DNA from: Closterium sp. NIES-65
Taxonomy: Eukaryota; Streptophyta; Zygnematophyceae; Desmidiales; Closteriaceae
Assembly: GCA_948144175.1 (NCBI GenBank)
Contig: CANXME010002591.1
Location: 3,347,001 to 3,411,000 of the forward strand
Reading direction: 5' to 3'
Length of the DNA: 64,000 nt
In this document: piece by piece, positions 1 to 64,000 of the stretch
Numbering within the stretch: position 1 is the first letter of the stretch
How the letters are laid out: every line of letters starts with the position of its first letter
Notes under the pieces: generated by a model
The model's input: the letters and a program-made list of their open reading frames with translations, nothing else
The model's database searches: none
Told to the model about the DNA's origin: nothing
Position numbers and translations under genes: made by a program

Positions 1-1300
1 GACACGTGTTGAAATTTTGACCCCGCAGGACCAGTTCTGAACATAATCTGGGCCTCGCGTGAGCAAAATTCCACAAAGCTGGACTTTTTGGGAACTCGGG
101 AGTAAATTTGAGATAATTTTGAAACTAAGGACCTGGCATGTAATTTCCCAAAAAAAAACTTCTGAACCCAACACTTGCCCGTCGCTTTTATGGCTCCACT
201 TGATGCCCTCCACTTGCACAGCACAGCTACACAGACACTTGTCAAGCAGTTGTTTGCCGTGGTGAAGGGTGCGAACGCACGCCAACATCGTGTCACCGCC
301 AGTGAGCTTCGTGCGACGGCTGTATTTCTCTCTGCAGGACGTACTGTATGAGTGCCAGGGGCAGACACTGGTCAGCGCATTCGACGCTCACAGCCGGCTT
401 TCCGAGGGAATGCGAAGGATTGCGTCACGACGGAACAGAAGGAACGTTCGCTTAGAAGCCAGACTAATTTCTCGAACTCTCACCTTCAGCTGAAACCATT
501 GCTCCGAGTTTCACCGGGACTATCATGTAGATGCTTCTGCTCCCAATAATTACAAGAATCACGTACTCGTATGGACTACGACTAACAACAGCAATAACCG
601 CGCCATGATTCATCTGAGAGTGTCTTTACCTCAACAGTGGTTTCCTCCTGTTGCGATCAAGCGGGTGTAACTTCGACGCACAGCCTCTTCAATTAGACGG
701 TGCGTTCTTTATTCCAGTGGACTGATATACCGCATTCAGCGGCGCGTGCCGCTTTTCAGAGTGAAATCAAGAGTCTCCTCGTCCTCGACTTATACTCGGA
801 CCACCTACCTGCGCTGTGCGCTGTCGCTGCGGCCGACTCCAACTCCGTCGGACCTTATCCACACCTCGCAAGAACCATTCGCACCGAATTGGCTGGTCTC
901 CTCCGCAGCGACTCGCGGCGATCCCAATTTCCCCGCCGGGCTGCTCTGTCGCACCACCGCACATCCATTTCTTTCCGCCATCGCGACACCACCCGCCCAC
1001 AGCCCACGCGACCGACCACGCCGCGGCGACTCTGAAGTATCGAGCAGGCTCGAGGAGGGCCTTGCCACACACCCACGCGTTCACGCGCCCATCCCCCACA
1101 CGCTCACTCCTTCACCCGTTTGCCCAACCTTTCTGAGTCGACTCGAAAGTCACCACCTATCCGCCCCCTTCTCCAGCCACGCACCCACCACCTCCCACCC
1201 CTCAACACCCCTCACTCCCGTCACCCCCGTCACGCCGCCCTCACCGCTCATCCTTGCCGCGACGGGAACCCAACCCAACCCAACCCAACCCAACCCAAGC
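1..1300. other. Upstream flank of the KAI2-like gene
   Basis: I see no convincing gene here. Short open frames overlap one another in several frames and have no recognisable domain. The 3' part (about 900-1300) is C-rich and ends in a (CAACC)n run at about 1268-1297 just before the KAI2 start codon. It probably holds the promoter and 5' UTR, but no core promoter element is clear. A dyad motif centred on GAGTCGACTC lies at 1129-1154. Confidence 0.5.
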
Positions 1301-3970
1301 ATGGGGTCCATTCTCGAGGAGCACAACGTGCGGCTGCTGGGTTCGCCGGACTCCTCGGCGTCGGAGCTCGTGGTGCTAGGCCACGGGTTCGGAACAGACC
1401 AATCCGTGTGGCAGCACATCGTGCCGCACCTACTAGACGACGACTACCGCCTCCTGCTCCTAGACCTCATGGGCGCGGGGTCGACCAACCCGGACAACTT
1501 CTCCTTCGCGCGCTATTCGTCGCTGCACGGGTACGCGGACGATCTGCTGGCGATTCTGGAGGAGGTGGGCGCGCAGCAGTGCACGTACGTGGGGCATAGC
1601 GTGTCGGGCATGATCGGGTGCATTGCGGCCATTGCTCGCCCCGAGGCGTTCAAGAAGATTGTGCTCATCGGCGCGTCGCCCAGGTGCGGTGCGGGGGAAA
1701 GGGACGGTGTGGGGGGGGGGGGGAGGGGGGTTGGGGGGTGGGGGGTGGGGGGGTGGGTGGGGGGGGAATGAGGTGACTTTTGAGTCGACTGGAAAGTCGC
1801 CCCGAGGCGTTCAAGAAGATCGTGCTCATCGGCGCGTCGCCCAGGTGCGATGCGGGCGCGCGGGGGAAGAGGGGGGTTGGAGGGAGGGGCAGGACGGTGG
1901 CGGGGTGGGGTGGGGGGAAAGAAGCCATGGGGGAGTTGGTGAGGGTTGCATTCTTGCCACGAGTAAATCGAAGTCTCCTTCCTCCCTTCCTTCCAGCCCT
2001 GTCCCGTCCATCGCGCCCACCCTCTCCCAGCATCGTCCTCCTCTCCGCTCGTTTGCTATCTAATTGCCTGGCACACCTTCCGGTCCCCACATTCCTCTTC
2101 CCCTCCTCTTCCCTCCCATTTCCTCCGCTCACCTCCTCGCCGACTCCACTCTCCGAGCTCTACCCACTGACTTTTCCCCCATCCACAAACCCCAACCACA
2201 AGTTCCCCTTCCTCCCCTCTCACTCCCCAGCTCCCTTCCCCCCACCCACCCTCCCCTACCCCCTCTAGTACCTGTACGATTGGACCATTTCTCCCAATTT
2301 ACGTTCGCAAGGCCTCTTGAGCCGCCTCAAACCCTGCCCACCGCACCCCTCTACTCCCCTTTCCTCCTGGCACCCTCCCCCCTCTTGCGTCCCTCCCTAC
2401 CCCTTGCCCCTTCCCGCCTTCCTCCCATTGCGTTTCCCCCTCCACCCCATTCCCTCCCCACCCCTCCTCCTCCCAGGTACCTGAACGACGTGGATTACCT
2501 TGGAGGCTTCGAGCAGGAGGATCTGAACCAGCTGTTGGCCGCCATGCACTCCAACTTCCCTCTCTGCTTGTGGCTGTGCTCCATCCGCACACAAACTCTC
2601 TCCGTTCGCTTCCTTCCCCCGTCCCATCCTGGCGACCTCCCCCTTCCTGCGTCCCTCCCCCACCACCTTCCCTCTTCCCTCACATTCTTGTTCCCCTCCC
2701 TTCCGCCCTCCACCTATTGCGACCCCCTCTCCACCGCCTCCCTCCACTCCCTCCTCCCTCCCACCAGGTACTTGAACGACGTGGATTATTTCGGGGGCTT
2801 CGAGCAGGAGGATCTGAACCAGCTGTTCGCCGCCATGCACTCCAACTTCCGTGCGTGGGTATCCGGCTTCGCGCCCCTGGCAGTGGGCGCGGACATCAAC
2901 TGTGCGGCGGTGCAGGAGTTCAGCCGCACCTTCTTCTGCATCCGCCCCGACATCGCTCTCTCCGTCTCCAAAACCATCTTTCAATCCGACATGCGCTCCA
3001 TCCTGCCGCAGGTGAGCGCAGGGGAGCGGCACGGCAGGGCCGGAGAGAGGGCTGCCATGCCGGTGGGTGGAAGCGGCTCTCGTGGTTGGTTGTTGCGTCG
3101 AGTCGAGTCGAGTCGGGGTAGGGTGGGATGGTGGCGCAGGTGTGTGCTTCGGTGGCCATGAGTGTGCCCGCCGTGCAGGAGTGGGGGCGGTGCAGGCGTT
3201 CAGCCGCCGCACCTTCTTCTGCATCCGCCCTGACATCGCCCTCTCTCCATCCGTCCGCATGTCGCTCCATCCATGCGCTCCTTCCAGTCCGACATGCGCT
3301 GCTGCGCTCCATCCTGCCTGCCCCAGGTGGTGCCAACTACCCCTCCTCACGCTCTCCGTGTGCTGCTCTGGAGGGGTGCATGTGGAGTGGTTTCTCCGCT
3401 CCATGCGCATCGTTTCATCCGTTTCTTCTCTCCTTGCCCTCCCACCTTGATGATGTCGCATACAGACAGGCAAGCTGACTCCCCATCATCGTCTTCCACT
3501 GTCCACAGCACCACACACCTCCAGCCCCCAATCCTCACCGCAATTTCCCCCCCCCCATTCTCCCTTCTCCCCCCCCTCCCCCCTCCAATTCCCCCCTCTC
3601 CCCACCCACCCTTTCCCCTCGTCCCCCCATCCGCACCACCTTTTCATGTCCCGACTCCTCCCTTTCTCCCCTCCAGGTGAAGGTCCCCTGCCACATCCTG
3701 CAATCGAGTCAGAACCTGCCAATACCATTAGCCATTCCTTGAAAGTCAACCCTCCGTGTCTCCCCACTCCCCCAGGTGAAGGTCCCCTGTCACATACTGC
3801 AGTCGAGCCAGGACCTGGCGGTGCCGGTGGCCGTGGCGGAGTACATGCACGCGCACCTGGGCGGCAAGAGCGTCGTCGAGATCTTCCCCACACACGGCCA
3901 CTTGCCACAGCTCTCTGCGCCCCACATCGTCATCCCCGTTCTCCGCCGCCACCTCCGGGGCAACCTGTAG
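1301..3970 (+). CDS. KAI2: KAI2-like alpha/beta hydrolase (karrikin/KL receptor family), 3 exons
   Basis: The exons are 1301-1683, 2768-3011 and 3776-3970 (822 nt, 273 aa); all introns are GT-AG and frame is kept at both junctions. The protein is colinear with land-plant KAI2 (about 270 aa): [12 protein letters not shown] near the N-terminus, nucleophile elbow GHSVS with Ser100, [25 protein letters not shown], and [14 protein letters not shown] with Asp222 and GHLPQ with His251 completing the Ser-Asp-His triad. Family knowledge: KAI2 is a soluble receptor-hydrolase that signals with an F-box partner in land plants; the role in algae is less clear. The start was chosen because [10 protein letters not shown] aligns with the KAI2 N-terminus. 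The oddity is that partial copies of each exon, some with splice sites, lie in the introns and 3' flank (listed separately). The copies used here are the only ones that give a full-length frame. KAI2 is preferred over D14 on overall sequence. Confidence 0.93.
1796..1850 (+). repeat. Ghost copy of KAI2 exon 1 3' end plus donor
   Basis: It repeats the segment around 1635-1690 at a 161-bp offset, encoding the same [15 protein letters not shown] stretch with one silent change, and keeps the GT donor. It sits inside intron 1, directly after a dyad motif at 1772-1802. The reading frame upstream is not exon-like, so it is taken as a duplicated exon fragment, not a used exon. Confidence 0.85.
2400..2558 (+). 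repeat. Ghost copy of KAI2 exon 2 5' part with acceptor
   Basis: From 2477 it repeats the first part of exon 2 (real copy from 2768) at a 291-bp offset: [20 protein letters not shown] instead of [20 protein letters not shown]. The upstream polypyrimidine tract and CAG acceptor are duplicated too. Homology stops after the CCAACTTCC segment near 2556, so the rest of the exon is missing. Confidence 0.85.
3150..3345 (+). repeat. Ghost copy of KAI2 exon 2 3' part
   Basis: It is a degenerate repeat of about 2900-3015. TTCTTCTGCATCCGCCC and TCCGACATGCGCT are recognisable, as is the end of the exon at CCCCAGGTGG. Small insertions break the frame. It lies in intron 2. Confidence 0.75.
3677..3733 (+). 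repeat. Ghost copy of KAI2 exon 3 5' part with acceptor
   Basis: GTGAAGGTCCCCTGCCACAT at 3677 repeats the start of exon 3 (3776) at a 99-bp offset, with a CTCCAG acceptor in front. It decays after about 3715. It sits in intron 2 directly before the real exon. Confidence 0.85.
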
Positions 3971-4032
3971 CTTGGGGAAGTAAAAGGGGAGGGGGAAGGG
4001 GGAGAGGACAGGAGGAGAGAGGGGGAGCTTTA

Positions 4033-4110
4033 GCAGCACCTGCCGCAGCTCTCCGCTCCCCACAACGTCATCCCCGTGCTCCGCCGCCACCTCCGGGGCA
4101 ACCTGTAGCT
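4033..4110 (+). repeat. Ghost copy of KAI2 exon 3 3' end
   Basis: It repeats the C-terminal coding end and stop (real copy about 3898-3974) downstream of the gene, including the part for [11 protein letters not shown] and its stop codon. A second, more decayed copy follows at 4345-4412. Confidence 0.85.
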
Positions 4111-4344
4111 CGCTCCGTTTCTTTGAGAAGTTAAAAAAATAAGCAAAACACAGATTCACCTGTGCTGCCACCTGTAGCTGGCTCCGCGGAGGGGAGATGT
4201 GACTTGCATGTGCATGGACTCACAAGTCACCTCATGCTCGGAGGAGACATGTAGCATACGGGGACGTGAAAAAGGTGGAAGGGGAGGAGGGGAGGTAGGG
4301 GGGAGGTGGGGAGGACAGGGAGGAGAAAGGGGGGGCGTTAGCAG

Positions 4345-4412
4345 CAGCTGCCACAGCTCTGCGCACCGACATCATTATCCCCGTGCTCAGATGCGCGGCC
4401 ACCTGCAGCTCG
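4345..4412 (+). repeat. Second, decayed ghost copy of KAI2 exon 3 end
   Basis: CAGCTGCCACAGCTCTGCGC through CCACCTGCAGCTCGC matches the exon 3 end at lower identity, with internal deletions. It is embedded in GA-rich DNA. Confidence 0.65.
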
Positions 4413-5126
4413 CTTTAGTGAGGGCAGGGAGATGGGCCGTGGTGTGACTTGGATGCTGCGCCGACTTTTGAGATTTCTCGAAACTGGTGCAGTCAGAGGC
4501 CACCTGTGAGGAGGTGACTTGGAGTTGCCGACTCAGAAGTCAATCCGTGTTCACACGCAGTCTTGAGCCCACCTCTAGGGCTGGGACGGAAGAGGTGTGG
4601 GAGGGGAGGGGAGGTAAAGAGGGTAGCTGTAGTGGGGAAAAGGGGGCAGCTGTAGAGGAGCGAAGTGGGGTAGCCGTAGTGTGTTGGCACGTTAGTGCAG
4701 GGTTGATATGGTAGCTGTAGTCGTGACTGACGTTTGCAGCACTTGCCACATCAGGGCAACGGCAGTAACGGAGGAGAGAGGAGGAGAAGGGGGGAAAGGG
4801 GGGGGGGCGAGTGAGACGTGGGGGGACACCATAGTTCCTGGAGTAGCAGTAGCAGTGGCAAGTGACAGGCTTGGTGCACAACAGCCACGGGTACCATGAC
4901 GTGCGTTTTTTTTCCATGTGCATGGTGCACTCGTAAATACAAGAATGCACTCCCCACCACTCCTGCCTGACTGACATGTGACCCATGATGAGTCATGACC
5001 CATTATCTTTGTTGGTGATGCTTGGGCCATGGCGTGTGAGCAATAGCAGAAAATGGAGCTGCTGCTGGTAACCAGCGGCAGCATGGCGACGAGGGCTTGG
5101 TTGCTCGGAGGGCTTTTATTCTATTT
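4413..5126. other. Intergenic GA-rich DNA, no gene seen
   Basis: GGGGAGG-type simple sequence, with two more instances of the recurring dyad motif (about 4463-4484 and 4512-4543). The open frames on both strands are low-complexity and are not credible genes. Confidence 0.5.
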
Positions 5127-5134
5127 CCAGTATT

Positions 5135-5811
5135 CAGGCCCTACGAAGTCAGACTTTTTTCTCTGATTTGCACAAAAAACTCTGATATTTCAGATTTTTT
5201 TTCCAGTGTACTCTGTTAAAATCAGACTTTTTTGGGCCCAAACTCTGTAATTTTCAGACTTAAAGGCTAACTCTGAGAGTTCAGAGTTTTCTGAGAGTGT
5301 ACTCTGAACATTTACAAACGCGTCCTTGACTGGTGATTCGGACTTACGGGTCACAACAGATTCGCAATGTCAACGCAAAATCGCCTTGACACAGCAAATC
5401 CGAGCCTTACAGCACAAGATTTTCGCCCAATCATAGAAAAATCGCCCTGACACAACAGATTTGCGCTGTCAGAGCACAACAATTTTCGACCAATCACAGA
5501 AAACTCGCCCTGACATTGCAGATTCGCTCTTTCGCACCACAAGATTCGCGCTGACACATGTATTCGCCCTGTCAGAGCATGTTTTATCGGAAATCCCCTT
5601 AGTGTTGTGTGTTTCGGTAGCAGATGAATGAAACATTGATTACATTCCGATGAAACATTGAATACATTGTTTTTGAATTACGGTATCAGACTTTTTTTTT
5701 AGGACACTCTGAAATTTCAGCCTTTTTTTTATACCAGCTCTGAGATTTTCAGACTAAAATTGTGGACTAGTCTGACTAATCAGACAGGCCAAAAACGAAT
5801 CTGAGGGCCTG
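5135..5811. mobile_element. Non-autonomous hAT-type DNA transposon (MITE), 677 bp
   Basis: The element starts CAGGCCCT and ends AGGGCCTG, so its ends are inverted repeats; subterminal sequences (AAGTCAGACTTTT and AAAAACGAATCTGA) are partly inverted too. It is flanked by a perfect 8-bp direct repeat CCAGTATT at 5127-5134 and 5812-5819. An 8-bp target duplication and CAG-type ends are hallmarks of the hAT superfamily. It is AT-rich against GC-rich surroundings, has no transposase frame, and contains about three copies of a 61-63-bp tandem unit starting near 5377. A related fragment in opposite orientation lies at 24180-24264. Confidence 0.85.
5377..5565. repeat. 61-63-bp tandem repeat inside the MITE
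   Basis: Three diverged units each begin around TCGCCYTGACA (5381, 5442, 5505) and share AGCACAA and TTTTCGNCCAATCA blocks. Confidence 0.7.
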
Positions 5812-5819
5812 CCAGTATT

Positions 5820-6382
5820 GCACACACCGTTCCTTGTGAGGTGAAGAGACGAGGTTGGTTGGTTAGCACGTAATACGTAACTGCAACCAAGTGAAATGGA
5901 CTGGGTCTATTGCATCTGCTGCAGCAGGCACACACACGTCACCTCACACCGACTGCAGCTTTTATTTTCTCTTGCTAATGATTCTGGCAAAATAGGCTTC
6001 ATGTTTATCTGAAACCGCATATACCGTACAACAGGGAGAAACAGGGAAAGCAGTTCCTAGGCTCTAGCGTTTAAAACAAGTGGAACTGAAAGACGGGTCA
6101 GTGAGCAGTACAAGCAACTAGAATCTCCTCCTGCTCAACTGCCTCAAGAGCTCCCAGACGCCATTACCACAAGGAGAGACGAGGCGAGGCGAGGCGAGGC
6201 CTTGCTGTGCACACGACAGACAGCACCAGGCTGCGTGGCCACTCCTTCAACCCCCACCACATCACCCCTCGCCTCCTCCTTGCCTGTCTCCCGTCGCCTG
6301 TTGCCCCCTGGACCGCTGGCCTGCTCACCCCCTTGCGTGGCCTCCCTGCCTCCCTGCCTGCGCAATGCAGTGCAGGGCTGCC
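5820..6382. other. 3' flank of glutaredoxin gene
   Basis: Probable 3' UTR and intergenic DNA. A (GAGGC)n run lies at about 6179-6200. Nothing else was recognised. Confidence 0.4.
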
Positions 6383-7246
6383 TCAGAGGTCGGAGTGGGT
6401 GTTGATGGCGGCGTGCACCTTCATGCGCAGCGTGCCCTCCGCGAAGCTGTCCGCCGTGTCGTCCGCCCCGCCAATGTGCTCCCCGCCCACAAACACCTGC
6501 GCCGTATGGGCATGGGGAGGGGGAGCGGGAAGGGGAGAAGGAGGGGGAGGAGAGCGGACGGGGAGAGGAGGATGGCGGGAGAAAGAGTAGTGATTTTAGG
6601 GCGGACGAGGGAGGCGGGTAAGAGGGGGAGTGGATGCAAGAAGTAGGGGAGGAGGGAAGGAAACGGGATGGCAACAATTTGTCGAGGCTATCTGTGAATG
6701 TGTCCGTGGATGGCTGATAAGAACTCTCGAAGATTAATGCCGTGCAGCGCTCGAGGATGCAGGAGGGCGATTGAACAACGCGCAAATAGGCAGTTTGGAA
6801 AAGAGCGTCGCGTACAGATTTACATCCCCATGCACAGTCGTGCGCACTCACGAATCGCTTTCAAGAGCGTCGCATGCAGAAACACATCGTCACGCACACT
6901 CGTGAGCACTCACGAATGCAGACACGCATTTCAACGCGCTTTCTACGACTCCCCACCTTTAGATTCGACCTACTGCAAGTCACTTCTAATGCAGACCCCG
7001 CATACGCATAACTACGACTCTCTCTAGACTAGAGACGAAGCAGCGAGGGAGAAGCAGGCTGGGACAAGAGATCGGCTTGATTGCACTTTTGAGAATTTAG
7101 CGTGAATACAGACACCAATTCCCCCGCGCGCGCGCGTACAGATATATCCTCACAATTGCAGACGCGCATCCCTACATGCGCGCGCTTCCCTACACCCGTG
7201 CATGCACCTACATCCGCGCACGCACACACAAACACGAACTCAAACT

Positions 7247-7289
<43 letters not shown>

Positions 7290-7586
7290 GCGCACCTGCG
7301 GCACGGTGCGGCGGCCGACGAGGTCCATGAGCACGTCCTGAATGTCCTGCCCGTCGTCGCGCTGGTCGAGCTCGACCACGTGCGGGTGCACGTTCAGCTG
7401 CTGAAACACCGCCTTGGCGCGCCGGCAGTACGGGCAGTACGACTTGGAAAAGATGACTATAGGCTTGGACTTGATGGTCGTTTTCACAAACTCGCTCAGG
7501 TGCGAGCTCGCTGCCACGTGGCTGCTCGTTATCGTGACGAGGAGCACGACGAGCGAGATTCCCGCGCGAAGGCTCGGAAAAGCCAT
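6383..7586 (-). CDS. Glutaredoxin (CPYC class) with N-terminal signal peptide, 2 exons
   Basis: The exons on the minus strand are 7586-7296 and 6496-6383 (134 aa), with the intron 7295-6497 bounded by GT-AG in phase 0. The N-terminus [20 protein letters not shown] is a hydrophobic signal sequence, so entry to the secretory pathway is likely, as for plant GrxC3/C4 types. The thioredoxin-fold core follows: [12 protein letters not shown] with redox Cys51 and Cys54, the TVPQVFV cis-proline motif (Pro96) and the glutathione-site GGADD (107-110 region). Glutaredoxins reduce disulfides and protein-glutathione mixed disulfides using GSH. Length fits a single-domain glutaredoxin with a leader. In many class I plant glutaredoxins the last motif reads GGCDD; here Ala replaces that Cys, so the enzyme has only the active-site pair in the mature domain. 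The intron carries a (CA)n microsatellite next to the donor. Confidence 0.92.
7251..7288. repeat. (CA)n microsatellite in glutaredoxin intron
   Basis: About 19 CA dinucleotides run to within 8 bp of the minus-strand splice donor. Confidence 0.95.
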
Positions 7587-8164
7587 GGCTGATGTTGATC
7601 GGTCGGTGCTGGTGCCGTTGGCGAGCAGTGGTGGTTTGTACCAATGAAAGTTGTTGCGAGATCCAAGCAGAACAAGATTCGACGTTTACGTCGGATGGGT
7701 TGCGTAGAGTTGTATCCTCGTACAAGAAACATTATGATGGTGAATATAAGAATTTACTGATGTAAAGCAAATTAGAATGTTAATTATATTTGGTTAGAAT
7801 GGAATAAGCTTCAAAATTCCTCTTTTGCTGCTTTCAGCAGATATGCTGTTTTTTTTTACACTCAGTGATTCTTCTGTGTATTAACAGAGAACTATTTGGA
7901 TGTGAAATATTTTTTGTGTTTATAATAGACAAAAAAATTTTACATCCATCTTACTGTATTGCGCTTACAATTTACTATAGTGGGAAGGAGTGTACTTTTT
8001 TCCTTTCACACCTGTCTGCTCGAATTCGACTTCCGTCTCCTTGGTTCTTGCTTCTTGGTTCTTGGTTCTTGCTTCTTGCTGCTTGGTTCTCCCTTCAAAT
8101 CCGCCCATTCCCGCCCAATCCTGCAGTCGCGCCTTACCTACCGTCTAGCTGTCCCTTACTCCTT
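7587..8164. other. Upstream flank of glutaredoxin gene, AT-rich
   Basis: AT-rich DNA to about 7980, then a TTGGTTCTTGCTTC microrepeat at about 8040-8090. No gene was recognised. The promoter of the minus-strand glutaredoxin should lie in its first few hundred bases. Confidence 0.4.
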
Positions 8165-8451
8165 TTCGCCCCTCTCCCTCTCACCCCGCCGTCGCGCTCT
8201 CTCCCACCCCGCCATCGCGTCTCTCTCCCTCCTAGCCGCCGTCGCCGCTCCCTCCCATCTCGCCATCGCCCCTCCCTCCTTTCCAGCCGCCGTCGCTGCT
8301 CCCTCCCATCCCGCCGCCGCCTCTCCCTCCTCCCGCCGCCGCCTCTCCCTCCTCCCGCCGCCGCCTCTCCCTCCTCCCACCGTCGCCCCTCCCTCCTCCC
8401 CGCCATCGCCTCTCCCTCCTCTCCGCCGTCGCCTCTCCCTCCTCTCCGCCG
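8165..8451. repeat. CT/CCGCCGTCGC minisatellite, left half
   Basis: Short units of the form CCGCCGTCGC-CTCTCCCTCCT are repeated many times. The tract resumes at 10095-10335 on the far side of the inserted LTR element, so the element landed in the middle of one array. Open frames across it are compositional. Confidence 0.85.
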
Positions 8452-10094
8452 TGTCAGAATGTTATTGTTCTCTAGCCTGCAGTGGGGTACTCTATAGCGA
8501 GTACAACCCCTTAGGATTCCCTATATGTATCCTGCTGCTTTCTAGTGAACCCCCTCCTTTCCTTATTCTCTCTTGCCTAGCTAGGGTTTACCTAGCTATG
8601 GCTCCTAACTATACCTACCATTCCTCGTTTCATCTTTCACATGGTATCAGAGCACTCATGCTCCTGGCCTGTGGGCCCTACTGCTGCTTCCGCTGCTACT
8701 CTGTGTGTTGCACGCCCCTTGGCGTGCGACGGATTCCTCTTCCCGCCGCGCGCTCGTAGCGTGCGGCGGTTTTCTGCCCGCCGTGCGCCCCGAGGCGCGC
8801 GGCGGTTTTCTGCCCGCCGTGCGCCTCGGGGCGTGCGGCGGTTCTCTGCCCGCCGTGCGTCCCGAGGCGCGCGGCGGCCTTCCGCCCCGTCGGTCCGCGC
8901 GTCGCCCCTGGGGGGCGCTTCGACGGGCGACGGGGACCAGCCCGTCGTCCCCCGTCGCCCGTCCTGGCCAGCGCGGGCTGCGCTAGCCCCGAGCGCGGCC
9001 CGTACGGGCTGCGCCCGGCCCGCGCGCGGCCCGTATGGGTTGCGCCAGGCCCGCGCGCGGCCCGTACGGGTTGCGCCAGGCCCGCGCGCGGCCCGTACGG
9101 GCTGCGCCAGGCCCGCGTGCAGCCCATACGGGCTGCGCCAGGCCCGCGCGCGGCTCGGGCGCCAGGCCCGCGCGCGGCCCGTACGGGCTGCGCCAGGCCC
9201 GCGCGCCAGGCCGCCTGCGCGCAGTTCGTCAGGCTGTGCCAGGCCCGTGGGCGGCCCGTTCCTCTCTGTCCCTGAGCTGCTCGCTGTCCCCCGTGCTTCT
9301 GACGGTGCCCCACCCCTGCTGCTGCCCGTTCTCCTGAATTAGGGTTTGGGGGTGAGGAGTGTTGGGGTGGCGGTTGTGTGTTACTCCCCTTGCTCCTCCT
9401 CCTCCCTGGTCTCCCACTGCTGCAGTTTCCGCTGAGGGGGGTGGGTGTATGGGAGCCTACGGTTTAGGGTTTAAGGGGGGTACCATGGGAGTGGAGCTAG
9501 GGCTTGAGTAGGGGGTGTGTGAGAGGGGCGTGGGGCAGCTGGAGGAAGTTGTGAGGAGGTAGTGGTCGTGTCGCCTGCAGCGCCTGTAGTCCGTCGCCCT
9601 TGCTTCGGTAGCCAGTGAGCCTGTTGCACCAGACGCCAGTGGGTCCGTTGCTCCTGCCGCTCGTCTATAGCCGTGGAGCCAGTTACTCCAGTAGTCGGCG
9701 CCCTTGCTTCGGTAGCCACTGAGTCAGCCGCTCCTGTGCACGTGCCTCTGCAGCTTCAGACGTTGCCTCCCATCTTCTCTCCTTCCACAGTTCCTCCTCC
9801 TCCTCACTTGCCCTCTGCGACTGGCTCTAGCTTTACTTGTGCATGTGAACCTGCTCTAGGACTACTTGCTCTGCTGATTATACCCCACTTTGACTATGGG
9901 GGTGTGTCAGAATGTTATTGTTCGCTAGCCTGCAGTGGGGTTCTTTATAGCGAGTACAACCCCTTAGGGTTCCCTATATGTATCCTGCTGCTTTCTAGTG
10001 AACCCCCTCCTTTCCTTATTCTCTCTTGCCTAGCTAGGGTTTACCTAGCTATGGCTCCTAACTATACCTACCATTCCTCGTTTCATCTTTCACA
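8452..10094 (+). mobile_element. Non-autonomous Copia-like LTR element (TRIM/LARD-like), 1643 bp
   Basis: Two 190-bp LTRs (8452-8641 and 9905-10094) start TGTCAGAATG and end TTTCACA. The left LTR is followed directly by a primer-binding site TGGTATCAGAGC (8642-8653), the initiator-Met tRNA complement used by plant Copia elements. A 5-bp target duplication CGCCG flanks the element (8447-8451, 10095-10099). The 1.26-kb interior has no gag, protease, integrase or RT; it holds a GC-rich tandem array (about 8990-9240) built on CCCGTACGGGCTGCGCCAGG. It must use proteins from an autonomous relative. The element at 37808-39161 is the same family. Confidence 0.9.
8990..9240. repeat. GC-rich array in the element leader
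   Basis: Units of about 30 bp contain GCGCGGCCCGTACGGG and TGCGCCAGGCCC. Each GTACGGGC/GCCCGTAC pair is self-complementary, so the transcript could fold strongly. Confidence 0.8.
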
Positions 10095-10335
10095 CGCCGT
10101 CCCCTCTCCCTCCTCTCCGCCGTCGCCTCTCCCCCCTCTCCGCCGTCGCCTCTCCCTCCTCCCCGCCGTCGCCTCTCCTTCTCTCCCTGTCGTCGCCTCT
10201 CCTTCCCGTCGCCTCTCCTTTGCTCCCTGCCGTCGCCTCTCCTTCCCTCCCCGCCGTCGCCTCTCCTTCCCTCCCCGCTGTTGCCTCTCCTTCCCTCCCC
10301 GCCGTCGCCTCTCTTTCCCTCCCCGCCATCGCCTC
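10095..10335. repeat. CT/CCGCCGTCGC minisatellite, right half
   Basis: Continues the array interrupted at 8451. It starts with the second copy of the CGCCG target duplication. Confidence 0.85.
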
Positions 10336-10519
10336 CGGCGACGGGTGCACGAGCGCAAGCGTGGGTTGGTGCGCGGATCGCGGGTAGGTGCGCCAGCGCG
10401 GGTTGTTTTCTGAGGCACCGTGGTTATCAGGTGCGTTCCCGGTCTTTTCATCCTCCTTCCCCCTCTGAATTTCCCTTGTTTTTTGCCCTGTGTTAATTGG
10501 TCTCCTCTTGCATTGCACT
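10336..10519. other. Short unique spacer
   Basis: Unique DNA between two tandem arrays. No feature recognised. Confidence 0.4.
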
Positions 10520-11425
10520 TTCATCTGATGAAGGGGAGAGACCAAGTGCGAGGGAGAGCGTGTGCACGGGAGCGAACGCGCAGGAGAGAGCGAAGGAGAG
10601 AGCGCAGGAGAGAGCGCGCGAGAGAGCGTGCGAGAGAGTGCGCGAGAGAGCGTGCGAGAGAACGCGTGAGAGAGGGCGTGAGAGAGCACGTGAGAGAGTG
10701 CGTGAGAGAGCGTGTGAGGGAGCGCGCGAGGGTGCGCATGAGAGAGCGCATGAGAGCGCATGACGGTGCGCATTAGAGAGCGTGTGAGAGAGCGCAGGAG
10801 AGGGCGTGAGGGAGCGCGCGAGAGAACGCGTGAGAGAGCGCATGAGAGAGCGCGTTAGGGTGTGCATGAGAGAGCGCATGAGAGTGCGTGAGGGTGCGCA
10901 TTAGAGAGCGTGCGAGAGAGCGCGTGAGAGAGTGCATGAGAGAGGCGTCAGGTTGCGTATGAGAGAGCATGTGAGAGAGCGCGTGTGAGAGCATGAGAGA
11001 GCTCGTGAGAGAGCGCGTGATGGTGTACGTGAGGTGCGCGTGAGTGAGCGTGTGAGAGAAGCGCATGAGAGAGCGCATGAGAGAGCGCGTGTTAGAGCGT
11101 GAGAGTGCGCGTGAGAGTGTGCGTGAGAGAGCACGTGAGAGAGCGCGTGAGTGAGTGCGTGAGAGAGAGAGAATGCGCGTGAGAGTGCGCGATGCGCGTG
11201 AGGGTGCGCATGAGAGAGCGCGTGAGAGAGCGCGTGAGGGTGCGCATGAGAGAGCGCGTGAGGGAGCGCGTGAGGGTGCGCATGAGAGAGCGCATGAGAG
11301 AGCGCGTGAGGGTGCGCATGAGAGAGCGCGTGAGGGTGCGCGTGAGGGTGCGCATGAGAGAGCGCATGAGAGCATGTGAGGGTGCGCATTAGAGAGCGTG
11401 TGAGAGAGCGCGGGAGAGGGTGCGC
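10520..11425. repeat. GAGAGAGCGCGTGAGGGTGC minisatellite, about 0.9 kb
   Basis: Long degenerate tandem array of 10-, 12- and 24-bp permutations of GAGAGAGCGCNTGA and GAGGGTGCGCATGA. All six frames give repetitive Arg/Glu, Ser/Leu/Thr or His/Ala peptides, which are artefacts of the repeat. Its right end joins a truncated Copia fragment without LTR or target duplication. Confidence 0.95.
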
Positions 11426-12222
11426 ATTACACGTTCAGCCTTGACTCTGGCTCTGTTTCTTAGCGGTCTACACGCTCGTTTTCTGTTCTCAGCTCCAGTT
11501 GTGAGGCTGAGATCTACGCCACAGCCATGGCTGCACAGGAGCTATGCTGGCTCACCTACTTGCTGACCAACTTGGGAGAGAGGCCTCGTTCTCCTCCAGT
11601 TCTGTATGTCGACAACAAAGATGCCATTGCCTTGTGACAGGACCACAGACTCGAGCACGGAACAAAGCACATCACTCTGCGTTACTTCCTTGCTCGAGAG
11701 TTGCAGCAGCGTGGTCGGTTTCGTGTCGCTCACGTACCCACCCAGGCCCACACGTCTGATGTGTTCACCAAGGCCCTTCCGGCTGGTGATCATCAGCGCT
11801 TCTGCACTGCTCTATGCCTGGTGCCCACGTTTCCTCACTTGTTGTAGACTCTGGTTGTACCGTGATATATATATATATATATATACATATATACCTGCAT
11901 GTTTACTCTTGGTAGGTAGTGATCACTGTATTGTTGTTGTTGCATATATACCATCTGCCTGTGAACTGGCCTTGTGGCCCCTTTGCTTGTGCTCAGAGTG
12001 TGGTGACGTTGTGATCCACCCTGAGCTTGCTTTGTTTTTCTTGACTGGTCTTGTGACCCCTTGTTCTCCCCCACTTTGCCTATTGGGGTGTGTTAAACCA
12101 TATCTGTGCTAGTTGTGTGTAGGCTATAGTGGGTAGCCCATGTGGGGTACAACCCAATATTAGGGTTAGTACTTGTACCCACAATTCATTCAATGCAATC
12201 ATTCTTGCTTGCTATCTTGACA
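11426..12222 (+). mobile_element. Copia 3' remnant: RNase H tail plus 3' LTR
   Basis: About 11426-11845 translates as the end of a Copia polyprotein with SSSCEAEIYATAMAAQEL, VLYVDNKDAIAL, LEHGTKHITLRYFLAREL and DVFTKALPAGDHQRFC. In-frame stops (for example TAG near 11463 and TGA near 11637) make it a pseudogene. A 132-bp 3' LTR follows at 12091-12222 (TGTTAAACC to TATCTTGACA), matching the 5' LTR of the minus-strand copy at 43870-44002. A (TA)n run lies at about 11864-11885. The 5' end of the element is gone. Confidence 0.85.
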
Positions 12223-13071
12223 CCCCCATCCCCCTTCCCTTCCCCCACCCCCCTTCTCTTACCACATCCCCTTTCCCTTCCCCGCACCCTCCTTTCCCTT
12301 CCCCACACCCTCCTTTCCCTTCCTCGATCCCCCATTTCCTTTCCCTATCCCTCATCCCTTCCCCACACCCCCTTTTCCCTTCCCTTGTCTCCCAATATCC
12401 CTTTACCCATCCCCCATCCCTTCCCCACATCCTCCTTTCCCTTCCCCCATCCCTCCTCCCTTCCTTCATCCCCCTTTCCCTCCCCCTCTGCTATCACCTT
12501 CTTTTCTCTTTCTGCTACCACCTCCCTTCCCCCTTTGCTGTCACCTCTCATCCCGTGCTACCAGCTCCTCCCATGCAGCCAACACTTTGCCAACCCTTCC
12601 ACCTGTTTCCCCTGCTTTCTCACACTATTCCGCCAAGCAATCACCTCCCCCCTTCCTCCCTGCCTCCTTTCTTTCCCCATGCCATGCCTCACCTCGCTTT
12701 CCTCCCATGCCTCACCTCGCTTTCCTCCCATGCCTCACCTCGCTTTCCACCCACACGTCCCCATGCTGCCCCATCTCCCGTACCTCCACCTGCGCTGCCT
12801 TGCCCGTGTGGCACCCCATGGCGTCCTCCATCGCCTTATGTTGATGACTCACTAGGCAGGCCATTTCTTGTCATCAATCACCACCACCTATGCCATCCGA
12901 TTCTCCACCGCCTCCATTATCCTCTATTGCTGCTCCTGCACACTGGTGCACACGGACCTCGCTGTGAAAGCACGGCGCACGACAACAAGGGCACGCAGGG
13001 AGAGAGGGGTATGTGGCGTGAGGTGAGGGGCATGGTGGAATGGGCCATGTCCCTCACCGCCTGCGATCGCC
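12223..13071. other. Polypyrimidine and low-complexity DNA
   Basis: CCCTTCCC-type tract to about 12560, then C-rich DNA with a 24-bp tandem unit (ATGCCTCACCTCGCTTTCCT, about 12675-12750). Long frames here are low-complexity Pro/Ser/Leu and are not credible. Confidence 0.5.
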
Positions 13072-13749
13072 TTGCTCCTGTGTGTCCTCCACCACCCTGC
13101 GAGTGCACTCGTCCCCATCATCTGCTACCCGTGCTCTTCCCCACGCCTCCGGACCCATGACCACCACGGACTCACCCCCCTGCCACCACCTCGCGCACCA
13201 TCTCATGGCGCTGATGCGCTGCAGCGTGTGCCCAATCCCCGCTCGCTTGCGCATGGCGCTGATGCGCTGCAGCGTGCGCCCAATCCCCGCGCGCTTGTCC
13301 GCTCCGAAACTCGCCACCATGCGGAGAGGGACGCTTGCAAGAAGGATGCCTGTTGCAAGGAGCACACGGTGAGAGCGAGGGAGAGGGAGATGATGAGGGG
13401 CGCTACCTACAACGAAAACGAAAACGTAGCACACGGAGCTGTCGCCCACGGGGAACCGTACGACGGGGCGACGGCCAAGATCGAGAACGATCTCCACCAG
13501 CGAATGGACGGCCGGATGCCGCTTCAGGCCGTCGCAAACCCGGAACCATCGTCTTCGCCAGCTCCTCTCGGAACCCCTAGGCAGGCGGAAAGTCTAGAAC
13601 TGCGCGCGGCATCGGATCAGGGAGGGACGACCGTTCTGCAGGCAATCATGCCTCACCGAGGTGCAGTTACGAGGCGAGACGTGTCGGATGCTACTGCGAC
13701 TAGCAGCGGCGAGCAGCGCGTGGCTCTTTTTTTCGGTCTATTCAACTAG
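13072..13749 (+). other. 225-codon open frame of unknown nature
   Basis: The frame is open, but its first third overlaps C-rich repeats and a 47-48-bp direct duplication (about 13206-13300, ATGGCGCTGATGCGCTGCAG). The last 140 codons have more normal composition, with charged residues (HHAERDACKKDACCKEH) and no recognisable domain. No splice or promoter evidence is visible. It could be part of an unrecognised gene or retroelement; I do not assign function. Confidence 0.2.
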
Positions 13750-14019
13750 CGCTACGGAATGAGAACAAATATGAGGCTAGTGCTTCTAAGAGGGCCACGC
13801 CCAGTGGCGGTCTCTGCGGAGATAACTACTACAACGGGAGCTAGAATACGGGTTAGGCACGGGTGCTCATGTGATCTCTGCATTCGTTGGTCCTTAGTCG
13901 TTTTCCTAGTGCACACACAACTTGCTTGTTCACGGGGAGAATTGACTAGAGTTTCACTAGAGAAAGTTGACAACAATGGTACAATGAAGTTGGCATGGCA
14001 AGACTACATCAGAGCTAGC

Positions 14020-14940
14020 ATTCAGGTCGGTCGACTGCAAGTGCAACATGGTCGACCGCGTTCCAGCATGACTTGGTCGACCGCGATCCAGCAGTGCAAA
14101 GTCGACGACGTGCCAACACTGCAAGTTGAAGGCGTGCCAGCGTTGCTCCCGCAAAACAGCAGCACACCTACTTTGCAGGTGCTCGCAGATGATTGGCGCG
14201 CTAAGCCTCGTCACCTGCACAGCGCACACACCAAGTCAACCTGGCACTGACGACTGCATCTGATCAGCCACGTCGACCTCGGGATACCACCACCGAGGTC
14301 GGACTCGCCAACTTCGCCTGGGCGACCGTCGCACTCCTCCGCAGAACCTCGTCACCCAGGTAACCTGGTCGACCGGGCAACCACGTCGACCAGCTGCTAC
14401 CGTATGTGCCCGTCGACCTCCCAAGTCGACGACCACCTCTAAGTCGACCCCACCAGGTCGACCACACCCCTGGTCGACCAGCTCCAGGTCGACGTCACTC
14501 CTCGTCGATCAGCTCCATGTCGACCAGCGCAGTTGTTAGCCGACCAGCTCCAGGTTGGCTACCCGAAGTCGGCGTTACCAAGTTGACGCCCTGCTACTCG
14601 ACGCCCAATTGCTCGACGTCCTGAGTCGAGGTCGACGTCGGCCCCTCCTCCGTCGACCACCAGGTCAGGTCGACCACCAGGTCCACATCACTTCTGGTCG
14701 ACCAACCACCAAGTCGACCAGCAGGCCTGTCAGCCGACCACCAAGTTGGCTGCCCCCAAGTTGGCGTCACCAAGTCGACGCCCTCCATAGGTCGACTTCC
14801 CAGGTCGACCTCCCTGAAGTCGGCGCCACCCTGAACTCGGCGCCCGTGCAGTGGCCCCCGTGCAGGTCGACCTCCTCGTCAACCAGCTCGCCCACTGCTG
14901 CAGGTCGGATGCTCCTCTCACACCCGACTACGAAGTCGGC
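14020..14940. repeat. GTCGACC-rich degenerate array, about 0.9 kb
   Basis: The palindromic hexamer GTCGAC recurs a few dozen times in contexts such as AGGTCGACCACCAAGTCGAC. Spacing is irregular (about 10-40 bp), so this is a motif cluster, not a clean satellite. The conceptual peptide repeats QVD/STSR. Nothing comparable occurs elsewhere in the window. Confidence 0.8.
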
Positions 14941-15584
14941 TCCGCCCAAGCGAGGACGGGGCCAACACACAACTCCCGTAAACAGTCTCGTGGTCACGAC
15001 AAGTCTCGTGGCAAGTACTTCGAATAAATAATGGTTTCGGGAAGGAGGGACTGTAGGAATGTGTTCTGACGCGGACTGTGTAGGCTGATTTCGAGATCCG
15101 AAATGCGACCTAATAGGATGCTACAAGGGGAGGTATATGCCGAGGAACCTACTCAGCAGAGGTACTAAGAATCACGGCTGAGTTTTGCTCTGCCTTTTCG
15201 GGTGAATGTGGGCGAATTGTACCGTATCTTGTAGTTTCAGTTGGTCGCATGGAATTGCGACTCTGCCGGAGTTGTTTTCTAGGTGTGGTAGCTTTCCATG
15301 CCTGAGGGGCTCGCTTGGCTTTTGCGTGGACGAAGTGAGGTTTCGTCTGTGTTTCCCAAACTGCTCGTCACAAAACTCGCCTATCGTTACCCAATCACAA
15401 TCGCTTTAGCCCAACCAAGTGTAATACACTAGTAAATATGAGACCCAGGTTTAAATGTAGAACAATCTCTAATATGACTAATACATAACAGCTGTAGAAT
15501 TTGGTGCCGCTGCATGCAGGCACACACGCATTTGTTGAATTTAGCCGAAACGAGGTGTTGGTTATGTGCGGTGACCATCAAGCT
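14941..15584. other. Intergenic; possible LTR boundary near 15051
   Basis: A purine-rich GGGAAGGAGGGAC run directly precedes TGTAGGAATGTG at 15051. This arrangement resembles a polypurine tract followed by a 3' LTR start. I could not find a matching second LTR in the window, so it stays a suggestion. The rest is unassigned 3' flank of the RlmN-like gene. Confidence 0.25.
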
Positions 15585-18500
15585 TTATGCCAGAGCTGAA
15601 AGGCTCTCTGCAAGAGGCTCTCCATCCCCCGCCATTGCCACGCTCAGCGGAACCTTCTGGAAATCATTTCTGAGCTGCCCGCACGCTGCATTTGCCTCCA
15701 TGCCCCGAGTGTGCCTTACAGACGCCGTGATCCTCTGGTTCCTCAGCTCCTCCACAAACGCCATCACCTGGTCAAATGGACGCAACGAGAATGCGGAGCT
15801 TCATGACCTTTATGCACAACGACAGACCAACACACGCGATGCCAGGCTAAGAAACATTGGAATTACAGGAGGAGAGTAGACAATGCCTGGGGTACGACTT
15901 AGAAGGAGAGGGGGAGGTGAAGGAGGCGGAGGAGGCGGATGAGGAGGAGGAGGAGGAGGAGGAGGAGGAGGAGGAGGAGGAGGAGGAGGAGGAGGAGGAG
16001 GAGGAGGAGGAGGAGGAGGAGGAGGAGGAGGAGGAGGAGGAGGAGGAGGAGGAGGAGGAGGAGGAGGACCCACCCACACACACACACACACACGACATGA
16101 TGGAGCTGCACTCACATAGGGTTTGCTAGGGCGGCGATAGAGCGAGTCGGAGATGGGGTTGAAGGGGATGACGTTTACATGGTGCGCCACGCCATGGCGC
16201 CGCAGCAGCGATGCCAGCTCCCGTGCATGCTCCACCTGGTCGTTCACCCCCGCTGCACACGCGAGAGCAGCACGAGATGAGGCGATGTGCAAGAGGAGAT
16301 GGGGTGACGCGCAAGGGGAGATCAGATGAGTGAATGGAGGGATTGAAACCACTTTTGAGAATTCTCGGAAGTGAATGGAGGGGTTGAGAACAAAGCAAAG
16401 AACACAGCAGCAAGTAGGTGGCGGGCTTGGCCATGTGTGCATGCGATGGTAAAGGGCAAGCAGGGCGGGAGGGAGGGCTAGCAGGGACGGAGAGGGGTAC
16501 AACAAGGGCCAGAAACAGAGCAGATGGGGGAGACGAGCAGGGAGTGAGAAGAGCAGGGAGTGCAGAGGAAGGGGGTGGGAGGGAGAGCAATGCGCAGAGG
16601 GAGGCGGGGTGGAGGGAGGGCGAGAGAGCAGGCAGGCAGCGCACCGAGCAGAGTGTATTCAAAGGAGACGCGGCGGCCAGTGGTGTTGAAATAGGCACGG
16701 CAGTCCGCCAGAAGCGCCTCTATGGGGTACGCCTTGGCTGACGGTACCAGCGCCTCCCTCAGCTGCTGGTTGGGCGCGTGCAGACTGACCAGGGGATGGG
16801 AGGAGGGGTTGACAGGCGTGAGGGCGTGTGTCAGGGCATGAGGCAGGGCATGAGAGGGTTGGGGGAAAGGGGCGAAGAGAGCGTGCGGGCAGGGAATGAT
16901 GGGTAATAAGGAGGCGATGAGCGTTTTTGAAAGGAGCAGAATATATTCGTAGGGTTGGAGTGGAGGGTGTGGGAGAGAGTGACAGGATGGGGGGAGGGGA
17001 GGTGATGTGGAACGGGATGATAATGGGGGTGCGAAGGGAGGCAGGGATTGGGTTGGAAGGGCTACTGAAGACGAGGGAAGTGGTGGTGCATGCATGGTGG
17101 TTCTTGGATGAGATGCCACTGGGACCATGTACACGACCAGAGGTAGAGAAAGAGAAAGCGCACAACAAGAGCAGAGCAAGAGCAGAGCAAGAGCAGAGCA
17201 AGAGCAGAGCAAGAGCAGAGCAAGAGCAGAGCAAGAGCACAGCAGGAGCAGAGAAAGAGAGTGCATAGACCTGACTGCGAGGGTGCACTGACCTGACTGC
17301 GAGGGTGGACTGTAGCTTGTGCTGGGCGAGGCGAGCAATGGCGTTGGGCACGCCCACGGTGGATATGGTGATGTTGCGCTGCCCTATGCCCACGTCCTGG
17401 TGCCGGGATAGAGCACTCGCACGCACGCACGCATGCACCCATGCAATGCAACCAAGCACCCATGCACCCATGCAACGCAACCAAGCACCCATGCACCCAT
17501 GCAACGCAACCAAGCACCCATGCACCCATGCACCCATGCAACCATGCAACCAGGTAAAAGGCATAGATGGAGCAGGATTGGTGGTGGCAGTACATAAGGC
17601 GTGTGGCATGCACGCATGCACAACCACACCTCGGTCACCGCAGTGAAAGATGGGGGGATCAGGACAAGCACAGCACACACAATAAGCCCTTGCCCACCCA
17701 CACATACCACCCACCCATCCACCCATCCACCCACCACCCACCCACCCACGCACCCACCCCCATCCCCACCCCGACGCCTCTCGCGCACGGACCTGGTTGA
17801 GGCACTTATGAGCGCGCAGCACAGCGGGGAGGTTGAGCAGCGGCTCGCCCATGCCCATGAAGACGATGTTGGTCACACGGTGCTGGAACAGCGCCTCCAC
17901 CGCCAGCACCTGCGCCACTATCTCGTACGGCTTTAAGTTGCGCGCGAACCCGCCCTTGCCTGTCGCGCAGAAGGAGCACCGGAGGGGACAGCCCACCTGG
18001 CGGGAAAGGGGAGGACGGGGTGAGGAGGTTGTGTGCGTGAGGGGTGGGAGGGCGATGGTGTGGTTGAGCGGGTGGGTAGATGGGATGAGAGGGGGAGAAC
18101 GGACGGAGAGGCCCTCCTTTACACCCCCTTCCCATCCCCATTGGTTCTCTTCGTTACACCCATTTGTCTCTCTTACCTCTTATGCGGTCTCTTCCAACCC
18201 CATTCCCCTTCCCCCTACCCCATTCACCTTAACCCCCCCACCGTCTCCCCTTTCTCCATTCACTCCCCTTTCCCCTCCCATTCCCCTTCGCCTGCACATC
18301 TCCCCTCTCCCCATACCTGCGAGGAGATGCAGGCGGTGAGGTGGTGAGCGCCCTTGCGGCTGCCCTCCATGGGAATACCCACCGCCTCCACCAGCCTGTT
18401 GTCCGTTAGCCGCAGCAGCAGCTGGCCGCAGCAAGAAGGGGGGGAGGAAGCAGGGAGGAGAGGGGGAGAAGGAGGGGGGAGATGCGCGTGATTGTGTGAA

Positions 18501-21500
18501 AGAGGGAGGATAACGGGGAGTGATGGACGAGGCGGGAGAGGGTGGAATTGTGGGCGCATCAGAGCGAGAGAGGTGGGGGGGATGAAGAGAAAGAGGTAGA
18601 TTCAGATGCAAAAGAACAGGAGTGAGGGGACAGAGTTTGGAAATGAATAAGAGAAAAGAAGGGTGCAAAAGAGAGAAAATCAGTAAAGGAAAGGCAGAAT
18701 AAGGGACAGAGTGTGGTAGAAAAGGGCAAACGGTGGGAGAGGGGGAGGGGGGGGTGTGAGCAATAGGAAAAGGGGGGATGAAGAACAGGTAATGAGGGGA
18801 AGGGGGTTGGAGGGCGCGAAGGAAGACGTAGAGGGGAGGAGAGGGGTGAGGAGCAGGAAAAGGGGAGGTGGAGAGAAGGAAAGAAAGGGGCGGAGGTGAG
18901 AGCGAGGCGAGACCTTAGCGGTGCCATCAGCAGCAGCGGCGACGTGGTGCACGGGAGGGCGCCCCACCACCACTCCCCTCTCCGACAAGCGCTCTCGAAA
19001 CGCAAGCGGCACTGCCATGCGGACAGGGGGAGAGCACCACAGGGGGAGCAACAGAGGGGGAGCACCACAGGGGGAGCAACAGAGGGGGAGCATGAAGTGT
19101 AGCAGTATGCGCGCAACGATGCAAGTGCTATAACGTGCTCCATGCTGCTTCATGACCTCCCGTGACCCTCAGTCCCACCTTTCTCCCCTCCCTTTCCCCC
19201 TCTCACTCTCACTCTCACTCTCCCTCGCACGCACGCAAACACACACAGACAAACACACACGAATGACCCAACGCTCTCTCCCACACTCAATCCAGCTCAG
19301 CCTCGCACCCACAAACACACACACACTCCCTTGAGTATTCTCAAAATCGACCCACACTCATGGGCAGAGAGCCTCACGCTGCTTCAGCTCGCTGGGCTTG
19401 CAGCCCTCATTGCAGCAGCTGTACACGAGCTGATGCAGAGCAGCAGCTGTCAGTAGCGGAAATGTGGGCTGCGGGGGTCTTACTTTCATGAACTCGTGCA
19501 GCGGGTACACGAACTGGAGCGCAGCTGCCGCGCGCTGTCATGCCACACCCTCTCCCGTCACTCACATGTACCCCTGCATTCCCCTGCCCCCCCAACCCCC
19601 CCCCCCCCGGACACTGCGGCTCACTCACGCTGCTTGAGCTCGCTGAGCTCACAGCGCTTGTTGGCATACACGAACTGGTGCAGCTGCATCACTATTTCAC
19701 ACCCCCGCCCTTCACACACACGCACCCCTCCATTTCCCTGCCCCACACCCCCCTCATCCCCCTTTCCCCTCCCTCTCACTCACGCTGCTTCAGCTCGCTG
19801 AGCTCGCAGCCCTTGTTGGCATACACGAACTGGTGCAGCTGCCGCCCCCGGTACTTTTGCTGCCAGGGGCCAGGGGCCAGGGGCGAGGGGAGAGGGGAGA
19901 GAGGAGGGAGAGGAGAGAGAGGAGAGGGGAAGGGGAGAGGGGAGAGGGGGGAGGGGAGAGGGGAGAGGGGAGAGAGGAGGGAGAGGAGAGAGAGGAGAGG
20001 GGAAGGGGAGAGGGGAGAGGGGGGAGGGGAGAGGGGAGAGAGGGGAGAGGGGAGAGCGGAGAGATTAGAAAGGGGTAAGGGACAAGGGGTGCAGAAGCGA
20101 GGGGAACCGGGAAAACGGATAGGGTTCAGGGTCGAAGGGCGAGAAACGAAGGGAGAGGACGGGAGGGGAGGGAATGGGAGGGGAGGGGAGGGGAGCGGAG
20201 GGACGGGGAGGGAGCGGAAGGGGAGGGTAAGGAGCGGGTGGCGCACCTCCCCGAGCGCCATGGCGAGTTGCTCCATCTCCTCCAGGCTGCGCCCCACCAA
20301 CGCCTGCTCTCCGCCCTCCTCGCTCTCTTTCTTCCTGCCGCTGCTCCTGCTGCTGCTACGGCTTTTCGTTAGCTCTGCTACAGCCGCTTCCTTCTGGTCC
20401 GCTGCCACGTCACCTTCGAGCTTCCCCGCGCCCCCTTCCGCGCCCTCTTTCACTCCCCCTTTCCCCACATCCTCTTGCTCCGCTCCCCCTTGCTCTACTT
20501 CCCCCTGCTGCGCATCTCCCCGCGCCTCCGCGCGCAGCTTCTCCGTCTGCTCCTTCTGCCGCCGCTGGTTCTCCTTCTGCGCCGCCAGCCGTTCCGCCTC
20601 TCGCTCCGCCACCTCCCGCGCCAGCTCCCGCTGCAACCGCGCCTCCTGCTGCGCCAACTTCTCCGCCTCCTTTTCCGCCTGCCGCGCCGCCGCCGCGTCG
20701 CCCGCGGACCACGGGCGCTCGTTGGCGGGCGGAGGGGGGTAAACTTTGTCTAGCGGCGGGGAAGCGGGGGCAGCGCGGGCAGGGGAGCGCGACTCGGGCG
20801 GCATTCGCGGCGAGGAATCGCGGGTAGAGAAGGACGGTGGTGATGAAAAGGACCGTCTCGCGGCGGCTGGCGAATCGCGCTGCTGTCGAGAATCCTTGCC
20901 GCGAAACGAACTCCGATCCCGCTGGCTCTGATCGAACCGCTCCTGCCGCTGTCGCCGCAACTCGCGCACCTCCTCGTCCAGCTCCATGCCGTGTCGCAGG
21001 AGAATCGCCTGCGCGTCGCGAGGGTCGCGCACCGGTCGCCCATCCTTCGTGAACGACTGCCCCCTGCCGTTCGCTGTGGGTCGATCCCGATCAGGCGAGG
21101 CGAAAGATGATGGGCGGGAATTCGGGTAACCATAGCGAGTTCTTTCGTCACCGCGGGAAGCTGAATACCCGGAGTTACCTCCGCTCCCATACCGGTTGTC
21201 CGGGTTATCGTAATCACTCCTACTTTCTCTGCGATTGTTACCTCCCCTCTCGCTTCCCCTGCCGCCTCTCGCGCTACTGCTTCTCCCGTTCGAGTACCCC
21301 CCGTCGTCGAACGATCTCTCCGCTCCGTCGCCGCCGCGCCGTCCTCCTGTCCCACCCTCGCGCCATCCTAACTCACCGGCATCCTCGCCGCCCTCCCGCC
21401 AAGCCGTCCGCTCCCTACCATAGCCTTCGCTTCTACCGCTGCCGCTGCTGCTTCTACTGCTGGGCCCGCCGCGTCCGCCTCGTTCGCCTCGTCCGCCTGG

Positions 21501-21941
21501 TGCTTGTCTCCCACGGCCCCGCTCGCTATCGCGCCCAGAAGGATACTCGCTGCTGGGCCACGCCGCACGGTTACTATCACTACTGTTGTACGCACAGCAG
21601 TGTATGCTCCGACTGCTGCTATTCGCGCTGTTCACCCCCCGAAACCCGAAACCCTCGGGAGGAATAGAGCTCGGGGATACGGTATTAACCCGCCTGTTCG
21701 CGTTAGAAGCGTCTCCGCTAAAGGAACGAAGATCAGGGTGGCTTGCCTCTGCGTTGGGAACTGGTGCGCGGGGCAAACTACAGACAAGCCCTGCGAGCTC
21801 GTTTTGCGATGGCGGAAGTCGGGATAAACGTGGATGAACGGTACTTGCTCCTGCTGTTAGAGATCTCCCAAAAAAAGAGCTGCTCCTGAGAGGAGGTCGC
21901 AGTCGTGGTGGCAAAGTCAGCGCAAGCACTCGCGACGCCAT
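15585..21941 (-). CDS. RlmN-like radical SAM 23S rRNA/tRNA adenine-C2 methyltransferase, 9 exons
   Basis: The exons on the minus strand are 21941-20247, 19859-19784, 19011-18914, 18421-18317, 17996-17793, 17396-17293, 16784-16645, 16252-16116 and 15767-15585 (2742 nt, 913 aa). All junctions are GT-AG and keep frame. Residues 1-565 are a transit-peptide-like start ([20 protein letters not shown]), an Arg/Gly/Ser-rich region and a charged Glu/Gln/Ala coiled-coil-like stretch. From 566 comes the RlmN core: [23 protein letters not shown] with Cys654, the cluster CPLRCSFC (Cys661, 665, 668; CX3CX2C), [39 protein letters not shown] and ANAACGQLR with Cys882. Cys654 and Cys882 match the two catalytic cysteines of RlmN. 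The family makes 2-methyladenosine in rRNA and some tRNAs; plastid action is inferred from the leader. The N-terminal half is far longer than in bacterial enzymes (about 380 aa). The start at 21941 was chosen over one at 22121 because it begins a typical transit peptide. Confidence 0.9.
15937..16068. repeat. (GGA)n microsatellite in intron 8 of the RlmN-like gene
   Basis: About 40 GGA units, followed by a short (CA)n at 16075-16092. The poly-Glu, poly-Pro and poly-Ser frames across it are artefacts. Confidence 0.95.
17160..17255. repeat. AGAGCAGAGCA tandem repeat in intron 6
   Basis: Units of about 11-12 bp (AAGAGCAGAGC) are repeated about eight times between exons 6 and 7 of the RlmN-like gene. 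Confidence 0.9.
17268..17311 (-). repeat. 22-bp tandem duplication of the exon 6 splice donor
   Basis: GACCTGACTGCGAGGGTG occurs at 17268 and again at 17290. Each copy holds the end of exon 6 and a GT donor, so two donors 22 bp apart are available; only the 17293 boundary joins exon 7 in frame. Confidence 0.75.
17425..17560. repeat. CATGCACCCATGCAACGCAA minisatellite in intron 5
   Basis: About 29-bp units (CCAAGCACCCATGCACCCAT) are repeated about four times. They are purely intronic. Confidence 0.85.
19374..19450 (-). repeat. Ghost copy of RlmN-like exon 2 (most decayed)
   Basis: CACGCTGCTTCAGCTCGCTG begins a diverged copy of exon 2 (real copy 19784-19859) with its donor. A further fragment lies at about 19485-19532. 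Both are in intron 2. Confidence 0.75.
19625..19697 (-). repeat. Ghost copy of RlmN-like exon 2 (good match)
   Basis: It repeats exon 2 at a 158-bp offset, including the CTCACTCAC donor region and the TTGGCATACACGAACTGGTG core. It loses homology before the acceptor, so it cannot serve as a complete exon. Confidence 0.85.
19865..20090. repeat. GGGGAGAGGGGAGA simple repeat in intron 1
   Basis: Two larger near-identical blocks (about 19899-19975 and 19976-20045) of purine-only repeat lie directly upstream (minus strand) of the exon 2 acceptor, where they read as a pyrimidine tract. Confidence 0.9.
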
Positions 21942-22755
21942 GGGGATTAGGAAAGCTGGGACTTGCGAAAAATGACTTGACCTTCCAACTGATAACTCGC
22001 CATCAGAGAGACGAACAGAACAGCTCACATGTTCTCCATGGCAAAACAGACGATATGATGGTTGTGAGTGGCGAAGAACGGTAAGTGTGGACTCAGCCAA
22101 GGAAGATGAATCCTTAATCACAAATCGAAGAGAAAACTATGCAAGCCCTCTGAATTTTAACTGAGATCATCCATGGAGACCCTAGCAAACTTCTCTCTGT
22201 GGATGTGGGAAATTCTGAGAAACAAGGTATACTCTATTTGGCTGATTTGATACATTTCATTGGCAGGAACCATTTGACAGAAATAAATCAAAACAAGCAC
22301 ATAAAATAATATAATTCATGTTTTATTCTGATTCCGTTCTTGAAAGCTCAATACTTTTACAATGCAATCACGCTCATTATATTATGCAGGCTTATATGCC
22401 CGCAAACAAAGCTTGTACACCTAGCTATCCAAAGTTCTCGTGTCTCGAATGTGCAATCAACATGTGCGTGTAAAGGAATGTGTCAGGCACATGTGGGCCG
22501 TTAGTTCATGTGTTACTATCGAATGTTCATGCGGAGCTACATCATCCGCTGTTACACGAGGCAGCCTCCATCTTTCCAAGACCCTGTGAGGACAGGTTTG
22601 TCCCAGATCCCAAAGAATCCTCCCAGTCTGTAGGAGCAGACAAAACAAGCATTCTTCTTGTTGCCCTCTTGTAGTCACTCACCTCTACTTAGAATTGTTT
22701 TCCCAAACGTCAAGATTATCTAGCTCATCTTGTCCAAACGCCCTCGTTTGAAACA
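21942..22755. other. Divergent intergenic region between RlmN-like and reticulon genes
   Basis: About 0.8 kb of moderately AT-rich DNA between divergently transcribed genes, so it should hold both promoters. No clear TATA box or other named site was seen. Confidence 0.5.
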
Positions 22756-23806
22756 ATGGCTGACTCTATGATGTCTGAAGTCGCGCCTGCGATCGAGCCT
22801 TCTCCAGTTAAGGCTCGGCCTTTCGGCAGGACGAAATCTGTCAGTGAGCTTCTTGGTGGAGGGAAAGGTGCGTGCGGTGTCGCGAATTTGTGCAGTTGGT
22901 CCCTTATGAAGCGCATTCCAGGTTGTAACGTGCTCTTGTTTCCGGTTTCAGTTGCCGACACTTTGCTCTGGAAGGATTGGAAGTCGAGCTCTGCAATCCT
23001 GCTGTCCGTCGTCGCTCTGTGGTTTTTTTTTGAACGATCGGGGATGACCCTTCTCACATTGGCTGCTGATGGCCTCATGATCGTGGTGACGACCTTCTTC
23101 CTTTGGGCTCAAGTGGCTTCTTTCTTGAACAAGTAAGCACCCGTTTTCACGCACACAGCAACCGACATACATAATCTTTTGAATCGTTATTAACACTCAG
23201 GAGATTATGTACCGTAGTAACGAATCTCGCGTCGTTTTGTTACCCCTTTGACAGGTCTGGACCCCCCCTCCCGGAACTCAAGGTTTCCGAGGACTCAATC
23301 AGCAAGTCGGCGATCTATATCCGTGACGAGATCAACACAATGCTGAAGCTTGCACACGACGTCGCCCTCGGGAAGGACTACCTCCTCTTTGCCAAGGTAA
23401 CCATCGATCATATTCTCGCGGGTGCTCGTCCTCACTTGCCTAGATGTCTTACCATGTTAAATCGTCCTTGCAGGTGCTCGCCGCTCTTTACGTGGTCGCA
23501 GTTGTGGGTGCATGGTTCCACTTTCTCACCCTCGTCTTGATTGGTAAGATTTGAAGCCCATTCACCTTCGTCTTTCTCACCCTCGTCATAAGCTCCAGTT
23601 TCCTAACCTTATCCCGCTCCGCAATTCTTTTGTCCTGTGCAGCCATTGTCACCGCCTTCTCTCTTCCCGCTCTGTATGACAAGTTCGAGGACCAGGTGGA
23701 TGAGCATCTTGAGAAGGTTCTGGCAGAAATGGATAAGATCTACAAGCTCGCTGAGGAGAAGATCCGGGGTGCTCTCAACAAGCCCAAGTCTAAGAAGACT
23801 GAGTAG
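22756..23806 (+). CDS. Reticulon-family ER membrane protein, 5 exons
   Basis: The exons are 22756-22867, 22952-23132, 23255-23396, 23474-23543 and 23643-23806 (669 nt, 222 aa). All introns are GT-AG and short, unlike the other genes here. The order is: short hydrophilic N-terminus (MADSMMSEVAPAIEPSPVKA), a VADTLLWKDWKSS motif at the start of the reticulon homology domain, a first long hydrophobic hairpin (ILLSVVALWFFFE to LMIVVTTFFLWAQ), a hydrophilic loop of about 66 residues, a second hairpin (VLAALYVVAVVGAWFHFLTL to IVTAFSLPALYDKF), and a short Lys-rich tail ending KPKSKKTE. Reticulons insert hairpins in the outer leaflet of the ER and shape tubules. Size and two-hairpin layout match plant RTNLB proteins. 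The gene is compact and has no ghost exons. Confidence 0.92.
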
Positions 23807-24179
23807 GCTTGATCCTCCCACACGTTTAAAATGCTTTCAGTTCTGGAATGTGCTGAGTGGTTCTACCAAATGATCATTTGTGAGTTAGGTCCACTTAATG
23901 CTTTTATTAAATAATGAATGGTAGACCCGGGTATGGAGGGTGGCAGCTGCCTGCAGCTTTCCGGTTGCTACCTTGTGAGATTCAGTATTTCTTTTTTTAT
24001 GCCACAGTTGATGTTAGGCCCGTGCTTAATCTCCAAAGATTAGCGGGGTGGACTAAGTAGAGGATGAGAACGCAGCGGAAGACTATGACGGTAGAAATAT
24101 TAGCGAAAGACTGTGGGTGAAGAAGTTACGGAGTAATTGAAGAGATGAATGAGAATTGATTGATAATGGCAAGACAAGC
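23807..24179. other. 3' flank of reticulon gene
   Basis: Probable 3' UTR and intergenic DNA with AATAATGAATGG near 23910. Nothing further was recognised. Confidence 0.4.
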
Positions 24180-24264
24180 AAGGCCCTCAGATTCGTTTTT
24201 TGTCTGTTTAATTCGTCTGACTAGTTCACAGTTATAGTTTGAAACTCTCAGAGTTGGCATAAAA
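24180..24264 (-). mobile_element. Terminal fragment of the hAT-type MITE
   Basis: AAGGCCCTCAGATTCGTTTT onward is the reverse complement of the right end of the MITE at 5135-5811 (about 5735-5810), with AACGAATCTGAGGGCCT and GGACTAGTCTGA blocks conserved. It is cut off at 24264 where a Copia LTR begins. Confidence 0.8.
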
Positions 24265-24681
24265 TGTCAAACATATATGTTTAGGTTATTTATCTAGGCT
24301 GTAGTGGGGTAGCCACTATAGGGTACGACCCCTTCCTAATTCGTACCAAACTTTCTCGATAGTCTCATCATTCCTAGCTACCTATTCTACCATGGTATTA
24401 AAAGCAATAGGTCCTTAGGACCTTAGGAGCGTTTTTTTTCAAGCCCACCACCCACCACTTGCGGTTACCGAGCTACCCCGAGCCCTGCACTACCCTAGCC
24501 CCGCGCACGTCCCGCTAGCAGCCCGTGCGGCCCGCGCGTCGCTTGTTAGTAGCCCGCGCGACCCGCTAGTCGCCTCTGCTGGCCCGCGCGCCGCCCGCTA
24601 GTAGCCCGCGCGACCCGCCCGCTGTCCGCGCAGCCCGCGCGCAGCTCCTACCTGTTGGGAATAATAAGTCTTAAGCGCCTC
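24265..24681 (+). mobile_element. Copia 5' LTR and leader, broken by insertion
   Basis: The LTR is 24265-24392 (TGTCAAACATATATG to TATTCTACCA), followed by a primer-binding site TGGTATTAAAAGC at 24393. The leader holds a GC-rich array (CCCGCGCGACCCGCTAGT, about 24480-24650). The element is interrupted at 24681 by a family-B Copia. A second copy of 24395-24681 lies at 30754-31040. No later part of this element was identified. Confidence 0.75.
24395..24681 (+). repeat. 287-bp duplication, left copy
   Basis: Runs from GTATTAAAAGCAATAGG to TTAAGCGCCTC and ends exactly at the LTR boundary of the family-B element. It matches 30754-31040 over the same length with only a few substitutions. Confidence 0.9.
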
Positions 24682-27600
24682 TGTTGGGCTGAGAATTTCA
24701 GCCTTAGGATCTTTGCAGAGAATAGGCTAGTAAGTGCTAGAGTAGCACAGCGGAAGTCTTGAGTGAATGTACTTGTGCTGGTATGTGAGAACAAGTAATT
24801 GATTAAAGCAAAGGGCATACAGGAATATATAGAAAGGATAGATTACAAGAAGCGGTTATGTTTATCGAGACGCGTAACGCTTCGACTATCGAGGTGGTTA
24901 CTGTTCACTGAAGCGTCGCTTGCTGTTACGTAACCTCCAGGCGGTTACAGCTCCCAACCTCTAGTTGCGGTTTGATGTGGTACGCGCCTTTTCGACTTCG
25001 TACTCCTTTTGTTGTGCTTCAGTATCGGGTGAGGTTCGATACTACAGAAACGCACTAAGTCATGCGTTTATTTTCCCAACACTCCCCTTCGTTTCTGGAG
25101 TGTCGACGTGGTCAGCTTCGGTGACGTGGTCCAATCCGGTGAGCAGCATGCAATACTCGAATTTCCCCTTTGGTAGCTTCTTGGTGAGATAATCTGCTGC
25201 CATCTCGGTGGTCGGGCAGTAATCCAGCTGGAGTTTTCCTTTCTCAATTTCGTCTTTCACGAAGAAGTATCGCAGTGCGATATGCTTGGTTCTGTTGGCG
25301 AAGCCATTCTTGTTCGCGATCCGTATCGCGGACTGGTTGTCGCAGAAAAGCGAGAAGCTGGGTACTTTCGCAATTTTCGCTTCTTCCAGCAGTTCGCGCA
25401 GGTACAGGCCCTCCTTGGTAGCAGTGCAGAGAGCAATATACTCTGCTTCAGCAGATGATAGTGCGACGAGTTCCTGCTTACTTGATTGCCAGGAGATAGT
25501 TCCGACGGGCTCAAGACGGTAGATGTAGCCGGTGCGAGAGCGACGATCGACACGATCAGCAGCATGATCAGCGTCGACGTAGCCGAGTAGTTTTAGGTCG
25601 GTCGTCGTGTTCTTGTGATATGTTAAGCCAACTGTTGGCGTCGAGATGAAGTAGAGAAGGGCACGGTTGAGTTCCTTGAGGTGACGTTGTTCTGGGCGCT
25701 TGAGGTAGGTCGCTAGTTGACTGGCGCTGTAGGATAAGTCCGGTCGGCACGTAACGGTGGCAAAGAGTAGGCAGCCCAGTTTCTGTTGATATTCCTGGAT
25801 TTCAGCAGGCGGCAGTGGGTTGGTTTCTTCGGTTGGATCGAGCGATAGGTGACTGTAGGGTGTTGCGATGTGCGTCGGTGTGATGCAGAAGCGTTCGGCG
25901 ATAGTGCTTGCGTATTTTGAGGCGCTGAGACGAATAGTGTTGTCTTCATCGAGGATGTTGAGCCCTAGATACTGCGTGACGTTGGGTGAGACTGTGAGGG
26001 AGAGATCTGTCTGAAGCTCCTTTTCGAACCAGGTGACGATGGTGGTAGTTGACCCGATGTAAAGCAAATCGTCGACGTAGACGATTAGCAGAACGTAGTC
26101 GTTGTCGCGAGTGAGACGATACATGCCCTGGTCATGGGGCAGTTGGTTGAATCCGATGCGTTTGAGTCGTGCGTGCAGGTACTGCTGCCAGAGTCGCGGT
26201 GCCTGCTTAATTCCGTATAGTGATTTAAGTAGTTGGCAGACGAGGGAAGGGTCGTCGACGAACCCGTGGGGCTGTTCGACGAAGATTTCAGCGTCGACTG
26301 GGGCGTATAGAAAGGCGTTGGCGACATCGATTTGTCGGAGTGGGCGGCGGCGTGAGGCGGCGATGGCGAGGAGTATGCGCAGGGAAGTATGTCGACTGAC
26401 TGGTGCGAAGGTTTCAGTGAAATCGCGACCATACTCTTGGTCGAATCCGCGGACGACCCATCGAGCTTTAAACCGTTCGATGGTTCCGTCGGAGTTGGTT
26501 TTGATCCGGAATACCCATTTTCCGGAGAGGATGGGTTTGTCTTGTGCGAGTGATGCAGGGACGATCTTCCAGGTGTTGCGGTCTGAGAGCGCTTTTAACT
26601 CCTTTTCCATGGCTTCGCGCCATTTTTCTTTGTGTTCCCCCCCCAGAGCCTGCTTGACAGAGCGAGGCTCTTCAGGTGGCGACGAAGGCCCGTGCACTGC
26701 AGCGACGAGTCCCAGGACTTGGAGTCCGCTGGGGGTGTGACGATTCAGTAAAGGGTCCTCGGGATAGACTGCTTCGTCTCCCGCTTCAGGATCAGGTGCG
26801 AATCCGGGGCCGTATCTTTCAGAGATGTCGGTGTTGACGGGTTGGGGTGTTACGTAACCATTGTCGGCGAAATGGTAGTAGGCGTCGGCATTGTTACTGT
26901 CGCGAGGGTTTTCCTCGTCCATGGGGATTGGGACGGAGCAGTAAGGAAGGGGTCCAGCAGCTTCGGAAGCGCCGTCGAAGTTCTCTTCTTCCCAGTCAGC
27001 AGCATCGGAGGGTGAAGCGAAGGCTCGGGAACCAGAAAATCCGCCGGTGGGGTCGACGTGGCGTGCGATGTTGTCCAGGTAATGGTTGAGGGTGAGTCGC
27101 TCGTAGAAGATAACGTCACGTGCTGCTACTGTTTCCTTTGTGTGGACGTCGAAGATTCGCCATGCTTCGTAATATTTTGCCAGCCCGAGGTGTAGACCCC
27201 ACTGTGCACGTTGCGAGAATCTCCCTGCGCGTGCAGTGTGTGGGCGGTACTGTACCATACACCCAAAAACTCGTAACATTTTTGTGTTGCCCAGCTTCCC
27301 AGTCCACAACAGGTGCGGAGATGCGTTGTTGGGCAGTGATGACGAGGACAGGAAGTTGTGCAGGAGGACAGCGTGGTCCATCGCTGCTGGCCATTCTGAG
27401 TTGGGCAGTCGAGTTCCACGTAGCAGCTTTCGCATGGTTGTCTGCAGGGTCCTGTTCATCCTTTCTGCCACACCCTGCTGTTGGTGAGCGTAAGGAAGAG
27501 AGATGAGGCGTTTGATGCCTCTTTCTGCCAAAAACTGTGTGAAGCTGTTTGACTGGTACTCCTTTGCGCCATCTGACTGAAAACTCTTCAGTTTCGCTCC

Positions 27601-30600
27601 TGACTCTCTTTCAGCGACAGGTAGCCAGGCTGTGAAGGCTTCTAGAGCCATGTCTCGTGATGGTAAGTTGACGTGCCAGACATATCGCGTTGCGGCGTCG
27701 ATGAAGGTGATGACGTAGTTCAGATCTTCACGTCCTTCCGTTCGAGGTATGTATAGTATGTCGCTGTAGACTTTCTCGAGTGGTTGATAAGCGGGGGCGC
27801 TCGGATTGTGGTGTGACGGGAACGGTTGGTGAGGCAGATCTGCTTCCGGGCAGATGAAGCAGGTGCCGCGTGGTCGTTCGAGTTCTCGTCCGTTGGGAAG
27901 AAGTAGGGCGTTCTTGTCTAACACTCCGGCTCGTATTGTATTGTAGAGTGTTGTGTTTCCAGGATGTCCAAGACGTTGATGCCATATGTCTTCGGAGGCG
28001 CTGTGACCTACGGAGCGTCGATAGAAGTCTGCGTTAGCGAAGAAGGCGGCGTGAGTTGCTGCACTTCGATGAACGGCGCGTGGTGCTGGCGTTAACTGTT
28101 GGGCGGCTGTCGGTGGCGTGTCGATGATGAGAGGTGGAGGTGCGACGGAGGGACCGAGCTGTAGGGTTTCGGAAGGTTGTTCCGCGACGACGGTTGGTTC
28201 TTTAATTGCAGGTTCGGAGGTCGTTGGTGTTGTGACGGGTGCAGTTGTTGTTTCGATGACGGGTGCTGACTCAGGTGTTGTGGCTTGTGTTTGCAGGACG
28301 GCAAGCGCGTTGGTGCGTTCAGCTTCGGGAATGGTACGAGAGTACCAGAAGCCTTCAGGACTGAAGTTCGGGTCGAGGTCTGGCGGATGCGTCCAAGGTG
28401 CGAGAGCGACTATGCCGTCGCTGTCTGCGGTGCCTTTGTCGGGGACGAAGTCGAGGACGAACACGTCATCTTGTTGGATTGCACGGCCGATGAAGACCCC
28501 CCCTTTTCCGTGGTAAAGACGGATTTCCAGTGCGTCGGAGTCGCACTCCAGGTGAACGCCTTTCGACATGAGTTGGCTGACGCTCAGTAAGTTAAAGCCG
28601 AGGTTGTCGACGACGAGTACTTTGTTTAATTGAAGAATAACGTTTGTTTCGTTTGACTGAAGCTCCACGACTCCTTGTTTGTTGGTGCGCAGGTTTTCGT
28701 TGTTGGCGATGGTGATGATGACGTCTCGCGGAAGACGTCGTTCGCGCTGAAGAAATCGTGATGAAGAGCACATGTGATGACCGCAACAACTGTCGAGGAA
28801 CCATGTGTCTGGTCCGGTGGGTGCACTGTTCGCGATGGCGGCGTACGTTGGATTCACGTTAAGGGACGACGGTGGTGGTGACGGTTGCTCATCAGGACTG
28901 TAAGTTGGTGGAGAGCCGGTAATGCACGAGTCGATGTTTGACTCTGTTGTTCGTGCCATGGCAACGATTCTTGGTGTCTGTGCAGGTCCCGAAGTGGAAG
29001 TTGACGGTCGTGTTGAAGTAGTCGTTGAGGCGGTAGCGGGTCGTTGTTGAGTTGACGCGATGTGGGGAGGCACTGGTCGCAGAGGACGAGAGAATGGTGC
29101 TGGTTGTCGTTGTTGCTGAGGGCAGTTGAAGCGTGTGTGTCCTGAAGTCCGACAAAGATGACAATAGGGAGGTACGTGTCCTCGATTTTGGTAGCGTGGC
29201 TGTCGTCGATTGGTGTAAAGAACGACTGGTTGATGATGCCTTTTGTTGTTGCGTTCTTCGAACAGGTCCATTTCCTGCTGCTCGGCGTGAAGTTCGGCGC
29301 AGAGATGCATTTCGGAGAGTCGACCGTGAGCGCGAAGAAGTGAGCGGGTAGTGCGCCACTGAGGTCCAAGGCCGGCAAGAACGACGGTTACGAAAGCTTC
29401 TTCAGATAAGTTTCCTCCGCAGCGAATGAGTCTGTCGCGTAGTCCTTGACAGCGACTGATGTAAGGCATGGCCTTTTCTCCAGGTTGCATTTGAACTGTT
29501 GTTAGTTGTGCCATGAGTCGGCTTTGCGTAACGCTGTCGGATGCTTGATGAATACTTCGCAGATGTTGATAAGCGAGTTCCGCGGAGTTTGCGTAGTTCC
29601 GGTAGGCGCGGATGCTTTGTTGTTCCTTCGGCGACAGGTTTCGGAGAAGAACGGTGTAAGCCATGAGGGAGTGATACGTATAATTTTCTTTGTCCTTGTC
29701 TTCGCCGTTGTGTGGATATGGCCAGGTACCGTTGAAGAAGCCAAGAAGATTCGCGCCTTCCATCAGGAGTTCAAATTCGAAGCTCCAAGAGTAGAAGTCC
29801 TTCCCGTTGAATGGTGTGGATGTGTGCAATCGTAGGATGTTGTTGAACTGTGCTTGTACTTGCAGGACTTCTTCGGTGTCTCGTTTGATGGCGGGAAGAG
29901 GAGTCGCTGGATGGCGGGGCGGCATGAACGTGAAGGAACCAGGTGAGACCGAATTTGGTGTTTGTTGATTATGTCGTCCGAACGATGAGTTGTCAATACT
30001 CATTGGTGCCGCTCCGTTGTTTACGCTGTTGCTGTTTGCAGGTTGTGAGGACTGCTGCTGCGACATGAAGTTGAAGAACTCCTCCATTAGGCTTGGGTTG
30101 AAGATTGGCGGCGCTACTGGTGCTTGAGTGGAGCGTTCCGTCGCTTCCGGTGTTAATCCGGGCGTTGTTCCTCCTTCGGTCTGCAACTCGGAGACCGGGG
30201 GTAGAGTAGATCCCGTAGATGATCTTCTTTCTTTGCCACTTGCCATGTCTTGCCTTTCTTGAGTGAAGGTTGAACTTCTTGGTCGTTTGCAGATTGGTAG
30301 CCTGAAAGAGGCTTAATGACGAGAGCCTTTGTTCTCTGACTGCTCTCATACCATGTTGGGCTGAGAATTTCAGCCTTAGGATCTTTGCAGAGAATAGGCT
30401 AGTAAGTGCTAGAGTAGCACAGCGGAAGTCTTGAGTGAATGTACTTGTGCTGGTATGTGAGAACAAGTAATTGATTAAAGCAAAGGGCATACAGGAATAT
30501 ATAGAAAGGATAGATTACAAGAAGCGGTTATGTTTATCGAGACGCGTAACGCTTCGACTATCGAGGTGGTTACTGTTCACTGAAGCGTCGCTTGCTGTTA

Positions 30601-30753
30601 CGTAACCTCCAGGCGGTTACAGCTCGCAACCTCTAGTTGCGGTTTGATGTGGTACGCGCCTTTTCGACTTCGTACTCCTTTTGTTGTGCTTCAGTATCGG
30701 GTGAGGTTCGATACTACAGAAACGCACTAAGTCATGCGTTTATTTTCCCAACA
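24682..30753 (-). mobile_element. Complete family-B Ty1/Copia retrotransposon, 6072 bp
   Basis: Two 400-bp LTRs (24682-25081 and 30354-30753; ends TGTTGGG and CCCAACA) differ at one position by eye (24953 versus 30625), implying recent insertion. On the minus strand the 5' LTR is followed by a primer-binding site TGGTATGAGAGC (30342-30353 complement), and the 3' LTR is preceded by a polypurine tract GAAACGAAGGGGAG. There is no 5-bp target duplication; 287-bp direct copies flank it instead. Confidence 0.95.
25060..30246 (-). CDS. Family-B Copia gag-pol polyprotein, intact, 1728 aa
   Basis: It is a single open frame in the order expected for Copia. Gag (UBN2-like, RLMAQLTTVQMQPGEKAM) comes first, then a zinc knuckle CHLCRTSGHTRFNC (CX2CX4HX4C, near residue 360). 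The retropepsin region WFLDSCCGHHMCSS follows near 485, then the GAG-pre-integrase region WHQRLGHPGN. Integrase has catalytic acidic motifs (YSDILYIP, FQSDGAKEY, QQGVAERMNRTL). RT has YVDD near 1389, and RNase H has DADHAAD and SSAEAEY with ADYLTKKL. Two things are unusual. The protease has Asp-Ser-Cys where retropepsins have Asp-Ser/Thr-Gly, and the same change is present in the related copy at 31507. The last seven codons and the stop lie inside the 3' LTR, so the polypurine tract is coding. The gene looks able to make all proteins needed for transposition, but activity is inference. Confidence 0.95.
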   Translation of the reverse strand: MASGKERRSSTGSTLPPVSELQTEGGTTPGLTPEATERSTQAPVAPPIFNPSLMEEFFNFMSQQQSSQPANSNSVNNGAAPMSIDNSSFGRHNQQTPNSVSPGSFTFMPPRHPATPLPAIKRDTEEVLQVQAQFNNILRLHTSTPFNGKDFYSWSFEFELLMEGANLLGFFNGTWPYPHNGEDKDKENYTYHSLMAYTVLLRNLSPKEQQSIRAYRNYANSAELAYQHLRSIHQASDSVTQSRLMAQLTTVQMQPGEKAMPYISRCQGLRDRLIRCGGNLSEEAFVTVVLAGLGPQWRTTRSLLRAHGRLSEMHLCAELHAEQQEMDLFEERNNKRHHQPVVLYTNRRQPRYQNRGHVPPYCHLCRTSGHTRFNCPQQQRQPAPFSRPLRPVPPHIASTQQRPATASTTTSTRPSTSTSGPAQTPRIVAMARTTESNIDSCITGSPPTYSPDEQPSPPPSSLNVNPTYAAIANSAPTGPDTWFLDSCCGHHMCSSSRFLQRERRLPRDVIITIANNENLRTNKQGVVELQSNETNVILQLNKVLVVDNLGFNLLSVSQLMSKGVHLECDSDALEIRLYHGKGGVFIGRAIQQDDVFVLDFVPDKGTADSDGIVALAPWTHPPDLDPNFSPEGFWYSRTIPEAERTNALAVLQTQATTPESAPVIETTTAPVTTPTTSEPAIKEPTVVAEQPSETLQLGPSVAPPPLIIDTPPTAAQQLTPAPRAVHRSAATHAAFFANADFYRRSVGHSASEDIWHQRLGHPGNTTLYNTIRAGVLDKNALLLPNGRELERPRGTCFICPEADLPHQPFPSHHNPSAPAYQPLEKVYSDILYIPRTEGREDLNYVITFIDAATRYVWHVNLPSRDMALEAFTAWLPVAERESGAKLKSFQSDGAKEYQSNSFTQFLAERGIKRLISLPYAHQQQGVAERMNRTLQTTMRKLLRGTRLPNSEWPAAMDHAVLLHNFLSSSSLPNNASPHLLWTGKLGNTKMLRVFGCMVQYRPHTARAGRFSQRAQWGLHLGLAKYYEAWRIFDVHTKETVAARDVIFYERLTLNHYLDNIARHVDPTGGFSGSRAFASPSDAADWEEENFDGASEAAGPLPYCSVPIPMDEENPRDSNNADAYYHFADNGYVTPQPVNTDISERYGPGFAPDPEAGDEAVYPEDPLLNRHTPSGLQVLGLVAAVHGPSSPPEEPRSVKQALGGEHKEKWREAMEKELKALSDRNTWKIVPASLAQDKPILSGKWVFRIKTNSDGTIERFKARWVVRGFDQEYGRDFTETFAPVSRHTSLRILLAIAASRRRPLRQIDVANAFLYAPVDAEIFVEQPHGFVDDPSLVCQLLKSLYGIKQAPRLWQQYLHARLKRIGFNQLPHDQGMYRLTRDNDYVLLIVYVDDLLYIGSTTTIVTWFEKELQTDLSLTVSPNVTQYLGLNILDEDNTIRLSASKYASTIAERFCITPTHIATPYSHLSLDPTEETNPLPPAEIQEYQQKLGCLLFATVTCRPDLSYSASQLATYLKRPEQRHLKELNRALLYFISTPTVGLTYHKNTTTDLKLLGYVDADHAADRVDRRSRTGYIYRLEPVGTISWQSSKQELVALSSAEAEYIALCTATKEGLYLRELLEEAKIAKVPSFSLFCDNQSAIRIANKNGFANRTKHIALRYFFVKDEIEKGKLQLDYCPTTEMAADYLTKKLPKGKFEYCMLLTGLDHVTEADHVDTPETKGSVGKINA

Positions 30754-31040
30754 GTATTAAAAGCAATAGGTCCTTAGGACCTTAGGAGCGTTTTTTTTCA
30801 AGCCCACCACCCACCACTTGCGGTTACCGAGCTACCCCGAGCCCTGCACTACCCTAGCCCCGCGCACGTCCCGCTAGCAGCCCGTGCGGCCCGCGCGTCG
30901 CTTGTTAGTAGCCCGCGCGACCCGCTAGTCGCCTCTGCTGGCCCGCGCGCCGCCCGCTAGTAGCCCGCGCGACCCGCCCGCTGTCCGCGCAGCCCGCGCG
31001 CTGCTCCTACCTTTTGGGAATAATAAGTCTTAAGCGCCTC
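30754..31040 (+). repeat. 287-bp duplication, right copy
   Basis: Same sequence and length as 24395-24681, lying exactly between the end of one family-B element (30753) and the start of the next LTR (31041). Differences include GCGCAGCTCC versus GCGCTGCTCC and CTGTTGGG versus CTTTTGGG near the 3' end. Confidence 0.9.
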
Positions 31041-33636
31041 TGTCGTGTCGAAACTCAGGACACTAGCGAAGCAGTCCGAATCGAAGCATCGCGAGTCAAC
31101 CCTCGGAGGTTAGGGTAACCGCCTGGAGGTTACGAGAAGGTCAAAGGTCAGCGACCTTTGACTTGACAAATACAGCGCGACAGCAAGGACACACAACTGA
31201 CTCGACATTGAGCAGTTGCCCGAGTCGCACTGTATCGAATCGCAACAGTAAAGCGGTTTTAACTTATCTATTCGTATTCCTTGTACTCTTATATAAACCT
31301 TTGTATTTGCTTGTTTAATCAACTTACTTTGCCCTCACATACTAGCGCAAGGTGGTTCAAGTACTTTCATTCAAACGCTTCCGCTACTACAATTCTACTA
31401 AGACTTAAAACTCTACAAAGATCCTAGGGCACTTCAGCCCAACATGGTATGAGAGCGGTTAGAGTTTTAAAGTTGTTTTCCTTTTTAACACTCAATACAA
31501 GAAGACATGTCTGCAAGGAAGGAGAGGAGCTCCTCCAACGGCTCTCCAGGCACTACTCCTACTCCACCTCCTGTCTCTGGTCTACAGACAGAGGAAGGGA
31601 CTACCACGAGACCAGCAGCTGGGTCTACGGAAACGCCCGCAGGCTTCGATCCAAGCATGATGGAAAAGTTCTTCTCCTTCATGTCCTTCTACGAGCAGCA
31701 CCAGCAAGGAGCACCTGCGCAATCAAACAACAGCAACAACAACAACAACGTGACGCCTATGAGTCTCGATGGCTCATCCTACGCACGCGGGATTCAACAA
31801 CAACAACAACAGCCTATCTTTGCGCCATACGAGCCCCAGCGTGGCTCCGTCAGCTTCATGCCGCAACCGCAACCTGCACCAGGACAAGAAAGGGCATTGG
31901 ATGCGTTACAAGTTCAATCGCAATTCGCGCATGTCTTAAAACTACAAACGACAAAGCCTTTCGACGGCAAAGATTTCTTCACCTGGTCGTTCGAGTTCGA
32001 ACTGATGATGGAAGGAGCACAGATTCTCGGCTTCTTCGACGGGTCCCTGCCATATCCAACAAACGGGACGCAATATGAGAAACAGCAATATACTTATCAA
32101 TCGATGATGGCGTACACGATACTGCTGAGGAACATCACCCCGACCCAGCAGCAGAACATCAGGACTTACCGAGGCTACGGCAACTCCGCGGAGCTCGCGT
32201 ACAACCACCTGAAGAACCTGTATCAAGCAACAGACAGCGTAAATCAAAGCAGGTTAATGGCGCAGCTGACAACGATTGAAATGAAACCAGGCGAGAAAGG
32301 CATGGCTTATATCAGCCGCTGTCGCGAACTGCGCGACAAGCTTCTTCGATGCGGCGGGTCGATTTCAGAAGACGCCTTTGTCACGGTGGTCATCGGCGGT
32401 CTCGGCCCCCACTGGCGCTCCACTCGCGCCATATTACGAGCACACGGGAGGATTTCCGAAGCGGCACTCTGCGCCGAAATTCATGCTGAGCAGCAAGACA
32501 TGGACCTGCAAGAAGAAAGACACAAGAAGAAAGCATTAGCACCAGAGTTTGCGTTTCACACTCAGCGACGATACAACGGCAACAACAACCGTCAACAACA
32601 AGTAAAGACAGTACCTCCGTTCTGCCACATCTGCAAGACTTCGGGCCATCCTCGCACGCACTGCCCGTCTCGCCAGACAACACCACAGCGACAACTCCGG
32701 CCTTCAAGCTCCCAAGTTGCTTCAACGCAAGCAAGTCCGACGACCACAATCCAAGCTTCAACGACTTCAACTGGACAACCTGCACAAGGAACAAGAAGCA
32801 TCGTCAATTGCATGGTGAAGATAACCGATTCGTGCACAACCAAGTCACCACCCCACTACTCACCGGAAGAAGAGCTCGACAACAGGACGCCTCGCCGCGA
32901 ATCACTCCAGCCGAATCCGACGTACGCCGCCATCGCTCAAAGCGAACCATCTGGCCAAGACACTTGGTTCTTAGATAGTTGCTGCGGACAACACATGTGC
33001 TCCTCCGGGCGCTTCGTTCAACGCGAACATCGACTCCAGCGAGAAGTAGTCATCACGGTCGCCAACAATCAGAACCTGCGCACACGACGACAAGGAGCGG
33101 TACAGCTTCAGTCACGAGAAACAAATGTCATATTACACATGTCAAAGGTACTTATCGCGGAGGGACTAGGCTACAACTTACTGAGTGTCAGCCAGTTGAT
33201 GGCGAAAGGCATCCACTTGGAAGCCAACAGCACCACCCAGGAGTTTAAGTTATACCACGGGAAGGGCGGCCTCTACATCGGAAAAGCAGTGTTGAAGAAT
33301 AACGTCTTCGTCCTCGATTTCGTCCCCGACCTGGGCACTGCAGACAGCGACGCCATCGTCAACTTCACCGACTGGACTCATCCTCCAGATCTCGATCCCG
33401 ACTTCAGCCCAGGAGGTTTCTGGTACTCGCACACCATCCCTGAAGCAGAACGAACACGAGCATTAGCAACGATTCAACAAACGACAGCAGCAGAGACAAC
33501 AACGACAGCAGCAGAGACAACAACGACAGCAGCAGAGACAACATCAGCAGCAGCAGAACCATCATCGGAAGCAGCAGGACCAACGACACCAGTCATCGAA
33601 ACACCACCAACACCCGCACAACAGCTGAACCCGACT
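31041..33636 (+). mobile_element. Second family-B Copia, 5' portion only
   Basis: The 5' LTR is 31041-31444 (TGTCGTGTCG to CAGCCCAACA, 404 bp) with a TATATAAA box at about 31290; the primer-binding site TGGTATGAGAGC begins at 31445. The 3' half of the LTR is homologous to that of the 24682 element, but the 5' half is diverged. Gag, knuckle and protease follow, and family-B sequence ends near 33636. No integrase, RT or 3' LTR of this copy was seen. Confidence 0.85.
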
Positions 33637-34449
33637 CAACGGGACCACTTTCTCGCTCGCTGTCCCACCGAACTCACTGTCGACCTCTTAGAGCAGCACC
33701 TCCTTGCAGCAGAGAAGAGCATTGTCGCTGTAGCTGCTGCTCGTGGCGCTCCTCGCACCCCCATATTTGAGGGGTGCTCTCCCTCTCCCCTCGCCCCCTC
33801 CTTCGCTACTGCTGCTGCTGTTGACCTCCTTGGTGCTGAGTCTGCTGGTGTTGTTTCTGCCCCTGGTGGGAGGCGTCGCAACGGCAAGGGCAAGGGAGCC
33901 AAGGGTAGCGGAGGTGGCACCGGGGGGGGGGGGGGGGGGGGTGGTGGTGGAGGCGGTGGAGGAGGAGGAGGTGGCAGAGGGAGTGGTGGCGGTAGTGCTG
34001 GCGGGAGTGGTAGCGTCGGCAGCGGCGGTGGAGGCGGTGGCGGCCGAGGGGGTGGCAGCGGCGGGGGCAGCAGCGGTGGCAGCGGCGGTGGTGGCCGGGG
34101 CGGTGGTGGCGGTGGAGGTGGCGGTCGGGGTGGAGGCACGGGCGCTGTTCAGAGACAGCAGCAGCAGCAGATTCCCCAGACGACCCAGCAGCTTCGTGAG
34201 TGGCTTGCTCAGCGTGGGAGGTCTGGGGGTGGTGCTCGCTGCCTGTATGTCATTCGTACAGGTGACCGCAAGGGTCAGACTTGCGGGAAGTTCCACACCC
34301 AGCACCAATTCTTCTCCCGCCTTGACGACGCCTGGCGTGAGGAGATGGGCGATGAGTATGAGCGCCCTCGATGGCATGAGCTGTGGAAGGCTGGTGTAAA
34401 ATTTATACTCTTGACTATGATGCTATTATTACTGCCATGTATGCATTGA
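31507..34449 (+). CDS. Chimeric Copia frame: family-B gag/protease fused to family-A gag, 980 aa
   Basis: Residues 1 to about 710 are family B: an N-terminal Gln/Asn-rich region, YTYQSMMAYTILLRNITP, SRLMAQLTTIEMKPGEKGM, zinc knuckle CHICKTSGHPRTHC near 372, and protease site WFLDSCCGQHMCSS near 489. At about 33637 the frame passes without a stop into family-A gag (RDHFLARCPTELTVDLLEQH), then a Gly-rich tract (about 33915-34140) and the family-A finger CLYVIRTGDRKGQTCGKFHT, and stops in the region where protease should begin. Such a fusion could arise by template switching, ectopic recombination or a misassembly. It is not a complete element, and expression is unknown. Confidence 0.75.
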   Translation: MSARKERSSSNGSPGTTPTPPPVSGLQTEEGTTTRPAAGSTETPAGFDPSMMEKFFSFMSFYEQHQQGAPAQSNNSNNNNNVTPMSLDGSSYARGIQQQQQQPIFAPYEPQRGSVSFMPQPQPAPGQERALDALQVQSQFAHVLKLQTTKPFDGKDFFTWSFEFELMMEGAQILGFFDGSLPYPTNGTQYEKQQYTYQSMMAYTILLRNITPTQQQNIRTYRGYGNSAELAYNHLKNLYQATDSVNQSRLMAQLTTIEMKPGEKGMAYISRCRELRDKLLRCGGSISEDAFVTVVIGGLGPHWRSTRAILRAHGRISEAALCAEIHAEQQDMDLQEERHKKKALAPEFAFHTQRRYNGNNNRQQQVKTVPPFCHICKTSGHPRTHCPSRQTTPQRQLRPSSSQVASTQASPTTTIQASTTSTGQPAQGTRSIVNCMVKITDSCTTKSPPHYSPEEELDNRTPRRESLQPNPTYAAIAQSEPSGQDTWFLDSCCGQHMCSSGRFVQREHRLQREVVITVANNQNLRTRRQGAVQLQSRETNVILHMSKVLIAEGLGYNLLSVSQLMAKGIHLEANSTTQEFKLYHGKGGLYIGKAVLKNNVFVLDFVPDLGTADSDAIVNFTDWTHPPDLDPDFSPGGFWYSHTIPEAERTRALATIQQTTAAETTTTAAETTTTAAETTSAAAEPSSEAAGPTTPVIETPPTPAQQLNPTQRDHFLARCPTELTVDLLEQHLLAAEKSIVAVAAARGAPRTPIFEGCSPSPLAPSFATAAAVDLLGAESAGVVSAPGGRRRNGKGKGAKGSGGGTGGGGGGGGGGGGGGGGGGRGSGGGSAGGSGSVGSGGGGGGGRGGGSGGGSSGGSGGGGRGGGGGGGGGRGGGTGAVQRQQQQQIPQTTQQLREWLAQRGRSGGGARCLYVIRTGDRKGQTCGKFHTQHQFFSRLDDAWREEMGDEYERPRWHELWKAGVKFILLTMMLLLLPCMH

Positions 34450-37018
34450 AGATTAGTGCTGATGGAGACTGTTACTTGTGTGTGCCGCCTGACCCCGGTA
34501 TAGAGACTGGTACTCTAGGTGCTGGTGAGGCTGCTGCCTTAGGTGCGAGCGAGTCTGCTCTCTCAGGTACTGCGCCTGCTGAGGTCTTGTACATCTTCAC
34601 GCTTGACTCAGGTGCTTCTCGCTGCTTCTTTCGAGATAGTACTGCACTCACACCACTCTCTGCACCTGTTGCAGTCTCTCTGGTTGACCCTTCAGAGGGC
34701 CCAGTTCTTGCACGGTCCACCACTGTGCTCCCGTGCCCGGCGCTTCTGTCTGGCTCACTGTCAGGTCTCCACATCCCCGCGTTCTCTACGAACTTGGTGA
34801 GTAATCCTGTCCTCCAGGATGCGGGGGTTGACACCTTCACCCCTGGTCGGCAACGTGTGGCGATCTGTACGTGCTCCTAGACCGGCCGCCACCTGGCCAC
34901 GTTTACCCGTCGGCCAGGGTCGAGTATCTACACACTGACGACTGCGCCTCCTCAGGTAGCTGCTACTGGTCAGGTGTCTGCGTCAGGTCTAGTAGCCTCC
35001 CCTTATGAGTGTCGCTCCCTGTCGCACCAGACTCTTCTCCGGCACCATCGCCTGGGTCACCCCTCCTTGCCACGTCTCCGTTGCATGCACCGTCGTCTCC
35101 TTGTGTCTGGTCTTCCCAGGTCTCTCCCTCCCCTCCTTGCTTCGCCTGCACCACCCTACCTTCCTTGCATCGAGGGGCGGCAGCGCGCCGCTCCTCACTC
35201 CTCCTCGTTTCCCCCGACAGAGGCTCCTCTGCAGACCCTCCACCTGGACGTGTGGGGCCCAGCCCGCGTTCGTGGTCAGGGCGGTGAACGGTACTTTCTG
35301 CTGGTTGTCGACGACTACTCGCGCTATACCACGGTCTTCCCCTTGTGCACCAAGGGAGAGGTCCCTGCTGTCTTGATCCCTTGGATCTGAGCAGTTTGTC
35401 TCCGGCTCCGCCGCAGGTTCCGCCAGGACCTTCCTGTCCTACGTCTACACTCTGACAGAGGTGGTGAGTTCACCTTCGACCTCTTGCGGGCCTTCTGTCA
35501 GGGGGAGGGCATCGAGCAGTCGTTCACGCTTCCGGGCTCACCGCAGAAAAATGGGGTTGCTGAGCGCCGCATTGGCTTGGTCATGGAGGTCGCTTGTATC
35601 TCCTTGATCCATGCGGCAGCTCCCCATTTTCTATGGCCGTTTGCGGTCCGGTACGCCGCGCAGCAGCTAAACCTCTGGCCCCGTGTCTCCTTGCCGAAGA
35701 CCTCGCCCACACTGGATTGGACGGGGGAGGTTGGCGATGCGTCGCGTTTCCGGGTTTGGGGTGCTCGTGCCCTTGTCCGCGATACGTCCGCGGACAAGCT
35801 CTCCTCCCGCACCATTCCTTGTGTCTTCCTTGGCTTTGTCACTGATGCGCCTGGCTGACAGGTTTACCACCCCACCTCGCACCGTGTCCTGCCCTCTCAG
35901 GACGTCACCTTTGTCGAGTTGGTTCCATTCTACCGTCTCTTCCCCTACCGCACTGCCCCTCTCCCTCCCCCACCGCTTTTCCTTGCTCCAGGCCCCCCTC
36001 CGGTAGATCCCCTCCCCCCTTAGGGTCCTACTCCTTCAGGAGTGTCTCAGGTAGACCCACCCCCCTTGGTTGAGCCTGTAGAGGTCACTAGCGACTCCGA
36101 GGCTGCTGCGGGAGGTGCTGCTGGGGGTGTTGCGTCTGGGGGTGCTGAGCCTACGCGTGAGGTGCTGGGGAGTGCGGAGCATGGGGGTGCTAAGCCTGCG
36201 GCTGCGGAGCCCGAAGGTGCTGAATCTTTCTGTGAGGTGCTGGGGGGTGCGGAGCATGGGGGTGCTGAGGCAGAGTGTGCCGGGTCGGGGGTTGCTGAGT
36301 CTGCTGGCGTTCCTCTGGGCTCGTTTCACGACGCGGGCCTGTCTTACCACAGCAGGCACGAGAGTGGCTTGCGTCGCGTACCCGCCTGAGCAGTCGTGCT
36401 GCTGGAGCTGCTTGTCGTGGAGGCGGTGGGAGTGCTGGCGTCTCTAGTCCTGGAGGTGCTCGTACTGGAGGTACTGGAGCTGCCAGGACTGGTACTGCTT
36501 CTGGAGCTGGTGCTGTCGACCCTGGTGTTGGAGACCTTGGAGCAAGAGGTGCTACTGTTGGAGGCGCTGGAGCTGGAGGTGCTGCTACTGGAGGCGCTGG
36601 AGCTAGAGGTTCTGGAGCTGCTGGAGGTGCTCGAGCTGGAGGTGCTGGAGCTGGAGGCGCTGGAGCTGGAGGTGCTACTACTGGAGGTCCTGGAGCTGCC
36701 GGAGACGTGGGAGCTACTGGTCCAGGTGGCATTGCACCGCCGCGGCTGTTTTTTGCTCCGCCGTCACCGTCGTCTCTGCCACCACCTGACTCCGTGCTTC
36801 GCCAGGTTCTCAGCCTCCCGTCTTCTACTGGCCTCCCGTTACGGCCCGGCACACCACTACCTGCTCCTTCTCCTTACCTTGAGCTGACAGACTTGCTTAC
36901 AGAGCATCGTGAGTCTGCGTCTTGTCCTGCCTCGCCTGTTCGCGCTGGTCGCACTAGTCGTCGTGTTCCTCGTGAGCGTCCGCCTCCTGTTCCTGGCACG
37001 CACGCTATGGCACTTGGT
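33637..37018 (+). pseudogene. Family-A Copia fragment (gag to integrase/linker), degenerate
   Basis: It starts in mid-gag and continues through the Gly-rich tract, protease (LDSGASRCFFRD, near 34605), GAG-pre-integrase (LLRHHRLGHPSLPRL), integrase (DVWGPARVRGQ, LHSDRGGEF, KNGVAERRIG) and the Pro/Gly/Ala linker repeat (about 36095-36725). Stops and shifts occur throughout, for example near 34878, 35388 and 35856. It ends before RT at about 37018, where a family-A copy in opposite orientation begins. Confidence 0.85.
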
Positions 37019-40000
37019 ACGGGCCACTCGGCTCTACGGACTCGTCCGAAGGTGGAGCTGAGAGCGAGTGACCGGTAGCCAGAGGACTGGACTGTGGTGA
37101 GGACCAAGTGAAGCCGAAGCGGTGAAGGACCTGCTGCACCATGTGTGACTGCGTCAGTGTGATGGTGCGCCGTGCTTTGTCCCGGGTGATCTGCAAGCCA
37201 AGGTAGCTGCGCAGCTCACCCGGGTCTGTGCACGTGTGTCTCTTCTGCAGCTCCGACTTCACAAGGGCGAGAGCCTCAGTGTCAGCAGTGGCAAAGACCA
37301 AGTCGTCGACGTACACGGGGATGTAGAACGGCGGCAATGAAGTGTCGGTGCGTAGAAACAGCGAAGGGTTAGCAGTGGAAGGGGCAAACCCAAGAGCCGC
37401 AAGAGTCGTCCTCAGTGTGTCGTGCCACTCACGAGGTGCCTGACGGAGACCGTAGAGTGGCCGACGGAGGCTCTACTTGGTACCAGGAGAGAACGACCCA
37501 GTGAAGCCAAGTGGGCGGCGCAGCCAGATCTCCTGGTGCAGACTGCCCTATAAGAACGTTGAGCTAAAGTCCAGAGAGTGAAGCTCGTAGTCACGCTGAG
37601 CGGCAACGTGCTGCAGCACCCAAATAGTGGTCATCTTTGGGGTGGGGGAGAAGGTCTGGAAGAAGTCAACTCCCTGTCGCTGACTAAAGCCCCGTGCAAC
37701 GTAACGAGCCTTGAAGACAGGCGGAGAACCCGGCAGTCGCTTCACCCTGAAAATCCACATGCCATCGACGATGTTCGCCCTTGGAGGGGGAACCTTATCG
37801 ACGTAAGTGTCAGAATGTGATGTTTGTCTAGCGTGCAGTGGGGTACTCTATAGCGAGTACAACCCAATTAGGGTTTCCTATATGTATCTCAACTGCTACT
37901 AGTAAAAACCCTCCCTTTCCTGTTTCTGATTCTTGCCTAGTATTACGACATGCTATTAGAGCAGGTCGACCCTTCTGGTTCGATCCTGTGGGTGGGCCCC
38001 ACCCGATGCTTCCGCTCCTCTACTGCCTGTAGCGTGCCCCGGGCGCGCGCCGTTTTCTTCCTGCCGTGCGCTCGGAGCGCGCAACGTTTTTTCTTCCCGC
38101 CGCGCGCACGGGGCACGCGGCGGTTTCCTGCCCCGGTGACCCGCGCGTCGCCCCACGTCGCCCGACGCGGCCCGCGGGACCTGCGCCGGGCCCGCGCGCG
38201 GCCCGTACGGGCTGCGCCAGGCCCGCGCGCGGCCCGGGCAGCCCGCGGGCGGTGCGTCTTGCCTGCGCCAGGCTCGTGCGCGGCCCGTACAGTCTGCTCC
38301 AGTGCCGCACGCCGTCCCCCGAGCTTCTGACCATGCCCCACCCCCGCTGCTGCCCGCGCTCCTGTGTTAGGGTTTGGGGGTGGAGAGTATGGGGGTGCCG
38401 GGTGTGTGAGCCGTCCCCTGCTCCTCATCCTCCTCCGTCTCCCATTGCTACAGCTGCCGCTGAGGGGGGTGGATGTGTTAGAGCCGTCGGAGTGGTACGA
38501 GGGGGGTGGCGTGTGAGCAGTGCTAGAGGTTCAGCAGGGAGTGTGTGAAAGGGGTGTGGGACAGTTGGGGGAGGTTGACCGGAGGTAGCCGAATTGTCGT
38601 CCGCAGCGCCTGAAGTCCAGAGAGCCACGACCCCTTGTGGCCGTGTAGTCTGGGGCTCTGCGCCTGGTAGCCACAGTATGAGCATTCCTGGTAGTCCGGA
38701 GAGCCACGACCCCCTGTGGCCGTGTAGTCCGGGACTCTGCGCCCGGTAGTCACAGTGTGAGCACTCGTGGGAGCACAGAGAGCCTACTGCGCCTGTCGCC
38801 ATGTAGTCTGGGGCTCTGCGCCTGGTAGCGTCAGTGCTGCGCACTCCTGTTGTCCGTGTGTCTGCAGCTTCAGCCGTCGCCTCCCATCTTCTCGCCCCCC
38901 ACAGTTACTCCTCCTCCTCACTTGCCCTCTATGATAGCCTCTAGCTTTGCTTACCCTTGTGAACCATTGCTCTGCCTGCTTGTTGTGCTGATTATACCCC
39001 ACTTTGACAATGAAGGTGTGTCAGAATGTGATGTTTGTGTAGCCTGCAGTGGGGTACTCTATAGCGAGTACAACCCAATTAGGGTTTCCTATATGTATTT
39101 CAACCGCTGCTAGTGAAAACCCTCCCTTTCCTGTTTCTTATTCTTGCCTAGTATTACGACAGTAAGTGCCTGTGGACTTCCAGGATGCCATCTCTGCGTC
39201 CATGGCTGTCTGCCACTGAGAGGAGTAGGGACCCGTGATCGTCTCAGCGTAAGAACGCGGAGTCGGGATGTCTGGTGCATCCGGGTCTCCCTCAGGGGCA
39301 AGCAGCATGGCCACGAGATGAGGCGCAGCGGCTGCAAGACACTCAAAGTTCTCCTGCCTGTCCCCAAGAGCACACTCACCCCCGACGGATGGAGGATAGT
39401 CAGACTCAGACTCAGCAACAAGACTAGCAGCGTAGTCTAGACGACAGGCACCAACAAAGTCAACAAGCTCAAAGACTAAGGCAGACGCAGCAACAGACTC
39501 AAACGACGGGTCAGTGACAACAGTGGCGAGCAGACGCGTGAAAGTAGGGTGAGCAGCACGAACAAGGTCAGACTCAGGGTCCTGAACGTCAGGCAGAGAA
39601 GACGCAGGAGGAGACGGTAGAGGAACACGCTGTGGAACAGAGGAAGGACGAAGTGCCATAGCGTGCGTGCCAGAGACAGGAGGCGGACGCTCACGAGGAA
39701 CACGACGACCAGTGCGACGCACGCAAACAGGCGAGGCAGGACGAGCCGTAGGCTCACGACGCTCTGTAAGCGAGTCTATCTGTTCAGTGTAAGGAGAAGG
39801 AGCAGGCAGTGGTGCGCCGGGCTGTAACGGGAGGCCAGTAGAAGATGGGAGGCTAAGAACCTCGCGAGACACGGAGTCAGGCGGTGGCAGAGACGACGGT
39901 GACGGCGGAGCGAAAAACAGTCGTGACTGTGCAGTGCCACCATGACCAGTAGCTCCAGCGCCTCCAGCATCTCCAGAACCTCCAGCTCCAGCGCCTCTAG

Positions 40001-43000
40001 CAGCAGCACCTCCAGCTCCAGTGACTCCAGCAGCAGCACCTCCAGCTCCAGTGCCTCCAGCAGCTCCAGAACCTCCAGCTCCAGCGACTCCAGCAGCAGC
40101 ACCTCGAGCTCCAGCGCCTCCAGCAGCTCCAGAACCTCCAGCTCCAGCGCCTCCAGCAGCAGCACCTCCAGCTCCAGAGACTCCAGCAGCAGTACCTCTA
40201 GCTCCAGCGCCTCTAGCAGCTTCAGAACCCCCAGCTCCAGCGCCACCAGTAGCAGCACCCCCAGAACCGGCACCTCCAGCTCCAGGGTCTCCAACGCTAG
40301 GGTCGACAGCACCAGCTCCAGGGCCTCCAGCCCCAGTACCTCTAGCAGCAGCACCCCCAGAGCCGACACCTCCAGCTCCAGGAGCAGTACAAGTCCCGGC
40401 AGCTCTAGTACCTCCAATACAAGCACCTCCAGGACCAGAGACACCAGCACTCCCAGCGCCTCCACGACAAGCAGCTTCAGCAGCACGACTGCTCGGGCGG
40501 GTATGCGATGCAAGCCACTCTCGGGCCTGCTGTGGTGAGACAGGCCCGCATCGTGAAACGAGACCCAGAGGAACGCCAGCAGATTGAGCACCCCCAGCTC
40601 CAGGGTCGACAGCACCAGCTCCAGGCCTTCCAGCCCCAGTACCTCCAGCAGCAGCACCCCCAGAACTGGCACCTCCAGCTCCAGGGTCTCCAACTCCAGG
40701 GTCGACAGCACCAGCTCCAGGGCCTCCAGCCCCAGTATCTCCAGCAGCAGCACCCCCGAACCGACACCTCCAGCTCCAGGAGCAGCACTAGTCCCGGTAG
40801 CTCCAGTACCTCCAGTACGAGCACCTACAGAACCAGAGACACCAGTACCCCTAGCGCCTCCACGACAAGGAGCTCCAGCAGCACGACTCCTCAGGCGGGT
40901 ACGCGACGCAAGCCGCTCTTGTGCCTTCTGTGGTGAGACAGGCCCGCGTCGTGAAACGAGACCTAGAGGAACGCCGGCAGACTCAGCACCCCCAGGCTCC
41001 GCACCCCCCAGCACCTCACAGACGGGCTCAGCACCCCCAGACTCCGCAGCCGCAGGCTCAGCACCCCCAGGCTCCGCACCCCCAAGCACCTCACGCGCAG
41101 GCTCAGCACCCCCAGAAGCAGCACCCCCAACAGCACCTCCCGTAGCAGCAACTGAGTCGCTAGTGACCTCTACAGGCTCAGCCAAGGGGGACCTGGAGCA
41201 AGGAAAAGCGGCGGGGGAGGGGGAGGGGCAGTGCGGTAGGGGAAGAGACGGTAGAAAGGAACCGACTCGTCAAAGGTGACTTCCTGCAAGGGGAAGACAC
41301 GGCGTGAGGTGGGGTGGTAAAACTGCCAACCAGGTGCGTCAGGGACAAAGCCAAGTAAGACGCAGGGAATGGTGCGGGAGGAGAGCTTGTCCGCGGACGT
41401 ATCGCGGACAAAGGCACGAGCACCACAGACCCGGAAACGCGACGCATCGCCAACCTCCCCCGTCCAATGCAGTGTGGGCGAGGTCTCCGGCAAGGAGACA
41501 CGGGGCCAGAGGTTGAGCTGCTGCGCGGCGTAGTGGACCGCAAACGACCACAGAAAATGGGGAGCCGCCGCATGAATCAAGGAGGTACGAGCGACCTCCA
41601 TGACTAAGCCAATGCGGCGCTCAGCAACCCCATTCTGCTGTGGTGAGCCCGGAAGCGTGAACGACTGCTCAATGCCCTCCCCTTGACAGGGTCCCGCAAG
41701 AGGTCGGAGGTGAATTCACCACCTCTATCAGAGTGCAGACGCAGGACAGGAAGGTCTTGGTGGAACCTGCGGCGGAGCCGGAGACGAACTGCTCGGATCC
41801 AAGGGATCAGGACAGCAGGGACCTCACCCTTGGTGCGCAAGGGGAAGACCATGGTGTACCGCGAGTAGTCGTCGACAACCAGCAGAAAGTACCGCTCACC
41901 GCCTTGTCCACAAACGCGGGCTGGGTCTGCAGAGGAGCCTCTGTCGAGGGAAATGAGGAGGAGTGAGAAGCGGCGCGCTGCCGCCCCTCGACGCAAGGAA
42001 GGCAGGGCGGCGAAGGCGAGGCAAGGAGGGGTGGGAGAGACCTGGGTAGACCAGACACAAGGAGGCGATGGTGCATGCCACGGAGATGTGGCAAGGAGGG
42101 GTGACCCAGGCGGTGGTGCCGGAGAAGAGTCTGGTGCGACAGGGAGCGACACAAACAAGGGGAGGCTACCTGACCTAACGCAGAAACCTGACTAGTAGCA
42201 GCTACCTGAGGAGGTGCAGTCGTCAGTGTGTAAAGACTCGACCCTGGCCGACGGGTAAACGTGGCCAGGTGGCGGCCGGTCTGGGAGCACGTACAGATCG
42301 CCACACGCTCTCCTCCAGGGGTAAAGGTGTCAACCCACTGGTCCTGGAGAACTGCGTTGCTCACCAAGTTCGTAGAGAACGAGGGGAGGTGGAAGCCTGT
42401 CAGTGAGCCAGACGGAACCGCCGGGCACGGAAGCACAGTGGTGGACCGTGCAAGAACTGGGCCCCTTGAGGGGTCAGCCAGAGAGACTGCAACAGGTGCA
42501 GGGAGTGGTGTGAGTGCAGTACTGTCATGGAAGGAGCAGCGGGAAGCACCTGAGTCAAGCGTTAAGGTGTGCTTGGACTCAGTAGGTGTAGTAGTTGTGG
42601 AAGCAGACTCGCTAGCACCTAAGGCAGTAGCCTCACTAGCACCTAGAGTAGCAACCTCTACACCAAGGTCGTACTGCACAGAGAGGTCACAGTCACTCTC
42701 ATGACCACCAGGCAAAGCAGACATGGCAGTAAGGATGGCGTCATAGTCTAAAGCAAAGACAGCAACACCCGACCTTGACAGCTCAAGCCAGGGGGGGATC
42801 TCAGCCTCGTCGCAAAACTCTGTGCGCCAGGCGCCAGTCAAATAGGCGAAGCAGCGGGACTGTGCGTGACCAGGTGTCCCACAAGTTTCACCAACTCGAT
42901 GACCTGTGCGAATGACGTACTAGCAGCGACCCGGACTCGGAGACGGCCCACGCTGGTAAAGCCACTCACGAAGTTGCCGGGGCGGAAGGGTCGGACGCCG

Positions 43001-44002
43001 CCGTAGCCGCATCTGGCCACCGCCAGACACTCCGCACCAAACAGCGCCACAGTGACTGCTACTACGGCCGCCACCACTCCCACTGCTGCCACCACCGCCG
43101 TCACCACTTCCACCGGTACGACAAAGGGAACTCATGGCGGGCAAGCTAGGAGGAGCTCGACCTCTAGGGCGGTACGGAGTGAAGGCAGTAGCACGAGTAG
43201 CAGCAGCAGCAGTAAGAGCAGCAGGGCGGCGCGCGGCCTGAGCAGGGCGGCGTCCAGCCAGAGCAGGGCAGTAGCAGGCAGCAGCAGGTGGTAGCTCCTA
43301 GGGCAAAAGCACCTAGGGCCTTTTTTTATTATTATTATTTTAATTATATTTAGGGTTTAGCAGGGCGCGGGCGCTGGCGTAGGGCAGGGCGCCAGTGCGC
43401 GCAGGGCAAAGCGCAACGCGCGAGGCAGTAGCGCGTGACTCGTGGGCTGCCTTAGGGTGCGATGCACGGGCTGCAGTAGAGCGCGACGCGCGGGGCAGTT
43501 GCGCACAACGCGAGGGCTGCTGTAGGGTGCGACGCGCAGGGCTGCAGCGCGGGCATAGGGCAGGGCGCAGGCGCAAGGCATGGGGCGCTGGCACAAGGCA
43601 GGGTGTTGGCGCAGGGCAGGGCGCCGGCGCAGGGCAGGGCGCCGGCGCAGGGCAGGGCAGGGCGCTGGCGCAGGGCAGGGCGCTGGCGCAGGGTGACGCC
43701 AGGCAGGGCAGGGCAGGGCGTGCGCGAGGCAGCGCGGAGCGGGGCAAGGCAGGGTGTGCGCGGGGCTGCGCGACGCAGGGTAGTGGGGTAACGCGATAAC
43801 CGTAGTCGGAAGCCAAGTATGGTGGGCCCGAAAGAAAAACGGTCCTACGGACCTACTGCTTTGATACCATGTCAAGATAGCAAGCAGGAATGGTTGCATT
43901 GGATGAAATGTGGGTACAAGTACTGACCCTAACTTTGGGTTGTACCCCATATGAGCTTCCCCACTATAGCCTACACAGAACTAACACATATATAGTTTGA
44001 CA
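37019..44002 (-). mobile_element. Family-A Copia, minus strand, 3' truncated and degenerate
   Basis: Read on the minus strand: 5' LTR 44002-43870 (133 bp, TGTCAAAC to TATCTTGACA); primer-binding site TGGTATCAAAGCAG; GC-rich leader array (about 43790-43350, GCGCCCTGCC units); remnants of gag; protease LDSGASRCSFHD near 42560; integrase about 42150-41300; linker repeat about 41150-39960; RT start (DAEMASWKSTGTY) to 39162. After the nested element, RT continues at 37807 with PPFYIPVYVDDLVFATAD and ends at SGPY near 37019. RNase H and 3' LTR are missing, and several stops are present. The 5' LTR matches the lone 3' LTR at 12091-12222. Confidence 0.85.
37808..39161 (+). mobile_element. Nested non-autonomous LTR element, 1354 bp
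   Basis: 143-bp LTRs (37808-37950 and 39019-39161) start TGTCAGAATGTG and end TATTACGACA; the primer-binding-like TGCTATTAGAGC follows the left LTR. A perfect 5-bp target duplication GTAAG (37803-37807, 39162-39166) splits the RT of the minus-strand family-A copy between two codons of its STGTYVD region. The interior has a GC-rich array (about 38170-38290) and three roughly 80-bp repeats (about 38614-38840) but no Copia protein. The interior 3' end (CTCCTCCTCACTTGCCCTCT) matches the element at 8452-10094. Confidence 0.9.
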
Positions 44003-47000
44003 CTTTCCCGAGCTGTCCTCGTTTGACACTGTCGACGACCTCATCACCCACCTCCGCACTATAGACGCTCGCTACCGTGCTGCCCTCCCCACAGAGTTTC
44101 TCCCCAAGAATGAGCCCCCGATCTACATCACACTCTACTTTATAGTCACTCGCCTTCCAGACTCCCTCAGTGCAGTCAGGGACACCCTCCTAGCCCTTTG
44201 CCCCACAGACCTCACTATCGACCTGCTCTCGAAGCACCTCCTAGTAGCCGAGACGAACATTGTCGCTGTAGGTGCTGCTCGTGGCACTCCCCGCACGCCC
44301 TTCTTTGAGGGGTGCGCCGCCTCCCCCCTTGCCCCCTCTATCGCTTCTGCTGCTGCTGTCGACTACCTTGGTGCTGAGGGAGTTGGTGCTGCCTCTGCTC
44401 CTAGTGGGAGGCGCCGTAGTGGCAGGGGCAAGGGAGGCAAGGGTGGTGGGGGTGGCAGCGGTGGAGGCGGTAGTGGTGGAGGCGGTGGAGGCAGTGGAGG
44501 GGGCGGTGGTGGCGTTGGGCGTGGTGGCGGGAGTGGGGGAGCATGCGGTGAGGGCGGTGGTAGCGGTGGGGGTGGTGGTGGCGGCGGTCGTGGTGACAGA
44601 GGACGCAGTGGGGGTAGTGGTGGTGGTGACGGTAGTGGTGGTAGCAGCAGCAGCGGTGGGCGGACTGGAGGTGGTCAGCGGCAGCAGCAGCAGCAGCGCC
44701 AGCGTGAGCCCCTCTCGCCCCAGTAGCTTTGTGACTAGTATGCTCAGCGCCAGGGGTCTGGGGGTGTTCTCTCTTGCCCGTACGTCATTCGCACCGGCGA
44801 ACGCAAGGGTCAGATGTGCGGCAAGCCCCACACCCGCTACCGCTGCTTCTCCTGTCTAGATGATGCTTGGCGCAATGAGTTTAGCGATGATCATGAGACG
44901 CCCCGCTGGGCAGATCTGCTTAAGGCTGAAGTAGACATATTTGAACTTGACTTTGGTGCTATTCTCACTGGCATGTATGCTTTGTCTACTAGTGCTGAGG
45001 GTGACTGTTACTTGTGCATGCCGCCTGACCCAGGTATAGAGTTTGCTGCTCTAGGTGCTGGTCTGCTCTCTCTGGTACTGCACCTGCTCAAGCCTTGCAC
45101 ACTTTCACACTTGACTCTGGTGCTACTCGCTGTTTCTTTCGCGACAGCACCACAATCACACCCCTCGCTAGACCCGTTGCTGTCTCCCTGGCTGACCCTT
45201 CGGGGGGCTCGGTGCTTGCACGTTCCACCACTGTTCTCCCGTGTCTGGTCGTTCCGTCCGGCTCACTGTCAGGTCTCCACCTCCCCTCGTTCTTGACGAA
45301 CCTGGAGAGCAATGCTGGCCTTCAGGATGAGTGGGTTGATACCTTCACCCCTGGAGGTCAGCGTGTGGCGATCTGCACGTGTGCACGGACTGGCCGTCAC
45401 CTGGCCACGTTCACCCGTGCGCCAGGATCCAGTATTTACACACTTACCACTGAGGCTCCCCAGGTAGCTGCGTCGGGTCAGGTAGCTGCGTCGCGTCAGG
45501 CGTCAGCCCCTTGTGCGTATCACCACCTCTCCCACCAGACTCTCCTCTGGCACCACCGCCTTGGTCACCCCTCCCTGCCACGCCTTCGTGGCATGCACAC
45601 CCGCGTCCTTGTCTCTAGTCTCCCCAGGTCGCTGTCCTCTCTTCCGTGCTCCCCTGCCCCTCCCTGCATTCCTTGCGTCGAGGGGCGGCAACGTGCTGCC
45701 CCTCATTCCTTCTCGTTTCCCCTGACAGAGGCTCCCCTGCAGACTCTTCACATGGACGTGTGGGGCGCCGCCCGCGTCCGTGGTCAGGGAGGCGAGCGGT
45801 ACTTCCTGCTGGTTGTTGACGACTACTCGGGTTACACCACGGTCTTCCCCTTGCGTTGCAAGGGTGACGTCCCTGCTGTCTTGATCCCTTGGATCCGCGT
45901 AGTCCGTCTCCAGCTCAGCGAGCGGTTTTGCTCGGACTTCCTTGTCCTGCGTCTGCACTCTGACAGAGGTGGTGAGTTCTCCTTCGACCTCTTGCGGGCC
46001 TTCTGTCAGGGGGAGGGCATCACCCAGTCGTTCATGCTTCTGGCCTGTCCACAGCAGAATGGGGTTGCTGAGCGCCGCATTGGCCTAGTCATGGAGATCG
46101 CTCGTACCTCCATGATCCATGCGGCTGCTCCCCATTTTCTGTGGCCGTTTGCGGTCCGGTACGCTGCGCATCAGCTCAACCTCTGGCCCCGGGTCTCCTT
46201 GCCGGAGACCTCGCCGACACTGCGTTTGACGGGGGAGGTTGGTGATGCTTCACGCTTCCGGGTCTGGGGCTCTCGTGCCTTTGTCAGCGATACCACTGGC
46301 GCCATTCCTTGCGTCTTCCTTGGCTTTGTCCTTGACGCGCCTGGATGGCAGTTTGACCACCCCACCTCGCGCCGTGTCTTCCCCTCTCAGAACGTTACTT
46401 TCGACGAGTCGGTTCCTTTCTACCGTCTCTTCCCCTACCGCACTGCGCCTCTCCCCCCCCCGCCGTTCTTCCTTGCTCCAGGTCCCCCGCTGCTCTTCCT
46501 TTCTCCAGGTCCCCCTCCGGTAGACCCCCTCCCCCCTAAGGGTCCTACTCCTTCAGGTGTCTCTCAGGTAGACCCTCCTCCCGTCGCTGAGCCTACCGAG
46601 GTGACTGGTGACTCAGGTGCTGCTGGGGGTGGTCCCGCTCGGGGTGCTACGTCTGGGGTTGTTGTGCCTGGGGTTGTGGAGTGTGAGGGTGCTGAGCCAG
46701 GGGGTGATGAGTTGGAGGGTGCGGAGCCTAGAGGTGCTGAGCCTGGGGTTGAGGAGCCTAAGGGTGCGAGTTTGGGAGTGCGGAGCCTGAGGTTGCAGAG
46801 CCTAGGAGTGCGGAGCCTGGGGGTGCTGTGCCGGTCCGTACGGAGCCGAGGAGTGACGAGTCTGAGAGTGCGGCGCCTAGGGGTACTGCACCTGGGGGTG
46901 CTGAGCCTCGGGACACTGTGTCTCCTTCGCGCGTGCCTCTCTCGCTGCAGCAGCTCGGTGAGTGGTATGCTATCCGCACCCGCTCTTGGCTTGGTACTAC

Positions 47001-49580
47001 GGGTCCAGGAGGCGGTGCAGCTGGAGCTGGAGGTGCTCGTGCTTCCGACACTGCAGGCCCTCGAGGTGCTCGTATTGGAGGCACTCGAGCTGCCGGGGCC
47101 GGTAGTGCTGGAGACCCTGGAACTGGAGGTGCTGGTTCAAGAGGTACTGCTGCTGGAGGTGTTGGAGCTGGAGACCCTGGAGCTGGAGGTGCCGGTTCTG
47201 GGGGTGCTACTGCTGGAGGTGCTAGTGCTGGAGACCCTGGAGCTAGAGGTGCCGGTTCTGGGGGTGCTGCTGCTGGAGGTACTGGAGCTGGAGACCCTGG
47301 AGCTAGAGGTGCCGGTCCTGGGGGTGCTGCTGCTGGAGGTGCTGGAGCTGGAGACCCTGGAGCTGGAGGTGCCAGTTCTTTGGGTGCTGCTGTTGGAGGT
47401 ACTGAAGCTAGAGACCCTGGAGCTGGAGGTGCCGGTCTTGGGGGTGATGCAGCTGGAGGTGTTGGAGCTGGAGACCCTGGAGTTGGAGGTACCGATTCTG
47501 GGGGTGCTACTGCTAGAGGTGCTGGTGATGGGGGTACCGCACCGACGCGACTGTTCTTCTCTCCTCCGACGCCGTCGAGCTTGCTGCCGCCAGACACGGT
47601 ACTTCGTCAGGTCCTTAGCCTTCCGTCTTCTACTGGCCTACCGTTACAGCCCGGCTCCCCACTGCCCCCTCCTACCCCCTACACTAAGCAACGAGCCTCG
47701 CTTACAGAGCGTCGTGAGCCCGAGTCTCGCCCTGCCTTACCTGTTCGCACGGGTCGCAGTGGTCGCACTAGTCGTCAGCGACCTCCTCCTGTCCCTGGCA
47801 CACACACTAGGGAGCTTCGTCCTTCTTCTGCTCCACAGCGTGTCCCTCTGCCGTCGCCTCCTGCGTCCTCTCTCCCTGAGAGTGCGGACCCTGAGTCTGC
47901 CTTAGTTCGTGCTGCCAATCCTACTGTCACGCGTCTCCTTGCGACTGTTGTCACTAACCCCTCCTTTGAGTCTACTGCTGCGTCTGCTTTAGTTGCTGAG
48001 CTTGTCGACGTTGCTGCTCGCTGTCGTCTAGACTACGCCGCTAGTCTTTTTGCTGAGTTTGACTCTGTCTATCCTCCGTCCGTCGGGGGTGACTGTGCTC
48101 TTAGCACGGACGTCCTTGAGGACAGGCAGGAGGACTTTGAGTGTCTTACAGCCGCTGTACCTCATCTCGTGTCCTCGGTGCTTGTACCTGAGGGAGACCA
48201 GGATGCTCTAGACATCCCGACCCCGCGCTCTTACGTAGGGGAGATTACGGGTCCTTACTCTTCTCAGTGGCAGATAGCTATGGATGCAAAGATGGCATCC
48301 TAGAACTCCACAAGCACTTACGTCGACGCAGTTCCCCCACATGGGGCAAACATAGTCGATGGCATGTGGATTTTCAGGGTGAAGCGGCCGCCAGGTTCTT
48401 CGCCTGTCTTCAAGGCGCGTTACGTTGCTCGAGGCTTCAGTCATCGTCAGGGAGTTGACTACTTTCAGACCTTCTCCCCCACCCCGAAGATGACCACTCT
48501 TCGGGTGCTGCTGCACGTCGCTGCTCAGCGTGACTATGCGCTCCACTCCCTTGACTTCAGCACAGCGTTCTTGCAGGGCAACCTGTACGAGGAGATCTGG
48601 TTGCGCCGTCCTCGTGGCTTCACTAGGCCGTTTCCTGAGGGTACCCAGTGGAGCCTGCGACGGCCAGGCTACGGTCTCCGCCAGGCGCCTCGCGAGTGGC
48701 ACGACACACTGAGGACCACACTAGCGGCACTTGGGTTTGCTCCTTCCTTTGCTCCTGCGCACTGACACTTCTCTGCTGCCGTTCGCCATCCTCATCTATG
48801 TCAACGACTTGTTTTTTGCCACTGCTGACACTGAGGCACTGACTCTATTGATGTTGGAGCTGCAGAAGAGACACACGTGCACAGACCTCGGTGAGCCGCA
48901 CAGCTATCTTGCCTTGCAGATCACCCGGGACAGAGCACGGCGCACCATTACCTTGACCTAGTCACACATGGTACAACAGGTCCTTCAGCGCTTCGACTTC
49001 CAGTACTCCTCGCCACAGGCCACTCCTCTGCCAACCGGTCACTCGCTCTCAGCTCTGCCTTCGGATGAGTTCGTAGAGCCGAGTGGCCCGGATCCAGAGC
49101 TTGTGGGCTGCCTCGTGTTCCTGATGACCTGCACTCGACCTGACCTTGCTTACCCTCTTAGCATCCTGGCACGCTACGTCGCGCCCGGGAGACACCGAGC
49201 AGAGAGCTGGAAGGCCGCTAAGAGGGTGAAGCGCTACTTGTGCAGTACGTCGGGCATGGGGCTAGTGCTTGGAGGACGAGGTCTTGTTGTCCTCACTAGT
49301 CACGCAATCGCTTCTTGGGTTGAAGACTTGGCTACGCAGCGGTCGTCACAGGGTTACACCTTTTGCCTTGGCTTCGGTTCTGTTTCGTGGCGGTCTACCC
49401 GCTCGTCTTCTGTTCTCAGCTCTAGTTGTGAGGCCGAGACCTACGCAGGGGCCATGGCTGCACAGGATTTACGCTGGCTCACCTACCTGCTGAACGACTT
49501 GGGAGAGCTGCCTCGTTCTCCTCCAGTTCTGTACGTCGACAAGAAGGCCATGATTTCCTTATGTTAGGACCACAGACTGG
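44003..49580 (+). pseudogene. Family-A Copia copy lacking its 5' end, interrupted at RNase H
   Basis: It begins in mid-gag at FPELSSFDTVDDLITHLRT. It includes the Gly-rich tract (44450-44660), finger CPYVIRTGERKGQMCGKPHT, protease LDSGATRCFFRD (45110), integrase (DVWGAARVRGQ, LHSDRGGEF, QQNGVAERRIG), linker repeat (46600-47540), RT (48250-49100) and RNase H (49270-49567). One open frame covers protease to linker (45095-47905). Stops and shifts elsewhere, for example at 44724 and 48301, make it non-functional. Copia D is inserted at 49581. Confidence 0.88.
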
Positions 49581-51163
49581 TGTCAAACTCATATGACATA
49601 GTCTGTGTAGGCTCTAGTGGGGTAGACAATATGGGGTACAACATTTCTAGGTTTTCCTACTTGTACCCACCTGTTTGCTAGTTCATTCATTCCTCATTTC
49701 TTCACATGGTATAGAGCAGGTTCCCTAGTGGGAACGCTTCCTTGGGCCCACCACTGAGATTTTTTTTCTGACCGGAGCGCGAGTCGCTCCTGCCCGAGGC
49801 GCGCCCCGTGGGCCGCCCTTCTGTCGAGCCCTCCTAGAGGCCCCTCTCACGGCCCCTCGCGCCACCCTTAGCGGCCCCGTCGCCGCCCCTAGCGGCCTCG
49901 TCGCCGCCCTCCCAGGCCCCTCGCGGCCCCTACGCGGCCCTGTCACCGCCCCTCGCGGCACCGTCGCCGCCCCTCGCGGCCCCGTCCCCGCCCCTCGCGG
50001 CCCCGTCGCCGCCCCTAGCGGCCCCGTCGCCGCCCCTACCGGCCCCGTCGCCGCCCCTACCCGGCCCCGTCGCCGCCCCTAGCGGCACCGTCTCCGCCCC
50101 TACGCGGCCCCGTCGCCGCCCATACGCGGCCCCGTCGCCGCCCCTAGCGGCCCCGTCGCCGCCCCTACGCGGCCCCGTCGCCGCCCCTACGCGGCCCGAT
50201 CGCCGCCCCTAACGGCCCCGTCGCCGCCCCTACGCGGCCCCGTCGCCGCCCCTAGCGTCCCTATCGCCGCCCCTCGCGGCCCCGTCGCCGCCCCTCGCGG
50301 CCCCGTCGCCGCTCCTACCGGCCCCGTCGCCGCCCCTCGCGGCCTCGTCGCCGCCCCTACCGGCCCCATTGCCGCCCCTACCGGCCCCGTCGCCGCCCCT
50401 ACGCGGCCCCGTCGCCGCCCCTACCGGCCCCGTCGCCGCCCCTACCGAGCAGCCGAGCCGCCCAGCAGCCAAGCCGCCGAGCCGCCCAGCAGCCAAGCCG
50501 CCGAACCGCCGAGCCGCCGAGCCGCCCAGCAGCCGAGCCGCCGAGCCGCCAAGCTGCCCAGCACCCGAGCCGCCGAGGCCGCCGTCGAGTCGCCGCTACC
50601 GAGCCACTGCCGAGCCGCTGCTACCGCGGTTGCCGCCCTGTTCCTTCCGGCGCGCCCCGGCCCTGCCCACCCGGACTGGTGAGAGCACCCCCTACTAGAC
50701 CACTGCTGTCATGGCTATCCCTAGTGTCCTTACCTTTGATGCTGAGGGTCGTGCTGTTGACTTCGAGGTCGATGACCTACAGCTTTTCCTACAGTGCGAT
50801 AGGGAAGACGGACTCTCCCTGTTCGATCTCACCTCTGGTGCCTCTCCTGCCCCACCTGCTGATGCTGACAACACTGTTCGCTCACAGTGGGCCACCCGCG
50901 ATGCTGCTGCACATCTTGCTGTGCGTCGCCACTTACCGACCACTGAGCGTGCGCACTTTAGTCAGTACAAGAGTGCTAAGACCTTGTACGACGCTGTAGT
51001 TGCACGCTACTCTTCCCCTGCCACTGCTGCCCTTAGCCGCCTCATGCTGCCGTACCAGTTTCCTGACCTTGCCGCCTTTCCCAGTGTCGCTGACCTCGTT
51101 ACGCACCTTCGCACTAGTGACACCCGCTACCGCGCTGCGCTTCCTGCTGATTTCTGCGCCAAG

Positions 51164-51194
<31 letters not shown>

Positions 51195-53900
51195 ATTTAC
51201 ATCACCCTCTTCTACATAGTCACCCGGCTCCCTGACTCCCTTCGCTCGGTCAGAGACACTTCCTCTCTGTTTGCCCCGCCACACTCACTGTTGACCTCCT
51301 TGAGGAGCGCCTTCTGGTAGCTGAGAAGAGTATAGTCGCTGTAGGGGCCTCTCGAGGTATCCGCGTGCCCCTGTCTTTGAGGGGTGCTTCCCCTCCCCCC
51401 TTTTGCCCTCTGTTGCCTCTGCTGCTGCCGTCGACATCGTTGGCACCGAGTCGGTCGGCGCTGCGTCTGCCCCTAGCGGGCGACGCCGCACCGGCAAGGG
51501 CAAGGGGGGCAAGGGCGCTGGAGGAGCTGGCGGGGGCGGTGGAGGTGGAGGTGGAGGAGGCGGAGGGAGTGGGGGTGGTGGTGGGAGTGGTGGCGGGGGT
51601 GGGGGCTTCGGTGGCGGCGGTGGCGGCGGAGGCGGCGGCGGCGGTGGCGGTGGGAGCGGAGGAGGAGGCGGTGGCAGCGGTGGCGGAGGTGGCGGCGGAG
51701 GAGGTGGAGCTAGTCGGGGTGGCTCTGCGCAGCGGGGCGGCTTAGGTGGTGGTCAGCGCCAGCAGCAGCAGCGCACTCGTGAGACCCCGTCCCCCCAGCA
51801 GCTTCGTAAGTGGTACGCTGGGCGTCAGCGAGGCGGGGGTACTAGTCCCTGTACCTACGTCCTCCGTACCGGCGACCGCGCTGGTGAGCAGTGCGGGGGC
51901 TCGCACTCCACCCATCGCTGCTTCGGCCGCCTGACGGACGCTTAGCGTCACCAGTTCCTTGACGCCATTGAGATCCCTCGCTGGGGAGAGCTGTCTAGGG
52001 CGGGGGTTGCTATCTTTGATCTTGACTATGATGCTATTCTTGCTGCCATGTACGCTGTCTACTAGTGATGAGGGTGACTGTTACCTGTGTGTTCCGCCTG
52101 ACCCGGGCATTGAGGCTGCTGCTCTAGGTGCTGGTAAGGCTGCTGCTCTAGGTGCTAGTGCGTCTGCTGCCCCAGGTGCTGGTGAGTCTGCTCTCTCAGG
52201 TACCACGTCGGCTCAGGCCTTACACACCTTCACCCTTGACTCGGGTGCTTCCCGCTCCTTCTTTCGAGACTGCACCACGCTTACGCCGCTTAGTCGGCCG
52301 GTTGCGGTCTCCCTGGCGGACCCCTCTGGGGGTCATGTCCTTGCTAGCTTCTCCACTGTCTTACCGTGTCTGGCAGCCCCCTCTGGCACCCTGTCAGGTC
52401 TCTACCTCCCCTCGTTCTCTACGAACTTGGTGAGTGGTGCTGATCTACAGGATGGGGGGGTTGACCAGTTCACTCCTGCGAGTCAGCGGGTGACCCACTG
52501 TACGTGTGCTCGGACGGGCCGACACTTGGCCACGTTTACCCGTCGGCCGGGGTCGAGCCTGTACACACTGACAACTGAGTCTCCTCCGGTTGCTGAGTCT
52601 GGTCAGGTAGCTGCGTCGAGTCAGGTGTTTGCTGCAGCGTCCAGGTCTGGTCCTGAATCTGATCCCTGCTTGTGTCGTCTCCTGTCCCACCAGACTCTCC
52701 TTTGGCACCACCGCCTTGGTCACCCCTCCCTGCCTCGTCTCCGAGGCATGGACTCCCGTGTCCTTGTCTCTGGTCTCCCCAGGTCCCTCCCTCCCCTCCC
52801 TCCGGGGCCTGCCCCTACCTGCATTCCCTGCTTCGAGGGGTGGCAGCGCGCCGCCCCTCACTCCTCCGAGTTTCCTCCGACAGAGGCTCCGCTGCAGACT
52901 CTTCACATGGACGTGTGGGGCCCCGCCCGCGTCTGTGGCTAGGGTCATGAGTGTTACTTCCTGTTGGTGGTTGACGACTACTCGTGTTACACCACGGTGT
53001 TCCCCCTTGCGCAGCAAGGGTGACGTCACTGAGGTGTTGATCGACTGGATCTGCGCAGCTCGTCTCCAGCTCAGAGAGAGTTTCGGCTCGGACTTTCCTG
53101 TTCTGCGTTTGCACTCTGATAGAGGCGGAGAGTTTTCCTCTGCCCGTCTGGGAGCCTTCTATCATGCACAGAGCATCGGCTAGACCTTCATGCTTCCGGC
53201 CTCTCTACAGCAAAATGGGATTGCTGAGCGCCGCATTGGCATGGTCATGGACGTCGCTCGTACGTCCATGATCCATGCGGCTGCTCCCCATTTTCTGTGG
53301 CCGTTTGTGGTTCAGTACGCAGCGCATCAGCTCAACCTTCAGCCCCGGGTCTCCTTGCCTGAGACCTCCCCCACCTTACGGTGGACGGGGAAGGTTGGCG
53401 ATGCGTCTGCGTTTTGGGTCTGGGGATCTCGGGCGTTTGTCCGCGACTTGTCTGCGGACAAGCTGTCCCCCCGTGCTGTTCCCTGTGTCTTCCTTGGCTT
53501 CCCCCCTGATGCGCCTGGTTGGTAGTTTTACCACCCCTCCTCGCGCCGTGTTCTGTCCTCCCAGGACGTCACCTTTGACGAGTCAGTGCCTTACTACCGT
53601 CTCTTCCCCTACCGCACTGCGCCCCTCCCCCCGTCGCCGCTCTTCCTTGCGCGAGGTCCTCCCCCGGTAGACCCTCTCCCCCCTCAGGGTCCTGCCCCGT
53701 CAGGTGTGTCCCAGGTAGACGCAGTCAAGCCTGTCGAGGTAGCTGTTGACTCTGGTGCTGCTTGGGGTGCTGAGTCTGCGGGTGCTGGGTCTGGGGGTGC
53801 TGAGCCTGGGGGTGCTGGGACTGGGGGTGCTGAGTCTAGGGGTGCTGAGTCTGAGGGTGCTGAGCCTGGGGGTGCGGAGCCTGGGGGTGCTGAGCCTGGG
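49581..53900 (+). mobile_element. Copia element D (family-A clade), degenerate, interrupted by Gypsy
   Basis: The 5' LTR is 49581-49706 (TGTCAAACTCATATG to TTCTTCACA) and the primer-binding site TGGTATAGAGCA is at 49707. A GC-rich leader array (49850-50450, GGCCCCGTCGCCGCCCCTA) precedes gag from 50711 (MAIPSVLTFDAEG). Gag contains a poly-C run at about 51167-51193 and the Gly-rich tract (51500-51720). Finger CTYVLRTGDRAGEQCGGSHS, protease LDSGASRSFFRD (52238), and integrase (52680-53520) follow, with stops such as TAG at 51943 and 52940. It ends in the linker repeat where the Gypsy LTR starts; the rest should lie beyond the window. Confidence 0.88.
51167..51193. repeat. Poly-C homopolymer in element D gag
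   Basis: About 27 consecutive C where the intact relative has NPPPMYI codons (56670 region). It is either a replication slippage product or a sequencing artefact; it disturbs the frame. Confidence 0.8.
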
Positions 53901-54301
53901 TGTGAGAGGACGTCCCCGTTATAATATTTTCTCACTATTATATTTTTCCGTTATCCCATTCTCCCTTTTCTCCTCTTTATTTTGGTCTTTATCTCATCTC
54001 AATTGGCCTACTATTCTATTCTCTAGAGCCTTCTATTTATTTCTCTTATTTCCTACTTTTCCCACCGACATACCTATTATACGGCACCGACAGTGCCGAC
54101 AGTGGTGTATACGGTGTAATCAGGGCGTAATCCCAAGTGCCAATAGACTTGCGTGCTTATGCGCACTTGTGATTGTAGTATCGGGAAGGGTGTGTTCCCG
54201 AAGGTTCGTTTTATCTCGTTTATCCTTGTACTTTCCGAGTATAAATAGGCCTTGTATTCAGTTTTAGTGACAAGTTTCGATTGAGAATTCGATCCTGTGA
54301 C
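53901..54301 (+). repeat. Gypsy 5' LTR with TATA box
   Basis: Bounded by TGTGAGA and TGTGACA. The TATAAATA at 54240 lies about 60 bp before the LTR end and fits an LTR promoter. The matching 3' LTR would be beyond the window. Confidence 0.8.
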
Positions 54302-55179
54302 ACTTGGTAATCAGAGCCGTTCTCACTCGACAACTCTCGGCTAAGCAGCGGTCGCGGAAAAAATCGCCTCGAAAAACCGCCGGGGGCGACCAATTCGACG
54401 CCGATTTCTGGTAAGTACCAGTTCCGCGCTTTTCGAATTAACCCCCTCACGTGGTTTTTGAACAGGATGGGTTCGCCGGCGACCAACGACGTTACGCAGC
54501 AGCTCTTTGCGCAAATCGCCAAGATGGAAGCGGAGATGCGAGCGACGACTGAACGGTCGCGATTGGAGAACGAGCAGCTGCGAAACGAACTGCAGCGCGT
54601 TACGCGGCTCCTCTCGACCATGAACATTCCTGCTTCGACGACTTCGCAGCAGTCGCAGCGTCAGTTCGAGGTTCCGAAACTTCGCTCGCCGGAATCGTTC
54701 GACCCTAGCGATCGAAAATCCGACGTCAGGCGGTGGCTCGCGACGATGGAAATTTATTTCGCGGCGATCGGATGGACGACGACGGAGTACGACGGCGAGA
54801 AAATTCGTCTCGCGACAACGTTGATGCGCGGTCCAGCTCTCGAGTGGCTCGGAAGCAACAGTAGCATTTTCCAGGGCGAAGCCACGTGGCAGCTGTTCCG
54901 GGCAGACCTTCTCAAACGTTTTGAGCCGATTAATTCCACTTATATTGCGCGCGAAAAATTACATCACCATAGTGTCAAACATTATATATGTTATGCTTGT
55001 GTAGGCTACAGTGGGTTAGCCTATAGGGGGTACACAATTCTAGGGTTTCCTACTTGTACTCATTTCACTGCTAGTTCATTCATTCCTGTTCTCTTATCTT
55101 TCTCATGGTATAGAGCGGGTCCTTCCTAAGGACCGTTTTTTTTAGGGCCCACCGAAGCGCGCCCCGAGGCGCGCATTTT

Positions 55180-55890
55180 TTTTCGCGACCCTTCGGGTCG
55201 CCATTGCTCTCGCGGCCCCGCTGTCCCTCTGACGCGGCCCCGCCACCCCTGCTTGACGCGGCCCCGCCGCCTCCTCTGCAGCGGCCCCGCCGCCTCCTCT
55301 GACGCGGCCCCGCCGCCCGCTGATCGCGGCCCCGCCGCCGGCTCTGACGCGGCCCCGCCGCCGCCTCTGACGCGGCCCCGCCGCCCGCTAATCGCGGCCC
55401 GCCGCCGGCCCTGACGCGTCCCCGCCATCGGCTCTGACGCGGCCCCGCCGCCGGCTCTTAGCCGGCCTCGCCGCCGGCTCCAACGCGGCCCCGCCGCCCG
55501 CCTCGACGAGGCCCCGCCGCCGGCTCTGACGCGGCCCCGCCGCCGCCTCCTAATCGCGGCCCCGCCCCGGCTCTCTCGCGGCCTCGCCGCCGGCCCTGAC
55601 GCGGCCCCGCCCCGGCTCTCACTTGCGGCCCCGCCGCCGGCTCTCTTGCGGCCCCGCCCCGGCTCTCTTACGGCCCCGCCGCCGGCCCTGACGCGGCCCC
55701 TGCCTCGGCTCTCAAGCGGCCCCGCCGCCGGCTCTCTTGCGGCCCTGCCGCCAGCTCTGAAGCGGCCCCGCCCCGGCTCTCACGCGGCCCCTGCCCCGGC
55801 TCTCAAGCAGCCCCGCCGCCGGCCCTCACGCGGCCCTGCCGCCGGCTCTGACGCGGCCCCGCCCCGGTTCTTTCACGCGGCCTTGCCGCC
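55180..55890. repeat. GC-rich leader array of family-A Copia
   Basis: Units of about 24-30 bp built on GCGGCCCCGCCGCCGGCTCT, followed to about 56130 by a second array (CCGAGCCGCCCGGGAGCCGA). Long Pro/Arg/Ala frames across it are compositional. Confidence 0.9.
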
Positions 55891-56212
55891 CCACCTGCAG
55901 CAGTCGGGCAGCCGTGCAGCCGAACCGCCCGGGAGCCGAGCCGCCCTACGCTCGAGTCGCCGAGCCGCCCGGGAGCCGAGCCGCCCTGCCCCCGAGCCGC
56001 CCTGCCGCCGAGCCGCCCGGGAGCCGAGCCGCCCTGCACCCGAGCCGCCCTGCCGCCGAGCCGCCCGGGAGCCGAGCCGCTGTGCACCCGAGCCGCCCGG
56101 TCGCCGAGCCGCCTTTCTGCAGAGCTGCACGACCTGCCCTGCCTGGTGAGCACAGTCCCACTGTCACTGCGAGCTCTTTCCCTACTGCTTGCACTGCGTC
56201 GCTGTCGTCGCC

Positions 56213-59200
56213 ATGGCTACCCCTAGTATCCTAGCTTTTGACGCTGAGGGTCGCGCCATTGATTTTGAGGTCTGGTTAGACGACCTGCAGCTGTTCTTAC
56301 AGTGCGACAGGGCTGACGGCCTTTCTCTCTTTGACCTCACCTCTGGCGCCTCTCCTGCTCCTGCTGCTGATGCTGATCCCACTGTCCGCTCTCAGTGGGC
56401 CACCCGCGATGCTGCTGCACGTCTTGCTGTGCGTCGCCACCTCCCTACCTCTGAGCGTGCGCACTTTAGTCAGTACAAGAGTGCTCAGACCTTGTACGAC
56501 GCTGTAGTTGCGCGCTACTCCTCCCCTGCCACTGCTGCACTGAGCCGTCTCATGCTTCCCTACCTCTTTCCTGACCTCTCTGCCTTTCCCACTGTCGCTG
56601 ACCTCATTACGCACCTCCGCACTAGTGACACTCGCTACCCGCGCTGCCCTTCCTGCTGAGTTCTGCGCTAAGAACCCACCCCCCATGTACATCGCTCTCT
56701 ACTACGTAGTCGCGCGCCTCCCTGACCCCCTTCGCGTCGTCAGGGACCACTTTCTCGCAGTCTGTCCCACCACCCTCACCGTCGACCTCCTCGAGAAGGC
56801 CCTCCTCGCAGCGGAGAAGAGCATAGTCGCTGTAGGTGCTTCTCGTGGTGACCCTCGCACCCCCATCTTTGAGGGGTGCTCTCCTTCCCCCTTGCTGCCC
56901 TCTGTTGCCTCTGCTGCTGCTGCCGACCTGCTTGGTCTTGAGTCGGTCGGCGCGGCGTCTGCCCCTAGTGGGAGACGTCGCTCCAGCAAGGGCAAGGGGG
57001 GCAAGGGCGCGGGTGGAGCTGGAGGGGGCGGTGGCGGTAGCGGTGGTGGCGGCGGAGGGAGTGGGGGTGGCGGCGGGACTAGTGGCGGGGGTGGTGGTGG
57101 TGGTGGCAGCAGCGGCGGAGACGGTGGTGGTGGTGCCAGCAGTGGTGGTGGAGGCAGCAGCGGAGGTGGAGGCGGCGGAGGTGGAGGCGGTGGAGGCGGC
57201 AGCGGAGGAGGCGGTGGTGGTGGAGGAGGTGGAGCTGGTCGGGGTGGTACCCAGCAGCGTAGCGGCGGTGGTGGTGGCCAGCGCTCGCAGCGGCAGCAGC
57301 AGCAGCGCTCGCGGGACATCCCTCCGCCTCAGCAGCTTCGTGAGTGGTACGCTGGGCGTCAGAGGGGTGGGGGTACTGGTCCCTGCACCTACGTTCTTTG
57401 TTCCGGCGACCGCGCGGGTGAGCAGTGTGGGGGTGCCCACGCCACCCAGCGCTGCTTTGGCCGCCTGACGGACGCTTGGCGTCAGCAGTTCCCTGGGGCT
57501 AGTGAGATCCCTCGCTGGGATGAGCTGCTTAGGGCTGGTGTAGCGATCTTTGATCTTGATTTTGATGCTATCCTTGCTGCTATGTATGCTGTGACTTATA
57601 GTGAGGAGAATGAGGGTTACCGGTGTTTCCAGCCCGACCCGGGCATTGGTACTGCTGCGCTAGGTGCTTGTGAGGCTGCTGCTCTAGGTGCCAGTGCGTC
57701 TGCGCTCTCAGGTACTGGTGAGACTGCGCTCTCAGGTACTGCGTCGTCCTCGTCCTCCCTCACTTTCACACTTGACTCCGGGGCTTCTCGCTCCTTCTTT
57801 CGAGACCGCACTACCCTTACGCCGCTCGGCCGGCCGGTTGCAGTCTCCCTTGCTGACCCCTCTGGGGGTCCTGTCCTGTCTCACTTCTCCACTGTCCTCC
57901 CGTGTCCAGCTGCCCCTTCCGGCACCCTGTCTGGTCTGTACCTTCCCTCGTTCTCTACGAACTTGGTGAGTGGCGCGGACCTGCAGGATGTGGGGGTTCA
58001 CCAGTTCACTCCTGCGAGTCAGCGGGTGACCCACTGCACGGAGGCACGCACAGGCCGACACCTGGCCACGTTCTCGCGTCGGCCGGGGTCGAGTCTCTAC
58101 ACCCTGACCGTTGAGTCTCCTCCTGTCCCTGCGTCTGGTCAGGTGGCTGCGTCAGGTCAGGTGCTTGCTGCTGCGTCCCGGTCAGGTCCTGAGTCTGCCC
58201 CCTGTTCTTGTCGCCTCCTGTCTCACGAGACTCTCCTGTGGCACCACCGTCTTGGCCACCCCTCCTTGCCCCGTCTTCGGAGCATGGCTTCCCGTGTCCT
58301 TGTCTCTGGTCTTCCCCAGTCTCTCCCTCCTCTCCCCTCCGGGCCAGGACCTTCCTGTGTCCCCTGTGTCGAGGGTCGCCTCCGGGCTACTCCTCACTCC
58401 TCCCACTTCCCCCCGACAGAGGTTCCCCTGCAGACGCTTCACATGGATGTGTGGGGCCCAGCCCCCGTCCGTGGGCAGGGTCACGAGCGCTACTTCCTGT
58501 TGGTGGTTGACGACTACTCGCGTTACACCACAGTCCTCCCCTTGCGCAGCAAGGGTGCGGTCACTGAGGTGCTGATCGACTGGATCCGCGAGGCTCGTCT
58601 CCAGCTCAGGAAGAGCTTCGGCTCGGACTTTCCTGTTCTGCGTCTGCACTCGGACAGAGGCGGAGAGTTCTCTTCTCGCCTTCTGCGAGACTACTGTCGT
58701 GCACGGGGGATCCGCCAGACCTTCACGCTTCCGGACTCACCACAGCAAAATGGGATTGCTGAGCGCCGCATTGGCATGGTCATGGATGTTGCTCGTACGT
58801 CCATGATGCATGCGGCTGCCCCCCATTTTCTGTGGCCGTTTGCGGTGAGGTACGCGGCGCATCAGCTCAACCTTCACCCCCGGGTCTCTCGGCCTGCGAT
58901 GTCCCCAGCCTTGCTGTGGACGGGGAAGGTTGGCGATGCGTCTGTGTTCCGTGTCTGGGGATCTCGGGCGTTTGTCCGCGACTTGTCTGCGGACAAGCTG
59001 TCCCCTCGTGCTGCTCCCTGTGTCTTCCTTGGCTTCCCCACTGACGCCCCAGGGTGGCAGTTTTACCACCCCTCCTCTCGTCGTGTTCTGTCCTCCCAGG
59101 ACGTCACGTTCGACGAGTCAGTCCCCTTCTACCGTCTCTTCCCCTACCGCACTCCTTCCCTCCCCCCTCCCCCGGACTTCCTTGTGCCGGTTCCCCCCCC

Positions 59201-62117
59201 GGTAGACCCCCTCCCCCCTCAGGTTCCTGCCCCCTCAGGTGTGTCCCAGGTAGACGCCGTTGACCCGGTCGAGGTTACTGGTGACTCTGGTGCTGCTGCG
59301 GGTGCTAAGCCTGGGGGTGCTGACTCTTGGGGTGCTGTGCGCGGGGGTGCTGAGCCTGGGGGTGCTACTGCTGGGGGTGCTGGGCCTGGGGGTGCTACTG
59401 CGGAGGGTGCGGAGCCTGGGGGTGCTGAGCCGGGGGGTGCTGTGCCTGGAGGTGCTGGGTCTGGGGGTGCTGGGTCGGGAGCTGCTGAGCCTGGGGGTGC
59501 TGAGCTGGGAGCTGCTGAGCCTGGGGGTGCTGCGTCTGGAGCTGCTGAGCCTGGGGTTTCTCCTGCTGCTGCGTCTCGCCGGGAGCCCCTCTCTCCACAG
59601 GAGCTGCGCGAGTGGTTCGCTCGCCGCTGGAGGCGTGCTGCTGAGTCTGGAGGTGCTGCTGGAGCTGGAGCTGGAGCTTCTTCGACCGTCGAGGGTGCGG
59701 GTGCTGCCGGTCCCGGAGCTGCTGGACCTGCGGGTCCTCCTGGAGCTGGAGCTGCTGAGGGCGTTGGTGCTGAGCCTACTGCTGTTGGTCCTACCGCTGG
59801 AGGTGTGGGTGGCGCTGGTGCTGTCGCTGAGGGTGCTGGTGCTGTCCCTGCTGAGTCTGGAGCTGCGGCGCGGCCTCGGCCGTACTTCGTTCCGCTCCTG
59901 CAGCAGGTTCTTGGTCTTTCTCCTCCAGTAGAGGGTCCACCGCCTGTCCAGTCGCAGTCCCTGCTGGAGCCTTCCTCTCCACTGCCTGCTCCCTCTCCGT
60001 ACACTGGTCCTACTGGAGGTCTAGCTGAGCGTCGTGAGCCTGCGTCTCGTCCCGCGTCGCTTGTTCGTGCTGCTCGCACTAGTGGTCGCAGTTCGCGTCA
60101 GCGTCCTCCTCCTGTCCCTGGCACGCACCGGATGTCTTTGCGTCCGTCCACTGCTCCTCTGCGTGCCCCTTTGCCTTCTCCTCCTGAGTCCTCTCTTCCT
60201 GCGCTTGCCGACCCTGAGTCGGACTCTCTTCGTGCTGCCAGTCCTACTGTCACGCGTCTGCTTGCTACTGTCGTCACTGACCCCTCTTTTGAGTCCACTG
60301 CTGCGTCTGCTCTAGTCGCTGAGCTCGTCGACTTTGCTGCTCGCTGTCGTCTCGACTACGCTGCTAGTTTTGTTGCTGAGTCTGCGTCTGTCTGTCCTCC
60401 GTCCGTCGGGGGTGAGTGTGCTCTTGGCACGGACGTACTAGAAGACAGGCAGGAGGAGTTCCAGTGTCTAGCGGCTGCTTCACCTCATCTCGCGTCTGTA
60501 CTGCTTGCCCCTGAGGGAGACCCGGATGCACTAGACATCCCGACTCCGCGTTCTTACGCGGAGGCCGTAGAGGGTCCCTACTCCTCTCAGTGGCAGGCAG
60601 CTATGGATGCAGAGATGGCTTCCTGGAAGTCCACAGGCACCTACGTTGACGCGGTTCCCCCTCCTGGGGCGAACATCGTCAGTGGCATGTGGATCTTCAG
60701 GGTGAAGCGGCCGCCGGGCTCTCCACCTGTCTTCAAGGCACGGTACATTGCTCGTGGCTTCAGTCAGCGGCAGGGAGTTGACTACTTTCAGACCTTCTCT
60801 CCCACCCCGAAGATGACTACTCTTCGGGTGCTGCTGCACATAGCCGCTCAGCGCGACTATGAGCTTCACTCTCTCGACTTCAGCACTGCGTTCTTGCAGG
60901 GTAGCCTGCACGAGGAGATCTGGCTTCGCCGTCCACCTGGCTTCACTGGGACTTTCCCTCCTGGCACCCAGTGGAGCCTCCGACGGCCAGTCTACGGTCT
61001 CCGCCAGGCACCGCGTGAGTGGCACGACACACTGAGGACTACGCTTGTGGCTCTTGGGTTTGCTCCTTCTACTGCTGACCCGTCGCTGTTTCTTCGCACC
61101 GACACTTCCCTGCCGCCGTTCTACATCCTCGTGTACGTCGACGACTTGGTCTTTGCCACAGCGGACACTGCTGGACTCGCCTGCGTGAAGTCCGAGCTGC
61201 TGAAGAGACACACGTGCACAGACCTGGGTGAACTGCGCAGCTACCTTGGCTTGCAGATCACTCGGGACAGAGCACGCCGCACCATTACCTTGACTCAGTC
61301 ACACATGGTGCAGCAGGTCCTTCAGCGCTTCGGCTTCACGTACTCCTCGCCTCAGGCCACTCCTCTGCCTACTCGCCACTCACTCTCAGCTCTGCCTTCG
61401 GATGAGTCCGTAGAGTCGAGTGGTCCGTATGCAGAGCTTGTTGGCTGCCTCATGTACCTGATGACCTGCACACGACCTGACCTTGCATACCCTCTGAGCA
61501 TTCTTGCACGCTATGTTGCTCCTGGGAGACACAGACCAGAGCACATGGCTGCAGCGAAGAGGGTATTGCGCTACCTGTGCAGTACGTCGGGCATGGGGCT
61601 AGTGCTTGGAGGGCGGAGTCCAGTGGTCCTTACCGGCCACGCGGACGCTTCTTGGGCTGACGACCAGGCTACGCAGCGGTCGTCACAGGGTTACACCTTC
61701 AGCCTTGGTTCCGGCTCTGTCTCGTGGCGGTCTACTCGCTCGTCTTCGGTTCTCGGCTCCAGTTGTGAGGCTGAGATCTACGCCGGGGCCATGGCTGCAC
61801 AGGAGCTTCGCTGGCTCACCTACCTGCTGACTGACCTTGGAGAGCCGCCTCGTTCTCCTCCAGTGCTGTACGTAGACAACAAGGCCATGCTAGCCTTGTG
61901 TCGAGAGCAGCGCTTGGAGCACAGAACGAAGCACATTGCTCTCCGCTACTTCCTTGCTCGTGAGCTGCAGCAGCGTGGTCAGTTGCGACTTGCGTACGTG
62001 GCCTCTGAGGCCAACACTGCTGATGTGTTCACCAAGGCACTCGCGCCTTGTGACCATCAGCGCTTTTGCACCCAGCTGGGTCTTGTGCCTGTCTTGCCTC
62101 ACTTGCTGTCCTCCTGA
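56213..62117 (+). CDS. Family-A Copia gag-pol polyprotein, one 1-nt frameshift in gag
   Basis: Gag starts at 56213 (MATPSILAFDAEGRAIDFEV) and runs in frame to about 56638, where one extra C (relative to the copies at 44090 and 51130) shifts it to a stop at 56659. The remaining frame is open to the TGA at 62115 (1830 codons counted from 56625). Order: gag C-terminus; Gly-rich tract of about 75 residues; finger CTYVLCSGDRAGEQCGGAHATQ; protease LDSGASRSFFRD near residue 382 of the long frame; GAG-pre-integrase LLWHHRLGHPSLPRL; integrase DVWGPAPVRGQ, LHSDRGGEF, QQNGIAERRIG; GGAEP-type linker; RT with YVDD near 1502; RNase H with HADASWAD, SSCEAEIYA, and DVFTKALAP. All catalytic motifs are present. 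The shift may be a mutation or a base-call error. Confidence 0.92.
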
Positions 62118-62891
62118 CTTCACTTGTACTGTGACATATATATATACCTGCTCTTGCTTGTCTAGTTTTATATATATGTCTGTACTCCTGCATGTGAACT
62201 GGCCTCTGGCCCTGCTCTTGTGCTCGGACTGTGTGGTGACGTTGTGATCCACCCTGAGCTTGCTTTGCTTGACTGGTCTTGTGACCCCTTGTTCTCCCCC
62301 ACTTTGCCTATGGGGGTGTGTCAAACATTATATATGTTATGCTTGTGTAGGCTACAGTGGGTTAGCCTATAGGGGGTACACAATTCTAGGGTTTCCTACT
62401 TGTACTCATTTCACTGCTAGTTCATTCATTCCTGTTCTCTTATCTTTCACACATAGGCAATATGGGAGTGTCGCGCAATACACGCAACAGATGGAGGAAT
62501 TTTATAATCGCATTCCCGACATTACCGAGGGCGAAAAAATTCAGTCCTACATCGCGGGGCTGAAAACCGACATTCGGCGCCAGGTTGCAGCAGCGAATTG
62601 CAGCAGCTACAGCGAAATCGTATCGGCCGCGGAGCGCTTTGACTTGGTCAACTCCGGGACACGACGACCCCACGTCGTCGCATCATGACAAGGGGATCGC
62701 TCGGCTTCAACCACGTTCGCCGACCCCATGGAAGTCGACAAATTCGACGCGAGTTCACGTCCTGCAAAAAACAAAACACTTTGCGAATTTTGCGGCGCAA
62801 ACGGACATCGGATTGTCGACTGTTTTCACATGAAATCTGCACGTGCGGCATTCCGAGCTCGTGGGAGTGGCGAAACTAAAAACAAAAAGTC

Positions 62892-62947
62892 AAAAAACGG
62901 ATCTCGCCAGTGATTGCGGATCGTGCTGGCGAGAAAAAACAGATCCG
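62892..62947 (+). promoter_or_regulatory. Candidate -1 ribosomal frameshift signal at gag/pol junction
   Basis: The heptamer AAAAAAC (62892-62898) lies in the gag frame as A-AAA-AAC. Four nucleotides later an 8-bp perfect stem CTCGCCAG/CTGGCGAG (62903-62910 with 62926-62933, loop 15 nt) begins, extendable by GGATC/GATCC. The gag stop TGA is at 62911, and the -1 frame is open from here to the window end and encodes the protease. Confidence 0.75.
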
Positions 62948-64000
62948 AAAACGTCAGCGCAATCTGGACCGAATCGAAATTGAAGGACAGCATTGGGCGC
63001 GAGATTTGGAGAATCAAGGGCGAAATCCCAAGCCCCTTGACCGAAATTTGTCAGAGGAATTCGCCGAGAAAAAGAAAACCTCCGCGAAAACAGCCTCCAC
63101 CAAGACGGGAACTCTCCAATTCGACCCCGGGAAAAAACAGAATTCGTTAAAGTTATCTTTCAAAGATGCTTTAATGAAGACTGGCGTTTTTCGCGGGTCC
63201 GGAGCCATAAACAAATTCCGGGAAGAACTCCAGAGGAAGCAGACAATTAAAGAAGTGGTACCGGTGCCTACGGAGCTGGGGAAAAAATTAAGGAGTGTGG
63301 AAAGGAGTAGACCTTTTCACGGCGTCAACGTCCTCTCCCGGAACCAGCCCAAGACGACTCTCCACTCCCCAGGGAAGAAGTCTATGGAGCTGAAGCAGCT
63401 GAAGAGGCAGCTGGGAGTTCAAAAGAAGCTGCAGAAACTCCGAAAACCCCTCAAGGATGCATCCAGTGGATCGCAGGCATCGACCGGATCCACCCCCTCA
63501 GGGTCAACCTGTACGGTTACTACCTCTACTCCTGGCATTGGAGAAGAGCCTTTCTCCACGCAGCCCAGGCCAGCTAGTTGTCCAGAAGAAAGCAGTGGAA
63601 CCACGGTGTGTACTGAATATTGGGATGTACCCTATGATCCTATTAATGAGACTATTTTTGGGTACTCCGAGCAACGCTCACCACTCCTGCTCGAGGTGAT
63701 CTGCAACGGGCAGCGCCTCCAAGCACTCGTGGACAGCGGGGCGTCGCACAGCGTCTATGACAAAAAGGCAATCGATCGACTCGGAAGTGACATCAAGTCC
63801 TCAAGCTTCTCTGCAACGATGGTGGATGGCAGTAAGCTACCTATCTACGGGGAAACACGGTTGCTACTCCAGATTGGACCCCTTCGATGGAAGCCTGCTC
63901 TCCCCGTCACAAATATCAAAGGACTCGACGTAATCTTCGGGAGAGACTTTCTTAAAAAGTTCAACCCCGAGATCAACTGGGTTAACCAGACGGCCAACAT
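62899..64000 (+). CDS. Gypsy pol, N-terminal part with aspartic protease (runs off window)
   Basis: This is the -1 frame relative to gag, open for at least 365 codons with no stop before the edge. It begins with a basic, Lys/Arg-rich stretch (AGEKKQIRKRQRNLDR), then a linker, then a retropepsin domain: LLLEVICNGQRLQALVDSGASHSVYD with catalytic Asp-Ser-Gly near 63732, VDGSKLPIYGE and GLDVIFGRDFLKKF (the second hydrophobic-Gly motif) near 63926. RT, RNase H and integrase should follow outside the window. The first in-frame ATG is at 63174, downstream of coding-like sequence, which supports translation by frameshifting instead of a separate start. Confidence 0.82.

Follow-up and report, generated by a model that had tools for sequence, protein, structure and literature searches.

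An earlier study reportedly traced new splice sites to short duplications inside genes. In a potato gene, a published duplication crosses an intron-exon boundary and the new intron is spliced, with RNA reads verifying the splicing (PMC4974935). In Daphnia, new introns are described as accompanied by direct repeats that arise from staggered double-strand breaks (PMC4202315). Copy-number variation and recombination in hybrids have been described for the Closterium psl. complex, to which strain NIES-65 belongs (PMC10407611). A literature search for the pattern described below found no paper on it in Closterium. Here, we report that a KAI2 gene of Closterium sp. NIES-65 is accompanied by partial copies of its own exon edges, which we call ghosts, and that ghosts of the same kind are present in many other genes of this genome.

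The ghosts are local, direct and boundary-crossing copies, as in internal tandem duplication of genes across exon edges. Unlike the intragenic duplications mentioned above, they are truncated exon edges lying in introns, and their divergence is biased towards silent changes. The potato case shares with them a duplicated unit made of the 3' side of an intron and the 5' side of an exon, inherited splice signals and point changes (PMC4974935); the earlier note on this DNA knew of no such pattern in other plant genes, but this potato gene is a published plant case. Nevertheless, there are two differences from the potato gene. The first is that splicing of the potato intron is verified by RNA reads, whereas the Closterium copies are described from genomic sequence. 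The second is that the Closterium copies recur at many exon edges, at both exon ends and in several gene families. The Daphnia case is similar in that break repair would leave direct repeats in introns adjoining exons; however, the repeats at exon ends are given there as 4-12 bp, compared with about 20-260 bp and coding-like divergence in Closterium (PMC4202315). The work on the Closterium psl. complex likewise deals with gene duplication and with recombination among sequences that differ in origin, at the scale of whole genes in the account given rather than of partial exon copies (PMC10407611). We call recurrent exon-edge ghosts unusual by comparison with the literature, not with a matched control genome.

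The window, i.e. the whole stretch of 64,000 nucleotides that was analysed (C2293:3347001-3411000), is part of the 874 Mb assembly of 2400 contigs in which our genome searches were made. The KAI2 gene in the window (KAI2-A) has three exons with GT/AG splice sites, which together encode 273 residues in one open frame. It belongs to the KAI2 alpha/beta-hydrolase receptors, being homologous over its full length to KAI2 proteins of solved structure; the closest solved structure is moss PpKAI2-like C (4e-132), followed by the KAI2 structure 4ih1 (5e-119), and three residues are presumably the Ser-Asp-His triad. Its exons and ghosts are arranged as follows.

1301..1683, + strand: KAI2-A exon 1, start of the open 273-residue frame
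1797..1917, + strand: ghost of the exon 1 end (coding 1797-1844, donor GT at 1845, then a G-rich intron start)
2408..2559, + strand: ghost of the exon 2 start (intron tail 2408-2476, AG at 2475-2476, coding 2477-2559)
2768..3011, + strand: KAI2-A exon 2 (self-blastn, three-exon open frame)
3186..3326, + strand: ghost of the exon 2 end, containing indels (GT at 3327 as candidate donor)
3657..3718, + strand: ghost of the exon 3 start (acceptor AG at 3675-3676, coding from 3677)
3776..3970, + strand: KAI2-A exon 3 with the stop codon (self-blastn, three-exon open frame)
4037..4110, + strand: ghost of the exon 3 end including the stop codon (5 silent, 1 replacement)
4294..4414, + strand: decayed copy of the ghost segment 3987-4114 (self-blastn, 77%)

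Self-blastn, together with a repeat search, aligned 1636-1752 with 1797-1917 (exon 1 end; offset 161, with a 60-nt core at 97%), 2408-2559 with 2698-2850 (exon 2 start; 84.5%, offset 290-291, the intron tail being homologous too), 2906-2962 with 3186-3245 (exon 2 end; 90%, offset 280), 3657-3718 with 3751-3817 (exon 3 start; 81%, exon offset 99) and 3899-3972 with 4037-4110 (exon 3 end; 92%, offset 138). Beyond 3245 the exon 2 end ghost is based on a further shared 20-mer at 3281 and on alignment by eye. The six partial copies reported in the earlier note are thus all present, with off-diagonal matches at offsets within a few bases of those given. Its positions stood for the most part, except that the exon 2 end copy begins at 3186 rather than 3150, and the last copy (placed near 4345) derives from the fifth, since 4294-4414 repeats the exon 3 end ghost together with its upstream G-rich flank. 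The copies do cross exon edges, although not always a splice boundary as had been stated: exon 3 ends in a stop codon. Codons with silent and replacement changes number 1 and 0 at the exon 1 end, 3 and 2 at the exon 2 start, 2 and 1 at the exon 2 end, 4 and 1 at the exon 3 start and 5 and 1 at the exon 3 end; only the first boundary therefore has the purely silent divergence attributed to some copies, the other four having one or two replacements each.

Dinucleotide shuffling of 1201-4500, repeated 100 times, gave zero pairs at E 1e-3 and 30 bits, and a chance origin of the KAI2-A repeats was rejected on this basis. Their association with exons is weak, with p 0.016 for five tested pairs (the sixth, 3987-4114 with 4294-4414, touches no exon, ends outside the tested range and was omitted), and that of the repeats of the paralogue KAI2-B has p 0.09 for four pairs; a test of exon-edge coverage gave p 0.034 for KAI2-A and 0.63 for KAI2-B. 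A processed pseudogene was rejected, as the earlier note had also concluded in describing local partial duplications, because each ghost is a single exon edge with intact GT/AG and intron-like sequence adjoining it. An introner or other mobile element was rejected for the exon 1 query, 1301-1700, whose matches are confined to its own locus, the exon 1 ghost and the paralogue (79%).

Splice sites that could be used were correctly noticed in some of these ghosts: donor 1845, which reads CAG/GTGCGA, and acceptors 2476 and 3676 are intact, and their use as decoys is possible. Acceptor 2476, if used, would keep the frame open and add 97 residues, and this would favour the reading that ghosts are kept by selection, either as alternative isoforms or real exons or because sequences that convert into the working exon are weeded. 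Use of acceptor 3676 or donor 1845 would instead run into stops, and we consider selection of this kind quite unlikely.

The same phenomenon was found beyond KAI2-A. KAI2-B, on contig C1872 and 84% identical in protein, carries its own ghosts of the exon 2 start, the exon 2 end (twice) and the exon 3 end, and residues 176-207 of another KAI2-like gene, on C1660/C2144, also have a ghost; no repeats were seen in a KAI2-like gene on C1770. Ghosts also occur in chaperonin, kinesin and tRNA-synthetase genes, and at the protein level in RPB2-type genes, which excludes a phenomenon specific to KAI2, as it had appeared to be when the window was first described. At the DNA level, 29/45 exon hits have another partial copy in the same locus, a count that includes L037 and L040-L043, which were fetched because of their ghosts, and six KAI2 exons; once these are removed the figure is 14/29 (chaperonins 8/10, kinesins 6/19). 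With tRNA synthetases included (6/8, one locus being taken of each near-identical pair), 20/37 exon hits at loci not fetched for ghosts have one. Searching the genome for the chaperonin family gave adjoining, overlapping exon hits in 3/11 gene sets at the protein level, and RPB2-type genes gave overlapping hits in 3/4 intron-split gene sets, at the protein level only. Kinesin loci L046-L048 have no ghosts. Inverted copies were found at three kinesin loci (L042, L043 and one in L044) and, over 23 bases, at L058.

Leaving aside L041 and all inverted copies, there are 65 direct ghosts, of which 31 are upstream of the exon that they copy and 34 downstream. Upstream copies mostly contain the exon start, 26/31 extending to 6 bases or less from where the exon hit begins, and downstream copies often contain the exon end, with 20/34 reaching within 6 bases of the hit end; exon hits are approximate rather than exact exon edges. 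Exceptions exist, and some ghosts are internal exon pieces (e.g. L032 1277 and L037 696). Among ghosts whose splice dinucleotide could be located, 18/22 retain AG and 17/20 retain GT, a retention that would be in line with selection but is about what divergence alone would leave. By eye, the cut ends of the ghosts have no consistent motif or splice site, which also speaks against selection, as do the frameshifts or stops found in some ghosts. Offsets that are multiples of 3 number 16/31 upstream, an excess that would again suit selection but is weak (one-sided p 0.027, uncorrected, ghosts of one series not being independent), and only 7/34 downstream, so that no general frame rule applies. Duplicated mutually exclusive exons were rejected because the ghosts are truncated, show no consistent second site by eye and have such offsets in only 23/65 cases.

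Introns flanking ghosts and exons were compared for the 46/65 ghosts whose homology reaches the hit edge (26 on the 5' side, 20 on the 3' side). Beyond the first 15 bases, the mean identity is 0.38 on the 5' side, compared with 0.37 between unrelated genes, and 0.35 on the 3' side, a little above the baseline of 0.28. Within the first 15 bases it exceeds the baseline (0.58 versus 0.40 on the 5' side and 0.52 versus 0.28 on the 3' side), of which splice consensus may be a partial cause. The local alignment score reached or exceeded the 97th percentile of unrelated flanks for 4/26 upstream and 7/20 downstream flanks, 11/46 in total; recognisable intron is thus retained in a minority of ghosts, larger downstream. 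The clearest cases, the exon 2 start of KAI2-A and kinesin locus L040, have homologous intron flanks and neutral-like changes. Together with the high-scoring flanks, they fit a reading in which exon edges underwent ordinary neutral tandem duplication in one haplotype and the ghosts decay freely. KAI2-B agrees with this reading, since its changes are ghost-derived in 16 cases and exon-derived in 5; in KAI2-A the figures are only 11 and 7.

Pooled divergence between ghosts and exons argues against neutral decay as a general account. Without annotation, the largest codon phase holds 63.7% of mismatches, compared with 48.3% by chance (48/54 pairs, 430 mismatches), and where frames are known, codon positions 1/2/3 carry 103/84/302 mismatches, with L041-L043 counted twice. 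Individual examples have 14 silent changes and 1 replacement, or 8 and 0, and some differ by silent changes only, or almost only, over 109 and 159 nt while their spacers have no visible similarity, contrary to the neutral expectation. In a simulation, we set a neutral ghost next to an exon in which only silent changes were allowed, with the same number of differing codons as observed. The nearest ghosts at each boundary were compared first, and 134 replacements were observed and 221 +/- 9 expected (38/44 boundaries, the other six having too few codons or differences); farther ghosts had 48 against 72 expected (the usable ones of 21). The deficit remains without L037 and L040 (124 observed, 187-198 expected) and under stronger transition bias, with a pooled z of -7.3 to -9.9; KAI2-A alone, at 4/5 boundaries, has 5 against 10.6-11.7 expected. 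In the pool, replacements are too rare for the ghosts to be dead copies, and many ghosts look as if they had been working code until recently. A model in which the extra copy is neutral and the copies start out identical, intron included, does not fit the pooled replacements, although it suits KAI2-B and many single boundaries, which are compatible with neutrality at p > 0.2; as the explanation of the ghosts in general we regard it as rather unlikely.

Further observations come from two genes on contig C946 that lie 70 kb apart (P1 and P2; PF00133), which we take to be ValRS-like from their motifs. P1 and P2 have a common ghost with an identical junction, and of 32 codons compared between these orthologous ghosts, 12 differ silently and 0 by replacement (the comparison across paralogue splits leaves out three KAI2 rows with A_g2). 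An old synthetase ghost that is still synonymous across the split speaks against a simple dead by-product, and it is the main support for selection on ghosts. The intron flank of P1 ghost 11375 equals that of the P2 exon (9719) in 23/30 bases, including 17 of the first 18, and the working P1 exon end (11193, from the family hit) is a further copy upstream of this ghost; most simply, ghost 11375 is likely to be a former working exon end that has changed its role. Judged by eye, P2 ghost 9908 is a mosaic. A stop codon and other variants of its first half recur in the P2 exon, and its flanking intron equals that of P1 ghost 11574 in 29/30 bases. On these similarities, gene conversion and role change are seen in one family only, the synthetase paralogues.

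The merging of diverged haplotypes during assembly might also place copies side by side, and the assembly does hold many near-duplicate contig pairs and some fungal contigs. However, in eight aligned locus pairs, 96.2-99.9% identical and some of the same gene, no ghost is removed by a gap; the KAI2 copies diverge by 3-23%, and P1 and P2 share their ghost junction. The published assembly of this strain (876 Mb) is described as built from PacBio and linked reads (PMC10407611). An artefact of this kind is very improbable, and since near-identical contigs and paralogues share ghosts, random misassembly or assembly duplication is unlikely. The assembly also contains fungal rDNA, so that some loci may be non-algal. 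The 3' end of a plant-type SSU, present as a partial or degenerate copy, has an insertion of about 0.5 kb after ...GTCGTAACAAGGTT and before ...TAGGTGAACCTGCGG, with what we take to be group I intron core motifs; an Rfam search of the insertion at an E-value limit of 0.1 matched no group I intron model. In Zygnematophyceae, the 1506 group I intron is given for this position (PMC3527229).

The explanation that we favour, with slightly more confidence than doubt, is that exon edges in many genes are repeatedly duplicated over short distances and that the ghosts arise as by-products, with conversion and occasional exchanges of role to follow. A break inside or beside an exon would be repaired such that the exon edge and some intron, about 50-300 bp, are copied again, and the old edge would stay behind in the intron as a ghost. 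Plants are known to repair breaks with one side homologous and the other end-joined, and we infer a similar repair here, with one homologous and one non-homologous end. The duplication would be tolerated only where one complete exon with its splice site survives, and this need for an intact edge would account for the geometry of exon starts upstream and exon ends downstream. Some copies, more than we had first supposed, would have arisen by plain tandem duplication with intron included. In others the similarity lies mainly in the exon part and most differences are silent, which suggests that both copies were coding during much of their divergence. In these cases the new edge would come from a diverged functional allele or homoeologue, whose exons match silently but whose introns do not; a donor of the diverged-allele type is probably involved, although no donor allele was among the matches of the exon 1 query. 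By a second route, gene conversion would be confined to the exon part, and exon and ghost would swap roles. The near-identical contig pairs caught no exon ghost at birth, their differences being a few bases and repeat-unit changes of 10-101 bp, and one difference, at L033, is a 44-bp intronic near-copy. It is also conceivable, though unlikely, that exon edges form a fast birth-and-death family, whose interchangeable copies convert, take over and stay coding for long, so that splice boundaries are continually replaced.

Visible ghosts adjoin roughly half (20/37) of the conserved exons that we analysed. If the pattern is general, this alga, which is closely related to land plants, would rebuild its exon edges at a rate that leaves ghosts behind, and exon-edge ghosts would mislead gene annotation and copy counts. 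It would also make this alga a natural system for the study of intron gain, the choice among decoy splice sites and recombination between diverged alleles.

The second of the two ValRS-like paralogues, which lie 70 kb apart on contig C946, is probably a pseudogene, and one stop codon is common to its exon and its ghost, the local partial copy of the exon edge. Its position is listed here with those of the other features considered, in the window and at comparison loci taken from the assembly (L numbers).

C946, about 128 kb (L053, L068-L069): second ValRS-like paralogue
L042, 646-1062: kinesin exon pieces with an adjoining inverted copy, 88% identical
L043, 672-1063: kinesin exon pieces with an adjoining inverted copy, 98% identical
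Window, 16662-18179, minus strand: 506-aa open frame with part of a radical SAM domain of the RlmN/Cfr type
Window, 24395-62451: genes of Copia-type LTR retroelements
L073, minus strand, about 930-1510: 18S of plant type, split by an insert of roughly 0.5 kb at the insertion site known as position 1506

At both kinesin loci, the family model matches both strands. The Radical_SAM match of the 506-aa frame exceeds the Pfam cut-off, and its NCBIfam scores fall below the cut-offs. No repeat pairs were seen inside this frame; adjoining it is a low-complexity pair (15901-15966 and 16002-16068) that, read as codons, carries four silent and two replacement changes. Among the retroelement genes, 24395-24684 is repeated at 30754-31043 and 24682-25081 at 30354-30753, each with an identity of >99%.

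The L073 insert was not scored as a group I intron in an Rfam search. Fungal rDNA repeats, with an ITS that we take to be ascomycete-type, were observed on contigs C1143 and C1262 (L070, L072); the assembly therefore contains contaminant contigs. The same RpoB-like frame, 1068 aa long in most cases, occurs on many contigs (C97, C411, C1848, C2141 and others), and these frames are perhaps copies of plastid DNA.
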